Assembly: GCA_002049545.1 (NCBI GenBank)
Contig: LLYT01000011.1
Coordinates: 1-44,189 of the forward strand
Direction of reading: 5' to 3'
Origin: Deltaproteobacteria bacterium tcs-42
GTDB lineage: Bacteria > Desulfobacterota > Desulfuromonadia > Desulfuromonadales > Geopsychrobacteraceae
DNA: 44,189 bases
Shown: positions 1 through 44,189 of the stretch, in pieces
Numbering within the stretch: the first letter of the stretch is position 1
How the letters are laid out: each line of letters starts with the position of its first letter
Notes under the pieces: model-generated
Told to the model about the DNA's origin: nothing
The model's database searches: none
The model's input: the letters and a program-made list of their open reading frames with translations, nothing else
Program-made: the position numbers and the translations under genes

Positions 1-118
1 CACGGACGGCGACAGTCGAACGGCCATGGACGGCGTAAAGTGGCCCTTGGAATGGGTGCCTCAAGGCATTGCTGAACAGTTACAATTTAATGACTCTATC
101 TGCCAAGGAGGAAAAGCT

Positions 119-1411
119 ATGGAAGCACAGTTTCAAGTAAAAACCGACCCGGAACTCTGGGCCAAACTCGATATGGACGTGGAACGTTTTTCTAACGTTC
201 CGCCATCCTTGACCGGTGCATTTACTGAGATTTTTTTAAGCCAGGAAAATCGCCCGGAACGGATGGCCTACTTTGACGATATGGTAAGAAACATCTTTAC
301 TGGCCGTATCCAGGAGATGTACGACGCCAGGCAAGAAGGTCGTCCCGTAGTCGGGACCTTCTGTGTCTTCGTTCCAGAGGAGATCATCGATGCGGTTAAT
401 GGGGTTTGTGTTGGTCTCTGCGGTGGTTCACAGTTCTCAATTCCCGATGCCGAACAAATTATCCCGCGTAATATCTGCCCCATGGTTAAGTCAGCCTTCG
501 GTTTCAAGGTTGGTCGGATCTGCCCCTTCTTCCAGGTCGTCGATTTTGTTTATGGCGAAACCACCTGCGACGCCAAGAAGAAAAACTGGGAGTTGCTTGA
601 TGACTACGTTCCGACCTATGTCATGGAAATTCCACAGATGAAACGTGAGCGGGACAAAAAGTTGTGGATTGAGGAGGTGCAGGATTTCAAGGTTGCCATG
701 GAAGAAAAGTCCGGCAAAGAGGTTACCGAAACCAGACTGAAAGCGTCCATTGAAAAATTGAACGCAAAGCGCAAAGCGATGCAGCGTTTGAATGATTTAC
801 GCCACCATGACCCCTCGCCGATCAGTGGTCGCGATATGTTGCTGATTCAGCAGATCGCTTTTTATGACATCCCGGAACGTTTTACCGGAAAAGTGCATGA
901 ACTCTGTGAGGAGCTTGAGGCCCGGATCAAAACTGAAAACTATGTTGCTCCCAAAGGGACCACCCGGCTGATGATCTCAGGGACGCCCATGGCGCTGCCG
1001 AACTGGAAAGTTCACAACATCATCGAAACATCGGGTGCAGTCATCGTCAACGAGGAGAGCTGTATCGGCACGCGCTATTACAAGGATACCATCGCGACCG
1101 ATGGCACCAGTATGGATCAAATGCTGGAGAGGTTGACCGAACGTTATATGAAGATCGACTGTTCCTGTTTTACCCCGAATGATGATCGGATCGACCAGGT
1201 TCTTAAAGAGTACCGTGAGTCGGGTGCTCATGGGCTTGTCGACTGCTGCCTGCAGTTCTGCCACACCTATAATTCCGAGGCGGTCAAACTGCGCCGGGCG
1301 TGTGAAAAAGAGGGAATTCCGTTCCTGTCGATCGAGACCGATTATTCGCCGGAAGATGTTGGTCAGCTCCAGACCAGAATCGAAGCCTTTGTCGAACAGA
1401 TTGAGGATTAG
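119..1411 (+). CDS. 2-hydroxyacyl-CoA dehydratase / double-cubane-cluster family FeS protein
   Basis: A 430-residue member of the BcrC/BadD/HgdB superfamily, whose FeS proteins carry out ATP-driven low-potential reductions. The ATG at 119 is preferred because AAGGAGG lies at 105-111; an in-frame ATG at 26 would add 31 residues of unfamiliar sequence. Conserved cysteines appear in GVCVGLCGG, NICPMVKS, RICPFFQ, ETTCDAKK, EESCIG and VDCCLQFC, as expected for an FeS-cluster protein of this family. The activase follows 5 bp later. One dehydratase-like polypeptide paired directly with one activase resembles the YjiM/YjiL double-cubane pairs more than the two-subunit 2-hydroxyglutaryl-CoA dehydratase; no second large subunit is seen downstream, though the upstream side is outside the window. 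Family is confident; the substrate cannot be told from sequence. Confidence 0.85.
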   Translation: MEAQFQVKTDPELWAKLDMDVERFSNVPPSLTGAFTEIFLSQENRPERMAYFDDMVRNIFTGRIQEMYDARQEGRPVVGTFCVFVPEEIIDAVNGVCVGLCGGSQFSIPDAEQIIPRNICPMVKSAFGFKVGRICPFFQVVDFVYGETTCDAKKKNWELLDDYVPTYVMEIPQMKRERDKKLWIEEVQDFKVAMEEKSGKEVTETRLKASIEKLNAKRKAMQRLNDLRHHDPSPISGRDMLLIQQIAFYDIPERFTGKVHELCEELEARIKTENYVAPKGTTRLMISGTPMALPNWKVHNIIETSGAVIVNEESCIGTRYYKDTIATDGTSMDQMLERLTERYMKIDCSCFTPNDDRIDQVLKEYRESGAHGLVDCCLQFCHTYNSEAVKLRRACEKEGIPFLSIETDYSPEDVGQLQTRIEAFVEQIED

Positions 1412-1416
1412 CGATA

Positions 1417-2154
1417 ATGACCATAGGAATTGATCTTGGCTCAAGAACCATCAAGCTGGCTGTCCTTAAGGATGGTCAGCTTGATTCATGGAAAGTCGTC
1501 GAAAGCAGCTTTAAGCCCCATCTCCAATCGCAGGAATTACTCCAGGCTTATCCAGCAAAAAACATTATTGCGACCGGCTATGGCCGGCATTTGGCGAAAA
1601 AACATTTTGCTAAAGGTGTTATTACCGAAATCAAAGCCCATGCCCTGGGTGCGTACCATCTGTTTCCCGGTTGCCGTACCATCCTTGATGTTGGCGGGCA
1701 AGACTCCAAGGTGATCAGTCTGGATGCCAACGGCAAGGTCAGTAACTTCCAGATGAACGATAAATGTGCTGCCGGAACCGGTAAGTTCCTTGAAATGATG
1801 GCGGGATCACTTGGCTTTGAGCTCGATGAGTTTGGCGAGGCTGCATCGCTAGCATCTAATAACCTCAGCATCGGTAGTATGTGTGCTGTGTTTGCCGAAT
1901 CTGAGGTTGTCTCTTTACGCAATGATGGTCATTCTTCTGCAGACATTGCACGGGCAGTTCACATATCTGTCGTCGACCGGGTTGCAGCGATGTTGGAAAG
2001 AATTGGCATCTCCGGTGAGTTGGTTTTTTCTGGTGGCGTGGCCAATAACAGTTGTATTGCACAGCTGTTGGAGAAAAAACTTGGCCGACCCGTTTTTGTT
2101 CCCAAAGTCCCCGATATTGTCGGAGCGCTGGGTGCGGCATTGCATAAACCGTGA
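1417..2154 (+). CDS. Acyl-CoA dehydratase activase (BadF/BcrA/HgdC ATPase family)
   Basis: A 245-residue ASKHA-fold ATPase. It starts with MTIGIDLGSRTIKLAV (phosphate-1 loop) and has a second phosphate loop LDVGGQDSK. Two cysteines, in NDKCAAGTG and GSMCAVFAESE, are the usual ligands of the [4Fe-4S] cluster bridging the homodimer. The C-terminus VFSGGVANN and VGALGAALH is typical adenosine-binding sequence. Known role of the family: ATP hydrolysis drives single-electron transfer onto the partner FeS protein. The 5-bp gap after the dehydratase-like gene points to co-translation and an obligate pair. Length fits the family (about 250-270 aa). Confidence 0.9.
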   Translation: MTIGIDLGSRTIKLAVLKDGQLDSWKVVESSFKPHLQSQELLQAYPAKNIIATGYGRHLAKKHFAKGVITEIKAHALGAYHLFPGCRTILDVGGQDSKVISLDANGKVSNFQMNDKCAAGTGKFLEMMAGSLGFELDEFGEAASLASNNLSIGSMCAVFAESEVVSLRNDGHSSADIARAVHISVVDRVAAMLERIGISGELVFSGGVANNSCIAQLLEKKLGRPVFVPKVPDIVGALGAALHKP

Positions 2155-2192
2155 TCTCTTTAATCTGCAAAACAGAATCAGTCTGCGATATA

Positions 2193-4034
2193 TCAAATAA
2201 TCCCCTGCAGTGGACCACCGTTCACCGCTAATTGGTCAACTTGCTTTTCAATTTCTGGATCATCAATCAATGCGGGAGCATGGTGTGGTTTGCTGCGGGC
2301 ATCAATGAGTAGAGATCCTGAACAGCCCCAGTGTTTGGCTTTTGAAAAATGACCGATACCGTAGATATCGGCCGCCGGGTTGGAACGGGTAAAGCAAACC
2401 CAGAGCCAGTTGTTTAAGAGCGCCGCACAGAATTCACTATCATCAACAACCAAAATCATGGGAAAGCGATTGATGGGGTTATCCGGAGTCAACGTTTTAC
2501 AGAAGCGGAGCAGATTCAGGTCTTCTCCCGGCATAGATTCGCTGCAAGCCGGCCCCTCGAGGAGCAGAATTCCCGGCAGGGCAAGGGCAGGTTTTTTAAA
2601 TCCGCGAGGCAGGGTTAAATTTTCAGGAATTTCTGTCGGCAGGTCACGCCGTTTTTCACCGACAGCGGCAATAACGACTTTCGAGCCCTGATTCAGCCCG
2701 TGGCCGCTGTAATCGAGGGTATCAATGGTTGTCGCAGTCTGAAAGTGCAGGTCGCGTTGCCAGTCGACTCTTTCCAAAAGGTGTTGGAAAAAATCTGGAA
2801 TGTTGTTGACATCCAGCTGTGGATTGTCGTTTTGGTTCGCTATCAGCAGATATTTGGCCAGGGATAACTGCCCTTGTCCCAATATGGCATTGGCTTGAGT
2901 CAGTAGCTCCTGTGGTTGGTCGGGTTTGCTGTAGGGGGTGTAACGTTCGCTGCCAATGGCAAGCAACAGTGGATGAACCCCGGCGGCATCGACAGCATGA
3001 ACCGCTTTGATTCCGGGGAGAATCTCCGGGATCAGTGCTCCCGTCAGCTCATGGATAAATTCGCCGAAACTGGTATCTTCCTGCGGGGGCCGACCCACCG
3101 TAGTGAAAGGCCAGATAGCATCGGAACGATGGTAGACGCGATCAACCTTGATCAGTGGAAAATCGTGAGCCAGGCTGTAGTAGCCAAGGTGATCACCGAA
3201 AGGCCCTTCGGGTTTTTGTTGCTTCGGATCAATGGTGCCGCAGATGACAAAATCGGCTTCTGCCGGCATGGGTAAGAAACCGGGAGGCTGTACCAGCGGG
3301 ATTCGATGGCCACCAAGAAGTCCAGCGAAGGCGAGCTCCGGCATTCCTTCGGGGAGTGGCATAACGGCGGCAATCGACAGGCTTGGTGGACCACCGACAA
3401 AAATGTTAATGCGAAACGGCTGGTCAAGCTCCAGTGCTTCCTGATGATGAACACCGATACCGCGATGCAGCTGATAATGGAGGCCAATCTCCCGATCCTG
3501 AAGGTAATCGTTTCCCGATAACTGGACTCGATACATTCCCAGGTTGGAGGAACGAAACCCCGGTTTCCGACTGCTTTCGCTGTAGACTTGTGGCAAAGTA
3601 ATAAATGGGCCACCATCGTCGGGCCAGCTTTTTATCTGTGGCAGATCGCTGACGGTTGTCTGCTGCTGTAAAATTGAACCCGATTTAATTTTTTTGGGTA
3701 GCAAATGAAAGGCGGCCGGGGGGGCTGAAAGAAACATGGAGGGGTTTTTCAGCAGAGCTTTTGGGTCAAGCTTCAGTTTAACCAGGGTTTCGACTTGTTG
3801 CAGGGTATCGCGAAATAGATATCGGGTTCGATCCAGTGTTCCAAACAGGTTGGCCACGGCTGGAAAACGGCACCTGGTGAGGTTGGTGAAGAGCAGAGCA
3901 GGCCCTTGATGTTGATAGACCCGTCTCTGGATCGCACCAGCCAGAAGATTCTCTTCAATCGGCTGTTCGATGCGGATGAGTTGGCCACTATTTTCCAGTG
4001 CATTGACCGCTTGCCGGAGAGTTCTGTATCCCAT
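2193..4034 (-). CDS. UbiD-family (prenylated-FMN) decarboxylase
   Basis: A 613-residue protein of the UbiD/Fdc1 family, which (de)carboxylates unsaturated or aromatic acids using prenylated FMN made by a UbiX partner. Visible family features are the early MGYRTLRQAV segment, SNLGMYRVQL, EGPFGDHLGYYS (holding a conserved glutamate), and the C-terminal RSNPAADIYG and WGCSGSLLIDARSK blocks. The ATG at 4034 follows AGAGGGA. The length fits the longer UbiD subgroup seen in deltaproteobacteria. It is convergent with the activase gene, with 38 bp between the stops. No ubiX is in the window. A role in menaquinone synthesis (MqnL-like) or aromatic acid turnover is possible but only inferred. Confidence 0.85.
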   Translation of the reverse strand: MGYRTLRQAVNALENSGQLIRIEQPIEENLLAGAIQRRVYQHQGPALLFTNLTRCRFPAVANLFGTLDRTRYLFRDTLQQVETLVKLKLDPKALLKNPSMFLSAPPAAFHLLPKKIKSGSILQQQTTVSDLPQIKSWPDDGGPFITLPQVYSESSRKPGFRSSNLGMYRVQLSGNDYLQDREIGLHYQLHRGIGVHHQEALELDQPFRINIFVGGPPSLSIAAVMPLPEGMPELAFAGLLGGHRIPLVQPPGFLPMPAEADFVICGTIDPKQQKPEGPFGDHLGYYSLAHDFPLIKVDRVYHRSDAIWPFTTVGRPPQEDTSFGEFIHELTGALIPEILPGIKAVHAVDAAGVHPLLLAIGSERYTPYSKPDQPQELLTQANAILGQGQLSLAKYLLIANQNDNPQLDVNNIPDFFQHLLERVDWQRDLHFQTATTIDTLDYSGHGLNQGSKVVIAAVGEKRRDLPTEIPENLTLPRGFKKPALALPGILLLEGPACSESMPGEDLNLLRFCKTLTPDNPINRFPMILVVDDSEFCAALLNNWLWVCFTRSNPAADIYGIGHFSKAKHWGCSGSLLIDARSKPHHAPALIDDPEIEKQVDQLAVNGGPLQGII

Positions 4035-4136
4035 TGCAGATGTCCCTCTGTAAGGTGAGTAAAAGAGTCAATTTTATACTTCAGAAGGGGAAAAAAGGCA
4101 ATGCAGGTGGCGTGACCCGGAGGCTGTTTAGGGAAA

Positions 4137-4187
4137 ATACTGGAATAAAGGTTCAAAAAAAGCAATACTCCAGTATGAACAGCTGTT
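4137..4187. promoter_or_regulatory. Inverted repeat and palindrome between divergent ubiD-like and kinase genes
   Basis: ATACTGGA (4137-4144) is matched by its exact reverse complement TCCAGTAT (4169-4176), followed at once by the perfect palindrome AACAGCTGTT (4178-4187). They lie in the 189-bp divergent region, 37 bp before the kinase start. The palindrome resembles the AACAGCYAGTTA element found upstream of the cytochrome cluster but is one base shorter. An operator for either gene is an inference. Confidence 0.4.
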
Positions 4188-4223
4188 ACTTGGCAGTTTA
4201 AGCTTGTGATGAGGAGTCACTAA

Positions 4224-5822
4224 ATGCGTATCAAGTTGGCCATCAGATACACGGCGATATCGAGCATTGTTCTGCTTATTGTTATGTCCATTTCCGCTTA
4301 TTTACATATCGATAAGGTGCAAAAGGTTTTTACCGAAAAAGCGATGCAGGAAGCCGACGTCCTCTCGGAGATGATTCTTCGCGATTCTCACCATTTAATG
4401 CTGTCTGACAACAACGAGCAGCTGCAGTCGATGATTGAGGAAATTGGTCGAACTCCACGGGTCAAAAGAGCCCGTATCCTTGGGAAAGAAGGGGTTGTCA
4501 GCTTCTCCATGAACAAGCATGAAATCGGGACAGCTCTGAGTGAAACGGATGAGAGCTGCTCTTTTTGCCATCTGGAAGGCTCCAAGGCATTAGTGGATGT
4601 CCCGGTTGAAAAACGAACCCGGGTTTTTTCCGACGATTCTGGCACCCAGTATTTGAGCATCACCCGGGGGATTTATAACGAGCCAAGTTGTTATACGGCC
4701 GACTGTCATGCCCATTCATCTGAAGAGAAGAAAATCGGTGTCCTGGATCTGGTGGTCTCTCAGGGACAGATGGCAGATTTGGCACATGTCCATCATAGAG
4801 ATGTGATTATTTCAACAACAGTGATGTTGATTGTTCTGTCCCTTTGCCATTATCTGGTGGCCAGAAAGTATATTTGCGATCCGATTCAGGGCTTGCTGGA
4901 ACGTACCCAGGCTCTCTCTGAGGGGGATTTGTCAGCCCGGGTGGAAAACCTTTCCAATGATGAACTGGGAGAATTGGGAAGTTCATTCAATAATATGGCC
5001 GATAATCTGGCGCAGGCACAAATTGAGTTGCAGGACTGGGGCAATACGCTCGAGCAGAAAGTCGAAAAGCGTACAGCTGAAATCACCGATATGCAGAGCC
5101 AGCTCCTGCGTTCTGCCAAGTTGGCCTCAATGGGGAAACTGGTTGCCGGGATTGCACATGAAATCAACAATCCGCTCACCGGAATATTGATGTTCGCATC
5201 ACTCTCATCTAAAACTCCTGACCTGCCGCCGCAGGTTAAGGACAATCTTGATTTAATTGTTTCAGAGACTGGCAGGTGTGCCAAAATAGTTCGAGGGCTG
5301 TTGGAGTTTGCCCGTGAGTCATTTCCAGAGAAGAAACCCGATTCTATCAATCGTATCATCGAGCACACATTGGAACTTGTCTCACAGCAGGCAATCTTTC
5401 AGGATATCGATGTCCGCTATCGGGGTGGTGACGGGCTGCCTGACCTGGAAGTTGACGCCGATCAAATCCAGCAGGTTTTTTTCAATATGTTTATCAATGC
5501 CGGACAGGCCATGCCAAATGGTGGCTCTTTGACAATAACGACCGACTATGTTGAACAGGCAAAAGAGGTCCAGATTGTCATTGAAGATACTGGTGCGGGG
5601 ATCAGTCAGGAAAATCTGGATAAAATCTTTGATCCGTTCTTTTCGACAAAAGCACAAAAAGGCTTTGGTTTGGGATTGTCAGTTTCCTACGGAATTATCA
5701 ACAATCATGGTGGCAGGGTCGATGTCAAGAGTCACGTAGGTGAAGGGACCCGCTTCTCAATCTATTTCTCAACTGAAGGGAGTGACTTGCAGAACTCTGG
5801 CGAAGAGGGAAGTTCGGCTTGA
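4224..5822 (+). CDS. Membrane histidine kinase with periplasmic c-type heme sensor domain
   Basis: A 532-residue sensor kinase. Order: TM1 (about 11-27), periplasmic domain (28-193), TM2 (about 195-213), HAMP (about 215-268), coiled linker, HisKA with phospho-acceptor H312 in GIAHEINNP, and HATPase_c with N, G1 (DTGAGIS), F (DPFFSTK) and G2 (GLGLS) boxes. The periplasmic domain has CSFCH (112-116) and a CX4CH motif (C156, C161, H162), so covalent heme and redox or gas sensing are likely, as in Geobacter heme-PAS sensors. GAGGAG at 4210-4215 supports the start. It converges 8 bp from a sigma-54-type response regulator, the obvious partner. The sensor domain resembles that of the output-less protein at 12509. 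Confidence 0.9.
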   Translation: MRIKLAIRYTAISSIVLLIVMSISAYLHIDKVQKVFTEKAMQEADVLSEMILRDSHHLMLSDNNEQLQSMIEEIGRTPRVKRARILGKEGVVSFSMNKHEIGTALSETDESCSFCHLEGSKALVDVPVEKRTRVFSDDSGTQYLSITRGIYNEPSCYTADCHAHSSEEKKIGVLDLVVSQGQMADLAHVHHRDVIISTTVMLIVLSLCHYLVARKYICDPIQGLLERTQALSEGDLSARVENLSNDELGELGSSFNNMADNLAQAQIELQDWGNTLEQKVEKRTAEITDMQSQLLRSAKLASMGKLVAGIAHEINNPLTGILMFASLSSKTPDLPPQVKDNLDLIVSETGRCAKIVRGLLEFARESFPEKKPDSINRIIEHTLELVSQQAIFQDIDVRYRGGDGLPDLEVDADQIQQVFFNMFINAGQAMPNGGSLTITTDYVEQAKEVQIVIEDTGAGISQENLDKIFDPFFSTKAQKGFGLGLSVSYGIINNHGGRVDVKSHVGEGTRFSIYFSTEGSDLQNSGEEGSSA

Positions 5823-5830
5823 CAGGGGGG

Positions 5831-7249
5831 CTAGGAGTGATCTTTGACCGAGATTCCCAGCTTTTTCAGTAACGCCTGGAAGTTCGGTCTGAGCATGCCG
5901 GTTTCTTCCGCTGCTTTGGTGACATTCCAGTTATTTCTTTCCAGTGCAGCATAGACAAAGGCTTTTTCAGCCGGTTCCACCGCCTGCTCACGAAGTCTTC
6001 GCTTGGCTTCTTTCAGCTCTTCAGTATTGACCGGCGCAACCATCTCTGCATTGTCTGCAGCCAGATCCTGTGAGTCGGGCAATTCCAGGCTGTCGCGTTG
6101 AATCAGATCCCCCTGGGTTAAAACGACGGCTCTCTCAATAATGTTTTCTAGTTCACGGACATTCCCCGGAAACGGATAATCGTGTAATGCCAGATGTGCA
6201 TCAGCGGAAAGACCCTTAATCTCCCTGCCGACATCATCAGAAAACTTTTTCAGAAAATAACCGATCAGAAGAGGAATGTCACCCGATCGTTCGCGCAATG
6301 GTGGCAGGGTGATCGGGATGATGTTTAAGCGGAAATAGAGATCATCACGAAAAGTTCCCTCTTCGACCATCTTGTCCAGGCCGCGGTTTGTTGCGGCAAT
6401 CAGGCGGATATCGATAGGGGTTGCCTTGGTTCCACCAATCGGACTCACTTCACGTTGTTGTAAAACGCGGAGGAGTTTTGCCTGGGTTGCCAGGCTTAAA
6501 TTGGCAATTTCGTCCAGAAATAAACTTCCTCCACTTGCGACGCTGAACAGTCCAGGTTTGGATTGGGTGGCACCGGTGAATGAACCTTTGACGTGGCCGA
6601 ATAATTCACTTTCAAGCAGGTTTTCGGGTAATGAATTGCAATCGATGGCAACAAAAGGTTGATCTTTGCGTGGACTGTTATTGTGGATAGCCCGGGCAAC
6701 CAGTTCTTTTCCGGTTCCACTCTCTCCGGTAATCAGAACAGAGCTGTTCGTCGGAGCGACTTGTAGAATCCGTTGAAAGACTTTTTGCATCGATTCGCTT
6801 TTGCCAACAAAGGAGTCCGCTACGGTTTCATCCGGGAGGCTCTCGGTGATAACCTCCGATTCAAGGTTGAGGAGTCTTTGTTTGACTGCTGCCTGGACTT
6901 TCTCGGTAATCTGCTCTGGCAGAAAGGGCTTGGTCAGGTATTCAAAGGCACCATTTTTCATGGCATCAACGGCAGAATCGACCGTTGCAAAGCCGGTGAC
7001 GATGATGACCGGGACATTGGGCTGCAGGACGGAAATTGTCTTGAGGACTTCAATCCCACCCATGATCGGCATTTTCAGGTCACTGATGATAACGCTGAAG
7101 CTGTCGTTCTGCAGCTTCTCCATACCGACCTTGCCATTCTGGGCAACAGTGACCTGATAGCCTTCCAGAGTCAGCGCTTGTCGAAGCCCTTCTCGAATAA
7201 TGGTCTCATCATCGATAACCAGAATTTTATGTGTCGCGTTTTCATCCAT
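5831..7249 (-). CDS. NtrC-family sigma-54-dependent response regulator
   Basis: A 472-residue regulator starting MDENATHKILVIDDE. The ATG at 7249 is chosen because the 29 residues possible upstream (from 7336) lie outside the receiver fold. Receiver: D13, D14, phospho-acceptor D57 (ISDLKMP), K107. AAA+ domain: Walker A GESGTGKE (175-182), GSFTGA loop (222-227) in place of the usual GAFTGA, Walker B FLDEIAN. A C-terminal Fis-type helix-turn-helix (WNVTKAAEETGM) binds DNA. It is paired by position with the heme kinase at 4224 and is divergent from the 7815 gene, whose upstream region carries a sigma-54-like promoter and a repeated 12-mer that could be its target. Control of the cytochrome cluster is inferred. 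Confidence 0.92.
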   Translation of the reverse strand: MDENATHKILVIDDETIIREGLRQALTLEGYQVTVAQNGKVGMEKLQNDSFSVIISDLKMPIMGGIEVLKTISVLQPNVPVIIVTGFATVDSAVDAMKNGAFEYLTKPFLPEQITEKVQAAVKQRLLNLESEVITESLPDETVADSFVGKSESMQKVFQRILQVAPTNSSVLITGESGTGKELVARAIHNNSPRKDQPFVAIDCNSLPENLLESELFGHVKGSFTGATQSKPGLFSVASGGSLFLDEIANLSLATQAKLLRVLQQREVSPIGGTKATPIDIRLIAATNRGLDKMVEEGTFRDDLYFRLNIIPITLPPLRERSGDIPLLIGYFLKKFSDDVGREIKGLSADAHLALHDYPFPGNVRELENIIERAVVLTQGDLIQRDSLELPDSQDLAADNAEMVAPVNTEELKEAKRRLREQAVEPAEKAFVYAALERNNWNVTKAAEETGMLRPNFQALLKKLGISVKDHS

Positions 7250-7578
7250 GGTGGTGAAGATTGCCTTCTGGCTCAGCGGGAGAAAAGAGAAAGATCGCTG
7301 GGACCCTGTAGGTCTTAAAGGTTCGACAAGATGCAAAAATTTAGACGTTACCGGGTTCCGGCTAAACTTTTAAAACGGTTAATACTAATAAGGGAGCTGC
7401 AAACAGTCAAGGGATAAGTCACAGAAGCCGCAGGTATGGAGCTAGTTGGGAAGTTCACTGGAATAGCCGGAAACAGGAGAAAAGATCGGGTGAAAACCGG
7501 TTGGAAGTGCATGAATAAATAAAATATGCGGTATATTTTGGCAGCCATAAGGTGCTTTTGTTGTTAAATGTTCATGAT

Positions 7579-7590
7579 AACAGCTAGTTA
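7579..7590 (+). promoter_or_regulatory. AACAGCTAGTTA repeat, copy 1 (putative activator site)
   Basis: Exact 12-mer repeated 130 bp downstream (7709-7720) and, with one change, at 8834-8845. AAC and GTT arms form a short inverted repeat. This copy has no good -24/-12 element at the same spacing, so it may be a distal enhancer-type site. Confidence 0.45.
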
Positions 7591-7708
7591 TAAGCGATTC
7601 TTGGTCATTGTTTGGATGTTTGTCGGTTTTTTGCTGTATGAAAAAGATATTCTATTGATGGAGATAAATAACCAAAAAAATCATGACAACAGCAGGTAAT
7701 GTCGTTAA

Positions 7709-7720
7709 AACAGCTAGTTA
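7709..7720 (+). promoter_or_regulatory. AACAGCTAGTTA repeat, copy 2 (putative activator site)
   Basis: Second exact copy of the 12-mer. Its end is 30 bp before the GG of the -24-like element at 7750. The same element-to-promoter spacing (29 bp) recurs at 8834/8874, which suggests function. Binding by the sigma-54 activator encoded at 5831-7249 is inferred. Confidence 0.5.
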
Positions 7721-7747
7721 TGGATAATGCCGCGGCTTGGTTCGACC

Positions 7748-7764
7748 TTGGCATGATTTCTGTA
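7748..7764 (+). promoter_or_regulatory. Sigma-54-like promoter (weak -12) before the first 81-aa gene
   Basis: TTGGCATGATTTCTGTA resembles the sigma-54 consensus (TGGCAC, five bases, TTGCW). GG at 7750-7751 is followed after ten bases by GT where GC is expected, so the -12 element is imperfect. It lies about 50 bp before the ATG at 7815, a suitable place for a start site. Confidence 0.4.
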
Positions 7765-7814
7765 TATGTTGATGAGTGTCGTCGGGGGGACTCAAATATA
7801 CTATGGAGGTCAAG

Positions 7815-8060
7815 ATGAAAAATATTATTCGTAACAGCGTTGTCGCTTTGATTTGTGTTGCAACGATGGTTTCTACTGTTGTTGCTGCGACCACAGCGCC
7901 TGCAGAACAGGGTGGTTCGATGCTGTTAACCCTGTTTATCGGGTTTTTTGCACTGATCGTGGTGTTCCAGTTGGTACCGGCTTGTTTGTTGTTTGCTGGA
8001 ATACTGAAGGGATTGTTCTCACGCAAGCAGGAAGCTAAGCACGAAACGACCAGCCGATAA
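7815..8060 (+). CDS. 81-aa small exported/membrane protein, paralog A
   Basis: An 81-residue protein starting MKNIIRNSVV. The ATG at 7815 is chosen for GGAGG at 7805-7809; the frame is open further upstream but without a better site. It has a hydrophobic N-terminal signal (cleavage plausible after VVAA), a second hydrophobic span IGFFALIVVFQLVPACLLF, and a basic tail. It shares the core GF-x-AL-x-V-x-QLVPA and its exact length with the protein at 9073, so the two are paralogs. No named family is recognised. Position before an NrfD/multiheme module suggests a small accessory subunit of that complex, or a protein responding to the same signal. Confidence 0.75.
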   Translation: MKNIIRNSVVALICVATMVSTVVAATTAPAEQGGSMLLTLFIGFFALIVVFQLVPACLLFAGILKGLFSRKQEAKHETTSR

Positions 8061-8090
8061 ATTGAATTGAACAGGATGATGAGGTGATTT

Positions 8091-8540
8091 ATGAACGGTC
8101 TTCTTATAGCAAATAAAAACCTGGCGGCACGAGAGCAGGTCGCCGCTTTGTTTGAGGGTGATGGCTATGAGATCACAACTGCTGACTCGGTGGTCAATTC
8201 TCTTGAAGGTATTATTGATAAGTCAATTCAAGTTGTCCTGCTTGGCGGTGTTTTTGATGAGCAACAGGTCGCAAAATTTGTTCCGCTGCTGAAAAAGTGT
8301 AACCGCAATCTCTCGATTATCCTTGTTTCCGATGAGATGCCCCTTGAGTTGCTACGCAGGATTCGCAAGGAAGGGATCTTCTATCATGCGTTAAAGCCGG
8401 TTGGGGACGAGAGTTGGGATGAGATTCGCCAGGCTGTCGGCTGTGCTTTTGAGAATTATCATGCCCGGCAGGGGGTGAGTGGGAGGGTGCTGCGAGGCAA
8501 GGCCTCCACGCAGTGGCAGAAAAGCACCGGCACGATTTAG
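8091..8540 (+). CDS. Receiver-like protein lacking the phospho-acceptor aspartate
   Basis: A 149-residue protein with a CheY-like pattern: MNGLLIANKNLAAREQVAAL at the start, a beta-3 strand VVLLGG, a beta-4 strand LSIILVSDE, and the lysine motif ALKPV. The acidic pocket is replaced by N/K residues and the expected phospho-Asp after beta-3 is glycine, so it cannot be a standard phosphorylated receiver. No output domain is visible; the C-terminal 25 residues are basic and low-complexity. GAGGTGA precedes the ATG. It sits 30 bp after paralog A, in the same transcription unit. A phosphorylation-independent protein-protein role is an inference. Confidence 0.7.
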   Translation: MNGLLIANKNLAAREQVAALFEGDGYEITTADSVVNSLEGIIDKSIQVVLLGGVFDEQQVAKFVPLLKKCNRNLSIILVSDEMPLELLRRIRKEGIFYHALKPVGDESWDEIRQAVGCAFENYHARQGVSGRVLRGKASTQWQKSTGTI

Positions 8541-8669
8541 CAGATACTTTTTTCAGTAACCATTTTCCCCGGCTGCAAATTCGATTCTTCGGTCGATATT
8601 TCTGCCCCTTTTTACCCTTCCAGTCTGTTGGTCGCTCCTGATCAAGATAAAAAAAATATCCAGTTTGCA

Positions 8670-8682
8670 GTATACTGTATAC
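8670..8682. promoter_or_regulatory. GTATAC-T-GTATAC palindrome (putative operator)
   Basis: A perfect 13-bp palindrome with one central base. The same motif with a single mismatch lies 10 bp before the -35 box of the nuo operon (18199-18211), suggesting a shared transcription factor. The style is GntR-like, but the factor cannot be named. Confidence 0.5.
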
Positions 8683-8833
8683 AATTTTCATGCATTTATA
8701 ATAGTGCTGTTTCTCAATAAGTTATGGGAATTTTCGCCTCTCTTTTTGGGTTATATTGGGCTTTGGATGTATAGATTTAATATACAGTAAATTTAGACAA
8801 AAGCGGTTATATTTAAATTATAAATAAAGTAAA

Positions 8834-8845
8834 AACAGCCAGTTA
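8834..8845 (+). promoter_or_regulatory. AACAGCCAGTTA repeat, copy 3 (putative activator site)
   Basis: Differs by one base from the two copies at 7579 and 7709. It ends 29 bp before the GG of the sigma-54 promoter at 8873-8888, matching the 30-bp spacing at copy 2. Confidence 0.5.
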
Positions 8846-8872
8846 AACATTTGTCGCCGATTTTATCACAGA

Positions 8873-8888
8873 TGGCATAGCCCATGCT
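8873..8888 (+). promoter_or_regulatory. Sigma-54 promoter for the cytochrome/NrfD operon
   Basis: TGGCAT-AGCCC-ATGCT fits the -24/-12 consensus with the invariant GG-N10-GC (GG 8874-8875, GC 8886-8887). It would start transcription near 8900 and give a leader of about 170 nt before the gene at 9073. Confidence 0.6.
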
Positions 8889-8930
8889 TTTCATTCCCCG
8901 GAATTGTTGTTCCGTTGCCCTTTTTGTGTT

Positions 8931-8951
8931 CACCGATCTGCTTGATCGGTG
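8931..8951 (+). other. Leader hairpin upstream of paralog B
   Basis: CACCGATC (8931-8938) pairs exactly with GATCGGTG (8944-8951) around a 5-nt loop. It lies in the predicted 5' leader of the operon. There is no T-run, so it is more likely an mRNA-stability or regulatory hairpin than a terminator. Confidence 0.4.
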
Positions 8952-9072
8952 GATTGTTGCCAGACAGAGAAAAAGAAAAAGTTCTCATGCGAGGAATTCG
9001 TAAGTATAGTACGGCAATTAATGTTCCAAGAGTTTTTTGCGAAAGCAATAACTTTATTTCAAGGAGGTTTCA

Positions 9073-9318
9073 ATGCAAGGTGTAAAAACGTTACTCACAA
9101 CTTTCGCCCTCGTAACCATGCTGGCTTCGCCAGCTCTGGCAGTCGACACCAGCCAGACCTATAACAGCGGCATTCTGGTTCTTGCGTTTGTCGGATTCTG
9201 TGCTTTGTTGATCGTTGCTCAGCTGGTTCCAGCTGTTCTGGCTCTCTTCGGGATGACCAAAGAAGCTGCCAAAAGCACATCAGGAAAAAAACTTGCCGCT
9301 TCAGCCAGGAAGCACTGA
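9073..9318 (+). CDS. 81-aa small exported/membrane protein, paralog B
   Basis: Eighty-one residues, MQGVKTLLTTFALVTMLAS at the start, with a signal peptide likely cut after ALA (about residue 23), then one hydrophobic span VGFCALLIVAQLVPAVLALF and a lysine-rich tail. AAGGAGGT (9061-9068) sets the start. It is the same length as the protein at 7815 and shares its core, but has diverged elsewhere. First gene after the sigma-54 promoter, followed by the 52-aa protein and the cytochrome. No named family is recognised; a small membrane subunit of the respiratory module is the simplest reading. Confidence 0.78.
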   Translation: MQGVKTLLTTFALVTMLASPALAVDTSQTYNSGILVLAFVGFCALLIVAQLVPAVLALFGMTKEAAKSTSGKKLAASARKH

Positions 9319-9343
9319 AATATTTTTTTGAGAGGTATTTGTG

Positions 9344-9502
9344 ATGTTAGATTTTTTCATGAATGTTGGTCATGTTGAGCAGATTTATACCGTTGTAGAT
9401 TACTACACCTATATCAAGGGTCTTGAGTATCTGCTTTGTCTGCTGTTTTTTACCTTTTTCCCGATGTTTTATCGCTACATCCATGGTGGTGAAGAGGATT
9501 AA
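9344..9502 (+). CDS. 52-aa single-span membrane protein
   Basis: A short open frame, MLDFFMNVGHVEQIYTVVD at the start and YRYIHGGEED at the end, with one strongly hydrophobic segment (about residues 30-43, LLCLLFFTFFPMF). GAGAGG at 9330-9335 precedes the ATG. It lies 25 bp after paralog B and before the cytochrome, on the same strand. Its length, single span and place in an operon with a cytochrome and an NrfD protein recall the tiny HmcD-type subunits of Hmc/Tmc-like complexes, but no sequence relation can be claimed. It is easily missed because of its size. Confidence 0.7.
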   Translation: MLDFFMNVGHVEQIYTVVDYYTYIKGLEYLLCLLFFTFFPMFYRYIHGGEED

Positions 9503-9596
9503 TCGGCCGTATCGATTGCAGGATCACTTTCTAATTGATCTGTTTGTGCTGCCAATTCAATGACAAACAGAATTTATGAACTAAGGAGTAAGGGCT

Positions 9597-10118
9597 ATGG
9601 TAAATGCCGGCAAACAACTTATGACAGGATTGGGAGTTATACTCCTTTCTGCTGTCCTTGCTGTAGGTTGTTACGCGATGGATTATCCAGCAGAGATTGA
9701 AATTGATGCTCTGGCTAATTTGTATGAACCCGTTGTTTTTGGCCATGAAATGCATGTCTTTATGACCGAAAGTTGTGCTGACTGTCATCATCACACGACT
9801 GGAACTGGGGCTGAGAGCGAGTATTGTGCCAAATGTCATGATGGTGAAGTCGAGATGGATTCAGTTGCGTGTCAGGACTGTCATTCGGCTGATCCTCTTT
9901 CCCCCGAGAATCTGCACAACCCCAAACCAGGCTATGTTTACCATAACGATCAGCCAAACTTGAAAGCCGCTTATCATTTGAACTGTCTCGGTTGCCACCA
10001 GGAAGTTGGTGGACCAACCGGCTGTGAAGACTGCCATGTAAAAACTGAAGCCGGTGATAAGTTCTATCGTTCTGGAGAGTTTGCCCCGGAAGAGGCAGCC
10101 CATTCATCGGGTCACTGA
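9597..10118 (+). CDS. Pentaheme c-type cytochrome, membrane-anchored or periplasmic
   Basis: A 173-residue protein with an N-terminal hydrophobic signal (about 8-26) and five CXXCH motifs: CADCH (60), CAKCH (77), CQDCH (92), CLGCH (130), CEDCH (143). Extra histidines (H50, H53, H65, H66) can serve as distal ligands, so a class III cytochrome c3/c7-type fold is likely. VGC near residue 25 is a weak lipobox, so lipid anchoring is possible. AAGGAG precedes the ATG. Followed by the FeS and NrfD genes, it would be the periplasmic electron carrier of a menaquinol oxidoreductase similar in layout to the Geobacter Cbc complexes (inference). Confidence 0.9.
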   Translation: MVNAGKQLMTGLGVILLSAVLAVGCYAMDYPAEIEIDALANLYEPVVFGHEMHVFMTESCADCHHHTTGTGAESEYCAKCHDGEVEMDSVACQDCHSADPLSPENLHNPKPGYVYHNDQPNLKAAYHLNCLGCHQEVGGPTGCEDCHVKTEAGDKFYRSGEFAPEEAAHSSGH

Positions 10119-10155
10119 TGATGGCTGTGTGGGAATATAACAAGGAGATTTCGTT

Positions 10156-10515
10156 ATGAGTAAAATAACACGTAGAAGATTTTTAGCCGGAAGTGCTGCC
10201 GGTGGTGCTGCTCTGGTGCTGACCCCGGCTCAGAAAGCACTCGCTTCCGGTTCATTTGAAGGTTTCCCCGAAGGTATGGGTGTGTTGGTTGATTTGACCC
10301 GATGTGTCGGTTGTCGCACCTGTGAGGCCGCTTGTAATAATGAGCAGAACCTGCCCGAGCCAGCGAAGCCGTTTGACGACACCTCGGTTTACGATGAAAT
10401 TCACCATGGTCAGAAGCGTCGGACCAGCGACAAAGCTTACACCATTGTGAATCGTTACGAACCCAAAGATACAGATGAGCCACTTTATCGGAAGGTTCAG
10501 TGTAACCAATTGTAA
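10156..10515 (+). CDS. 4Fe-4S electron-transfer subunit (NrfC/HybA type), N-terminal part of a frameshifted gene
   Basis: Starts with a Tat signal (TRRRFLAGSAAGG, then a cleavable ALAS) and carries the first ferredoxin motif CVGCRTCEAAC. The frame then runs to RKVQCNQL and stops at TAA 10513-10515. The family pattern here is CNxCNEPAC; deleting one A of the AA at 10508-10509 gives CNHCNEPAC and joins this frame to the next. The gene is therefore one reading frame split by a single inserted base, either a true mutation or a sequence error. Intact, the subunit would be exported folded and carry four [4Fe-4S] clusters between the cytochrome and the NrfD quinone subunit. AAGGAG precedes the ATG. 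Confidence 0.85.
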   Translation: MSKITRRRFLAGSAAGGAALVLTPAQKALASGSFEGFPEGMGVLVDLTRCVGCRTCEAACNNEQNLPEPAKPFDDTSVYDEIHHGQKRRTSDKAYTIVNRYEPKDTDEPLYRKVQCNQL

Positions 10516-11095
10516 CGAACCGGCCTGTTTAACGTCCTGTTTCGTTAATGCTTACACAAAAACCCCGGAAGGGGCAGTTATCTACAACGAAAAAGTTTGT
10601 GTTGGCTGCCGGAACTGTATGATTGCCTGTCCGTTCCATATCCCTGCCTACTCTTATTCTTCGGCCCTTAATCCGGTCATCAAAAAGTGTATCTTCTGTT
10701 ACGACACCCGTTTAAAAGAGGGAAAACCACCGGCATGTGTCGAAAGCTGCCCGCAGCAGGTGATGACCTTTGGTAAACGGAAGGATCTGATGAAGATCGC
10801 TCACGAGCGAATCAAGAAAAACCCTGGTCAATATGTCGATCATGTTTACGGCGAAAAAGAGGTTGGCGGAACGGGTTGGTTCTATCTCTCAAGCGCTCCT
10901 TTTGAAGAGGCTGGATTTGATGTGAATCTGCCGAAAAAACCAATTATTGACAATGTTAAGGATTTCCTCGCCATAGTTCCTATGGTTCTCACAATCTGGC
11001 CGGCACTGTTTACAGGTTTCCACCTGCTTGCAACCAAAGGGAAATCTCACGGTCATGGAGATGATCATAGCCACGACGAGCAGGAGGGCCACTAA
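10475..11095 (+). CDS. 4Fe-4S electron-transfer subunit, C-terminal part of a frameshifted gene
   Basis: The homologous sequence in this frame begins near 10512 (CNEPACLTSC); the ATG at 10475 and the dozen residues after it are an out-of-frame artefact. It contains the remaining cluster motifs: NEPACLTSC, CVGCRNCMIAC, and CIFC with ACVESC twelve residues later, completing four [4Fe-4S] sites with the upstream fragment. A C-terminal hydrophobic helix (FLAIVPMVLTIWPALFTGF) anchors it to the membrane as in HybA, and the protein ends in a histidine/aspartate-rich tail (HGHGDDHSHDEQEGH). The NrfD gene starts 2 bp after its stop. Without the Tat signal and first cluster this fragment alone should not function. 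Confidence 0.85.
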   Translation: MSHFIGRFSVTNCNEPACLTSCFVNAYTKTPEGAVIYNEKVCVGCRNCMIACPFHIPAYSYSSALNPVIKKCIFCYDTRLKEGKPPACVESCPQQVMTFGKRKDLMKIAHERIKKNPGQYVDHVYGEKEVGGTGWFYLSSAPFEEAGFDVNLPKKPIIDNVKDFLAIVPMVLTIWPALFTGFHLLATKGKSHGHGDDHSHDEQEGH

Positions 11096-11097
11096 CA

Positions 11098-12354
11098 ATG
11101 AAAAAATTAGAAGCTTATGGGGTTAAACCTCACGATGCAGGAATGAAGGCCGGTGGTGAACAGTGGTCTTTAATGGAAAAATTGCTCCTCGGTTTGACCC
11201 TGGATCAATATATTGGCCAGGCTCTTCGCAATAAACTTAACTGGTTTCTGGCAATTATCTTTGCCATCGGAATCCCGGTTATCCTTTACCGTTTTGTTTT
11301 CAGTCTCGGCGCCGTTACCCACTCGTCTTATGATTACCCCTGGGGTTTGTTCCTTGGCTTTGGTCTGTTCTGTATGGTTCCGCTGTCCGCTTCAGGTTTC
11401 ATGCTTGGAACGACGGTCGAAATCTTTGGCCGGCACGATTTTGAGCCGATAGAGCGCCTTGCCTTGTTGAATGGCCTGCTCGGGTACTTCTTCGCAGTCG
11501 TGTATCTGTTGGTTGACCTCGGTCAACCATGGCGTTTGGCCTACCCGATGGTCTACTCATTTGGTCCTGCAGCCGTTCTGTTTCTGGTGGGTTGGCACGT
11601 TGCAACGTACCTTTCGGTTCAGGTCGCTGAAGTTTCCACCGCGTTCTTTGAGTGGATTGGATTCCAGCGCGGTTACGATTTTATCCGTAAGGGAACCGTT
11701 GGTTTGACCGTTTCGGGTATCATTCTTTCAACTCTTCACCAGGGAGCTCTGGGGGCGTTGTTTCTGTATGCTCCGGGGAAAGTTCATCCGCTCTGGTATT
11801 CATCGGCCTTCCAGTGGATTCATTTCTTTACTTCATCGATTCCGGCAGGTCTCTGTATGGTTATCTGTGTCAGTACCGTTGTTATTTATACGATGAAGTG
11901 GCGTTGTGATCAGCGATTTATCGACAATCTTGACAGAATTACAATTTCACTGGCCAAGGGTGCAGCCATGGGGTTGAGTACCTACCTCATCATTAAACTG
12001 ATTGCTGTTGCGCATGACAATGAGTGGGCTTACCTGGCAACCGGCTGGGGGGTCTGGTGGCTTCTTGAAATTGTCGGGTTTGTTTTTGCACCATTGGTTG
12101 TCCTCTCTTACGCAATTCGCAATAAGCTGGTTGGCTTGTGCCGTATCGGTGCTTTCCTTACGGTTGTCGGTATTCTCTTGAATCGTTTGAATACCGCTTT
12201 GATTACCTTTAACTGGCAGCTGTATCAGGAAATTCCACACAATCTTGAGATTATTATTGCGATTACAATTTTCTGTATTTATGTCACTACCTATCGGTTC
12301 ATTCTGGCCCGTTTGCCGATTTTGTATCAATTTAAATCTCAGGCAGATAAATAA
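11098..12354 (+). CDS. NrfD/PsrC/HybB-family quinone-interacting membrane subunit
   Basis: A 418-residue polytopic protein with about ten predicted membrane helices and the family landmarks YPWGLFLGFGLFC near residue 78, LVDLGQPWR near 142, and a long periplasmic/cytoplasmic connector. The N-terminal cytoplasmic stretch and total size match the HybB-type branch. Such subunits exchange electrons between the quinone pool and the adjacent FeS subunit. GGAGG lies 15-19 bp upstream of the ATG. With the cytochrome and FeS genes it forms the core of a menaquinol:cytochrome c oxidoreductase-like complex. A strong terminator follows at 12413. Confidence 0.92.
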   Translation: MKKLEAYGVKPHDAGMKAGGEQWSLMEKLLLGLTLDQYIGQALRNKLNWFLAIIFAIGIPVILYRFVFSLGAVTHSSYDYPWGLFLGFGLFCMVPLSASGFMLGTTVEIFGRHDFEPIERLALLNGLLGYFFAVVYLLVDLGQPWRLAYPMVYSFGPAAVLFLVGWHVATYLSVQVAEVSTAFFEWIGFQRGYDFIRKGTVGLTVSGIILSTLHQGALGALFLYAPGKVHPLWYSSAFQWIHFFTSSIPAGLCMVICVSTVVIYTMKWRCDQRFIDNLDRITISLAKGAAMGLSTYLIIKLIAVAHDNEWAYLATGWGVWWLLEIVGFVFAPLVVLSYAIRNKLVGLCRIGAFLTVVGILLNRLNTALITFNWQLYQEIPHNLEIIIAITIFCIYVTTYRFILARLPILYQFKSQADK

Positions 12355-12412
12355 AGGGGCAGTCGTTGTCAGCTAACTAAAGGCAAGATGTTTCAATAAG
12401 TGTTCTGTCAAT

Positions 12413-12461
12413 AATCCCTGACAGGTGGAGATATCCTTTGCCTGTCAGGGATTTTTATTTT
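12413..12461 (+). terminator. Rho-independent terminator after the NrfD gene
   Basis: A 13-bp perfect stem, AATCCCTGACAGG (12413-12425) with CCTGTCAGGGATT (12441-12453), 15-nt loop, followed by a T-rich tract to 12461. It closes the cytochrome operon and separates it from the gene at 12509. Confidence 0.85.
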
Positions 12462-12508
12462 AATATCGCCATATTGTTAAAATTATAACCATTCAGAGTG
12501 AGGACGTA

Positions 12509-13324
12509 TTGATCGCCAGGGCTATAGTCCCGGTAACTATTGCGGTCACAGGATGCGTAATCTTCGTCTGTATTCTGCTGTATTCTTTTGTTAAATCGGA
12601 TATGACAGATGAGGCGCTGCGAAATTTGAGTAATTGTGCCGACACCGTGATCAAATCGACAAGCTTTGCGATGATGGAAGACGATCGACATTCTATCCAG
12701 AACATTGTCACCAGTATTGGCACGAGAGCAACTGTCGAATCGATCCGAATCTATGACCAGAACGGCAAAGTTCAGTTTTCAGGCCGGGATCGACCCGAAA
12801 GCCAATCAATTACAATGGATTCCCATATCGCAGATTTCTTACAATCTGACCATATCACCAAGGAAATGTGGCAACGTGATATTGACCATGCGAATGGTAA
12901 AATCACTGTCTCTGTCCCGATTATGAATGAGCCGACCTGTTCGACAGCTGCTTGCCATTTTCATGCAGGGGATGAAAATGCTCTCGGCTTTTTCAGTATG
13001 GCGGTTTCAAGTGAATCACTCGAAAATACCCTTTCGATACTCCGATATCGGATGACGGTTTTCAGCATCATGGTGTTGTTCTTGACGATTGGTGGAGTCA
13101 CTGCGCTGTTAAGGATGAATCTCTTCCTGCCAATTCTTCGCATAACGCATAACGCAGAACAGGCGGCTCAGGGTGTAGCTGAGGGTGATTTACCAAAATC
13201 TGATCATAAACTTGGAAAATTGAACAAAGATTTTCGCCTGTTAGTCAAACAGCGGGATCAGGCCTTGCGTGATTTAAAGGCCCTGGACAACCCAGATAGA
13301 AACGTAGATGATGGATCTCGATGA
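12509..13324 (+). CDS. Membrane heme-sensor protein (sensor plus HAMP) without output domain
   Basis: A 271-residue protein with TM1 (about 6-27), a periplasmic domain with a CX4CH heme motif (C144, C149, H150; context NEPTC and HFHAG), TM2 (about 180-200), a HAMP-like segment and a short coiled tail ending at DDGSR. The periplasmic part resembles that of the kinase at 4224 (shared NEP-S/T-C, CHxH and LG segments). No HisKA, HATPase, GGDEF or chemoreceptor domain follows. The start is a TTG with GAGGA at 12500-12504; no ATG or GTG exists in frame back to the stop at 12461. The stop overlaps the next ATG by 4 bp, so the two are coupled. Confidence 0.75.
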   Translation: MIARAIVPVTIAVTGCVIFVCILLYSFVKSDMTDEALRNLSNCADTVIKSTSFAMMEDDRHSIQNIVTSIGTRATVESIRIYDQNGKVQFSGRDRPESQSITMDSHIADFLQSDHITKEMWQRDIDHANGKITVSVPIMNEPTCSTAACHFHAGDENALGFFSMAVSSESLENTLSILRYRMTVFSIMVLFLTIGGVTALLRMNLFLPILRITHNAEQAAQGVAEGDLPKSDHKLGKLNKDFRLLVKQRDQALRDLKALDNPDRNVDDGSR

Positions 13325-13824
13325 CTCAAGAAACCGAAATTCCTCTGCCGGATATCAATCCCCTTAGAAAGCAGGTTCAGGCGAAGATTAAAAGGCTGGA
13401 GTTGCATTCCAGTACGGGGCTCTGGATTCTTGCGCTGTTTACCGCCCTCAGTATGGGGGCTTTTCATGATTTTGATTTTCTTCCCCCTTTAAGTGAAGGT
13501 ATTCGTGCTGCTTTAGGCGAGGGGCCTCCGGTTAAATATATAAATTGGGCTCTGGTGACCTACGGATTTTCAGCAATCATTTTGATTCTGACCCAGATGG
13601 CCAGTGATAATAAGCCACGTGGTGCGTTGGCGCACTTTGGGTATCTGGGAGCCTTCTATCTTTTTTATCACTTTTCTGACGGATTGAGCGAAAACTTCTG
13701 GGCCGTTTTTGCGGTTGGGTTAACTATTCTGGGGCTGCAGAGTTACCATGTCTGGAACCACTACCATGAAAAAATTCAGGAGCAGACAGAAATTCTGCAG
13801 GAATTAGATAAGCTTATCGACTGA
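13321..13824 (+). CDS. Four-helix membrane protein of unknown function
   Basis: A 167-residue protein translationally coupled (ATGA overlap) to the output-less heme sensor. A charged N-terminus of about 40 residues is followed by hydrophobic spans near 36-52, 76-95, 101-118 and 124-141, then a cytoplasmic coiled tail rich in E/Q (KIQEQTEILQELDKLID). Several histidines sit in or next to helices (H50, H102, H111, H141, H145), but no definite heme-b pattern can be claimed. The family is not recognised. The coupling suggests a two-protein membrane unit with the sensor, perhaps passing its signal or electrons. Confidence 0.65.
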   Translation: MTQETEIPLPDINPLRKQVQAKIKRLELHSSTGLWILALFTALSMGAFHDFDFLPPLSEGIRAALGEGPPVKYINWALVTYGFSAIILILTQMASDNKPRGALAHFGYLGAFYLFYHFSDGLSENFWAVFAVGLTILGLQSYHVWNHYHEKIQEQTEILQELDKLID

Positions 13825-13865
13825 ATCTCTGCGAAGTATGAAACGATTTACCAACGGTATTGATC

Positions 13866-13896
13866 AAAAAACCCGCCTATTTCTGGACGGGTTTTT
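13866..13896. terminator. Bidirectional terminator between convergent genes
   Basis: AAAAACCCG (13867-13875) pairs with CGGGTTTTT (13888-13896) around a 12-nt loop. A-run on the left and T-run on the right allow termination from both the 13321 gene (+) and ppiC (-). Confidence 0.8.
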
Positions 13897-13905
13897 GGTT
13901 GCCGC

Positions 13906-14187
13906 TTATTCGGTTCTACTGGTCACTTCAATCAGGTGGTAGCCGAACTGGGTTTTGACCGGTCCCAGAACCTGACCGACTTCGCCACTGAAAACCACTT
14001 CATCAAACTCTTTGACCATCTGACCGGGGGAAAATTCACCCAGCGCCCCTCCCTGTTTTCCCGATGGACATTGTGAATGCTTTTTTGCGACTTTCGCAAA
14101 ATCGGCACCCGCTTCGATTTCAGCCTTCAGGTTATTACAGTTATCTTCATTTGGAACGAGGATGTGACGTGCACTTGCTTTTGCCAT
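13906..14187 (-). CDS. ppiC: Parvulin-type peptidyl-prolyl isomerase (PpiC)
   Basis: A 93-residue single-domain rotamase, the same length as E. coli PpiC, starting [11 protein letters not shown]. The ATG at 14187 is chosen over 14268 because GGAGA precedes it and the fold begins here. Typical residues are present: ARHILVP, a [13 protein letters not shown] loop, [10 protein letters not shown], and the C-terminal [10 protein letters not shown]. No signal peptide, so it acts in the cytoplasm, catalysing cis-trans isomerisation before proline. Monocistronic by position. Confidence 0.9.
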
Positions 14188-14287
14188 AGCTGTTGTTCTC
14201 CTTGAGTTTTGTCTGGCTATATTGGGGTGATCACCTTGCTGGTTTTGAGCCCGTGGTGAAGGGGCCATACTGAAGCAGTTTTATAAA

Positions 14288-14995
14288 TCATGCAACAGGG
14301 GAAGAAAGTTTATCCGTCGCAGCAATCGATTCTTTATCGGTGTGGGGTCGTTTTCTTGCCGTGCCACGAATGGTTCGGCAAACGAAGGCAGGAGCTCCCG
14401 ACATTGGGCTCTCGGTTATCTGTTCGATATGGAGGCCATTTGCCTGGATAGCCGGGGCGGTATCTCGAGTTAAGCGACAATCTCCGGCACACAAACTCCA
14501 GAAAGGTTCGATTCTTCGTTGCCAGATCAAGATTTGCGGGTGATCAGAAATAATGTGTTCAAGGAATATCAAGATCCCATTCGGGCGTAGTAAACGATAG
14601 ATCTCCTTCAGGCTGTTATCAAGGGAGGGGACAGAACAGAGAACCAGGGTGGAAACAATCGTATCAAAAGAGGCATCGGCTGCATCTGCCGCCTCGGCCC
14701 CCCAATGGGTAATGTTGCACCTGTCACACTGCATTTGAGCTGTTTTACGTTTCAGGCTTTTACGCATCTGTGCGTCGGGCTCACTCAGGACGATCCTGGT
14801 GACCGCCGCGGGGTAGTGGGGAAGATTGACCCCGGTCCCTGCTCCAATCTCGAGCAAGTCGCCGCTGGCCTGGGACAGAAGCTCTTGACGCCAGCCGTGC
14901 AGGCAGTTTTTTTCGGTATTCCGCATGGCATAGTCATAACTCTTTGCAATCAGATAAGAGCGTATTTTTTGGATTGGCATTGATAAAGGTTCCAT
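14288..14995 (-). CDS. Class I SAM-dependent methyltransferase
   Basis: A 235-residue methyltransferase-11-type protein. Motif I LLEIGAGTGVNL binds SAM; the acidic residue ending beta-2 is in LSEPD; motif IV is FDTIVSTLVLCSVP; a post-motif LLRPNGILIFLEHI follows. A C-terminal FVCRTIRGTA end resembles small-molecule or lipid methyltransferases of the UbiE/phosphatidylethanolamine type. The start is uncertain: ATG 14995 has GAGAG directly against it, ATG 14980 has GATGGA about ten bases upstream. The substrate cannot be deduced. Confidence 0.8.
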   Translation of the reverse strand: MEPLSMPIQKIRSYLIAKSYDYAMRNTEKNCLHGWRQELLSQASGDLLEIGAGTGVNLPHYPAAVTRIVLSEPDAQMRKSLKRKTAQMQCDRCNITHWGAEAADAADASFDTIVSTLVLCSVPSLDNSLKEIYRLLRPNGILIFLEHIISDHPQILIWQRRIEPFWSLCAGDCRLTRDTAPAIQANGLHIEQITESPMSGAPAFVCRTIRGTARKRPHTDKESIAATDKLSSPVA

Positions 14996-15162
14996 CTCTC
15001 GGTGAGTCGATCGATTTCAAATCGGGTTTCAACGAATATGGTCGATATATTACCACAGCGGTTAGATATATTGCAGCTGGGAATTGGTAACTGCGGATCT
15101 ATAACTTCAGCTTTATTATGAACGGCCTTGTCAGGTTGAAGTTGTGGTTGTATATTCGCGCC

Positions 15163-16101
15163 ATGAATGCACTGGTTATAGAAAATCTCCACAAATCATT
15201 TGCTGGTATTCCGGCGGTCAAAGGGATCGACTTTACCATCAATCAAGGTGAAATTTTTGGGTTGCTTGGTCCCAATGGCGCCGGGAAAAGTACCACAATT
15301 AACATGATTGCCGGAGTTGTTCGGCCGGGATCAGGGCGCATCAGTGCTTTTGGCTACGACAATCAGCGTGATTATCGGCACACTCGAAGGATGTTGGGTG
15401 TTGTTCATCAGGAAATTGTCATTGATAACTTTTTCACTGTTGATCAAGCACTTCAACTCCATGCCGGGTACTATGGGGTCAAAGATGATCCCGCGTGGCG
15501 GCAATTATTGATCGAACGGCTGGGATTGCAAAACCACCTTGACAAGGTGATGCTGAAACTATCGGGTGGCTTGAAGCGGCGCTTCATGATTGCCAAAGCA
15601 CTTATTCATCGACCACAATTGTTGATCCTGGATGAACCAACCGCCGGAGTTGATGTCGAACTGCGACATGGCTTGTGGGAGTTTGCCAGGGAAATCAATC
15701 GGCAGGGAACCACGATTCTGTTGACCACTCATTACCTGGAAGAAGCTGAGGAGATGTGTGACCGTATTGCCATCATGAATCATGGTGAGCTGATTGCCCT
15801 GGAGGAAACACAAAAGCTGATCCGGCGGTTGTCGAATCGGCGGTTAAGTCTCTGGCTGGAGCAACCTCTGTTGGAGGTCCCCGTTGGTTTGGAGAGGTTT
15901 TTGCCCCGGTTGAAAGAGGATGGTAGTCTCCTCCAGCTTAACTTGCCCGCTGGTGAAGGTGCGGGACATATTCTGGTTCAACTGGCAGAATCGGGATTAA
16001 AGATCCGCGACATTGAGACGGAACAGAGCGGTTTGGAGGAGGTTTTCATCCATTTGACCGGAATGAAAGGGGTCGATGGTGGCAACCAGTCAAGACCATA
16101 A
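15163..16101 (+). CDS. ABC transporter ATP-binding protein (ABC-2 export type)
   Basis: A 312-residue ATPase with Walker A GPNGAGKST, signature LSGGLKRR, Walker B LLILDEPTAGVD and H-loop TTHYLEE. The C-terminal 80-residue extension is typical of the CcmA/NodI/DrrA group that pairs with ABC-2 permeases. Start at 15163 (MNALVIENL) fits the family; an in-frame ATG at 15118 adds 15 residues, and neither has a clear ribosome site. It overlaps the permease start at 16076 by 26 bp, so the pair is translationally coupled. Substrate unknown; polysaccharide, drug or heme-type export are all possible. Confidence 0.88.
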   Translation: MNALVIENLHKSFAGIPAVKGIDFTINQGEIFGLLGPNGAGKSTTINMIAGVVRPGSGRISAFGYDNQRDYRHTRRMLGVVHQEIVIDNFFTVDQALQLHAGYYGVKDDPAWRQLLIERLGLQNHLDKVMLKLSGGLKRRFMIAKALIHRPQLLILDEPTAGVDVELRHGLWEFAREINRQGTTILLTTHYLEEAEEMCDRIAIMNHGELIALEETQKLIRRLSNRRLSLWLEQPLLEVPVGLERFLPRLKEDGSLLQLNLPAGEGAGHILVQLAESGLKIRDIETEQSGLEEVFIHLTGMKGVDGGNQSRP

Positions 16102-16867
16102 ATATTATCCCTGGCTCCCGTTTGTCACTTTATTGCGTAAAGAAATTTTACGCTTCTGGAGGGTGTCAACGCAGACGTTATTGACCCCGATTGTGACGGC
16201 ATCGCTCTACCTGTTTGTCTTTGGGGCAACTTTGGGAGAACGACTCAATGTTCTTGAAGGGTTCAGTTATGCCCAATTTGTCATTCCTGGATTGATCATT
16301 ATGGGGGTCATCAATAATACTTTTGCCAACACCTCGTCATCTTTGTTTATGTCGCGCTACCTGGGGGGGATTGTCGACCTGTTGGTCACTCCGGTGAGCC
16401 CGCCGCAGTTTATTATGGCTTATACCCTGGCGGCGATGCTGCGTGGATTGGCGGTTGGAACCGTGGTCTGGCTGATTTCTACTCTGTTTGCGGTGTTGCC
16501 CTGGGAATCGCCCCTGCTAGCTATTCTGATGGCGGTCCTGGCCAGTTTTTTGTTTGCCCAGTTCGGCTTGATTGCTGCAATCTATGCACACAATTTTGAT
16601 ACTCTTTCAATGTACAGTAACTTCTTGATTTTACCTTTGGTCTATCTCGGAGGGGTTTTTTACCCGATTTCCATTCTGCCCGATCCATGGGGAACATTGT
16701 CTTATCTGAATCCATTATTCTATCTGATTGATGGGTTTCGGCATGCGATCATCGGTGTTGGGGATACCAGTTACCTGCTTGCTTTTGGAGTCAGTTCCGC
16801 AATTGCGGCAAGCTTGTTTGCCTGGGCTGCATGGCTGATCGGGAAGGGCTATCGCCTGCGAGCCTGA
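16076..16867 (+). CDS. ABC-2 type transport permease
   Basis: A 263-residue membrane protein with six predicted helices and the ABC-2 signature region ending in LPLVYLGGVFYPISILP. The N-terminal amphipathic FVTLLRKEILRFWRV segment is the coupling/elbow helix typical of the family. It partners the ATPase ending at 16101. The selenoprotein gene starts 13 bp after its stop, possibly by operon extension. Confidence 0.88.
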   Translation: MVATSQDHKYYPWLPFVTLLRKEILRFWRVSTQTLLTPIVTASLYLFVFGATLGERLNVLEGFSYAQFVIPGLIIMGVINNTFANTSSSLFMSRYLGGIVDLLVTPVSPPQFIMAYTLAAMLRGLAVGTVVWLISTLFAVLPWESPLLAILMAVLASFLFAQFGLIAAIYAHNFDTLSMYSNFLILPLVYLGGVFYPISILPDPWGTLSYLNPLFYLIDGFRHAIIGVGDTSYLLAFGVSSAIAASLFAWAAWLIGKGYRLRA

Positions 16868-16880
16868 AAGGGGATGAATT

Positions 16881-17153
16881 ATGTTGTCAGGAAAAAATCG
16901 GACGTCATTCAATGCATTCTATGATGCCGTAAGGGACGAATCAGCGCTGGATACCAAAACGACAATTCTGGTCGGTCTGGCTGCTGCTATGACGAGTGGT
17001 TGTTCTCCGTGAATGGAGCACTACCTTGGCGTGGCTGAGGAACAGGGGATCACGGGTGAAGAAATTGGTGCCGTACAAGGGATCTGTATGGCGGTTTCAG
17101 CAGGAAAAGTCAATGCACAATTTCGACAGGTTGAGACCCGGGGAGGTCGCTGA
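16881..17153 (+). CDS. AhpD/carboxymuconolactone decarboxylase-like selenoprotein (in-frame TGA = Sec44)
   Basis: A 90-residue protein if TGA 17010-17012 is read as selenocysteine. The frame starts at ATG 16881 after AAAGGGG and runs MLSGKNRTSFNAFYDAVRD to a TGA stop at 17151-17153. Residues 41-44 are C-S-P-U, followed by MEHYLGVAEEQGITGEEIGA, the CxxC(x)H peroxidase-type active site of the AhpD/CMD fold with Sec for the second Cys. Sequence similarity to the family continues unbroken across the TGA, and a hairpin of the bacterial SECIS type lies 3' of it. Function by family: thiol or selenol-dependent peroxidase/disulfide reductase in the cytoplasm. Standard callers would drop or split it. 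The adjacent gene is the redox chaperone Hsp33. Confidence 0.85.
17024..17040 (+). promoter_or_regulatory. Putative bacterial SECIS hairpin
   Basis: CCTTGGC (17024-17030) pairs with GCTGAGG (17034-17040), 7 bp with two G-U pairs, around the triloop GTG. The loop starts with G 18 nt after the TGA, within the usual 16-37 nt window for bacterial SECIS elements, where a G in the first loop positions is expected. Confidence 0.55.
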
Positions 17154-17177
17154 TTTGTTAGTTTGGAGTCGATATCA

Positions 17178-18053
17178 ATGGAAGATCATTTAGTTCGGGT
17201 TGTCAGCCCGGATGGTTTGTTTCGTGCGGCAGCGGCGGTCACAACTGAATTGGTGGGGACAATCTGTGCAAAACAGCAGACCGACATGACTGCAACGGTT
17301 GCGCTGGGGCGATTGTTGAGTGGCGGCGCTCTGCTGGGTTGCCTGCTGAAAGGGCGACAGCGCCTTGCTCTGTCGGTAGAGGGGAATGGGCCGCTGGGAA
17401 AAATGAGTGTGGAAGCCGATGCTGCCGGGACCATTCGTGGAACCATTCGTAATCCGATTGCTGATCTGCCCCCTGCCGGGGACCATTTTGATGTTGCTGG
17501 TGCTATCGGCAAGGCCGGATTTCTCCACGTCTGGAAGGATCTTGGTCTGAAAGAGCCCTACCAGAGTATGGTGCGGTTACAGAGCAGTGAAATTGCCGAG
17601 GATCTGGCCTGGTATCTGACCAGTTCTGAGCAGGTCCCATCAAGCATCGGGCTGGGAGTTGAGCTTGGTTCGGACGGTCGGGTTGCCGTCGCCGGTGGTT
17701 TTCTGGTGCAGTCATTACCTCCCGGAGATGCACAGAAGAATGAGATTCTGAGTGAGCGGATAAGGGAGTTGCCGCCAACAACCACTATGCTGCGTCAGGG
17801 TTTGACGCCGACAGAAATCCTTGCTCAGATATTTGGCTCTGACGGGTTTCAGATTCAGCAGGAGACCCCGCTGCGATTTTCTTGCCCCTGTATCCGGCCA
17901 CAGATAGAAGCAATGCTGACAGGTCTTGGTCGGCAGGAACTTGCCACTCTTATTGAGGAACAAGAAGAGGTTGAAGTCATTTGTGAGTATTGCCGTAACA
18001 GCTATAAATTCAGTCACCAGCAAATGGGTGAATTGCTCAAAGCAGCAAAATGA
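17178..18053 (+). CDS. hslO: Redox-regulated chaperone Hsp33
   Basis: A 291-residue protein starting MEDHLVRVVSPDG. ATG 17178 is preferred over the upstream TTG at 17163 because TTTGGAG (17162-17168) is well spaced. The C-terminal zinc-binding switch is intact: FSCPC, then CEYC about 30 residues later (CxC...CxxC). Oxidation of these cysteines releases zinc and activates holdase function in the cytoplasm. The upstream neighbour is the predicted selenoprotein with thiol chemistry, so the two may form an oxidative-stress unit (inference). Confidence 0.95.
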   Translation: MEDHLVRVVSPDGLFRAAAAVTTELVGTICAKQQTDMTATVALGRLLSGGALLGCLLKGRQRLALSVEGNGPLGKMSVEADAAGTIRGTIRNPIADLPPAGDHFDVAGAIGKAGFLHVWKDLGLKEPYQSMVRLQSSEIAEDLAWYLTSSEQVPSSIGLGVELGSDGRVAVAGGFLVQSLPPGDAQKNEILSERIRELPPTTTMLRQGLTPTEILAQIFGSDGFQIQQETPLRFSCPCIRPQIEAMLTGLGRQELATLIEEQEEVEVICEYCRNSYKFSHQQMGELLKAAK

Positions 18054-18198
18054 GTCAGGTGTTCCTTCCCTTCGGTTGAGCCGGTCGATCCCGTTTCTCA
18101 CCCGGATAAACAATAATTTCTTGGTTTTTAATAATGGAGATTATTGGAAAACCTCTGTAATATCGGACTGAAACTAGATTATTGCCACTGCTTTGATT

Positions 18199-18211
18199 GC
18201 ATACAGTATAC
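18199..18211. promoter_or_regulatory. GTATAC-type palindrome before the nuo promoter
   Basis: GCATACAGTATAC matches the 8670-8682 palindrome (read on the other strand) at 12 of 13 bases. It ends 10 bp upstream of the -35 box of the nuo operon, a usual place for an activator or repressor. Confidence 0.5.
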
Positions 18212-18221
18212 GGTATTTCTC

Positions 18222-18250
18222 TTGACATAGCGGGGAAATTATCCTAGTTT
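18222..18250 (+). promoter_or_regulatory. Sigma-70-type promoter for the nuo operon
   Basis: TTGACA (18222-18227), 17-bp spacer, TAGTTT (18245-18250). The -35 is perfect, the -10 weak, consistent with activator help from a protein at 18199-18211. The leader to nuoA would be about 70 nt. Confidence 0.55.
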
Positions 18251-18329
18251 TTCACACGCTGTGGGGTATCCTGCCGGCACGCAGGCACAGCTGAACGGTT
18301 CAAACTCTTCTATGGAAGGAGCAGTTTCT

Positions 18330-18686
18330 ATGCTTGATATTTATTTGCCGATTCTCGTTGTTATGGGGATCGCATTTGCTTTTGCCATCGGGTCAGTGAT
18401 TTTGTCCCGACTTATTGGCGTGAAAAAGCCCAGTGCGGTCAAGCTGGCACCGTATGAATGTGGCATGCCCTTGATCGGCACGGCTCAAGAGCGTTTCTCT
18501 GTCAAGTTTTATATTATTGCAATGCTCTTTATTCTTTTCGATATCGAAGCCGTATTCCTTTATCCATGGGCGGTTATGTTCAAGCGTCTGGGGATTTTCG
18601 GTTTTGTTGAGATGGGGGTATTTATCATCATTCTTCTCGTCGGCTTTATCTATGTATGGAAAAAAGGAGCTCTGGAATGGGAGTAG
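18330..18686 (+). CDS. nuoA: Complex I subunit A
   Basis: A 118-residue membrane protein with three helices. The start at 18330 ([11 protein letters not shown]) is set by AAGGAG 8 bp upstream; the frame extends to 18261 without support. The conserved YECGMP loop and [11 protein letters not shown] in helix 2 are present. It is the first gene of an 11-gene complex I operon and its end overlaps nuoB by 10 bp. Confidence 0.95.
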
Positions 18687-19204
18687 AGCAACCAGCAGAA
18701 CTTAAGACACTCGGTAGCGGTTTTGTTACGACGAGTCTGGATAAATTAGTTAACTGGTCGCGAGCCAGCTCTATGTGGCCGCTGACTTTTGGTCTGGCAT
18801 GTTGTGCCATTGAGATGATGGCAACAGGTGCGGCACGGTTTGACCTTGACCGGATGGGGATCCTGTTTCGCGCCTCACCACGTCAGGCAGACGTCCTGAT
18901 TATTGCCGGTACCGTGACGAAGAAAATGGTTCCAGTTATTGAAACTGTTTATGAGCAGATGCCAGAGCCAAGGTACGTTATTGCCATGGGAGCCTGTGCT
19001 TCTTCGGGCGGTATCTTCGATACTTACAGTACGGTGCAGGGGGTTGATGAGTTTTTGCCGGTCGATGTTTATATTCCCGGCTGCCCACCTCGGCCTGAAG
19101 GTTTGCTCTATGGTTTGATGAAGCTGCAGGATAAAATTCGGGCTGAACGCAATACCTTTGGCGCTGCTATCGGTGTCGGTGATGTCGTTCAGAACAGGGC
19201 CTGA
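18677..19204 (+). CDS. nuoB: Complex I subunit B (N2 cluster)
   Basis: A 175-residue peripheral subunit carrying the terminal N2 [4Fe-4S] cluster: adjacent cysteines in GLACCAIEM, and further ligands in GACASSGG and IPGCPPRPE. Start at 18677 (MGVEQPAEL) with AAGGAG at 18663-18668, overlapping the nuoA end. It passes electrons to quinone at the NuoB/NuoD interface. Confidence 0.96.
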
Positions 19205-19233
19205 TGGCCATCAGTTGATAACAGGGAAAAACA

Positions 19234-19716
19234 ATGACCGATCAAGCGATTGTTGAAAAATTAAAGGGAAAGTTCTCCTCTGAAGTTCTGGATGTGGTTG
19301 AATTTCGCGGGGAAACAACCGTCACGGTGAAGAAGGGACAGATTGTCGATATCTGCACTTTTATGCGTGATGAATTTGGTTTCAACCTGCTGTGTGATCT
19401 TTGCGGGGTCGATTATATGGGGACGTCACCACGTTTTATGGTGGTTTACAATCTCTATAATATTACGACAAAACAGCGTATGCGTATCAAGGCTCCGGTC
19501 GAAGAGCAGGACGCCAAAATTGATACCGTGAGTACTGTCTGGGGGACAGCCAACTGGCATGAGCGCGAGTGCTGGGATCTGCTGGGGATTAAGTTCAATA
19601 ACCATCCAGATCTACGTCGCATTCTGATGCCTGCGGACTGGGAAGGGCACCCGCTGCGCAAGGACTATCCTCTGCAGGGGCCTGATCGTGAGCCTTACAA
19701 GGGGCGGCTTTCCTAA
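19234..19716 (+). CDS. nuoC: Complex I subunit C (30-kDa type)
   Basis: A 160-residue connecting-module subunit with the signature WHERECWDLLGIKFNNHPDLRR and the C-terminal GHPLRKDYPL. It is a separate gene, not fused to nuoD as in E. coli. It belongs to the arm that links the input module to the membrane part. Confidence 0.95.
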   Translation: MTDQAIVEKLKGKFSSEVLDVVEFRGETTVTVKKGQIVDICTFMRDEFGFNLLCDLCGVDYMGTSPRFMVVYNLYNITTKQRMRIKAPVEEQDAKIDTVSTVWGTANWHERECWDLLGIKFNNHPDLRRILMPADWEGHPLRKDYPLQGPDREPYKGRLS

Positions 19717-19758
19717 CTAAAACGCAATAAGATACTCCTTAATCGGACGAGGCATATA

Positions 19759-20940
19759 ATGGCTGCAAATACCGAAACAATGACCATCAACATGGGACCT
19801 CAACACCCGTCAACGCACGGTGTGTTGCAGTTGATCATGGAGCTCGATGGCGAAACTGTGGTGAAGGCAACTCCGCACATCGGTTTCCTTCATCGTGGCA
19901 TTGAAAAGCTTTCTGAGCATCGCACTTATCACCAGACAATTCCGCTGACCGATCGGCTCGATTATCTGGCGCCGATGAGTAACAACCTCGGCTACGTTCT
20001 TGCAGTCGAAAAACTACTGGGTATCACAGATGAGATACCGGAGCGGGTTCAGCGGATCCGGGTTATCATGACCGAGTTAACCCGCCTGAAAAGCCATCTG
20101 GTGTGGTTGGCGACTCACGCCCTTGATATTGGTGCCATGACAGTTTTTCTCTACTGTTTCCGTGAGCGTGAGAATATCACCGATATCTATGAAAAGGTAT
20201 CGGGAGCGCGGATGACCTCCAATTACTTCCGTGTCGGTGGCCTTGCTGATGATCTCCCCGATGGTCTTGAGGGGGAAATTCGTACTTTTGCTGAATCGAT
20301 CCCCGCCCATGTTGAAGAGTATGAGGGGCTGCTCACCGGCAACCGGATCTGGCAGAAGCGGACCATCGGTGTTGGCGAGATCAGTGCCGAAGCAGCTATC
20401 GACATCGGTATTACCGGACCAGCTTTGCGGGCTTCCGGGGTCGATTGGGATTTGCGTCGCGACAATCCCTATAGCGGTTACGAAGATTACGATTTCGAAG
20501 TTCCGGTCAGGGATGGCTGTGACACTTTCGATCGTTACCGGGTGCGACTTGATGAAATGCGCCAGTCGGCTCGTATTATCCTGCAGGCATTGGATAAATT
20601 GGAGCCGGGTCCAACTCTGGCCGATTGTTCCAAGGTTGTTCTGCCGGCCAAGCAGGATGTTGTTAACAATATTGAAAGTCTGATTCACCACTTCAAGATT
20701 GTGACCGAAGGGTTCAAAACCGAACCGGGCGAGATTTATCAAGGCATTGAAGCACCTAAAGGTGAGCTGGGCTATTATCTCGTTGCCGATGGCTCGGCAT
20801 ATCCGTTCAGGATGAAGATCCGTCCACCGTCTTTTGTCAATCTGCAGGGATTGCCACAGATGGTCGAAGGTAGATTGCTGGCTGATGTGATTGCCGTGAT
20901 CGGGACCCTCGATGTGGTTCTTGGTGAAATCGACCGTTAG
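19759..20940 (+). CDS. nuoD: Complex I subunit D (49-kDa type)
   Basis: A 393-residue quinone-site subunit: MGPQHPSTHGVL near the N-terminus, HIGFLHRGIEK, PLTDRLDYLAP, and C-terminal RPPSFVNLQGLPQM and DVVLGEIDR. Related to NiFe-hydrogenase large subunits but, as in other NuoD, without the metal-binding cysteines. nuoEFG, expected next in a 14-subunit operon, are absent; nuoH follows 108 bp later. Confidence 0.96.
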   Translation: MAANTETMTINMGPQHPSTHGVLQLIMELDGETVVKATPHIGFLHRGIEKLSEHRTYHQTIPLTDRLDYLAPMSNNLGYVLAVEKLLGITDEIPERVQRIRVIMTELTRLKSHLVWLATHALDIGAMTVFLYCFRERENITDIYEKVSGARMTSNYFRVGGLADDLPDGLEGEIRTFAESIPAHVEEYEGLLTGNRIWQKRTIGVGEISAEAAIDIGITGPALRASGVDWDLRRDNPYSGYEDYDFEVPVRDGCDTFDRYRVRLDEMRQSARIILQALDKLEPGPTLADCSKVVLPAKQDVVNNIESLIHHFKIVTEGFKTEPGEIYQGIEAPKGELGYYLVADGSAYPFRMKIRPPSFVNLQGLPQMVEGRLLADVIAVIGTLDVVLGEIDR

Positions 20941-20990
20941 GATCGATAAGGTCAATCTAGCCTCTACGTGGAACTTGAATATATTGGATT

Positions 20991-21008
20991 GTCGGTAATC
21001 TTACCGAC
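20991..21008. other. Palindromic hairpin between nuoD and nuoH
   Basis: GTCGGTAA (20991-20998) and TTACCGAC (21001-21008) form a perfect inverted repeat two bases apart. There is no T-run, so it is not an intrinsic terminator. It lies exactly where nuoEFG are missing. Possible mRNA processing or protein site. Confidence 0.45.
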
Positions 21009-21048
21009 TGTAAACGGCAGAAATGCCATAGACTGATGAAGGAAGAGG

Positions 21049-22113
21049 ATGGTCATGACGCCAGAAGTTCTGACACTCTCGGAAACACCTTGGCTCTTTA
21101 GCGGGGTCATGTTGGTCAAGATTGCGGTGGCTTTTGTGGTCACGTTGTTGATCGTTGCCTATGCGACTTACGCAGAGCGTAAAACAATTGGTCGGATGCA
21201 GACCCGTATGGGGCCGAACATGACCGGGCCAAAAGGTCTCTTGCAGCCCATTGCAGATGGTGTGAAACTCTTTTTTAAAGAAGATATCATCCCTGCGCAG
21301 TCGCACTGGTTTGCGTTTATTCTCGCGCCGATGATGATTCTGGCTCCTGCCTTTATTGCGATTTCGGTGATCCCTTTTGGTGGGGACCTGCAGTTTACCT
21401 ACGATGGTACTCTGTATGCAGTTCCGATGCAGATAACAGATCTGAATATCGGTGTGTTATTCATTGTTGCAATGGCCGCACTTGGCGTCTACGGAATCGT
21501 TCTGGGCGGACTGGCATCCAATAGTAAATATGCTTTGCTGGGTGGGATTCGTTCAACCGCACAGATGGTCTCTTATGAGCTTGCTGTCGGCCTCTCCATT
21601 GTTGCTATTTTCATGCTTTCGGAAACCCTGAGTATGCGCGGGATTGTCGCGGCACAGCAGTTACCTCTCTGGGGTCTTGAGTCTGTCAGTTTTATTCCCA
21701 ACTGGTATATCTTCTGTCAGCCTCTGGCTTTTGTGTTGTTTGTTGTCGGCTCCATGGCCGAAATCAACCGGACACCGTTCGATTTGCCCGAAGCTGAAAC
21801 CGAGCTGGTTTCCGGCTTCTGTACCGAATATTCGGCGATGAAATATGCCCTGTTCTTTATGGCTGAATATGCAAACATGATTACTGTCTCCGCAGTCGCA
21901 ACAACACTGTTTCTTGGTGGCTGGGGTGGACCGTTTTACGGCTGGATCAACTTCCTGATCAAAGTGTTCGCATTCATGTTCTTCTTCATCTGGATTCGGG
22001 CCACTTTCCCGCGTCTTCGTTACGACCAGTTGATGTACCTTGGTTGGAAAATTATGCTCCCGTTGGCGCTTGTTAATATTGTGATCACCGGTATTGCAAT
22101 TCTGCTCTGGTAG
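21049..22113 (+). CDS. nuoH: Complex I subunit H
   Basis: A 354-residue membrane subunit next to the quinone chamber, with eight helices. Landmarks: AERKTIGRMQTRMGPN, GLLQPIADGVKLFFKEDI, and the acidic loop MAEINRTPFDLPEAETELVSGF that contacts NuoB/D. Start may be ATG 21049 or, with better spacing from AGAGG, ATG 21055. Confidence 0.95.
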   Translation: MVMTPEVLTLSETPWLFSGVMLVKIAVAFVVTLLIVAYATYAERKTIGRMQTRMGPNMTGPKGLLQPIADGVKLFFKEDIIPAQSHWFAFILAPMMILAPAFIAISVIPFGGDLQFTYDGTLYAVPMQITDLNIGVLFIVAMAALGVYGIVLGGLASNSKYALLGGIRSTAQMVSYELAVGLSIVAIFMLSETLSMRGIVAAQQLPLWGLESVSFIPNWYIFCQPLAFVLFVVGSMAEINRTPFDLPEAETELVSGFCTEYSAMKYALFFMAEYANMITVSAVATTLFLGGWGGPFYGWINFLIKVFAFMFFFIWIRATFPRLRYDQLMYLGWKIMLPLALVNIVITGIAILLW

Positions 22114-22140
22114 TCACCATACGTTGCATAGAGGATAGAT

Positions 22141-22539
22141 ATGTTTAAAGAGTTTGCCAAAGGCTTGAGTATTACGCTGAAGCACCTGATGCCGGGGAAC
22201 TGTACAACGGTGCAGTATCCGAAGCAAAAGCTGGAAATGTCACCCCGTTTCCGCGGGCTTCATCGTCTGATTCCAGCCCAGGATCGTGAAAAATGTGTCG
22301 CTTGTTATCTTTGTCCGACTGTCTGTCCGGCAAAATGTATCACGGTTGTCGCGGCGGAAAATGAAGCGGGTGAAAAATATCCGGAAGTTTTTGAAATCGA
22401 CATGCTGCGCTGTATTTTCTGTGGTTACTGTGTTGAGGCTTGTCCGATGGAAGCAATTGAAATGACAGATGCTTACGAACTGGCGAACTTTACCCGCGAA
22501 GATTTTGACTTCGGTAAAGAACGTCTTCTCAAGTCGTAA
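22141..22539 (+). CDS. nuoI: Complex I subunit I (2x[4Fe-4S])
   Basis: A 132-residue ferredoxin-like subunit with CVACYLCPTVCPAKC and CIFCGYCVEACPMEA, binding clusters N6a and N6b. In a complex without NuoEFG this subunit is the likely entry point for electrons from a soluble donor such as ferredoxin. Confidence 0.95.
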   Translation: MFKEFAKGLSITLKHLMPGNCTTVQYPKQKLEMSPRFRGLHRLIPAQDREKCVACYLCPTVCPAKCITVVAAENEAGEKYPEVFEIDMLRCIFCGYCVEACPMEAIEMTDAYELANFTREDFDFGKERLLKS

Positions 22540-22557
22540 CAAGGAGCTCAGGATATT

Positions 22558-23061
22558 ATGGAAGTCATTCTTTTTTATCTCACTGCGATTGTTGCCATTA
22601 TGTCGGCAATTTTCGTCACTCAGTGCCGAAATCCGGTGAACAGTGCATTGAATCTGATCACGGTTTTTCTTTGTCTGGCGGTCTATTACGTCATGTTGGA
22701 ATCCCCTTTCATGGCCGCTATTCAAATTATGGTTTATGCCGGAGCGATTGTGGTGTTGATCGTATTTGTCATCATGTTGCTGAATCTTGGCCTGGCGGTG
22801 AAAGAGCGCTACACCCATGGAATGGCCGGATCGGGTGTACTTGCGGCAATAGTTCTTTTCGTTGCCAATTATTTTATCAGGTATGGTGAAGCAACCGGTA
22901 CGGGTGGCAGTGTCACCAGCGAAGTTGTTGCGAGTTATGGCCATACTGAATTGATTGGTAGAGCTATGTTTGTTGACTTTTTACTCCCTTTTGAGATTGC
23001 TTCGATTCTGTTGCTGGTTGCAATTGTCGGTGCTGTTATCATCTCAAAACGTGAAGTTTAA
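22558..23061 (+). CDS. nuoJ: Complex I subunit J
   Basis: A 167-residue membrane protein with five helices; NSALNLITVFLCLAVYYVM and IQIMVYAGAIVVLIVFVIML (the pi-bulge helix 3 region) are typical. AAGGAG precedes the start. Confidence 0.94.
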   Translation: MEVILFYLTAIVAIMSAIFVTQCRNPVNSALNLITVFLCLAVYYVMLESPFMAAIQIMVYAGAIVVLIVFVIMLLNLGLAVKERYTHGMAGSGVLAAIVLFVANYFIRYGEATGTGGSVTSEVVASYGHTELIGRAMFVDFLLPFEIASILLLVAIVGAVIISKREV

Positions 23062-23086
23062 TCGAGTTCAGCTCGGGAGATAATTC

Positions 23087-23389
23087 ATGATTACCGTAAA
23101 TCACTACTTGTTGTTGAGCGCTATTCTGTTTGCCATCGGAACGTTTGGTGTGCTCACTCGGAAGAATGCCATAGTTATTTTCATGTGCATTGAGGTGATG
23201 CTCAATTCGGTGAACCTGACCTTTATTGCTCTGTCACGCCATGTCGGCAATATGGATGGTCAGATTTTTGTGTTCTTTGTTATGACGGTTGCAGCAGCCG
23301 AAGCAGCTGTAGGTTTAGCGCTGATGATTGCATTCTTTCGCAATAAAGAATCGATCGATACAGACGATTTCAATATGCTCAAGTGGTGA
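23087..23389 (+). CDS. nuoK: Complex I subunit K
   Basis: A 100-residue, three-helix subunit with [12 protein letters not shown] (conserved glutamate of the E-channel) and [15 protein letters not shown] (second glutamate). Full length. A repeat-bearing gap of about 200 bp separates it from nuoL, the only long interruption in this operon besides the nuoD-nuoH junction. Confidence 0.95.
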
Positions 23390-23390
23390 T

Positions 23391-23504
23391 AGCGTTGCAA
23401 AAAATCCACCCTACTGCGTTACATATTTTTTCAGGATCTCGACATACGTTCTGTATATCTTCACCCCTGAAAAAACCCAGCGCCTTGCAGGACGAAATTT
23501 TTGC
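23391..23504. repeat. Imperfect palindromic element between nuoK and nuoL
   Basis: A long interrupted hairpin: GCAAAAA (23397-23403) with TTTTTGC (23498-23504), TTTTTTCAGG (23426-23435) with CCTGAAAAAA (23466-23475), and ATAC/GTAT near the centre (GACATACG, TTC, TGTATATC). The architecture matches dispersed REP-like intergenic elements of Desulfuromonadales. No coding potential; transcription presumably continues through it. Confidence 0.6.
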
Positions 23505-23588
23505 TTAGCTATCTCGCAAATTTATGTAAGTGCATCAAGTAGAAGATATTTCCACTTTTACGGGTGTTTCAGCTAATAGGAGAGTTTG

Positions 23589-25550
23589 ATGTACAGTAAT
23601 CTGTGGCTCATCCCATTCTTCCCACTGATCGGGTCGATTATTAACGGCTTGTTTGGCAAGAAGATCAAAAATGAAGCGGTGATTGGCGGTATTGCTACCG
23701 GGCTGATGTTCCTCTCATTTTTGGTTGCCGCGCAAAACTTTTTCAAGTTGTTAGGTGATAAAGAAAAGGTTCATGAGCTCGTCATCGCGTCGTGGATGAG
23801 TGTCGGCAACTTTCAGCTCAATTGGGAGCTACTGTTGGACCCATTGTCGGCAGTGATGATTATGGTGGTCACCGGTGTTGGAACTTTGATTCATCTGTAT
23901 TCCATTGGATACATGCACGGTGATGAAAGTTTCTACCGTTTCTTCAGTTATCTGAACCTGTTTGCCTTCGCCATGTTGATGCTGGTTCTTGGTGGCAACG
24001 CCCTGGTCATGTTTATCGGTTGGGAAGGTGTTGGCCTCTGCTCTTATCTGCTGATTGGTTACTATTACGAAAAGAAAAGTGCCAGTACCGCGGCAAATAA
24101 AGCTTTTATTGTGAACCGCGTTGGTGATTTTGGTTTCCTTTGTGGCTTATTTGTCCTTTTCTGGGCTTTGGCTGAAAAAGGGGTTTGGACTCTTAACTTT
24201 GTCGAAATAGCTGAGAGTGGTCATCTGCTTGAATCTGGCGGATTGTTGATCACTGTCGTTACCCTCTGTTTTTTCCTGGGTGCAACGGGTAAATCGGCAC
24301 AGATCCCGTTATTCACCTGGCTCCCCGATGCGATGGAAGGGCCGACTCCCGTTTCTGCGTTGATCCATGCGGCGACGATGGTGACTGCCGGTGTGTATAT
24401 GATCGGTCGGATGAATGGCCTGTTTGCCATGGCACCGGCAACCATGATGACGATCGCCATCGTTGGTGGATTGACGGCTTTCTTTGCAGCGACAATCGGC
24501 CTGGCACAAAACGATATCAAGCGGGTGCTGGCCTATTCAACGGTCTCTCAGTTGGGCTATATGTTCCTCGCAATGGGAGTTGGTGCTTTCTCGGCCGGTA
24601 TCTTCCATCTGATGACTCACGCATTCTTCAAGGCTTGTCTCTTCCTTGGCTCGGGTTCAGTCATCCATGGTTTGCACCATGCGTATCACCATGCCCATCT
24701 GCATGATGATCCGCAGGATATGCGGAATATGGGCGGTATACGGAAGAAAATGCCGATCACCTTTATCACCTTTCTGGTTTCAACTATTGCGATTTCGGGG
24801 ATTCCCTTTTTCTCCGGATTTTTCTCCAAAGACGAAATTCTCTGGTGGTCATTCGGTTCAACCCGGGGCCATTGTCTGCTTTGGGTTCTAGGTGCCGCAG
24901 CAGCCGGGATGACCGCATTCTATATGTTCCGCCTGGTCTTTATGACTTTCTTCGGTGAGCAGAAGACCGATGCCAGGGCGAAAGACCATATCCCGGAATC
25001 ACCGTTCACAATTACCATTCCACTGATGGTGCTTGGCTTCCTCGCCCTTATCGGCGGATATATTGGTGTTCCGAAAATTCTGGGTGGTGCCAATCGTTTT
25101 CATGCTTTCCTCGCACCGGTTTTTGAACATGCCCAGCATGCCAACGAAATCCATGCCCACGGGTCGCATGCGACCGAATATACACTGATGGCCATTTCCG
25201 TTGCGATTGCGATCATTGGTATCTTTACCGCATGGGTCATGTACGTCAAAAACCCGGAATTGCCGGGCAAGTTTGTTGCCAGATTTGCAGGTGCCCATCG
25301 GGTCATCTTCAATAAATGGTACATCGATGAGTTGTATGACTTTGTTTTTGTTAATCCATGTAAAAAGATCGGTACTTTTCTGTGGCGTGGCGTTGACGTC
25401 AAGATTGTCGATGGTGTTGTTAATGGTTGTGCCTGGGTCGTCAAGGGGATTGGATCTGGTCTCCGCTATACCCAGTCCGGTTATCTTTATAACTACGCCA
25501 TGATTATGGTGGTCGGCGTAGTCCTGATTGTCGGCTTTTTTGTCTTTTAG
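23589..25550 (+). CDS. nuoL: Complex I subunit L (antiporter-like)
   Basis: A 653-residue Mrp-type subunit. ATG 23589 has AGGAG six bases upstream; the codon before it is TTG. Landmarks: MFIGWEGVGLCSYLLIGYYY (conserved glutamate), TGKSAQIPLFTWLPDAMEGPTPVSALIHAATMV (lysine and histidines), and the extended C-terminal lateral helix with its last membrane span. A histidine-rich loop (HAQHANEIHAHGSH) lies near residue 515. Confidence 0.95.
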   Translation: MYSNLWLIPFFPLIGSIINGLFGKKIKNEAVIGGIATGLMFLSFLVAAQNFFKLLGDKEKVHELVIASWMSVGNFQLNWELLLDPLSAVMIMVVTGVGTLIHLYSIGYMHGDESFYRFFSYLNLFAFAMLMLVLGGNALVMFIGWEGVGLCSYLLIGYYYEKKSASTAANKAFIVNRVGDFGFLCGLFVLFWALAEKGVWTLNFVEIAESGHLLESGGLLITVVTLCFFLGATGKSAQIPLFTWLPDAMEGPTPVSALIHAATMVTAGVYMIGRMNGLFAMAPATMMTIAIVGGLTAFFAATIGLAQNDIKRVLAYSTVSQLGYMFLAMGVGAFSAGIFHLMTHAFFKACLFLGSGSVIHGLHHAYHHAHLHDDPQDMRNMGGIRKKMPITFITFLVSTIAISGIPFFSGFFSKDEILWWSFGSTRGHCLLWVLGAAAAGMTAFYMFRLVFMTFFGEQKTDARAKDHIPESPFTITIPLMVLGFLALIGGYIGVPKILGGANRFHAFLAPVFEHAQHANEIHAHGSHATEYTLMAISVAIAIIGIFTAWVMYVKNPELPGKFVARFAGAHRVIFNKWYIDELYDFVFVNPCKKIGTFLWRGVDVKIVDGVVNGCAWVVKGIGSGLRYTQSGYLYNYAMIMVVGVVLIVGFFVF

Positions 25551-25608
25551 ATTGTATAAAATTTAGTTCGCCAGCGAATTACGATAAAGCTACAAGGAGC
25601 GATTCCAC

Positions 25609-27201
25609 ATGGCTGATAACCTTCTCAGTTTGATGACTTTTTTCCCGCTGTTGGGAATATTGATTCTACTCTTCCTGCCACGGGATAATGGTGGACTCCT
25701 TAAAGGGGTTACCCTGGCGGTTTCACTGATTACTTTTGCAATCAGTTTGCCTTTGGCGTTTGACAACGTTTTCACAACGTCGGGTGGAATGCATTACCGT
25801 GAATTCTATCAGTGGATCAACATCGGCGATTTTTTCCAGATGAATTATAATATTGGTGTTGACGGCATCAGCCTCTGGCTGGTGATGCTGACAACCTTTA
25901 TTACGCCGATTACTATCCTCTCGACCTGGGATGCGGTCGAAAAAAATATCAAAGGCTTTATGGCGATGCTGCTGCTGCTGGAAACGGGCATGCTTGGCGC
26001 CTTCATCTCCCTTGATCTGTTCCTGTTCTATATCTTCTGGGAATTGATGCTGATCCCGATGTACTTCCTGATTGGTATCTGGGGGGGTAAAAACCGCATT
26101 TACGCAGCGGTCAAATTTTTCATCTACACCGCCGTCGGTTCCTTGTTGATGCTGGTCGCTATCATCTTCGTCTACTATTTTGCACAACAAAGTGGTGCGC
26201 TGACGAATGGTTTCGGCATTCAGGAGCTCTACAAGCTTGATTTGCCGTATAATGCTCAATTCTGGCTGTTCCTGGCTTTTGGTTTCAGTTTTGCGATAAA
26301 AGTGCCGATGTTTCCACTCCATACCTGGTTGCCTGACGCACACACCGAAGCGCCGACAGCAGGTTCGGTTATCCTGGCGGCAGTTCTGTTGAAAATGGGG
26401 ACTTACGGGTATGTCCGTTTTGCCATGCCAATGTTTCCCGATGCGCTGCCAACCTTTATTCCGTTTTTGGCTTTCCTGAGTGTGGTCGGAATCATCTACG
26501 GTTCTCTGGTTGCAATGATGCAGGATGATATCAAAAAGCTGGTTGCTTACTCATCGGTAGCCCACCTTGGTTTTGTTATGCTCGGTGTCTTCGCCATGAA
26601 TTTACAGGGCTTGGCTGGTGGCATGATTCAAATGATCAATCACGGTATTTCCACCGGTGCACTCTTCCTCATTGTCGGCTTTCTTTATGAGCGTCGTCAT
26701 ACGCGTCTGATTACTGAATTCGGTGGCGTCGCGACCAAGATGCCAATTTTTGCAACCATCTTCATGATCGTCACATTCTCCTCGATTGGCCTGCCTGGAA
26801 CCAACGGTTTTGTCGGTGAGTTTCTGGCGCTGATGGGGGCATTTCAAAGTGGTCTGCGCTGGTATGCAGTGTTTGCTACAACGGGTGTTATTCTTGCCGC
26901 TGTTTACATGCTCTGGGTTTACCAACGGGTTATGTTTGGTAAAGTCACCAATCCTGAAAACGAGAATCTCAAGGATCTGTCTGCCCGTGAGATTGCGATT
27001 ATGTTGCCGCTGCTGCTGTTCATTTTCTGGATTGGTATTGCCCCCAATACCTTCTTCTCAAAAATGAATCCTGCAATGGAACTCATGCTTGAGCAGATGG
27101 GTGCAGACAAAGTGGCAGTTGTTGAAATGCATCAACCTGCGGATGGCCATGCCGCAGGACATACAAATGGTCACGCTGATACAAACGCGGATCATCAATA
27201 A
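25609..27201 (+). CDS. nuoM: Complex I subunit M (antiporter-like)
   Basis: A 530-residue proton-pumping subunit with FYIFWELMLIPMYFLIGIWG (key glutamate), IKVPMFPLHTWLPDAHTEAP and KKLVAYSSVAHLGFVMLG. The C-terminus carries an unusual hydrophilic tail rich in His (about residues 504-530, several GH pairs), absent from standard NuoM. ACAAGGAG precedes the start. Confidence 0.95.
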   Translation: MADNLLSLMTFFPLLGILILLFLPRDNGGLLKGVTLAVSLITFAISLPLAFDNVFTTSGGMHYREFYQWINIGDFFQMNYNIGVDGISLWLVMLTTFITPITILSTWDAVEKNIKGFMAMLLLLETGMLGAFISLDLFLFYIFWELMLIPMYFLIGIWGGKNRIYAAVKFFIYTAVGSLLMLVAIIFVYYFAQQSGALTNGFGIQELYKLDLPYNAQFWLFLAFGFSFAIKVPMFPLHTWLPDAHTEAPTAGSVILAAVLLKMGTYGYVRFAMPMFPDALPTFIPFLAFLSVVGIIYGSLVAMMQDDIKKLVAYSSVAHLGFVMLGVFAMNLQGLAGGMIQMINHGISTGALFLIVGFLYERRHTRLITEFGGVATKMPIFATIFMIVTFSSIGLPGTNGFVGEFLALMGAFQSGLRWYAVFATTGVILAAVYMLWVYQRVMFGKVTNPENENLKDLSAREIAIMLPLLLFIFWIGIAPNTFFSKMNPAMELMLEQMGADKVAVVEMHQPADGHAAGHTNGHADTNADHQ

Positions 27202-27248
27202 TAACTGTTTTTAAAGTTGAAATAACACTGGTTCCGAGGAGCTGTTAG

Positions 27249-28709
27249 ATGGAAAATCTGGTTCAAGAAGCCATCCAGAATGTAAACTTACAGGCAATTA
27301 TGCCATCACTGGTACTCTGTGTTTTTGGCATGGCGATCCTGATGGTGTCAGTTTTTTCCAAGCGTGGAAGCACGACCCACATTGCCTGGTTAAGTATTGC
27401 TGCTCTGGTCGTTACGGGCTTTGTTACACTGATTGGCTGGAATAACCCGCAGGCCGGATTCGCTGGAAGTGTCCTGTTGGATAATTTTGCGACTTTCTTC
27501 AGTATGATCTGCATCATCGCAGCTGGCCTGACCATCCTGATGTCAGACGACTATCTGAGGCGCGAAGGTTACCCGGTCAGTGAATACTATCCGCTGATTC
27601 TGTTTACCACGGCAGGGGCGATGTGGATGGCATCAGGAACCGATCTGATGACAATCTTCCTCGGGTTGGAAGTTTTGTCGGTCTCCCTCTATGTCCTGGC
27701 AGGATTTTTCCGTAATCAGACCCGTTCTAACGAGGCCGGGCTCAAATATTTCTTCCTTGGGGCTTTTTCTACCGGCTTCCTTCTCTATGGGGTTGCGCTA
27801 CTTTATGGTGTCACCGGCACAACCAAAGTTGATGGTATCGCCGCTTATTTAATGGCAAATCCTGAGGCCGCGATGAATACCATGTTTATTGCGGGTGGCT
27901 CGTTGTTGCTGGTTGGTTTCCTCTTCAAGGTTGCTGCTGCTCCATTCCATATGTGGACTCCCGATGTTTATCAGGGGGCCCCGACGCCCATTACAGCTTT
28001 TATGAGTGCCGGGCCCAAGGCCGCTGCTTTTGCTGCTTTAATGCGTGTCACGATTATTGGTCTCGACGGGTTGCAGTCTGAGCTCACTTCATTGTTCTGG
28101 ATCCTTGCGGTTCTGACAATGACCATTGGTAACTTTATTGCTTTAACCCAGAAAGATCTCAAGCGGATGCTGGCATATTCTTCCATTTCACATGCGGGTT
28201 ATGTGATGGTCGGACTGGTGGCTTGGAATGAGATCGGCCTCTCAGCTATCCTGTTTTACATGCTTGTTTACACTTTTATGAATATGGGTGCCTTTGCTGT
28301 TCTGGTCCTGATTGGCAAGAAGGGTGAAGATAACTTGACCCTTGATGGTGTCGCAGGTCTCGGCTACAAGAAACCAATTCTGGGTATTGTTCTGTCGATC
28401 TTCCTGTTTTCTTTGATGGGGCTGCCTCCCACAGCTGGATTTACTGCCAAGTTTTACATTTTTGCCGGCGCCATTGAGGCTGGCTACATCTGGCTGGCGG
28501 TGTTGGGTGTTCTGAACTCGGCTGTATCCCTCTATTATTACCTGCGGGTCATGGTGCAGATGTACTTTAAAGATCCCGAGGAGGACTTCGCCTGGGTTTC
28601 AATTAATGGCCCGGTTACGATCTCAATTGTTGTTTCTGCAGTTGGCGTCCTCTATCTCGGAATCTTTCCCCATACATTGATGAGCCTCGCCAAGCTTGCG
28701 GGATTTTAG
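27249..28709 (+). CDS. nuoN: Complex I subunit N (antiporter-like)
   Basis: A 486-residue subunit with GLEVLSVSLYVLAGF, FKVAAAPFHMWTPDVYQGAP and KRMLAYSSISHAGYVMVG. Last gene of the operon; an intrinsic terminator follows 41 bp later. Confidence 0.95.
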   Translation: MENLVQEAIQNVNLQAIMPSLVLCVFGMAILMVSVFSKRGSTTHIAWLSIAALVVTGFVTLIGWNNPQAGFAGSVLLDNFATFFSMICIIAAGLTILMSDDYLRREGYPVSEYYPLILFTTAGAMWMASGTDLMTIFLGLEVLSVSLYVLAGFFRNQTRSNEAGLKYFFLGAFSTGFLLYGVALLYGVTGTTKVDGIAAYLMANPEAAMNTMFIAGGSLLLVGFLFKVAAAPFHMWTPDVYQGAPTPITAFMSAGPKAAAFAALMRVTIIGLDGLQSELTSLFWILAVLTMTIGNFIALTQKDLKRMLAYSSISHAGYVMVGLVAWNEIGLSAILFYMLVYTFMNMGAFAVLVLIGKKGEDNLTLDGVAGLGYKKPILGIVLSIFLFSLMGLPPTAGFTAKFYIFAGAIEAGYIWLAVLGVLNSAVSLYYYLRVMVQMYFKDPEEDFAWVSINGPVTISIVVSAVGVLYLGIFPHTLMSLAKLAGF

Positions 28710-28750
28710 TCCCCTCTAAATCCTGATTCTTCGCATTTTGCAATGTTTTA

Positions 28751-28781
28751 AAAGCCTCTCAGCGCGCTGAGGGGCTTTTTT
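28751..28781 (+). terminator. Rho-independent terminator of the nuo operon
   Basis: A 13-bp stem, AAAGCCTCTCAGC (28751-28763) with GCTGAGGGGCTTT (28766-28778, one T-G pair), followed by T's to 28781. Confidence 0.88.
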
Positions 28782-28817
28782 ATGCCATTCAGAGATTTGA
28801 TCGGTTACACTGTCGCG

Positions 28818-30155
28818 ATGGATCTCAGGGATTATCTGCAAAAAATTATTGATGCGGGTTGCCTCCGGACGGTAAAGACCGGTGTCGATCGCAGGTTAGA
28901 ATTAGCCGCTTTATGTCGTCGCGAATTTAAAAAGGCTGACGGAGGCAACGCTCTGTACTTCGAACAGGTTACCGATTCACCGTTTTCTGTTGTTGCCAAT
29001 ATGTTCGGCTCTGAACAAAGAGCGGGTATGTTGCTCCATTCCGACTCGTTTTCCGATTTTTCTACGAAAGTGCAGCAGTTGTTCAATCGGGGAACGGGTT
29101 CCTCCGCTGTAAAACTACAAGCAATAGCAGAAAGTCTCGATCCTCTTCAGCTGGAAACAACCGAACTCCACTATAATCCCGATTTGAAGTTGACCACTCT
29201 CCCAGCTATCCAGAGTTGGCCGGGGGAAGGGGGGAGCTATCTCAACCTGGCCATGGCTCTCACGCAACACCCTGAAAACGGCTTGAGTAACCTCGGTTTG
29301 TATCGGGCGCAGGTTATTGACTCCGATCATCTGGCGATTAATTTTTCCTCGAGTTCTGGCGCTGCAGAACATCTGGCTATAGCTGCTAAAAAACGGCAGT
29401 CGCTCCCCGTCAGTTTGATTCTTGGGTCTGATCCGGCATTACTCTGGACTGCTGCAGCACCTTTACCCCGTGGCTGTGATGAGTTCCAGATTAGCCGGTC
29501 TTTGTTTGAGACCGATCTGAAGTTCACCTCAGGGCTCAGCCAGCCGCTGGCAGTTCCTGTGGATGCTGAAGTTGTTATCGAAGGGGAGATTAAGCCGGGG
29601 GATACAGTCAATGAGGGGCCATATGGAAACCATACCGGGCAATATGTTTCTCGTGCCGATTGTCCGGTGATGCAAGTTACGGCAATCCGTGTCCGGCCGA
29701 ATCCAATTATTCCAATCACGGTGGTTGGTCCGCCACCAAGTGAGAACATCTATCTTGCCCGAGCGAATGAGATTTTGCTGCGCGAGATGTTGAAAACCGA
29801 TTTTCCCCAGATCCGTGATCTGCAGATGCCGCTTGAAACAATCTTTCACGGGGTTGCTCTGCTGGCGGTCAAATCACAATCGGTTGGCGAGAACAAAGAA
29901 CTACTCCATCACCTCTGGGAGAACAGTCCCCTGCGCAACTCACGTTTACTGGTGCTTCTGGATGAGGATATTGATACAAGTTCAGTTTCCAGCTGTTGGT
30001 GGCGAACGATCAATTGTTTGCAGAATCAGAAAATTTATCAGGATAACGGCCGGATTGCGATAGATGCTACAGGAGTTGATCCGGCGACGCTGGTGGTGGA
30101 AGACAGGCACACGAGTGAACTCCTGCACCGCCGCGGCGCTGAGTACAAATTATAA
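28818..30155 (+). CDS. UbiD-family decarboxylase, second and shorter paralog
   Basis: A 445-residue UbiD-like protein. The start at ATG 28818 (MDLRDYLQKII) matches the family N-terminus; the in-frame ATG at 28782 abuts the terminator and is unlikely. Family blocks: LSNLGLYRAQV, LPRGCDEFQ, NEGPYGNHTGQYVS (conserved glutamate), RPNPIIPITVVGPPPSEN, and a C-terminal DATGVDPATLV. It is shorter and more divergent than the protein at 2193, with no WGCSGS-type block. It may act in menaquinone biosynthesis (MqnL-type step of the futalosine route), but this is inference. Confidence 0.78.
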   Translation: MDLRDYLQKIIDAGCLRTVKTGVDRRLELAALCRREFKKADGGNALYFEQVTDSPFSVVANMFGSEQRAGMLLHSDSFSDFSTKVQQLFNRGTGSSAVKLQAIAESLDPLQLETTELHYNPDLKLTTLPAIQSWPGEGGSYLNLAMALTQHPENGLSNLGLYRAQVIDSDHLAINFSSSSGAAEHLAIAAKKRQSLPVSLILGSDPALLWTAAAPLPRGCDEFQISRSLFETDLKFTSGLSQPLAVPVDAEVVIEGEIKPGDTVNEGPYGNHTGQYVSRADCPVMQVTAIRVRPNPIIPITVVGPPPSENIYLARANEILLREMLKTDFPQIRDLQMPLETIFHGVALLAVKSQSVGENKELLHHLWENSPLRNSRLLVLLDEDIDTSSVSSCWWRTINCLQNQKIYQDNGRIAIDATGVDPATLVVEDRHTSELLHRRGAEYKL

Positions 30156-30227
30156 ACCTTCTCCCTCATGGAGAGGGGATATCCACCGAATTTAAGCGAA
30201 AGATAGCTACTGGTCAGGATATAACTC

Positions 30228-32039
30228 ATGTTAGATACCACAACAAGTACCCCCATCCTTGAAACCTTGAATGACGTCTTCGGTTATCAGTCCTTCCGTC
30301 CGTTTCAAGAGGAGGTTATCAACCGTTTAATCGAGGGTCAGGATGCTTTTGTGCTGATGCCAACCGGCGGTGGTAAATCACTGTGCTACCAGGTTCCTGC
30401 CCTGCACCGTTCTGGAATGACCATTGTTGTCTCCCCTCTGATTTCGTTGATGAAAGATCAGGTTGATGCTTTGCAGGCGAACGGGGTTCGGGCGGCATGT
30501 TATAATTCGTCACTGAGGGAAGGCGAAGCGCGTCAGATTTTGGCCCAGTTGCATGCGCAACAACTTGACCTTCTCTATGTCGCGCCGGAACGATTGTTAA
30601 GTGCCGACTTTATCGAACGATTGCGCCTGTTTGAGATTGCCTTGTTTGCTATCGATGAAGCCCATTGTGTGTCACAGTGGGGGCACGATTTTCGCCCTGA
30701 ATATACCGGATTGGGTCAATTACGAAACCATTTTCCAGCAGTCCCGATGGTCGCATTGACGGCAACGGCCGAAAAGCAGACCCGCCTCGATATCATCCAC
30801 CACTTGAATTTGCACAATGCCCATCAGGTTATTGCCAGTTTCGATCGGCCGAATATTCGCTACACCGTGATTGATAAGGCTAAACCCTACCTGCAATTAA
30901 ATGCCTTTGTCGACAGCCGGCGAAATGAATCGGGAATTGTCTATTGCCTGAGTCGCAAGCGGGTTGATGAGGTCACCCAGAAATTATTACACGACGGGTT
31001 CAGTGCAGCTGCCTATCATGCAGGAATGGCAACGGCAGAACGGAAGCAGGTTCAGGAAGATTTCATTCGTGACGATCTACAGATTGTGGTGGCAACAGTT
31101 GCTTTTGGTATGGGGATTGACAAACCCAATGTCCGTTTTGTAGTCCATTATGACCTGCCGAAGAATCTCGAAAGTTATTATCAGGAAACAGGTCGGGCGG
31201 GACGCGATGGGCTCCCCGCAGAAGCACTGTTGTTGTTTGGCTATGGGGATATTGCAATCAGCCGTGGCTTGATTGAAAAAGGGAGAAACCCTGAGCAGAA
31301 ACGGATCGAAATTCACAAACTGAATGCAATGGTTGCGTTTGCCGAATCGGGAACGTGCCGGCGTCGGGCGCTGTTGGGGTATTTCGGCGAAGCCCTCGAA
31401 GTGGATTGTGGTAATTGTGATATTTGCCTCAACCCGCCACAACGCTACGATGCCAGTGAAGATGCACGCAAGGCACTTTCCTGCGTCTACCGGGTTGGAC
31501 AACGGTTTGGGATCGGGCACGTGATTGAAGTATTGCGAGGGGCCAAGACCCAGCGAATTTATGATTTGCGTCATGATCAGCTCTCCACCTACGGGATTGG
31601 ACGCGAACAGAATCAGGATCACTGGAGCCACTTGCTGCGGCAACTGATCCATTATGGCTACCTGGAGCAGGATATCGGTAATTATTCGGTCCTGAAACTG
31701 ACCGAAGCTGCCAGACCTTTATTGCGCGGTGAGGTTGAACTGACCATCACCAGGCCGCGGATCAAACCAGGGCGCAAAAAACGTCCGGAGCGAAAAGTTT
31801 TCGGCCTGGAATATGATCAGGAGCTGTTTAATCATCTCCGGGTGCTGCGTAAACAGATCGCTGATCGCGATGGCGTGCCTCCATATGTGGTCTTCGGTGA
31901 TGCCAGCCTGGCAGAGATGGCAGCAACACTGCCAACCGATAAGGAAACCTTTCTGCAAATCAATGGCGTTGGGCAGGCTAAATTACAACGCTATGGCAGC
32001 GAATTCATGGAAGAAATCACCGGATTCATGTGCCGGTAA
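30228..32039 (+). CDS. recQ: ATP-dependent DNA helicase RecQ
   Basis: A 603-residue RecQ. Order: N-terminal Q-motif region FGYQSFRPFQ, Walker A MPTGGGKSLCYQ, DEAH box FAIDEAHCVSQWGHDFRPEY, motifs IV-VI including YYQETGRAGRDG, zinc-binding RQC domain (CRRRALLGYFGE, CGNCDIC), and a C-terminal HRDC domain (LFNHLRVLRKQIADRDGVPPYVVF). It unwinds DNA 3'-5' in recombinational repair. Full length and intact. Confidence 0.96.
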   Translation: MLDTTTSTPILETLNDVFGYQSFRPFQEEVINRLIEGQDAFVLMPTGGGKSLCYQVPALHRSGMTIVVSPLISLMKDQVDALQANGVRAACYNSSLREGEARQILAQLHAQQLDLLYVAPERLLSADFIERLRLFEIALFAIDEAHCVSQWGHDFRPEYTGLGQLRNHFPAVPMVALTATAEKQTRLDIIHHLNLHNAHQVIASFDRPNIRYTVIDKAKPYLQLNAFVDSRRNESGIVYCLSRKRVDEVTQKLLHDGFSAAAYHAGMATAERKQVQEDFIRDDLQIVVATVAFGMGIDKPNVRFVVHYDLPKNLESYYQETGRAGRDGLPAEALLLFGYGDIAISRGLIEKGRNPEQKRIEIHKLNAMVAFAESGTCRRRALLGYFGEALEVDCGNCDICLNPPQRYDASEDARKALSCVYRVGQRFGIGHVIEVLRGAKTQRIYDLRHDQLSTYGIGREQNQDHWSHLLRQLIHYGYLEQDIGNYSVLKLTEAARPLLRGEVELTITRPRIKPGRKKRPERKVFGLEYDQELFNHLRVLRKQIADRDGVPPYVVFGDASLAEMAATLPTDKETFLQINGVGQAKLQRYGSEFMEEITGFMCR

Positions 32040-32105
32040 TCCCATATCAGGGACACGGCGCGCCACGCCCTGGTGAATGTGACCACAATCCTCCATTCGG
32101 GGGAT

Positions 32106-32141
32106 TGTTACAGGGGCACAGCCCGCTGTGCCCCTGTAACA
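32106..32141. repeat. Perfect 16-bp palindromic stem after recQ
   Basis: TGTTACAGGGGCACAG (32106-32121), loop CCCG, CTGTGCCCCTGTAACA (32126-32141). No T-run follows, so it is a hairpin or dispersed REP-like element rather than a classical terminator. A second GC-rich inverted repeat (CAGGG...GGCGCGCC...CCCTG) lies just upstream at about 32048-32072. Confidence 0.65.
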
Positions 32142-32171
32142 GGTCGAAATGTCCTCTTCAAAATAAATTTC

Positions 32172-32199
32172 TAAAGTAAATCAATTTTCCTGTCGATAC
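32172..32199 (+). promoter_or_regulatory. Probable sigma-28 (FliA) promoter of the late flagellar operon
   Basis: TAAAGTAA (32172-32179), 12-bp spacer, GTCGATAC (32192-32199), close to TAAAGTTT-N11-GCCGATAA. It lies 33 bp before the first gene of an operon that includes flgM, the sigma-28 antagonist, as expected for class III flagellar genes. Confidence 0.6.
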
Positions 32200-32231
32200 T
32201 GTCTCCAAATAGTTCTCACAGGAGGAGACTT

Positions 32232-32777
32232 ATGACTGGACAGATTGATCCGACCCAAAGCGCAAAACCGATTGTAGGACAACAGAAGGAAGAGGTGAAT
32301 CAGCGCCAGCAACGTGAAACCAGCAGATCAGCTGCAGAGGATCGCGTTTCCCTCGGTGAGCAGGAAGCGGTTGGTGAAACATACGGGCCGGGGCTCAAAG
32401 TTGCTTCTCCTTATGACTTGCTCCGCAATCTGGTGATCAAGACCCTTCAAGAGCAGGGACTTGAACTGCAATTTGAAACCGGTGAGACCGAAGTCAATTT
32501 TAACACCATGACTCAAGAAGAAGCCCAGGCCTTGATTGCCGAGGATGGTTATTTTGGTGTTGAACAGACGTCCCAGCGGATTGTCGATTTTGCTATCAAT
32601 GCCTTTGGCGGTGATCCAGACAAGTTACAACAAATGAAAGATGCCATAGATCAGGGGTTTGTCGAGGCTCAGGAAGCCTTTGGGGGAGCTCTGCCAGAAA
32701 TATCACAACAGACTTACGAAGCGATTATGGAAAAGCTGGATGCCTTTGCGGGTCAGTTTGAAGAATCGGGGGAATAG
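32232..32777 (+). CDS. DUF5610-like protein at the head of the flagellar operon
   Basis: A 181-residue soluble acidic protein: disordered Gln/Glu-rich N-terminus (1-60), then a helical domain with TMTQEEAQALIAEDGYFGVE, QTSQRIVDFAINAFGGDPDKL and ALPEISQQTYEAIMEKLDAF. No signal peptide. Similar proteins occur beside flgM or in motility loci of other Proteobacteria; function unknown. GGAGGAG precedes the start. As first gene after a sigma-28-type promoter, it may help late flagellar assembly or export. Confidence 0.7.
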   Translation: MTGQIDPTQSAKPIVGQQKEEVNQRQQRETSRSAAEDRVSLGEQEAVGETYGPGLKVASPYDLLRNLVIKTLQEQGLELQFETGETEVNFNTMTQEEAQALIAEDGYFGVEQTSQRIVDFAINAFGGDPDKLQQMKDAIDQGFVEAQEAFGGALPEISQQTYEAIMEKLDAFAGQFEESGE

Positions 32778-32787
32778 GGAGTTTATC

Positions 32788-33078
32788 ATGGTCGATAAAA
32801 TTATTGGTGGTAAAGGATTTGGCCCACTTGACGGGATGAATCGTACTGGTAAAAGGGGCGTCGCTGCTAAATCAGCTGAAACCGCTAAATCGGATCGAGT
32901 CGATTTTTCCAGCGCATTGCAGAATGCCAGCAAAACCCAGGCTGCCAATACAACTCAGGAAGCTTCCCGTGCTGAAAAAATCGAGGCGCTGAAAAGTCAG
33001 ATTGAAAACGGCACCTACAAGCCCGATCTGGATAAGGTCGCTTCAAGTATTCTGCCATTTATTCTCGATGAGAGCTGA
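32788..33078 (+). CDS. flgM: Anti-sigma-28 factor FlgM
   Basis: A 96-residue protein starting MVDKIIGGKGFGPLDGM at 32788, with TAGGGAG upstream. The disordered N-terminal half and the C-terminal RAEKIEALKSQIENGTYKPD followed by VASSILPFIL match FlgM, which binds and inhibits sigma-28 until exported through the hook. Ten bases after the DUF gene, just before flgN. Confidence 0.9.
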   Translation: MVDKIIGGKGFGPLDGMNRTGKRGVAAKSAETAKSDRVDFSSALQNASKTQAANTTQEASRAEKIEALKSQIENGTYKPDLDKVASSILPFILDES

Positions 33079-33079
33079 A

Positions 33080-33433
33080 ATGGGACATTCGGAGATCAAG
33101 CTTAAACTGGAAACCCTCCTCGAGCTGTTACAGCAGGAGCGGGAAATGGCCAAATCTCTCGATATGGCAGGGTTACAGGAAATTGTTACTGCCAAAGAAG
33201 AGTTGTTGGCCGGACTCCAACCGCAACCAGAAGATGTTGAAGGACTGGAATATCTGCTGAAGCAGGTTGACCAGGAAAATCGCCGCAATGCCTTTCTGCT
33301 TTGGACTGGCTTGAACATGGTTCGTGATATGATGGGCTTCTTCGGCAAAGCAACCATGCCACAAGTTTATGGCGACAGTGGCCGGTCCCGGAGCTTGTCT
33401 CAGGGCGGTCGTCTGTTGTCGGGGAAGGTGTAA
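33080..33433 (+). CDS. flgN: FlgN-type flagellar export chaperone
   Basis: A 117-residue helical protein starting MGHSEIKLKLETLLELLQQE, with coiled-coil heptads through residue 85. ATG 33080 lies after GAGAG; the alternative ATG 33068 overlaps flgM. FlgN family members chaperone the hook-associated proteins FlgK and FlgL, whose genes follow. Sequence conservation is low, so context counts. Confidence 0.8.
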   Translation: MGHSEIKLKLETLLELLQQEREMAKSLDMAGLQEIVTAKEELLAGLQPQPEDVEGLEYLLKQVDQENRRNAFLLWTGLNMVRDMMGFFGKATMPQVYGDSGRSRSLSQGGRLLSGKV

Positions 33434-33436
33434 ATA

Positions 33437-34834
33437 ATGGGCGGCGGACTTAATGCAGCTTTAAATGCTGGCAGGACATCATTGCAGACCAATCAAAAAG
33501 CGATTGAAATCACTGGTCTTAATGTTGCCAATGTCAACACCGAGGGCTATTCTCGCCAAACTCCAAATCTCACCCCGTATCCATCATTAAATTTTGGTGA
33601 TTTCTTCGTCGGGACAGGGGTTACGGTAGGCTCTGTGGGGCGTTCCCACGACGTTTTTCTTGCCGGCCAAATCAGTGATAAGTCTGCCGAAGTCGGTTTA
33701 GAAAATAGTATGACCCATCCGTTGGCGGAGTTGGAACGGACTATCAGGATTGGAGATGGCAGCCTGTCTGATGAATTTGATCAGTTCTTTGATTCCTGGC
33801 GGCAGCTTTCTACCAACCCTGGTGGCGAAGTTGAACGGCAGGCCGTTCTCCAGCGTGGACAATTAATCGGAAATGCATTTATCAATGTCTACAACGAAAC
33901 TCAACAAGTCGTGAAAAACATCAATAACACTATCGTTTCAAAAATTGATGGAGTCAATCTTCAGTTGGATGAAATTGCCCAACTGAACAATCGAATATCT
34001 GCAATTGAAATGTCGGGGCAAGAAGCCAATTCAGATCGTGATCGTCGTGACATGTTGCTTAAGAGTATCTCTGAAACGATTGGTGCCCGCAGTTTTGAAA
34101 CCTCAACCGGAACTGTATCTGTTCAGTTGGCTAATGGTATGCCTCTGGTCGAGGGAAATCAAGCGACCCATATTATGTCGGTATATAACGGGACTGATGT
34201 CAACCTGGAGCTCGATTTTGGTACGGCCAATATATCCCTTGATCGAACAGCTCTGGGAGGAGAATTCCGTGGGTTGTACGAAGTTCGTGATGTCACTATT
34301 CCCGACGTTGTGAATCGTCTCGATCAGCTTGCTTATACTTTTGCAACAGAGATGAATACAGTGCATCAGGCGGGAACAGATCTGAACGGTGCCGCTGGTG
34401 TCGACTTTTTTGTTCAGCCAGCAGCAGTTCTCGATGCAGCCTCTTCTTTGTCGATGAATATTACCGCTACTAGCCAGATTGCAGCGGGAACTACTCCCCC
34501 ACCGGGAGCTCCTGGCGACAATAGAAATGCTTTGGCTGTTCTTGATCTGGAACAGGCACAACTTGGCGGACTTGGTGGTAACGATACCCTGGTTTCATAT
34601 TACGGTAAGATTGCTGCAACCACAGGAGTTGAAGCCGCCCGTAATCGTCAGGCGCAGCAGGGCTATGCTGACAGTCTGGTCCAGTTGCAGAATATGCGCG
34701 ATGGGATAGATGGTGTTTCTCTTGAGGATGAAATGATTAACCTGATGCAGTATCAAAAAGGTTTCGAGGCTTCGGCCAAGTTTCTCGCCACAATAGATGA
34801 AATGATGGGGACCTTGATGACCTTGAAAAGGTAG
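33437..34834 (+). CDS. flgK: Flagellar hook-associated protein 1 (FlgK)
   Basis: A 465-residue HAP1. N-terminal rod-type motif LNVANVNTEGYSRQ and C-terminal helix SLEDEMINLMQYQKGFEASAKFL fold together at the hook-filament junction. It is on the short side for FlgK, indicating a reduced central domain. AAGGTGTAAATA separates it from flgN. Confidence 0.93.
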   Translation: MGGGLNAALNAGRTSLQTNQKAIEITGLNVANVNTEGYSRQTPNLTPYPSLNFGDFFVGTGVTVGSVGRSHDVFLAGQISDKSAEVGLENSMTHPLAELERTIRIGDGSLSDEFDQFFDSWRQLSTNPGGEVERQAVLQRGQLIGNAFINVYNETQQVVKNINNTIVSKIDGVNLQLDEIAQLNNRISAIEMSGQEANSDRDRRDMLLKSISETIGARSFETSTGTVSVQLANGMPLVEGNQATHIMSVYNGTDVNLELDFGTANISLDRTALGGEFRGLYEVRDVTIPDVVNRLDQLAYTFATEMNTVHQAGTDLNGAAGVDFFVQPAAVLDAASSLSMNITATSQIAAGTTPPPGAPGDNRNALAVLDLEQAQLGGLGGNDTLVSYYGKIAATTGVEAARNRQAQQGYADSLVQLQNMRDGIDGVSLEDEMINLMQYQKGFEASAKFLATIDEMMGTLMTLKR

Positions 34835-34841
34835 GTAAGAT

Positions 34842-35777
34842 ATGAGAGCCACCCAAACAACAACATATCGTAGTTTGCAAGCTTTTTTGGATCGTACCAG
34901 TGACCGGCTGGCGACCTTGCAATTACAAGCGGCGACAGGGAAACGGATCAACCGTCCTTCAGATGATCCGACCGCTATCAGTCCGGTGTTGAGTGCCAGA
35001 ACCCAGATTATGACGTCTGATCGTTATGTCGAAACCATTGAATCGGGTCTGGATAGAACAGATGGGGCAGATGGTTATCTTGACAGTATCGAAAATACGT
35101 TGGTACGGATCAAGGAAATCGGCATTGCTACAGTTAATGGTGCTCTCAGTTCTGAAGACATGCAGACTTATGCCAACGAGGTTCACTATTTGCGGGAAAG
35201 CTTGCTTGCTGATGCTAATGCCGAGATTGATGGTAAATATATGTTTTCCGGGTTTAGTGAAAAGACTCAACCCTTCTCCCTGAATCCCAATTATCCAGCC
35301 ACTGATCCTAATCCGGTTACTTATAACGGAGATTATGGTGCTTTGGAATTTGAAATTGCACCGAATGAATTGATAGAGATGAATCTGACCGGAAACAGTT
35401 TGATGCTTGGTGATTTTGATAATGACGGGGCAACCGATGCGGGTGCTGTCGATATTTTTGCTTTGGTCACTAACTTGGAAGAGGAGCTACGGGCGAATAA
35501 CCCAACCGGAATTACCGCGCTACTCGATCCAATTGAAGATGGTGCTAATCAAATCCGTAGCCAACGTAGTCTCAAAGGAAACGTCGGGCGCCGGTTGGAA
35601 GTGGCTCGCGATCACATGGAACAGATCAAGATTGATATGGAAAAGTTTCGTTCCCGGTTTGAAGATGCCGACATTCTGGAAACGATTACCGAGATGCAGC
35701 AGCAGCAACAGAGTTTCGAGGCTGCGTTGAATGTCACCGGGAAGGTGTCTGAGTTGTCGATACTGAAATATATTTAA
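34842..35777 (+). CDS. flgL: Flagellar hook-associated protein 3 (FlgL)
   Basis: A 311-residue flagellin-like HAP3: N-terminal helix AATGKRINRPSDDPTAIS and C-terminal DADILETITEMQQQQQSFEAALNVTGKV. It couples FlgK to the flagellin filament. Seven bases after flgK. Confidence 0.94.
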   Translation: MRATQTTTYRSLQAFLDRTSDRLATLQLQAATGKRINRPSDDPTAISPVLSARTQIMTSDRYVETIESGLDRTDGADGYLDSIENTLVRIKEIGIATVNGALSSEDMQTYANEVHYLRESLLADANAEIDGKYMFSGFSEKTQPFSLNPNYPATDPNPVTYNGDYGALEFEIAPNELIEMNLTGNSLMLGDFDNDGATDAGAVDIFALVTNLEEELRANNPTGITALLDPIEDGANQIRSQRSLKGNVGRRLEVARDHMEQIKIDMEKFRSRFEDADILETITEMQQQQQSFEAALNVTGKVSELSILKYI

Positions 35778-35807
35778 ATGATCGTAAGGGCAATTCATGA
35801 ATTGCCC
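35772..35807. repeat. AT-rich leader plus 20-bp palindrome after flgL
   Basis: The 19-mer ATTTAAATGATCGTAAGGG (35772-35790) runs into a perfect palindrome (35788-35807, GGGCAATTCA and its complement). The same 19-mer, with one change, precedes the terminator after fliW (36544-36562). No T-run follows, so read-through into csrA is expected. Confidence 0.5.
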
Positions 35808-35860
35808 CTGCACAAACACCTGCCGCGGAGGCGGTAAGGGAACCAGCCAGGAGGCACAAT

Positions 35861-36100
35861 ATGTTGGTATTAACGCGAAAAACCGGTGAAGGAATTATCA
35901 TCGGTGATGACATTAAAATTACTGTCGTTGAGCTCAAGGGAGGCGGAGTCCGTATCGGAATTGATGCTCCCCGGGAGATAAAAGTTCATCGCATGGAAGT
36001 TTTTGAGCAGATAAGACAAGAGAACAGGGAGGCAACAAAATGGGAAATTGCGGATCTCAGCGAGTTGAGCAATATGATGGATCAGGGGAGGAAGTTGTGA
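35861..36100 (+). CDS. csrA: Carbon storage regulator CsrA
   Basis: A 79-residue RNA-binding regulator, MLVLTRKTGEGIIIGDDI at the start, R44 region in APREIKVHR, and a longer C-terminal tail than E. coli CsrA, common in flagellar csrA-fliW loci. AGGAGG at 35849-35854 and another GGA at 35827-35829 are possible autoregulatory sites. The stop overlaps the fliW ATG by one base. Confidence 0.95.
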   Translation: MLVLTRKTGEGIIIGDDIKITVVELKGGGVRIGIDAPREIKVHRMEVFEQIRQENREATKWEIADLSELSNMMDQGRKL

Positions 36101-36531
36101 TGGAAAAGATACAGTCCCGTTTTGGTGAAATTGAGTATGATCCCGACAACACCCTGATGTTCCCCGAAGGGTTGATCGGTTTTGAAGATCTGCGCAAATT
36201 TGTGGTGATGCCCAACGAAAAAGAGGGGCCACTATTCTGGATTCAAAGTGTTGACGATCCGCAGGCAGCCTTTATCCTTACCGATCCCACCAGTTTCTAT
36301 TACGATTACAAGGTTGTTCCAGATGGTCGTGAGCGGCAAAAGCTGGGGATAGACGAAGATGGCGACTACCACATCATAAGTGTGGTATCGGTCTCAGAAG
36401 AGCGCAATATAACCTTGAATCTGGCCGCACCAATCCTGTTTGCCCCCCAAACCAACCGCGCATTACAGGTGATTTTGGAAGGGACCCAGTTTAGCCCTAA
36501 AACGCCACTGCCCAAGGTAGAAGAAAAATAG
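36100..36531 (+). CDS. fliW: Flagellar assembly factor FliW
   Basis: A 143-residue protein starting MEKIQSRFGEIEY at 36100 (TGATG overlap with csrA). Motif MFPEGLIGFEDLRKFV and C-terminal NLAAPILFAPQTNRALQVIL match FliW. It binds CsrA and flagellin, relieving flagellin mRNA repression. The flagellin gene itself is not in the window. Confidence 0.94.
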   Translation: MEKIQSRFGEIEYDPDNTLMFPEGLIGFEDLRKFVVMPNEKEGPLFWIQSVDDPQAAFILTDPTSFYYDYKVVPDGRERQKLGIDEDGDYHIISVVSVSEERNITLNLAAPILFAPQTNRALQVILEGTQFSPKTPLPKVEEK

Positions 36532-36559
36532 GAACCAACCATAATTTAAATGACCGTAA

Positions 36560-36587
36560 GGGTGGACCGCTGTGTCCGCCCTTTTTT
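36560..36587 (+). terminator. Rho-independent terminator after fliW
   Basis: GGGTGGAC (36560-36567) pairs with GTCCGCCC (36574-36581) around 6 nt, followed by six T's. Ends the late flagellar operon. Confidence 0.8.
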
Positions 36588-36785
36588 CTGTTTTACCGCC
36601 GCCGGGGGCACGAAATGCTGTGTCTGTATGGTTATGTGAAAATTACCATTTTAGTTGCGGCTCATCGCGCAGGCCTAAATGGAAAATCCCGCTCGATTAA
36701 TCCCAGCACAAAATCAACGTAAATGTGGTGGGCGGTAAGGTCGGTGGTAACGGGGCCGATTTTTGTGGATAAATCTCAACCAATG

Positions 36786-36824
36786 GTCTACACTTAACAA
36801 CGATAAGTATTGCTTTGTGTAGAC
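36786..36824. promoter_or_regulatory. Nested inverted repeats before the AbiE genes (putative AbiEi operator)
   Basis: GTCTACAC (36786-36793) and GTGTAGAC (36817-36824) are exact complements 23 bp apart; inside them ACTTA (36792-36796) faces TAAGT (36804-36808). The outer arm ends 9 bp before the antitoxin ATG. AbiEi antitoxins are known to repress their own operon through inverted repeats, so this is the likely site. Confidence 0.55.
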
Positions 36825-36833
36825 TGGTGGGTC

Positions 36834-37382
36834 ATGCAACCAATAAAAAAGTTAGCAGAAGTTTTAGGCGCTCTTGCAGACAGGGAGCACTACCTGTTCT
36901 CGCGGCACGATTTAGAGGCGGTTATGCCACAGTTGAGCCCCGCAGCTTTTAAGGCGGTGCTTGGTCGGGCAACAAACAATAATCTGCTCAAGCGGGTTTG
37001 TCGAGGGTTGTACCTGTACCCGAAAGTTAATTATCCTGGCGGACTGGTCTTATATCACGCTGCCTCACGATTGCGGGCCAATGAATTCAATTATATTAGT
37101 CTAGAATCGGCATTAAGTAGCGCCGGTATTATTTCACAGATTCCCATGAATTGGATCACCATTATGTCCACCGGCCGCACCTTTACGGTCGATTGTGGCG
37201 AATTTGGCCATATTGAATTTATCCACACCAAAAAAAAACTCGACCGCTTGGCAATGCAGGTAAGCTATGATTCCGACTGCCATTTGTGGCGCGCATCGGT
37301 GAGTCAGGCCGTCCAGGATATGGAGTCGACCAGGCGTAGTACCGACCTGGTGGATTGGGAGGTGGTCCGTGAGTTTATTTGA
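36834..37382 (+). CDS. abiEi: Type IV toxin-antitoxin AbiEi-family antitoxin
   Basis: A 182-residue protein starting MQPIKKLAEVLGAL, with the N-terminal winged helix (LFSRHDLEAVMPQLSPAAFKAVLGRA), RVCRGLYLYP and the C-terminal domain including NYISLESALSSAGIISQIP, all typical of AbiEi (DUF4095/COG5340). ATG 36834 is chosen over the in-frame ATG 36810, which lies inside the operator repeat. It overlaps the toxin gene by 14 bp. Antitoxin and autorepressor in AbiE abortive-infection systems. Confidence 0.88.
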   Translation: MQPIKKLAEVLGALADREHYLFSRHDLEAVMPQLSPAAFKAVLGRATNNNLLKRVCRGLYLYPKVNYPGGLVLYHAASRLRANEFNYISLESALSSAGIISQIPMNWITIMSTGRTFTVDCGEFGHIEFIHTKKKLDRLAMQVSYDSDCHLWRASVSQAVQDMESTRRSTDLVDWEVVREFI

Positions 37383-38265
37383 TCAATTAGTTGCACAGGC
37401 ACTTAAAAATCAAGCTGAGCTGGCTCCGCTGCAAATTGTCGTAGAGAAAGAGCTGTTACACTACGATATATTGCGTGAAATGAGCACAGCCGGGCTGCTC
37501 AAAAATCTGACTTTTATCGGCGGCACTTGTTTGCGCGCCTGCTATGGTTCCAACCGCTTAAGTGAAGATTTAGACTTTACCGGCGGGGCAGGGTTTGAGC
37601 GCAAACAACTAGCCGATTTGGCTGCAGTTTTGCAAGATAACATACAGGTTAAATATAATTTGCAAGTTGAAGTTTTACCGCCGGTAAAAGAGAGTGGCAA
37701 TGTAGATACGTGGAAATTAAAAGTCACAACCCGTCCGCAACAAAAAGAGTTGCCGCGTCAGAGAATCAATATCGATATTTGTTCTATCCCCAGTTATGAC
37801 CCCAAACCGCAGGTTTTGCGCAATCACTATGGGATAGAGATGGGAACCTCTGGCCTGATAATTCAAGCTGAGAGCAAAGCAGAGATCCTGGCGGATAAGT
37901 TAGTGGCGTTTGCCCTGCGTCGTAACCGCATTAAAAATCGCGATTTGTGGGACATCGGTTGGCTTAAACAGCAGGGCACAGTTTTGCCTTTGGCCTTAAT
38001 CCCCAAAAAATTGCGTGACCACCAGTGTCAGGTGGCAGATTTTTTGTTGCTATTGGCGGCAAGGCAAAAACAATTGCATGAAGATCCAAACGTTAGAAAT
38101 GATTTTATCAATGAAATGCAACGGTTCCTTCCCACTAAAATTGTAGCAGAGACAATAAAAAACGGCGATTTTTGGTCATATCTGGTGGGACTGGTCGAAA
38201 ACGAATGTTCAAGTGTCGTTCGATTGTTAACTACAGCGGATAATAATTGCGATTTTAAAATGTAA
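37369..38265 (+). CDS. abiEii: AbiEii-family nucleotidyltransferase toxin
   Basis: A 298-residue DUF1814 protein with a GTG start overlapping the antitoxin gene. Nucleotidyltransferase motif GGTCLR, then RLSEDLDF (two catalytic acids), and the family KNRDLWDI motif near residue 200 are intact, so the toxin looks active. Related MenA/MenT toxins block tRNA by adding nucleotides. Together with AbiEi it forms a phage-defence/toxin-antitoxin module inserted after the flagellar operon. Confidence 0.88.
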   Translation: MSLFDQLVAQALKNQAELAPLQIVVEKELLHYDILREMSTAGLLKNLTFIGGTCLRACYGSNRLSEDLDFTGGAGFERKQLADLAAVLQDNIQVKYNLQVEVLPPVKESGNVDTWKLKVTTRPQQKELPRQRINIDICSIPSYDPKPQVLRNHYGIEMGTSGLIIQAESKAEILADKLVAFALRRNRIKNRDLWDIGWLKQQGTVLPLALIPKKLRDHQCQVADFLLLLAARQKQLHEDPNVRNDFINEMQRFLPTKIVAETIKNGDFWSYLVGLVENECSSVVRLLTTADNNCDFKM

Positions 38266-38333
38266 TTGGCGGGCGAACCATATTCCGGTTTGTTGTTATC
38301 ATGCGGAGGTGGAGAAGAAAACCGAAATATATC

Positions 38334-38400
38334 GCCACCAAGACACCAAGGACGCCAAGAAGGTCAAAAGCTATTAACGCAGAGGCGGAGAGAAGCAGAG
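38334..38400 (+). repeat. Dispersed repeat: CACCAAG / AACGCAGAGGCGGAGAG copy 1
   Basis: Contains three (A/G)CCAAG-type units (38336-38361) and AACGCAGAGGCGGAG (38376-38390). The reverse complement of the same composite occurs at 38601-38667, and related copies at 39421-39510 and 39551-39605. Non-coding; the 64-codon frame here is not a gene. Confidence 0.65.
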
Positions 38401-38438
38401 GATAAACAAAGCCTTCAAGGTTTTAAAACCCCATCAAT

Positions 38439-38516
38439 CGTCATTCCGGCATACTTTTAGCCGGAATCCAGAACTCCCCATAAAACAACTGGTTCCCCGC
38501 CTTCGCGGGGATGACG
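38439..38516. repeat. MITE/REP-like element with two hairpins
   Basis: Bounded by CGTCAT (38439-38444) and ATGACG (38511-38516). Contains hairpin ATTCCGGC/GCCGGAAT (38443-38450, 38460-38467) and CCCCGC-CTTC-GCGGGG (38495-38510). The phrases are those of common proteobacterial intergenic repeats. Confidence 0.65.
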
Positions 38517-38600
38517 TAAAAAAATGAGTAGCATCTGAAAGACTTGGACTAAAGTCCATAGTTTTAACTAGCGTGATGGAACAATAAAGGGTTTGCTTTT

Positions 38601-38667
38601 CCTCTCCATTCTCAGCGTCTCAGCGCCTCTGCGTTAAAATGTTTTGTCCCTGTTTTTCTTGGTGGGC
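38601..38667 (-). repeat. Dispersed repeat, inverted copy 2
   Basis: Reverse-complement arrangement of copy 1: CTCAGCGCCTCTGCGTT (38619-38635 region) followed by TTTTTCTTGGTGG. With 38334-38400 it brackets the REP-like element. Confidence 0.6.
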
Positions 38668-38700
38668 TTGAAATCGGGAACGGCGCTCTGTGCCCCGACG

Positions 38701-39093
38701 CTATTGAATTGCAACGGGATAAAGGGGAACATTCAAGTGGTTAAAATGTTGATCAATCGTCAACACGTTATAGTCGTTGTGTTTTGCAACGACAGCGATA
38801 AGTGCATCTGTCAATGGAACTGTAATTCCGCTACGCCGCAGTTTTCCCAAAAGTAAGCCGGTAGCATTCCAGTCATCACTCTTTACCTCAACGTAGGCAA
38901 CAATACTTAATAGCTTGCAAAGGTCATCTGACTCCCGCTGTGTTTTTAGCCCTTGCAACAGTTCCGCAATAACTGGTCCGGTTATTATTGCTCTGTCCTG
39001 TTCGATCAGTAAGGCAACAGCATCGGTATATGGGCTAGAATCGTTGCGGAAAAAATCTATCCATGCAGAAGTATCAATTAAGGTTTTGGTCAT
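38701..39093 (-). CDS. vapC: VapC-type PIN-domain ribonuclease toxin
   Basis: A 130-residue PIN protein with the four acidic residues of the active site: D7 (LIDTSAW), E44 (IAELLQG), D96 (LTDALIA), D114 (TIDQHF). Mg2+-dependent RNA cleavage is the known activity. Its ATG overlaps the antitoxin stop by 4 bp, so toxin translation is coupled. Confidence 0.92.
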   Translation of the reverse strand: MTKTLIDTSAWIDFFRNDSSPYTDAVALLIEQDRAIITGPVIAELLQGLKTQRESDDLCKLLSIVAYVEVKSDDWNATGLLLGKLRRSGITVPLTDALIAVVAKHNDYNVLTIDQHFNHLNVPLYPVAIQ

Positions 39094-39311
39094 TGCTGTT
39101 TTACCTCATTTTGCATTTCCAGTTGGCGTAACTCCTGCCAATTGTCGGCAATGTCCAGTTTTCCTCGCAGTGCAAGTAATTGGTTTTTGCGTTTAATTTT
39201 AATAAATTCGTAAACTGCAGTTTGAATTGCTTGAGCCTGGCTGCTGCTGGACGTAATGCGCATCAATTCTTCAAACTTGTCGTCATCAATAGTTATTGTA
39301 GTTCGCATCAT
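39090..39311 (-). CDS. vapB: VapB-type antitoxin
   Basis: A 73-residue protein starting MMRTTITIDDDKFEELMRI, with AAGGAGA upstream of ATG 39311; an extension to 39332 is unlikely. The N-terminal ribbon-helix-helix-like TTITIDDD...ELMRIT region binds DNA, and the C-terminal part (RGKLDIADNWQELRQ) wraps the VapC partner. Confidence 0.88.
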   Translation of the reverse strand: MMRTTITIDDDKFEELMRITSSSSQAQAIQTAVYEFIKIKRKNQLLALRGKLDIADNWQELRQLEMQNEVKQQ

Positions 39312-39420
39312 TTCTCTCCTTTTGATAATCAAAAAGTTACAGCTGTGAGCATATATTGTTTGATTAATTTATGCAATAGAGCGCAGGGTGATGTAGTGGA
39401 TTAAGCTTATAAAGATCTTT

Positions 39421-39510
39421 AACGGAGAGACGCAGAGTAGGAGAGGTGGGGAGAAAATCTTTAAAAATCGTAAATTAGCCACCAAGGCACCAAGAGTACC
39501 AAGGAAAGCT
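39421..39510 (+). repeat. Dispersed repeat, copy 3
   Basis: AACGGAGAGACGCAGAG (39421-39437) and GCCACCAAGGCACCAAGAG (39478-39496), same modules as copy 1 in changed order, upstream of vapB. Confidence 0.6.
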
Positions 39511-39550
39511 ATTCTTTGGGTTTAAACCAAAAAGAGGCTTATGACTTATG

Positions 39551-39605
39551 TTTTTCTCCGCCGTTCTCTCCGTTCTCAGCGTCTCACCGCCTCTGCGTTA
39601 AAAGA
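39551..39605 (-). repeat. Dispersed repeat, inverted copy 4
   Basis: CGTTCTCAGCGTCTCACCGC (39571-39590) then CTCTGCGTTAAAA (39591-39603), closely matching copy 2 (38611-38637). Copies 1/2 and 3/4 flank the vapBC pair. Confidence 0.6.
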
Positions 39606-39970
39606 AAGATTTGTAACTATTCACCACCTCGGTTAGGCCAAGGTGTAAAAACACAAATTTAATCCTGTTACTGGTCCTGCATGAACGAAGGCGATTTGCC
39701 CTCAAACGGCAGGTCGGTTATCTTTCTTTCATTTGCTACTCCCTTCGCGATTTAAATTGGTTGAGATTTGTTGGATAAAAATATCATTTATTCGACCGCA
39801 AATATATGCGAATGTGCCCTTGACCCAATTCCCCGAATAATTGTTGGTTCGGTGGGTTAAACAATCACCAGCAATGAGTGTATATTGGGTACCTTTTATT
39901 GAGATATCTGCAGACCATTGCTGGAAGTTTGAGTCGGTATTTTGACAAAAAAATCCGTGACTGTTTAAAG

Positions 39971-40008
39971 AGCCATTCTACAAGGGTTTGCGAAATGGCT
40001 TTTTTTTT
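39971..40008 (+). terminator. Orphan Rho-independent terminator upstream of the maf gene
   Basis: AGCCATT (39971-39977) pairs with AATGGCT (39994-40000), followed by a run of nine T's (40000-40008). No gene on the + strand ends just before it, so it may end a small RNA or insulate the maf gene. Confidence 0.7.
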
Positions 40009-40069
40009 GCATAATATCTTATTTATGGAATAAATTAGTATGTTTGCGAGATATTCTAAAGGGTAGGTT

Positions 40070-42580
40070 ATGGAAAATGTAAATAGCGTTGGTCCTTTTC
40101 TGGTTAATTCTTTTGGTGATAGATACCTCTATGAAGTGAATGGTTCTGCTTTTAATAAGGTTGGTTCAGATGTTTCGTTTAGTAAGCATTTTGGCAAAGA
40201 GCTGTTTGAGGAGAATAGTCTATATGTCATTGTCGGTAGTGATAGCGGGTTGCTGCCTCAATACCTTGTCAATCAAGGGTTGCCAGAAGGAAGCTACTAC
40301 ATTTTTATAGAAGTGCCAGCTATCCTTGCTCGCTTACAAACACAGATTCCTGCAGATGGATTTCATGAAAAAATAATGATGACAACTGCCGATGAGTGGT
40401 TATCTTGTGCAAAAGATATTGAGTACAAAAATTTTATTTATCTTGGGAACCTCAAACTTCCTCTTTCATTTGCTGCCGCCGACGGACGCTATAGTGAATA
40501 TCTGGCGTTATCAAATCAAATTCAAGAGGAATTAGAAAAAATAAAATGGGGATCAAATGCAGAGCTGGGTGCTGAACTCTTCAATTTGCGTCAATTGGAA
40601 AATTTACCTGAAAATCGAGTATCTGCTACCCATCTTCAAGGTATTTTTGATGGTAAAACAGCCATTGTACTTGGTGGCGGCCCTTCTCTGGATGAGGTTA
40701 TCCCCTGGGTCATTGAACATCGAAACAGCTTGGTCGTCATCGCCGTATCTCGGATTGCCAGGCGGTTAAATGAGGTCGATCTTTCACCCGATATTATTGT
40801 TTCAGTCGATCCAAATCAGATTAGTTTTGATATTAGCAAAGAGATGCTAAAGCTGTGGGAAGAGACAGTTTTTGTTAATCAATATCATGTTGTTGGTTCC
40901 TTGTTGGGGCAATGGCGTGGGCGCAGTCTTTTTTTTGGATCGCGTGTCCCATGGGATTCTGTTTGGAACGAAGACAGCATGAATGCGCCTGGTCCAACGG
41001 TGACTAACAGCGCTATCGACATGTGTATTAAGATGGGTTTTGGGAAGATATTGTTGGCTGGTGTCGACCTCTGTCATAGCCTTGATGGCTATACTCATGC
41101 TCAGGGGAGCAACGAGAGAAAGTCTGGTCCTCAATTAGGCAGGGGGCAGCTATGGGTCGAGACAAATGGAGGCTGGCTGGTTGAAACAACCCCCGATTTT
41201 CATTTTGCAGCTACCCAGATCGGTACACAGGCGACTCTCGCAAAACAGCAGAATTGTCAGATTATCAATTTGAGCGAGAACTCGGCAAAAATGAATAATG
41301 TCGACTATTTACCTCCAACTGAGGTTAAGCTTCAGCCATTACAGCACCCTGCGTATCGCATGATGATTGAGGCACTTCCCTCTGATACGGCTGAAAAGCG
41401 TATTGTTTATTATCAGGGAATATTAACTGAATTGATAAAAAGCCAGAATGCATTTCGCGAGATAAAAAAACTGTCAGGTGAAGCATTAAAAGCAAACGCT
41501 ATGTTTTTTGGTCGACGAGGCAAGGATAAGGGGAACCGTAAATATAGGATCAAAATGGATCGCGTTGAGAAAAAACTGAAAAATAATTTTTCAGTTTTTT
41601 CTTTGCTGGTTAAGAGGGTTGGAATTAGAGATTTTCTTAAGGTGACTCAGGGAGACCGGGGTCGCATCTGGGACGAGGACGATGCTGAACGGTTAGGGCG
41701 AATTTACTATGAAGCCTACCGAGACAGCGCTGGGCGGTTGTTAACGATGGTTGATGATGCAGCAAAGCGTTTGCGAAGCAGGCTGGAAGAGGAGCAGGAT
41801 TGCCCCGATTTAAAGAAATTGATGGAGCAATGGAAGCAAGACGGACAACCAGGTCGGGCTATTGTTTGGAAAATGGCACATCCGCAGTCCCCAATCCCGG
41901 AAGAGTTCTTGCCTCAGTTTAATGAATTGGAGCAGGAATTTGACAAGATATTAACAAATAAGGAAACTGCACATTTACAACGAACACGAGACTGGTCGCA
42001 GTTGAGTCAGGTTCGCGGGAAAATACAGGTCATGTACAAACAAAGGCAAACCGAAAATCTGCGCCACCTGGTGAGAAGTCTTGGCCAGCAGGATGGTTGT
42101 GAGGCATTGTCTCTTGTTTATCTTGGCGGGGGGTATTTAGCAGAGTTGGATAATGACATTGATGCGGCTTTGTCAGCATATCAACAAGTCGTTGATATGC
42201 CGGAGGAAGAGCAGAATATCTCAATTCTTGAGGATGCTTTGAAGCGTCTTTTCAGTTTGTCTCTGCAGAATCATGATTACGAAAATGCTTGTTTGATTGC
42301 TGCTTGTCTTGCAGGTATTTCCACAGCGTATATACCATACCATGCAGATTTGTTGTGGCTTCTTGGAGAAAAACGGACATCACTTGACCTATATGCAGAC
42401 TATTTGGAGTTGGTTCCTGATGATCATGCGGTGATGATCAAACTTGGTAGGCATTATCTGGAGATTGGCCTTGAAGATGGTGCGAGACTGATGTTTGAAG
42501 CAGTTCTACAACAGGATGAGTCCAATATGGCAGCCAGAGCTTTGCTGGATGAATTGAGCAAGGCAGCAGGACCTCAATAA
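40070..42580 (+). CDS. Motility-associated factor (Maf) glycosyltransferase, DUF115/MptE-like
   Basis: An 836-residue protein. The central domain has KTAIVLGGGPSLDEVIPW, SPDIIVSVDPNQISFD, TVTNSAIDMCIKMGFGKILLAGVDL and AYTHA-like GYTHAQGS, the signature of Maf flagellin glycosyltransferases that attach pseudaminic or legionaminic acid. The C-terminal part (about 640-836) is TPR-like helical sequence. The ATG follows GGGTAGG. Codon use is more AT-rich than the nuo block. Neighbouring CMP-sugar synthetase and nucleotidyltransferase genes fit a flagellin glycosylation locus. Confidence 0.88.
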   Translation: MENVNSVGPFLVNSFGDRYLYEVNGSAFNKVGSDVSFSKHFGKELFEENSLYVIVGSDSGLLPQYLVNQGLPEGSYYIFIEVPAILARLQTQIPADGFHEKIMMTTADEWLSCAKDIEYKNFIYLGNLKLPLSFAAADGRYSEYLALSNQIQEELEKIKWGSNAELGAELFNLRQLENLPENRVSATHLQGIFDGKTAIVLGGGPSLDEVIPWVIEHRNSLVVIAVSRIARRLNEVDLSPDIIVSVDPNQISFDISKEMLKLWEETVFVNQYHVVGSLLGQWRGRSLFFGSRVPWDSVWNEDSMNAPGPTVTNSAIDMCIKMGFGKILLAGVDLCHSLDGYTHAQGSNERKSGPQLGRGQLWVETNGGWLVETTPDFHFAATQIGTQATLAKQQNCQIINLSENSAKMNNVDYLPPTEVKLQPLQHPAYRMMIEALPSDTAEKRIVYYQGILTELIKSQNAFREIKKLSGEALKANAMFFGRRGKDKGNRKYRIKMDRVEKKLKNNFSVFSLLVKRVGIRDFLKVTQGDRGRIWDEDDAERLGRIYYEAYRDSAGRLLTMVDDAAKRLRSRLEEEQDCPDLKKLMEQWKQDGQPGRAIVWKMAHPQSPIPEEFLPQFNELEQEFDKILTNKETAHLQRTRDWSQLSQVRGKIQVMYKQRQTENLRHLVRSLGQQDGCEALSLVYLGGGYLAELDNDIDAALSAYQQVVDMPEEEQNISILEDALKRLFSLSLQNHDYENACLIAACLAGISTAYIPYHADLLWLLGEKRTSLDLYADYLELVPDDHAVMIKLGRHYLEIGLEDGARLMFEAVLQQDESNMAARALLDELSKAAGPQ

Positions 42581-42593
42581 AGCTAGACTTTGA

Positions 42594-43304
42594 TCATATT
42601 GATCTTCTGGAGGAGTCGAGGAAAAATTCGGCCAGTTGAAAGTCGATGATATCATCTATATCGACCGAATGTTTTTTGGACATTGTCAGTGCGAAAGTTT
42701 TCGCTCCGAAAAAAGAGCCGTTGGAACGCAGAAAATCAATATCAGCCAGGTAGATTGCACCATTTAGACGATAGTGTGGCGGCAGCCCCTGGCGGTTGGT
42801 TTGCAGAACCTCAGGGCGTAAAAACTTCCCCATATTGCCACTGTTGGGGAGGGTATTTGCCCACCATGGATGATGATCGCACGGGCAAACAGAAACAACA
42901 GCTTGAGCTTTTTTTTCAAAAAAAAGTTCAATTGCCCGGTCGATATCATGCCCTGTACGTAGTGGTGAGGTTGGTTGCAGCAACATTACCAAGTCGAACA
43001 ATCTCTCCTGTTCGGTGTGCCAATTAAGGGCATGAATAATAACATCGTAGCTGCTTGCTGAATCTGTTGCCAATTCGTCCGGTCGAAAAAAGGGGACCTG
43101 AGAATCGTATTTTCGGGCCACTTCGGCAATTTCAACTGAATCTGTATTCACAGTCACAGTATCAATATATCGACTGCTTTTGGCTGCATCGATAGTCCAG
43201 CCTATCAATGGTTTTTCAGCTAGCTTGCGAATGTTTTTGCCTGGGAGCCCTTTGCTCCCACCGCGTGCTGGAATAATAGCTATAATTCGTTTTCCATCAA
43301 ACAT
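42594..43304 (-). CDS. CMP-sialic-acid-type cytidylyltransferase (NeuA/PseF/LegF family)
   Basis: A 236-residue enzyme starting MFDGKRIIAIIPARGGSKGLPGKN at 43304 (first 20 residues include the CTP-binding motif). LLQPTSPLR, the acidic VNTDS and HSVDIDD are conserved. It activates a nonulosonic acid with CTP for transfer, presumably by the Maf protein it converges with. Whether the sugar is neuraminic, legionaminic or pseudaminic acid is open. Its start overlaps the upstream gene by 8 bp. Confidence 0.88.
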   Translation of the reverse strand: MFDGKRIIAIIPARGGSKGLPGKNIRKLAEKPLIGWTIDAAKSSRYIDTVTVNTDSVEIAEVARKYDSQVPFFRPDELATDSASSYDVIIHALNWHTEQERLFDLVMLLQPTSPLRTGHDIDRAIELFFEKKAQAVVSVCPCDHHPWWANTLPNSGNMGKFLRPEVLQTNRQGLPPHYRLNGAIYLADIDFLRSNGSFFGAKTFALTMSKKHSVDIDDIIDFQLAEFFLDSSRRSI

Positions 43305-43977
43305 CAAATATCTCGTCGTATTCTGAGTTTGCTTGATCAAAATCATTCGGTTGGCCGATATCCATCCAGTAGTCGGTAACGGGGAAAGAACAGACCTTGT
43401 GTCCTTCATCAATCAGATTCTGAAACAATTGAGGCATATCAAAATACTCGTTGTCCGGGATTAGTTTTAAGGTGCTTGGGTTCAGTACATAAATGCCTGC
43501 ATTAACAAAAAAGTTTTGAGTTGGTTTTTCAATAATTTCCCGGATTGAAGCACCTTCTGTCTTGACGACTCCATAGGGGATTTTTAGCTTGTATTCCCTG
43601 ACGCACATAGTTGCATCTGCTTTGGCCAGTATGTGGTAGTTCAGTAAGCGTTCGAAATTGACATTAGTCAGTAAATCACCATTCATGACAATGAAGGGTT
43701 CTTTAATGCTGTCTGGTAGCAGACTGAGAGCTCCGGCAGTGCCCAGTCGGGTGGTTTCGTTAAGATAAGAGATATTGACACCGTACTGGCTGCCATCCTT
43801 GAAATAACTATGGATTTTTTCTGCTTTGTAATTGACGCTGAAGTAGAAATTTTGGAAGCCATAGTGGGAAAAACTCTCCAGAATAGTTTCTAAAATCGGT
43901 TTGGAGCCGACAGACAACATAGGTTTCGGGGTGTCCGCAGTCAGCGGTCGCAGGCGACTCCCCAGACCACCAGCCAT
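43297..43977 (-). CDS. Sugar-phosphate nucleotidyltransferase, 5'-truncated by an insertion sequence
   Basis: A 226-residue NTP-transferase starting MAGGLGSRLRPLT, with TPKPMLSVGSKPILE and the NGDLLTN metal site. Upstream of this ATG the frame stays open for about 12 codons (RGPQKPNAIVL) that match the usual lead into the domain, then meets insertion-element sequence near 44010 with a TAG. PtmE/LegI-type homologs carry two CBS domains before this point, which are missing. The remnant lacks a ribosome site at 43977, so expression is doubtful. Role by family: activating a sugar phosphate for nonulosonate synthesis. Confidence 0.8.
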   Translation of the reverse strand: MAGGLGSRLRPLTADTPKPMLSVGSKPILETILESFSHYGFQNFYFSVNYKAEKIHSYFKDGSQYGVNISYLNETTRLGTAGALSLLPDSIKEPFIVMNGDLLTNVNFERLLNYHILAKADATMCVREYKLKIPYGVVKTEGASIREIIEKPTQNFFVNAGIYVLNPSTLKLIPDNEYFDMPQLFQNLIDEGHKVCSFPVTDYWMDIGQPNDFDQANSEYDEIFDV

Positions 43978-44011
43978 CAGGACGATAGCATTAGGTTTTT
44001 GCGGGCCACGT

Positions 44012-44189
44012 AAGTAGGGCTTCCTGAAAAAAGCCTAACTCCCTGAAACTATTTGTAAAAGTTCCCGTTTTTGTGGTAAAATCCGCAAGGAAATTGAGTG
44101 GTTACCCTTCAAACCCTTGCACCTGACGGTCACTTTATGTATCGAACATCGTCCGACAAACAACTGGCCTTTGAAGAGTTTTATCTGCC
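44012..44189 (+). mobile_element. Left end of an IS1182-like insertion sequence (runs off the window)
   Basis: Sequence after about 44012 no longer matches the interrupted nucleotidyltransferase. It has a short inverted repeat GGGCTT/AAGCCT (44017-44022, 44031-44036), a leader of about 100 bp, and a transposase start at 44137. The exact end and target duplication cannot be fixed without the other end. Confidence 0.6.
44137..44189 (+). CDS. Transposase N-terminus (IS1182-like), partial
   Basis: Seventeen codons are visible, MYRTSSDKQLAFEEFYL, the characteristic start of IS1182/IS4-like transposases (typically continuing PFGGKL). The gene is cut by the window edge. Confidence 0.65.
   Translation, partial: MYRTSSDKQLAFEEFYL

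Follow-up and report, generated by a model that had tools for sequence, protein, structure and literature searches.

The stretch of DNA analysed here (the window) is the whole 44,189-nt contig LLYT01000011.1 of Deltaproteobacteria bacterium tcs-42 (assembly GCA_002049545.1), a member of the Geopsychrobacteraceae in the order Desulfuromonadales. Between the genes of an ABC exporter and hslO, which encodes the redox chaperone Hsp33, it carries a short frame with a single in-frame TGA at the last position of a C-S-P-U motif (Table 1). The frame opens with the ATG at 16881 and closes with a second TGA at 17151-17153. Its read-through product, MLSGKNRTSFNAFYDAVRDESALDTKTTILVGLAAAMTSGCSPUMEHYLGVAEEQGITGEEIGAVQGICMAVSAGKVNAQFRQVETRGGR, matches the Pfam family PF02627 (CMD/AhpD core) over residues 10-74 with an E-value of 7.5e-11 (42.3 bits against a cut-off of 23). 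The gene is missing from the mechanical list of window ORFs of at least 80 aa, and callers that stop at TGA lose the protein. The first-pass annotation, made from the letters of the window, had proposed a frame opening here behind a good ribosome site, a TGA where the second active-site cysteine belongs, family-like sequence running on to the final stop and a gene invisible to standard calling. Its coordinates are right, and the rest is borne out by the Pfam match, the AAAGGGG run 7 nt before the ATG, the selection beyond the TGA described below and the ORF list. Elsewhere in the window, a methyltransferase gene (Methyltransf_11, 14288-14995, minus strand) adjoins the exporter genes and is found upstream in several relatives too, and genes for a 2-hydroxyglutaryl-CoA dehydratase D-component, a BadF-type ATPase and a UbiD-type decarboxylase lie in series at 26-4034.

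Table 1. Features at the candidate selenoprotein locus (positions in the window)
Feature	Positions	Strand	Evidence or remark
ABC transporter ATPase, DrrA-like (below the cut-off of the DrrA model)	15118..16101	+	Upstream neighbour kept in the window's family
ABC-2 permease (PRK15066, 248 vs 225 bits)	16076..16867	+	Directly upstream in 23/44 near loci
AAAGGGG, probable ribosome-binding site, 7 nt 5′ of the ATG	16867..16873	+	Sequence; many copies in the window's family are preceded by a comparable purine-rich run
Candidate selenoprotein gene, CMD/AhpD-fold CxxU protein	16881..17153	+	90 residues plus stop, Sec at residue 44; frame, Pfam match, 42-row ortholog alignment, AlphaFold2 model
TGT, Cys41, first residue of the CxxU motif	17001..17003	+	Cys in 42/42 aligned orthologs
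TGA, candidate Sec44 codon	17010..17012	+	TGA in 41/42 orthologs, TTA in 1/42; TGC in Cys homologs
SECIS-like hairpin CCUUGGC-GUG-GCUGAGG	17024..17040	+	7-bp stem 17024-17030/17034-17040, loop GUG 17031-17033
hslO, Hsp33 chaperone (284 vs 244 bits)	17163..18053	+	Directly downstream in 23/44 near loci

The genome to which the window belongs (2.55 Mb in 121 contigs) encodes the machinery that a selenoprotein needs. A search for selA, selB, selC and selD, put forward as a check of the first reading, recovers all four above their cut-offs. The genes selA (586.4 versus 267.9 bits), selB (356.9 versus 242.25) and selD (361.1 versus 125) are adjacent on contig C66, and contig C87 carries a tRNA-Sec with the anticodon TCA (71.2 versus 47). 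The SelD frame is likewise broken by an in-frame TGA near its N-terminus (SGU), at what we take to be the Sec site of Sec-containing SelD. By the established biology of bacterial Sec insertion, SelB carrying Sec-tRNA(Sec) would bind the hairpin at 17024-17040 and decode the UGA at 17010, while translation without Sec would end after 43 residues. That this genome instead uses UGA for an ordinary amino acid, a reading for which the open frame is the only argument, is hardly conceivable, given that TGA ends five of 17 sampled window genes as well as this gene itself and that a tRNA-Sec reading UGA and SelB are present.

Orthologs were sought in 136 genomes of the order. Some match at 1e-3 was obtained in 73 of these and a match with an E-value of 2.3e-22 or lower in 43, of which 42 were aligned. 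At the level of DNA 46 near loci were taken (L058-L104 minus L102); the counts of hairpins and contexts exclude three with a broken or remnant gene (L100, L103, L104), and the protein alignment excludes L099 and L101 as well. A contig scan gave seven named loci, including Desulfuromusa MAGs (L047 is Desulfuromusa sp. BB25) and Malonomonas rubra. C41, P43, Y48, L49, V51 and A52 are among the positions invariant in all 42 rows, and codon 44 is TGA in 41 of them. The sole aligned ortholog with another codon has TTA (Leu) at this place (G132, L072:1597-1599) and still keeps the hairpin and precedes selA. SelB was not found in this genome at 1e-40, and its contig breaks off within the start of a SelB-like frame, so that either a recent loss or an assembly error may explain the TTA. 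Homologs with neither Cys nor Sec at this position had been named as one observation that would speak against a selenoprotein, and this one ortholog is the only such case among the 42. Presence of the gene is patchy at close range: among the other 13 genomes from the window's genus, three hold an ortholog, nine give no match and one (G058) gives a weak match of 1.9e-4. Remnants in two genomes (G075, L104; G080, L103) and a broken copy in a third (G124, L100) indicate that the gene can be lost; both remnants retain the neighbours found in the window's family, suggesting that the gene was lost where it stood.

The codons on either side of the TGA evolve as protein-coding sequence. Pooled over pairs at least 70% identical, dN/dS in frame is 0.10 upstream of the TGA and 0.17 downstream of the hairpin, whereas the other two frames of both stretches give 1.6-2.3. 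The contrast is weaker in the nine codons that hold the hairpin (0.30 in frame, 1.37 and 0.73 out of frame). By this measure the stretch codes for protein both before and after the TGA, and the sequence past the hairpin is under purifying selection.

The hairpin is the second element that is kept. The first-pass annotation had described a 7-bp stem with a G-leading loop, which stands, and had placed the hairpin 18 nt after the TGA, which is the distance to the loop; the stem begins at 11 nt. Its geometry lies within the bSECIS ranges quoted in PMC13188914 (loop 3-9 nt, stem 4-16 bp, G in the first two loop positions, UGA-to-loop distance 16-37 nt), with a 3-nt GUG loop, a stem of 7 bp, G at the first loop position and a distance of 18 nt. 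The energy limit quoted in the same source is at most -7.5 kcal/mol; the 46-nt stretch of the window reaches -8.0 and the isolated hairpin -6.5, which together with that of G056 is the weakest of 44 near rows (median -9.4). The 46-nt stretch folds no better than its own shuffles (z = +0.53; 132 of 200 shuffles equal or beat it). Hairpins that reach the -7.5 limit follow 2-3% of the 1779 TGA triplets in the window, and the window's own hairpin, folded alone, misses that limit. Taken alone, the hairpin is not exceptional by chance.

It is the comparison between genomes that singles it out. In the 44 near rows (43 with TGA, one with TTA) the stem lies at +14 to +30 from the TGA, with all seven pairs formed in 43 rows and six in one. 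The hairpin and a GUN loop are kept in all 44 rows, and 99.7% of the 308 stem cells are paired. Three of the seven pairs have changed on both sides, in five cells (U-A to C-G in three sequences, G-C to A-U in one and C-G to U-A in one). The covariation score is reached by none of 500 shuffles and the number of pairs changed on both sides by four of 500, stems slid to other registers pair at 21-62%, and RNAalifold recovers the same stem unaided. Synonymous choice is frozen in the codons of the stem: CTT in 39/42, GGC for 41/41 glycines, GCC in 39/42 and AGG for 30/30 arginines (+9), while the loop codon varies between GTG, GTT and GTC. Mean relative synonymous entropy is 0.12 in the five stem codons versus 0.81 in 31 others (Mann-Whitney p = 2e-4). 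The observation at the window exceeds chance because of the TGA in 41 of 42 orthologs, the selection acting before and after it and a covarying stem in which synonymous variation is nearly absent. The same evidence weighs on the reading of the TGA as an early stop in a CMD gene that is decaying or was misread. Decayed copies do occur at the same place in G075 and G080, but a pseudogene or sequencing error is extremely improbable in view of a TGA shared by orthologs from separate genomes, the selection beyond it, the covarying hairpin and the Sec machinery.

More distant homologs separate the Sec form from a Cys form. Profiles were run against 277 genomes from the class and 395 from the phylum, evenly drawn, with matches at 1e-12 in 62 and 25 genomes respectively, partly the same ones. 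From these 35 further distant loci were taken, of which 26 were counted to the subfamily; the wider stretches of G447 and G492 and the second place of G414 were left out. At least six of the seven stem pairs are present in 15/15 subfamily loci with TGA and in 0/11 with TGC (Fisher 1.3e-7, uncorrected for kinship among the loci). Nine low-scoring loci (L168-L176) were left out of this count as other subfamilies; three of them have TGC and no stem (2-4 pairs), and six have TGA, likewise without a stem in the same register (2-4 pairs) and with other hairpins predicted. Aligning the read-through product with CMD/AhpD proteins, as had been recommended, thus gives a family match in which the UGA position falls on a true cysteine in 11 TGC homologs. 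In a FastTree protein tree, built without L099, L101, L157 (short) and L177, a single clade amid the Sec copies (support 0.87) takes in nine of the 11 Cys copies, and that of G650 lies apart. Rooted by paralogs, this suggests a change from Sec to Cys within the subfamily. Sec forms with the hairpin and Cys forms without it amount to a natural experiment on the loss of a SECIS element.

Sequence comparison therefore supplies an invariant cysteine, a TGA three codons on, selection past the TGA, a covarying hairpin, Cys homologs that are free of the hairpin and a genome equipped for Sec insertion. On this basis the stretch is almost certainly a selenoprotein gene of the CMD superfamily.

The surroundings of the gene differ between lineages. 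Its position between an ABC exporter and Hsp33, pointed out in the first reading, holds for the window and is seen only in the window's own family (f1). Among the 44 near loci the gene lies between the ABC-2 permease and hslO in 23, directly before selA in 18 and in neither setting in three. At the 18 selA-linked loci selB comes next in 17 and selD is seen in 13, several of these stretches being cut by contig ends. The gap to selA is 66 nt in 14 of the 18, as measured to extrapolated selA starts. In two of them (L074 of G133 and L093 of G004) a tRNA-Sec stops 20 and 28 nt short of the gene, so that the order reads selC-cmd-selA-selB-selD, and at a third selA-linked locus a tRNA-Sec lies about 3.5 kb upstream. 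Many selA-linked copies (among L080-L097) have no clear Shine-Dalgarno sequence before the ATG, unlike many of the hslO-linked ones; their actual start may be a different one, or they may be translated leaderless. A selenoprotein at the head of a selA-selB-selD operon suggests that it either takes part in supplying selenium or is an inbuilt gauge of the Sec supply.

This arrangement also raises the question of whether the UGA and the hairpin serve mainly as a selenium-sensing leader that tunes selA-selB-selD downstream in the relatives, or hslO here, with the protein being secondary. The place directly before selA at 18 near loci, the 66-nt gap shared by 14 of these and the two places behind selC speak for such a leader. 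The protein, however, is selected both before and beyond the hairpin and has a predicted CMD fold, and Cys homologs persist that have neither UGA nor hairpin. These three observations indicate that the protein is what is kept, and regulation could be an added role; a leader as the main function is improbable.

In other lineages the gene keeps company with the genes of mercury and arsenic methylation. At ten of the 26 distant subfamily loci (L144-L151, L154, L163) it lies directly behind hgcA-hgcB, with TGA in four genomes (G206, G187, G185, G551) and TGC in six (G245, G249, G250, G252, G256, G183). The assignment is made on G206, where HgcA scores 444.5 against 275 and HgcB 133.7 against 99 (NCBIfam cut-offs), and the other loci were matched to these proteins by tblastn. 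At three distant loci arsM lies upstream of the gene (G149, over the cut-off, G407 and G425), and in G425 (L159) a single cluster has the order arsM, cmd (Sec form), hgcA, hgcB. Thirteen of the 26 have none of hgcB, arsM, hslO and selA nearby. Within the class but outside the order, all 14 genomes that bear the gene hold HgcA, compared with 97 of 141 such genomes overall, and in nine of these it comes behind hgcB. Speaking against a universal link, the gene is carried by only 45 of the 160 genomes of the class that have hgcA. It is possible that the Cys or Sec homolog behind hgcA-hgcB is the third gene of some mercury-methylation operons, and its place directly behind hgcB, in Sec and Cys forms alike, makes it a candidate accessory protein for microbial methylmercury formation. 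In the window's genome HgcA was not found in a search at 1e-30, nor was ArsM over its cut-off (best 219 bits versus 263), so that the mercury and arsenic link comes from the loci of relatives and not from this organism. The 219-bit match is an ArsM-like domain (L224, G000 C44:27818-28435) that lies in a 1013-codon open frame and may be part of a fusion.

An AlphaFold2 model built from eight sequences predicts four helices (mean pLDDT 83.9, pTM 0.65). In a Foldseek search of the PDB the first 35 matches are titled CMD/AhpD-type, 'conserved protein' or similar (best E-value 1.8e-3) and are led by 3bey, RclX and TM1620; a profile search of PDB sequences agrees (3bey, 6e-8). The CMD fold and the aligned place of the CxxC pair are common to the window protein and to 3bey, TM1620 (1vke/1p8c) and RclX (7y4r), with 24-29% identity in structural alignments and Cys in these proteins where the window protein has Sec. 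They differ four residues on: 3bey, 1vke and 7y4r have His at +4 after the second cysteine, where the window's family has Tyr48, invariant in 42/42 orthologs. This histidine has a catalytic role in AhpD. With CxxC or CxxU plus His at +4 as the mark of the AhpD type, the window protein has the pair and lacks the His.

The main rival to the functional proposal below is an ordinary AhpD-type peroxidase that removes peroxides with Sec in place of Cys. It fits the CMD fold, the CxxU pair and the redox chaperone encoded next door, but the exchange of His for an invariant Tyr argues against it, as do the genes for Sec synthesis and for mercury or arsenic methylation that surround the gene in several other lineages. 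We regard it as unlikely, though a good deal less so than a leader. In the reading that we favour, the protein would be a small, helical selenol/thiol oxidoreductase in which the C-x-x-U pair reversibly closes to a selenenylsulfide, and it would act on or carry a soft, thiol-loving species such as selenium, mercury or arsenic rather than work as a classical AhpD. A role of this kind in soft metal(loid) or selenium chemistry is a tentative assignment that stops short of an even chance. It is proposed because of the neighbours (selA-selB-selD, hgcA-hgcB and arsM in relatives, hslO here) and because the best-scoring curated relatives are the AhpD domains of methyltransferase-linked selenoproteins. 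Against it, the neighbours differ between lineages, and hslO and the exporter say little on the substrate. As a whole, a working selenoprotein gene, with this function as a tentative addition, is very probably the best explanation of the locus.

A wider possibility, which we hold to be speculative, is that the stand-alone CxxU/CxxC CMD family represents a shared accessory factor of soft-element biochemistry in the phylum. It would handle the thiol- or selenol-bound element in mercury methylation (hgcA-hgcB-cmd), arsenic methylation (arsM-cmd) and Sec synthesis (cmd-selA-selB-selD, at times behind selC), and would have been recruited beside Hsp33 in the window's lineage. If this were true, the gene would be the third component of some hgcAB operons and, elsewhere, a selenoprotein built into the Sec operon.

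AhpD-like and CMD-like selenoproteins as such have long been known (PMC2398784, PMC1794560, PMC13188914, PMC9312934 and PMC1242214), as the first-pass annotation had remarked. Selenoprotein forms of HgcA and HgcB are also reported in a review table. In the open-access literature no paper was found that joins hgcAB to a carboxymuconolactone decarboxylase or alkylhydroperoxidase, no CMD link was found in the available portions of papers on hgcA and selenoproteins, and none of the titles listed concerns a selA- or hgcB-linked CMD protein; the selenoprotein-family papers of Haft (2023, 2025) may mention the family. A scan of viral contigs found no relative. No NCBIfam model of the searched release reaches its cut-off for the window's protein, nor does any for three relatives beside hgcB or selA, and the other orthologs were compared with these models by E-value only.

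Among the known systems closest to the window protein are three curated selenoprotein families. GSU3128 (NF041047) is likewise a small CMD-fold CxxU selenoprotein, and a 'distant AhpD homolog' selenoprotein is recorded for Geobacter in PMC1794560 and also in PMC13188914. Membership in this family was considered and rejected: the window protein reaches 26.4 bits where 110 are required, and the three relatives from other contexts 21.6-33.0. True GSU3128 members of the same order (L213 and L210, 153 and 164 bits) branch elsewhere in the tree, and their motif is CPDULxKHF, with His at +4, versus CxPUxxxYLG in the window's family. MBW1767730.1, a CMD-like CxxU selenoprotein in the tables of two selenoproteome reviews (PMC13188914, PMC9312934), shares the Pfam family and the motif, as judged from its table entry. 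The best-scoring curated models are those of the ArsM/AhpD selenoprotein (NF041537) and MduS (NF045649), both of which are matched by all 42 orthologs at E-values up to 1e-3. According to a review table, the AhpD-like part of both proteins carries CxxU. Membership in either was likewise rejected, with 49.2 bits against 510 for NF041537 and 56.4 against 380 for NF045649. The two models comprise 345 and 338 positions, respectively, and include a methyltransferase part, whereas the window protein is a stand-alone AhpD domain of 90 residues.
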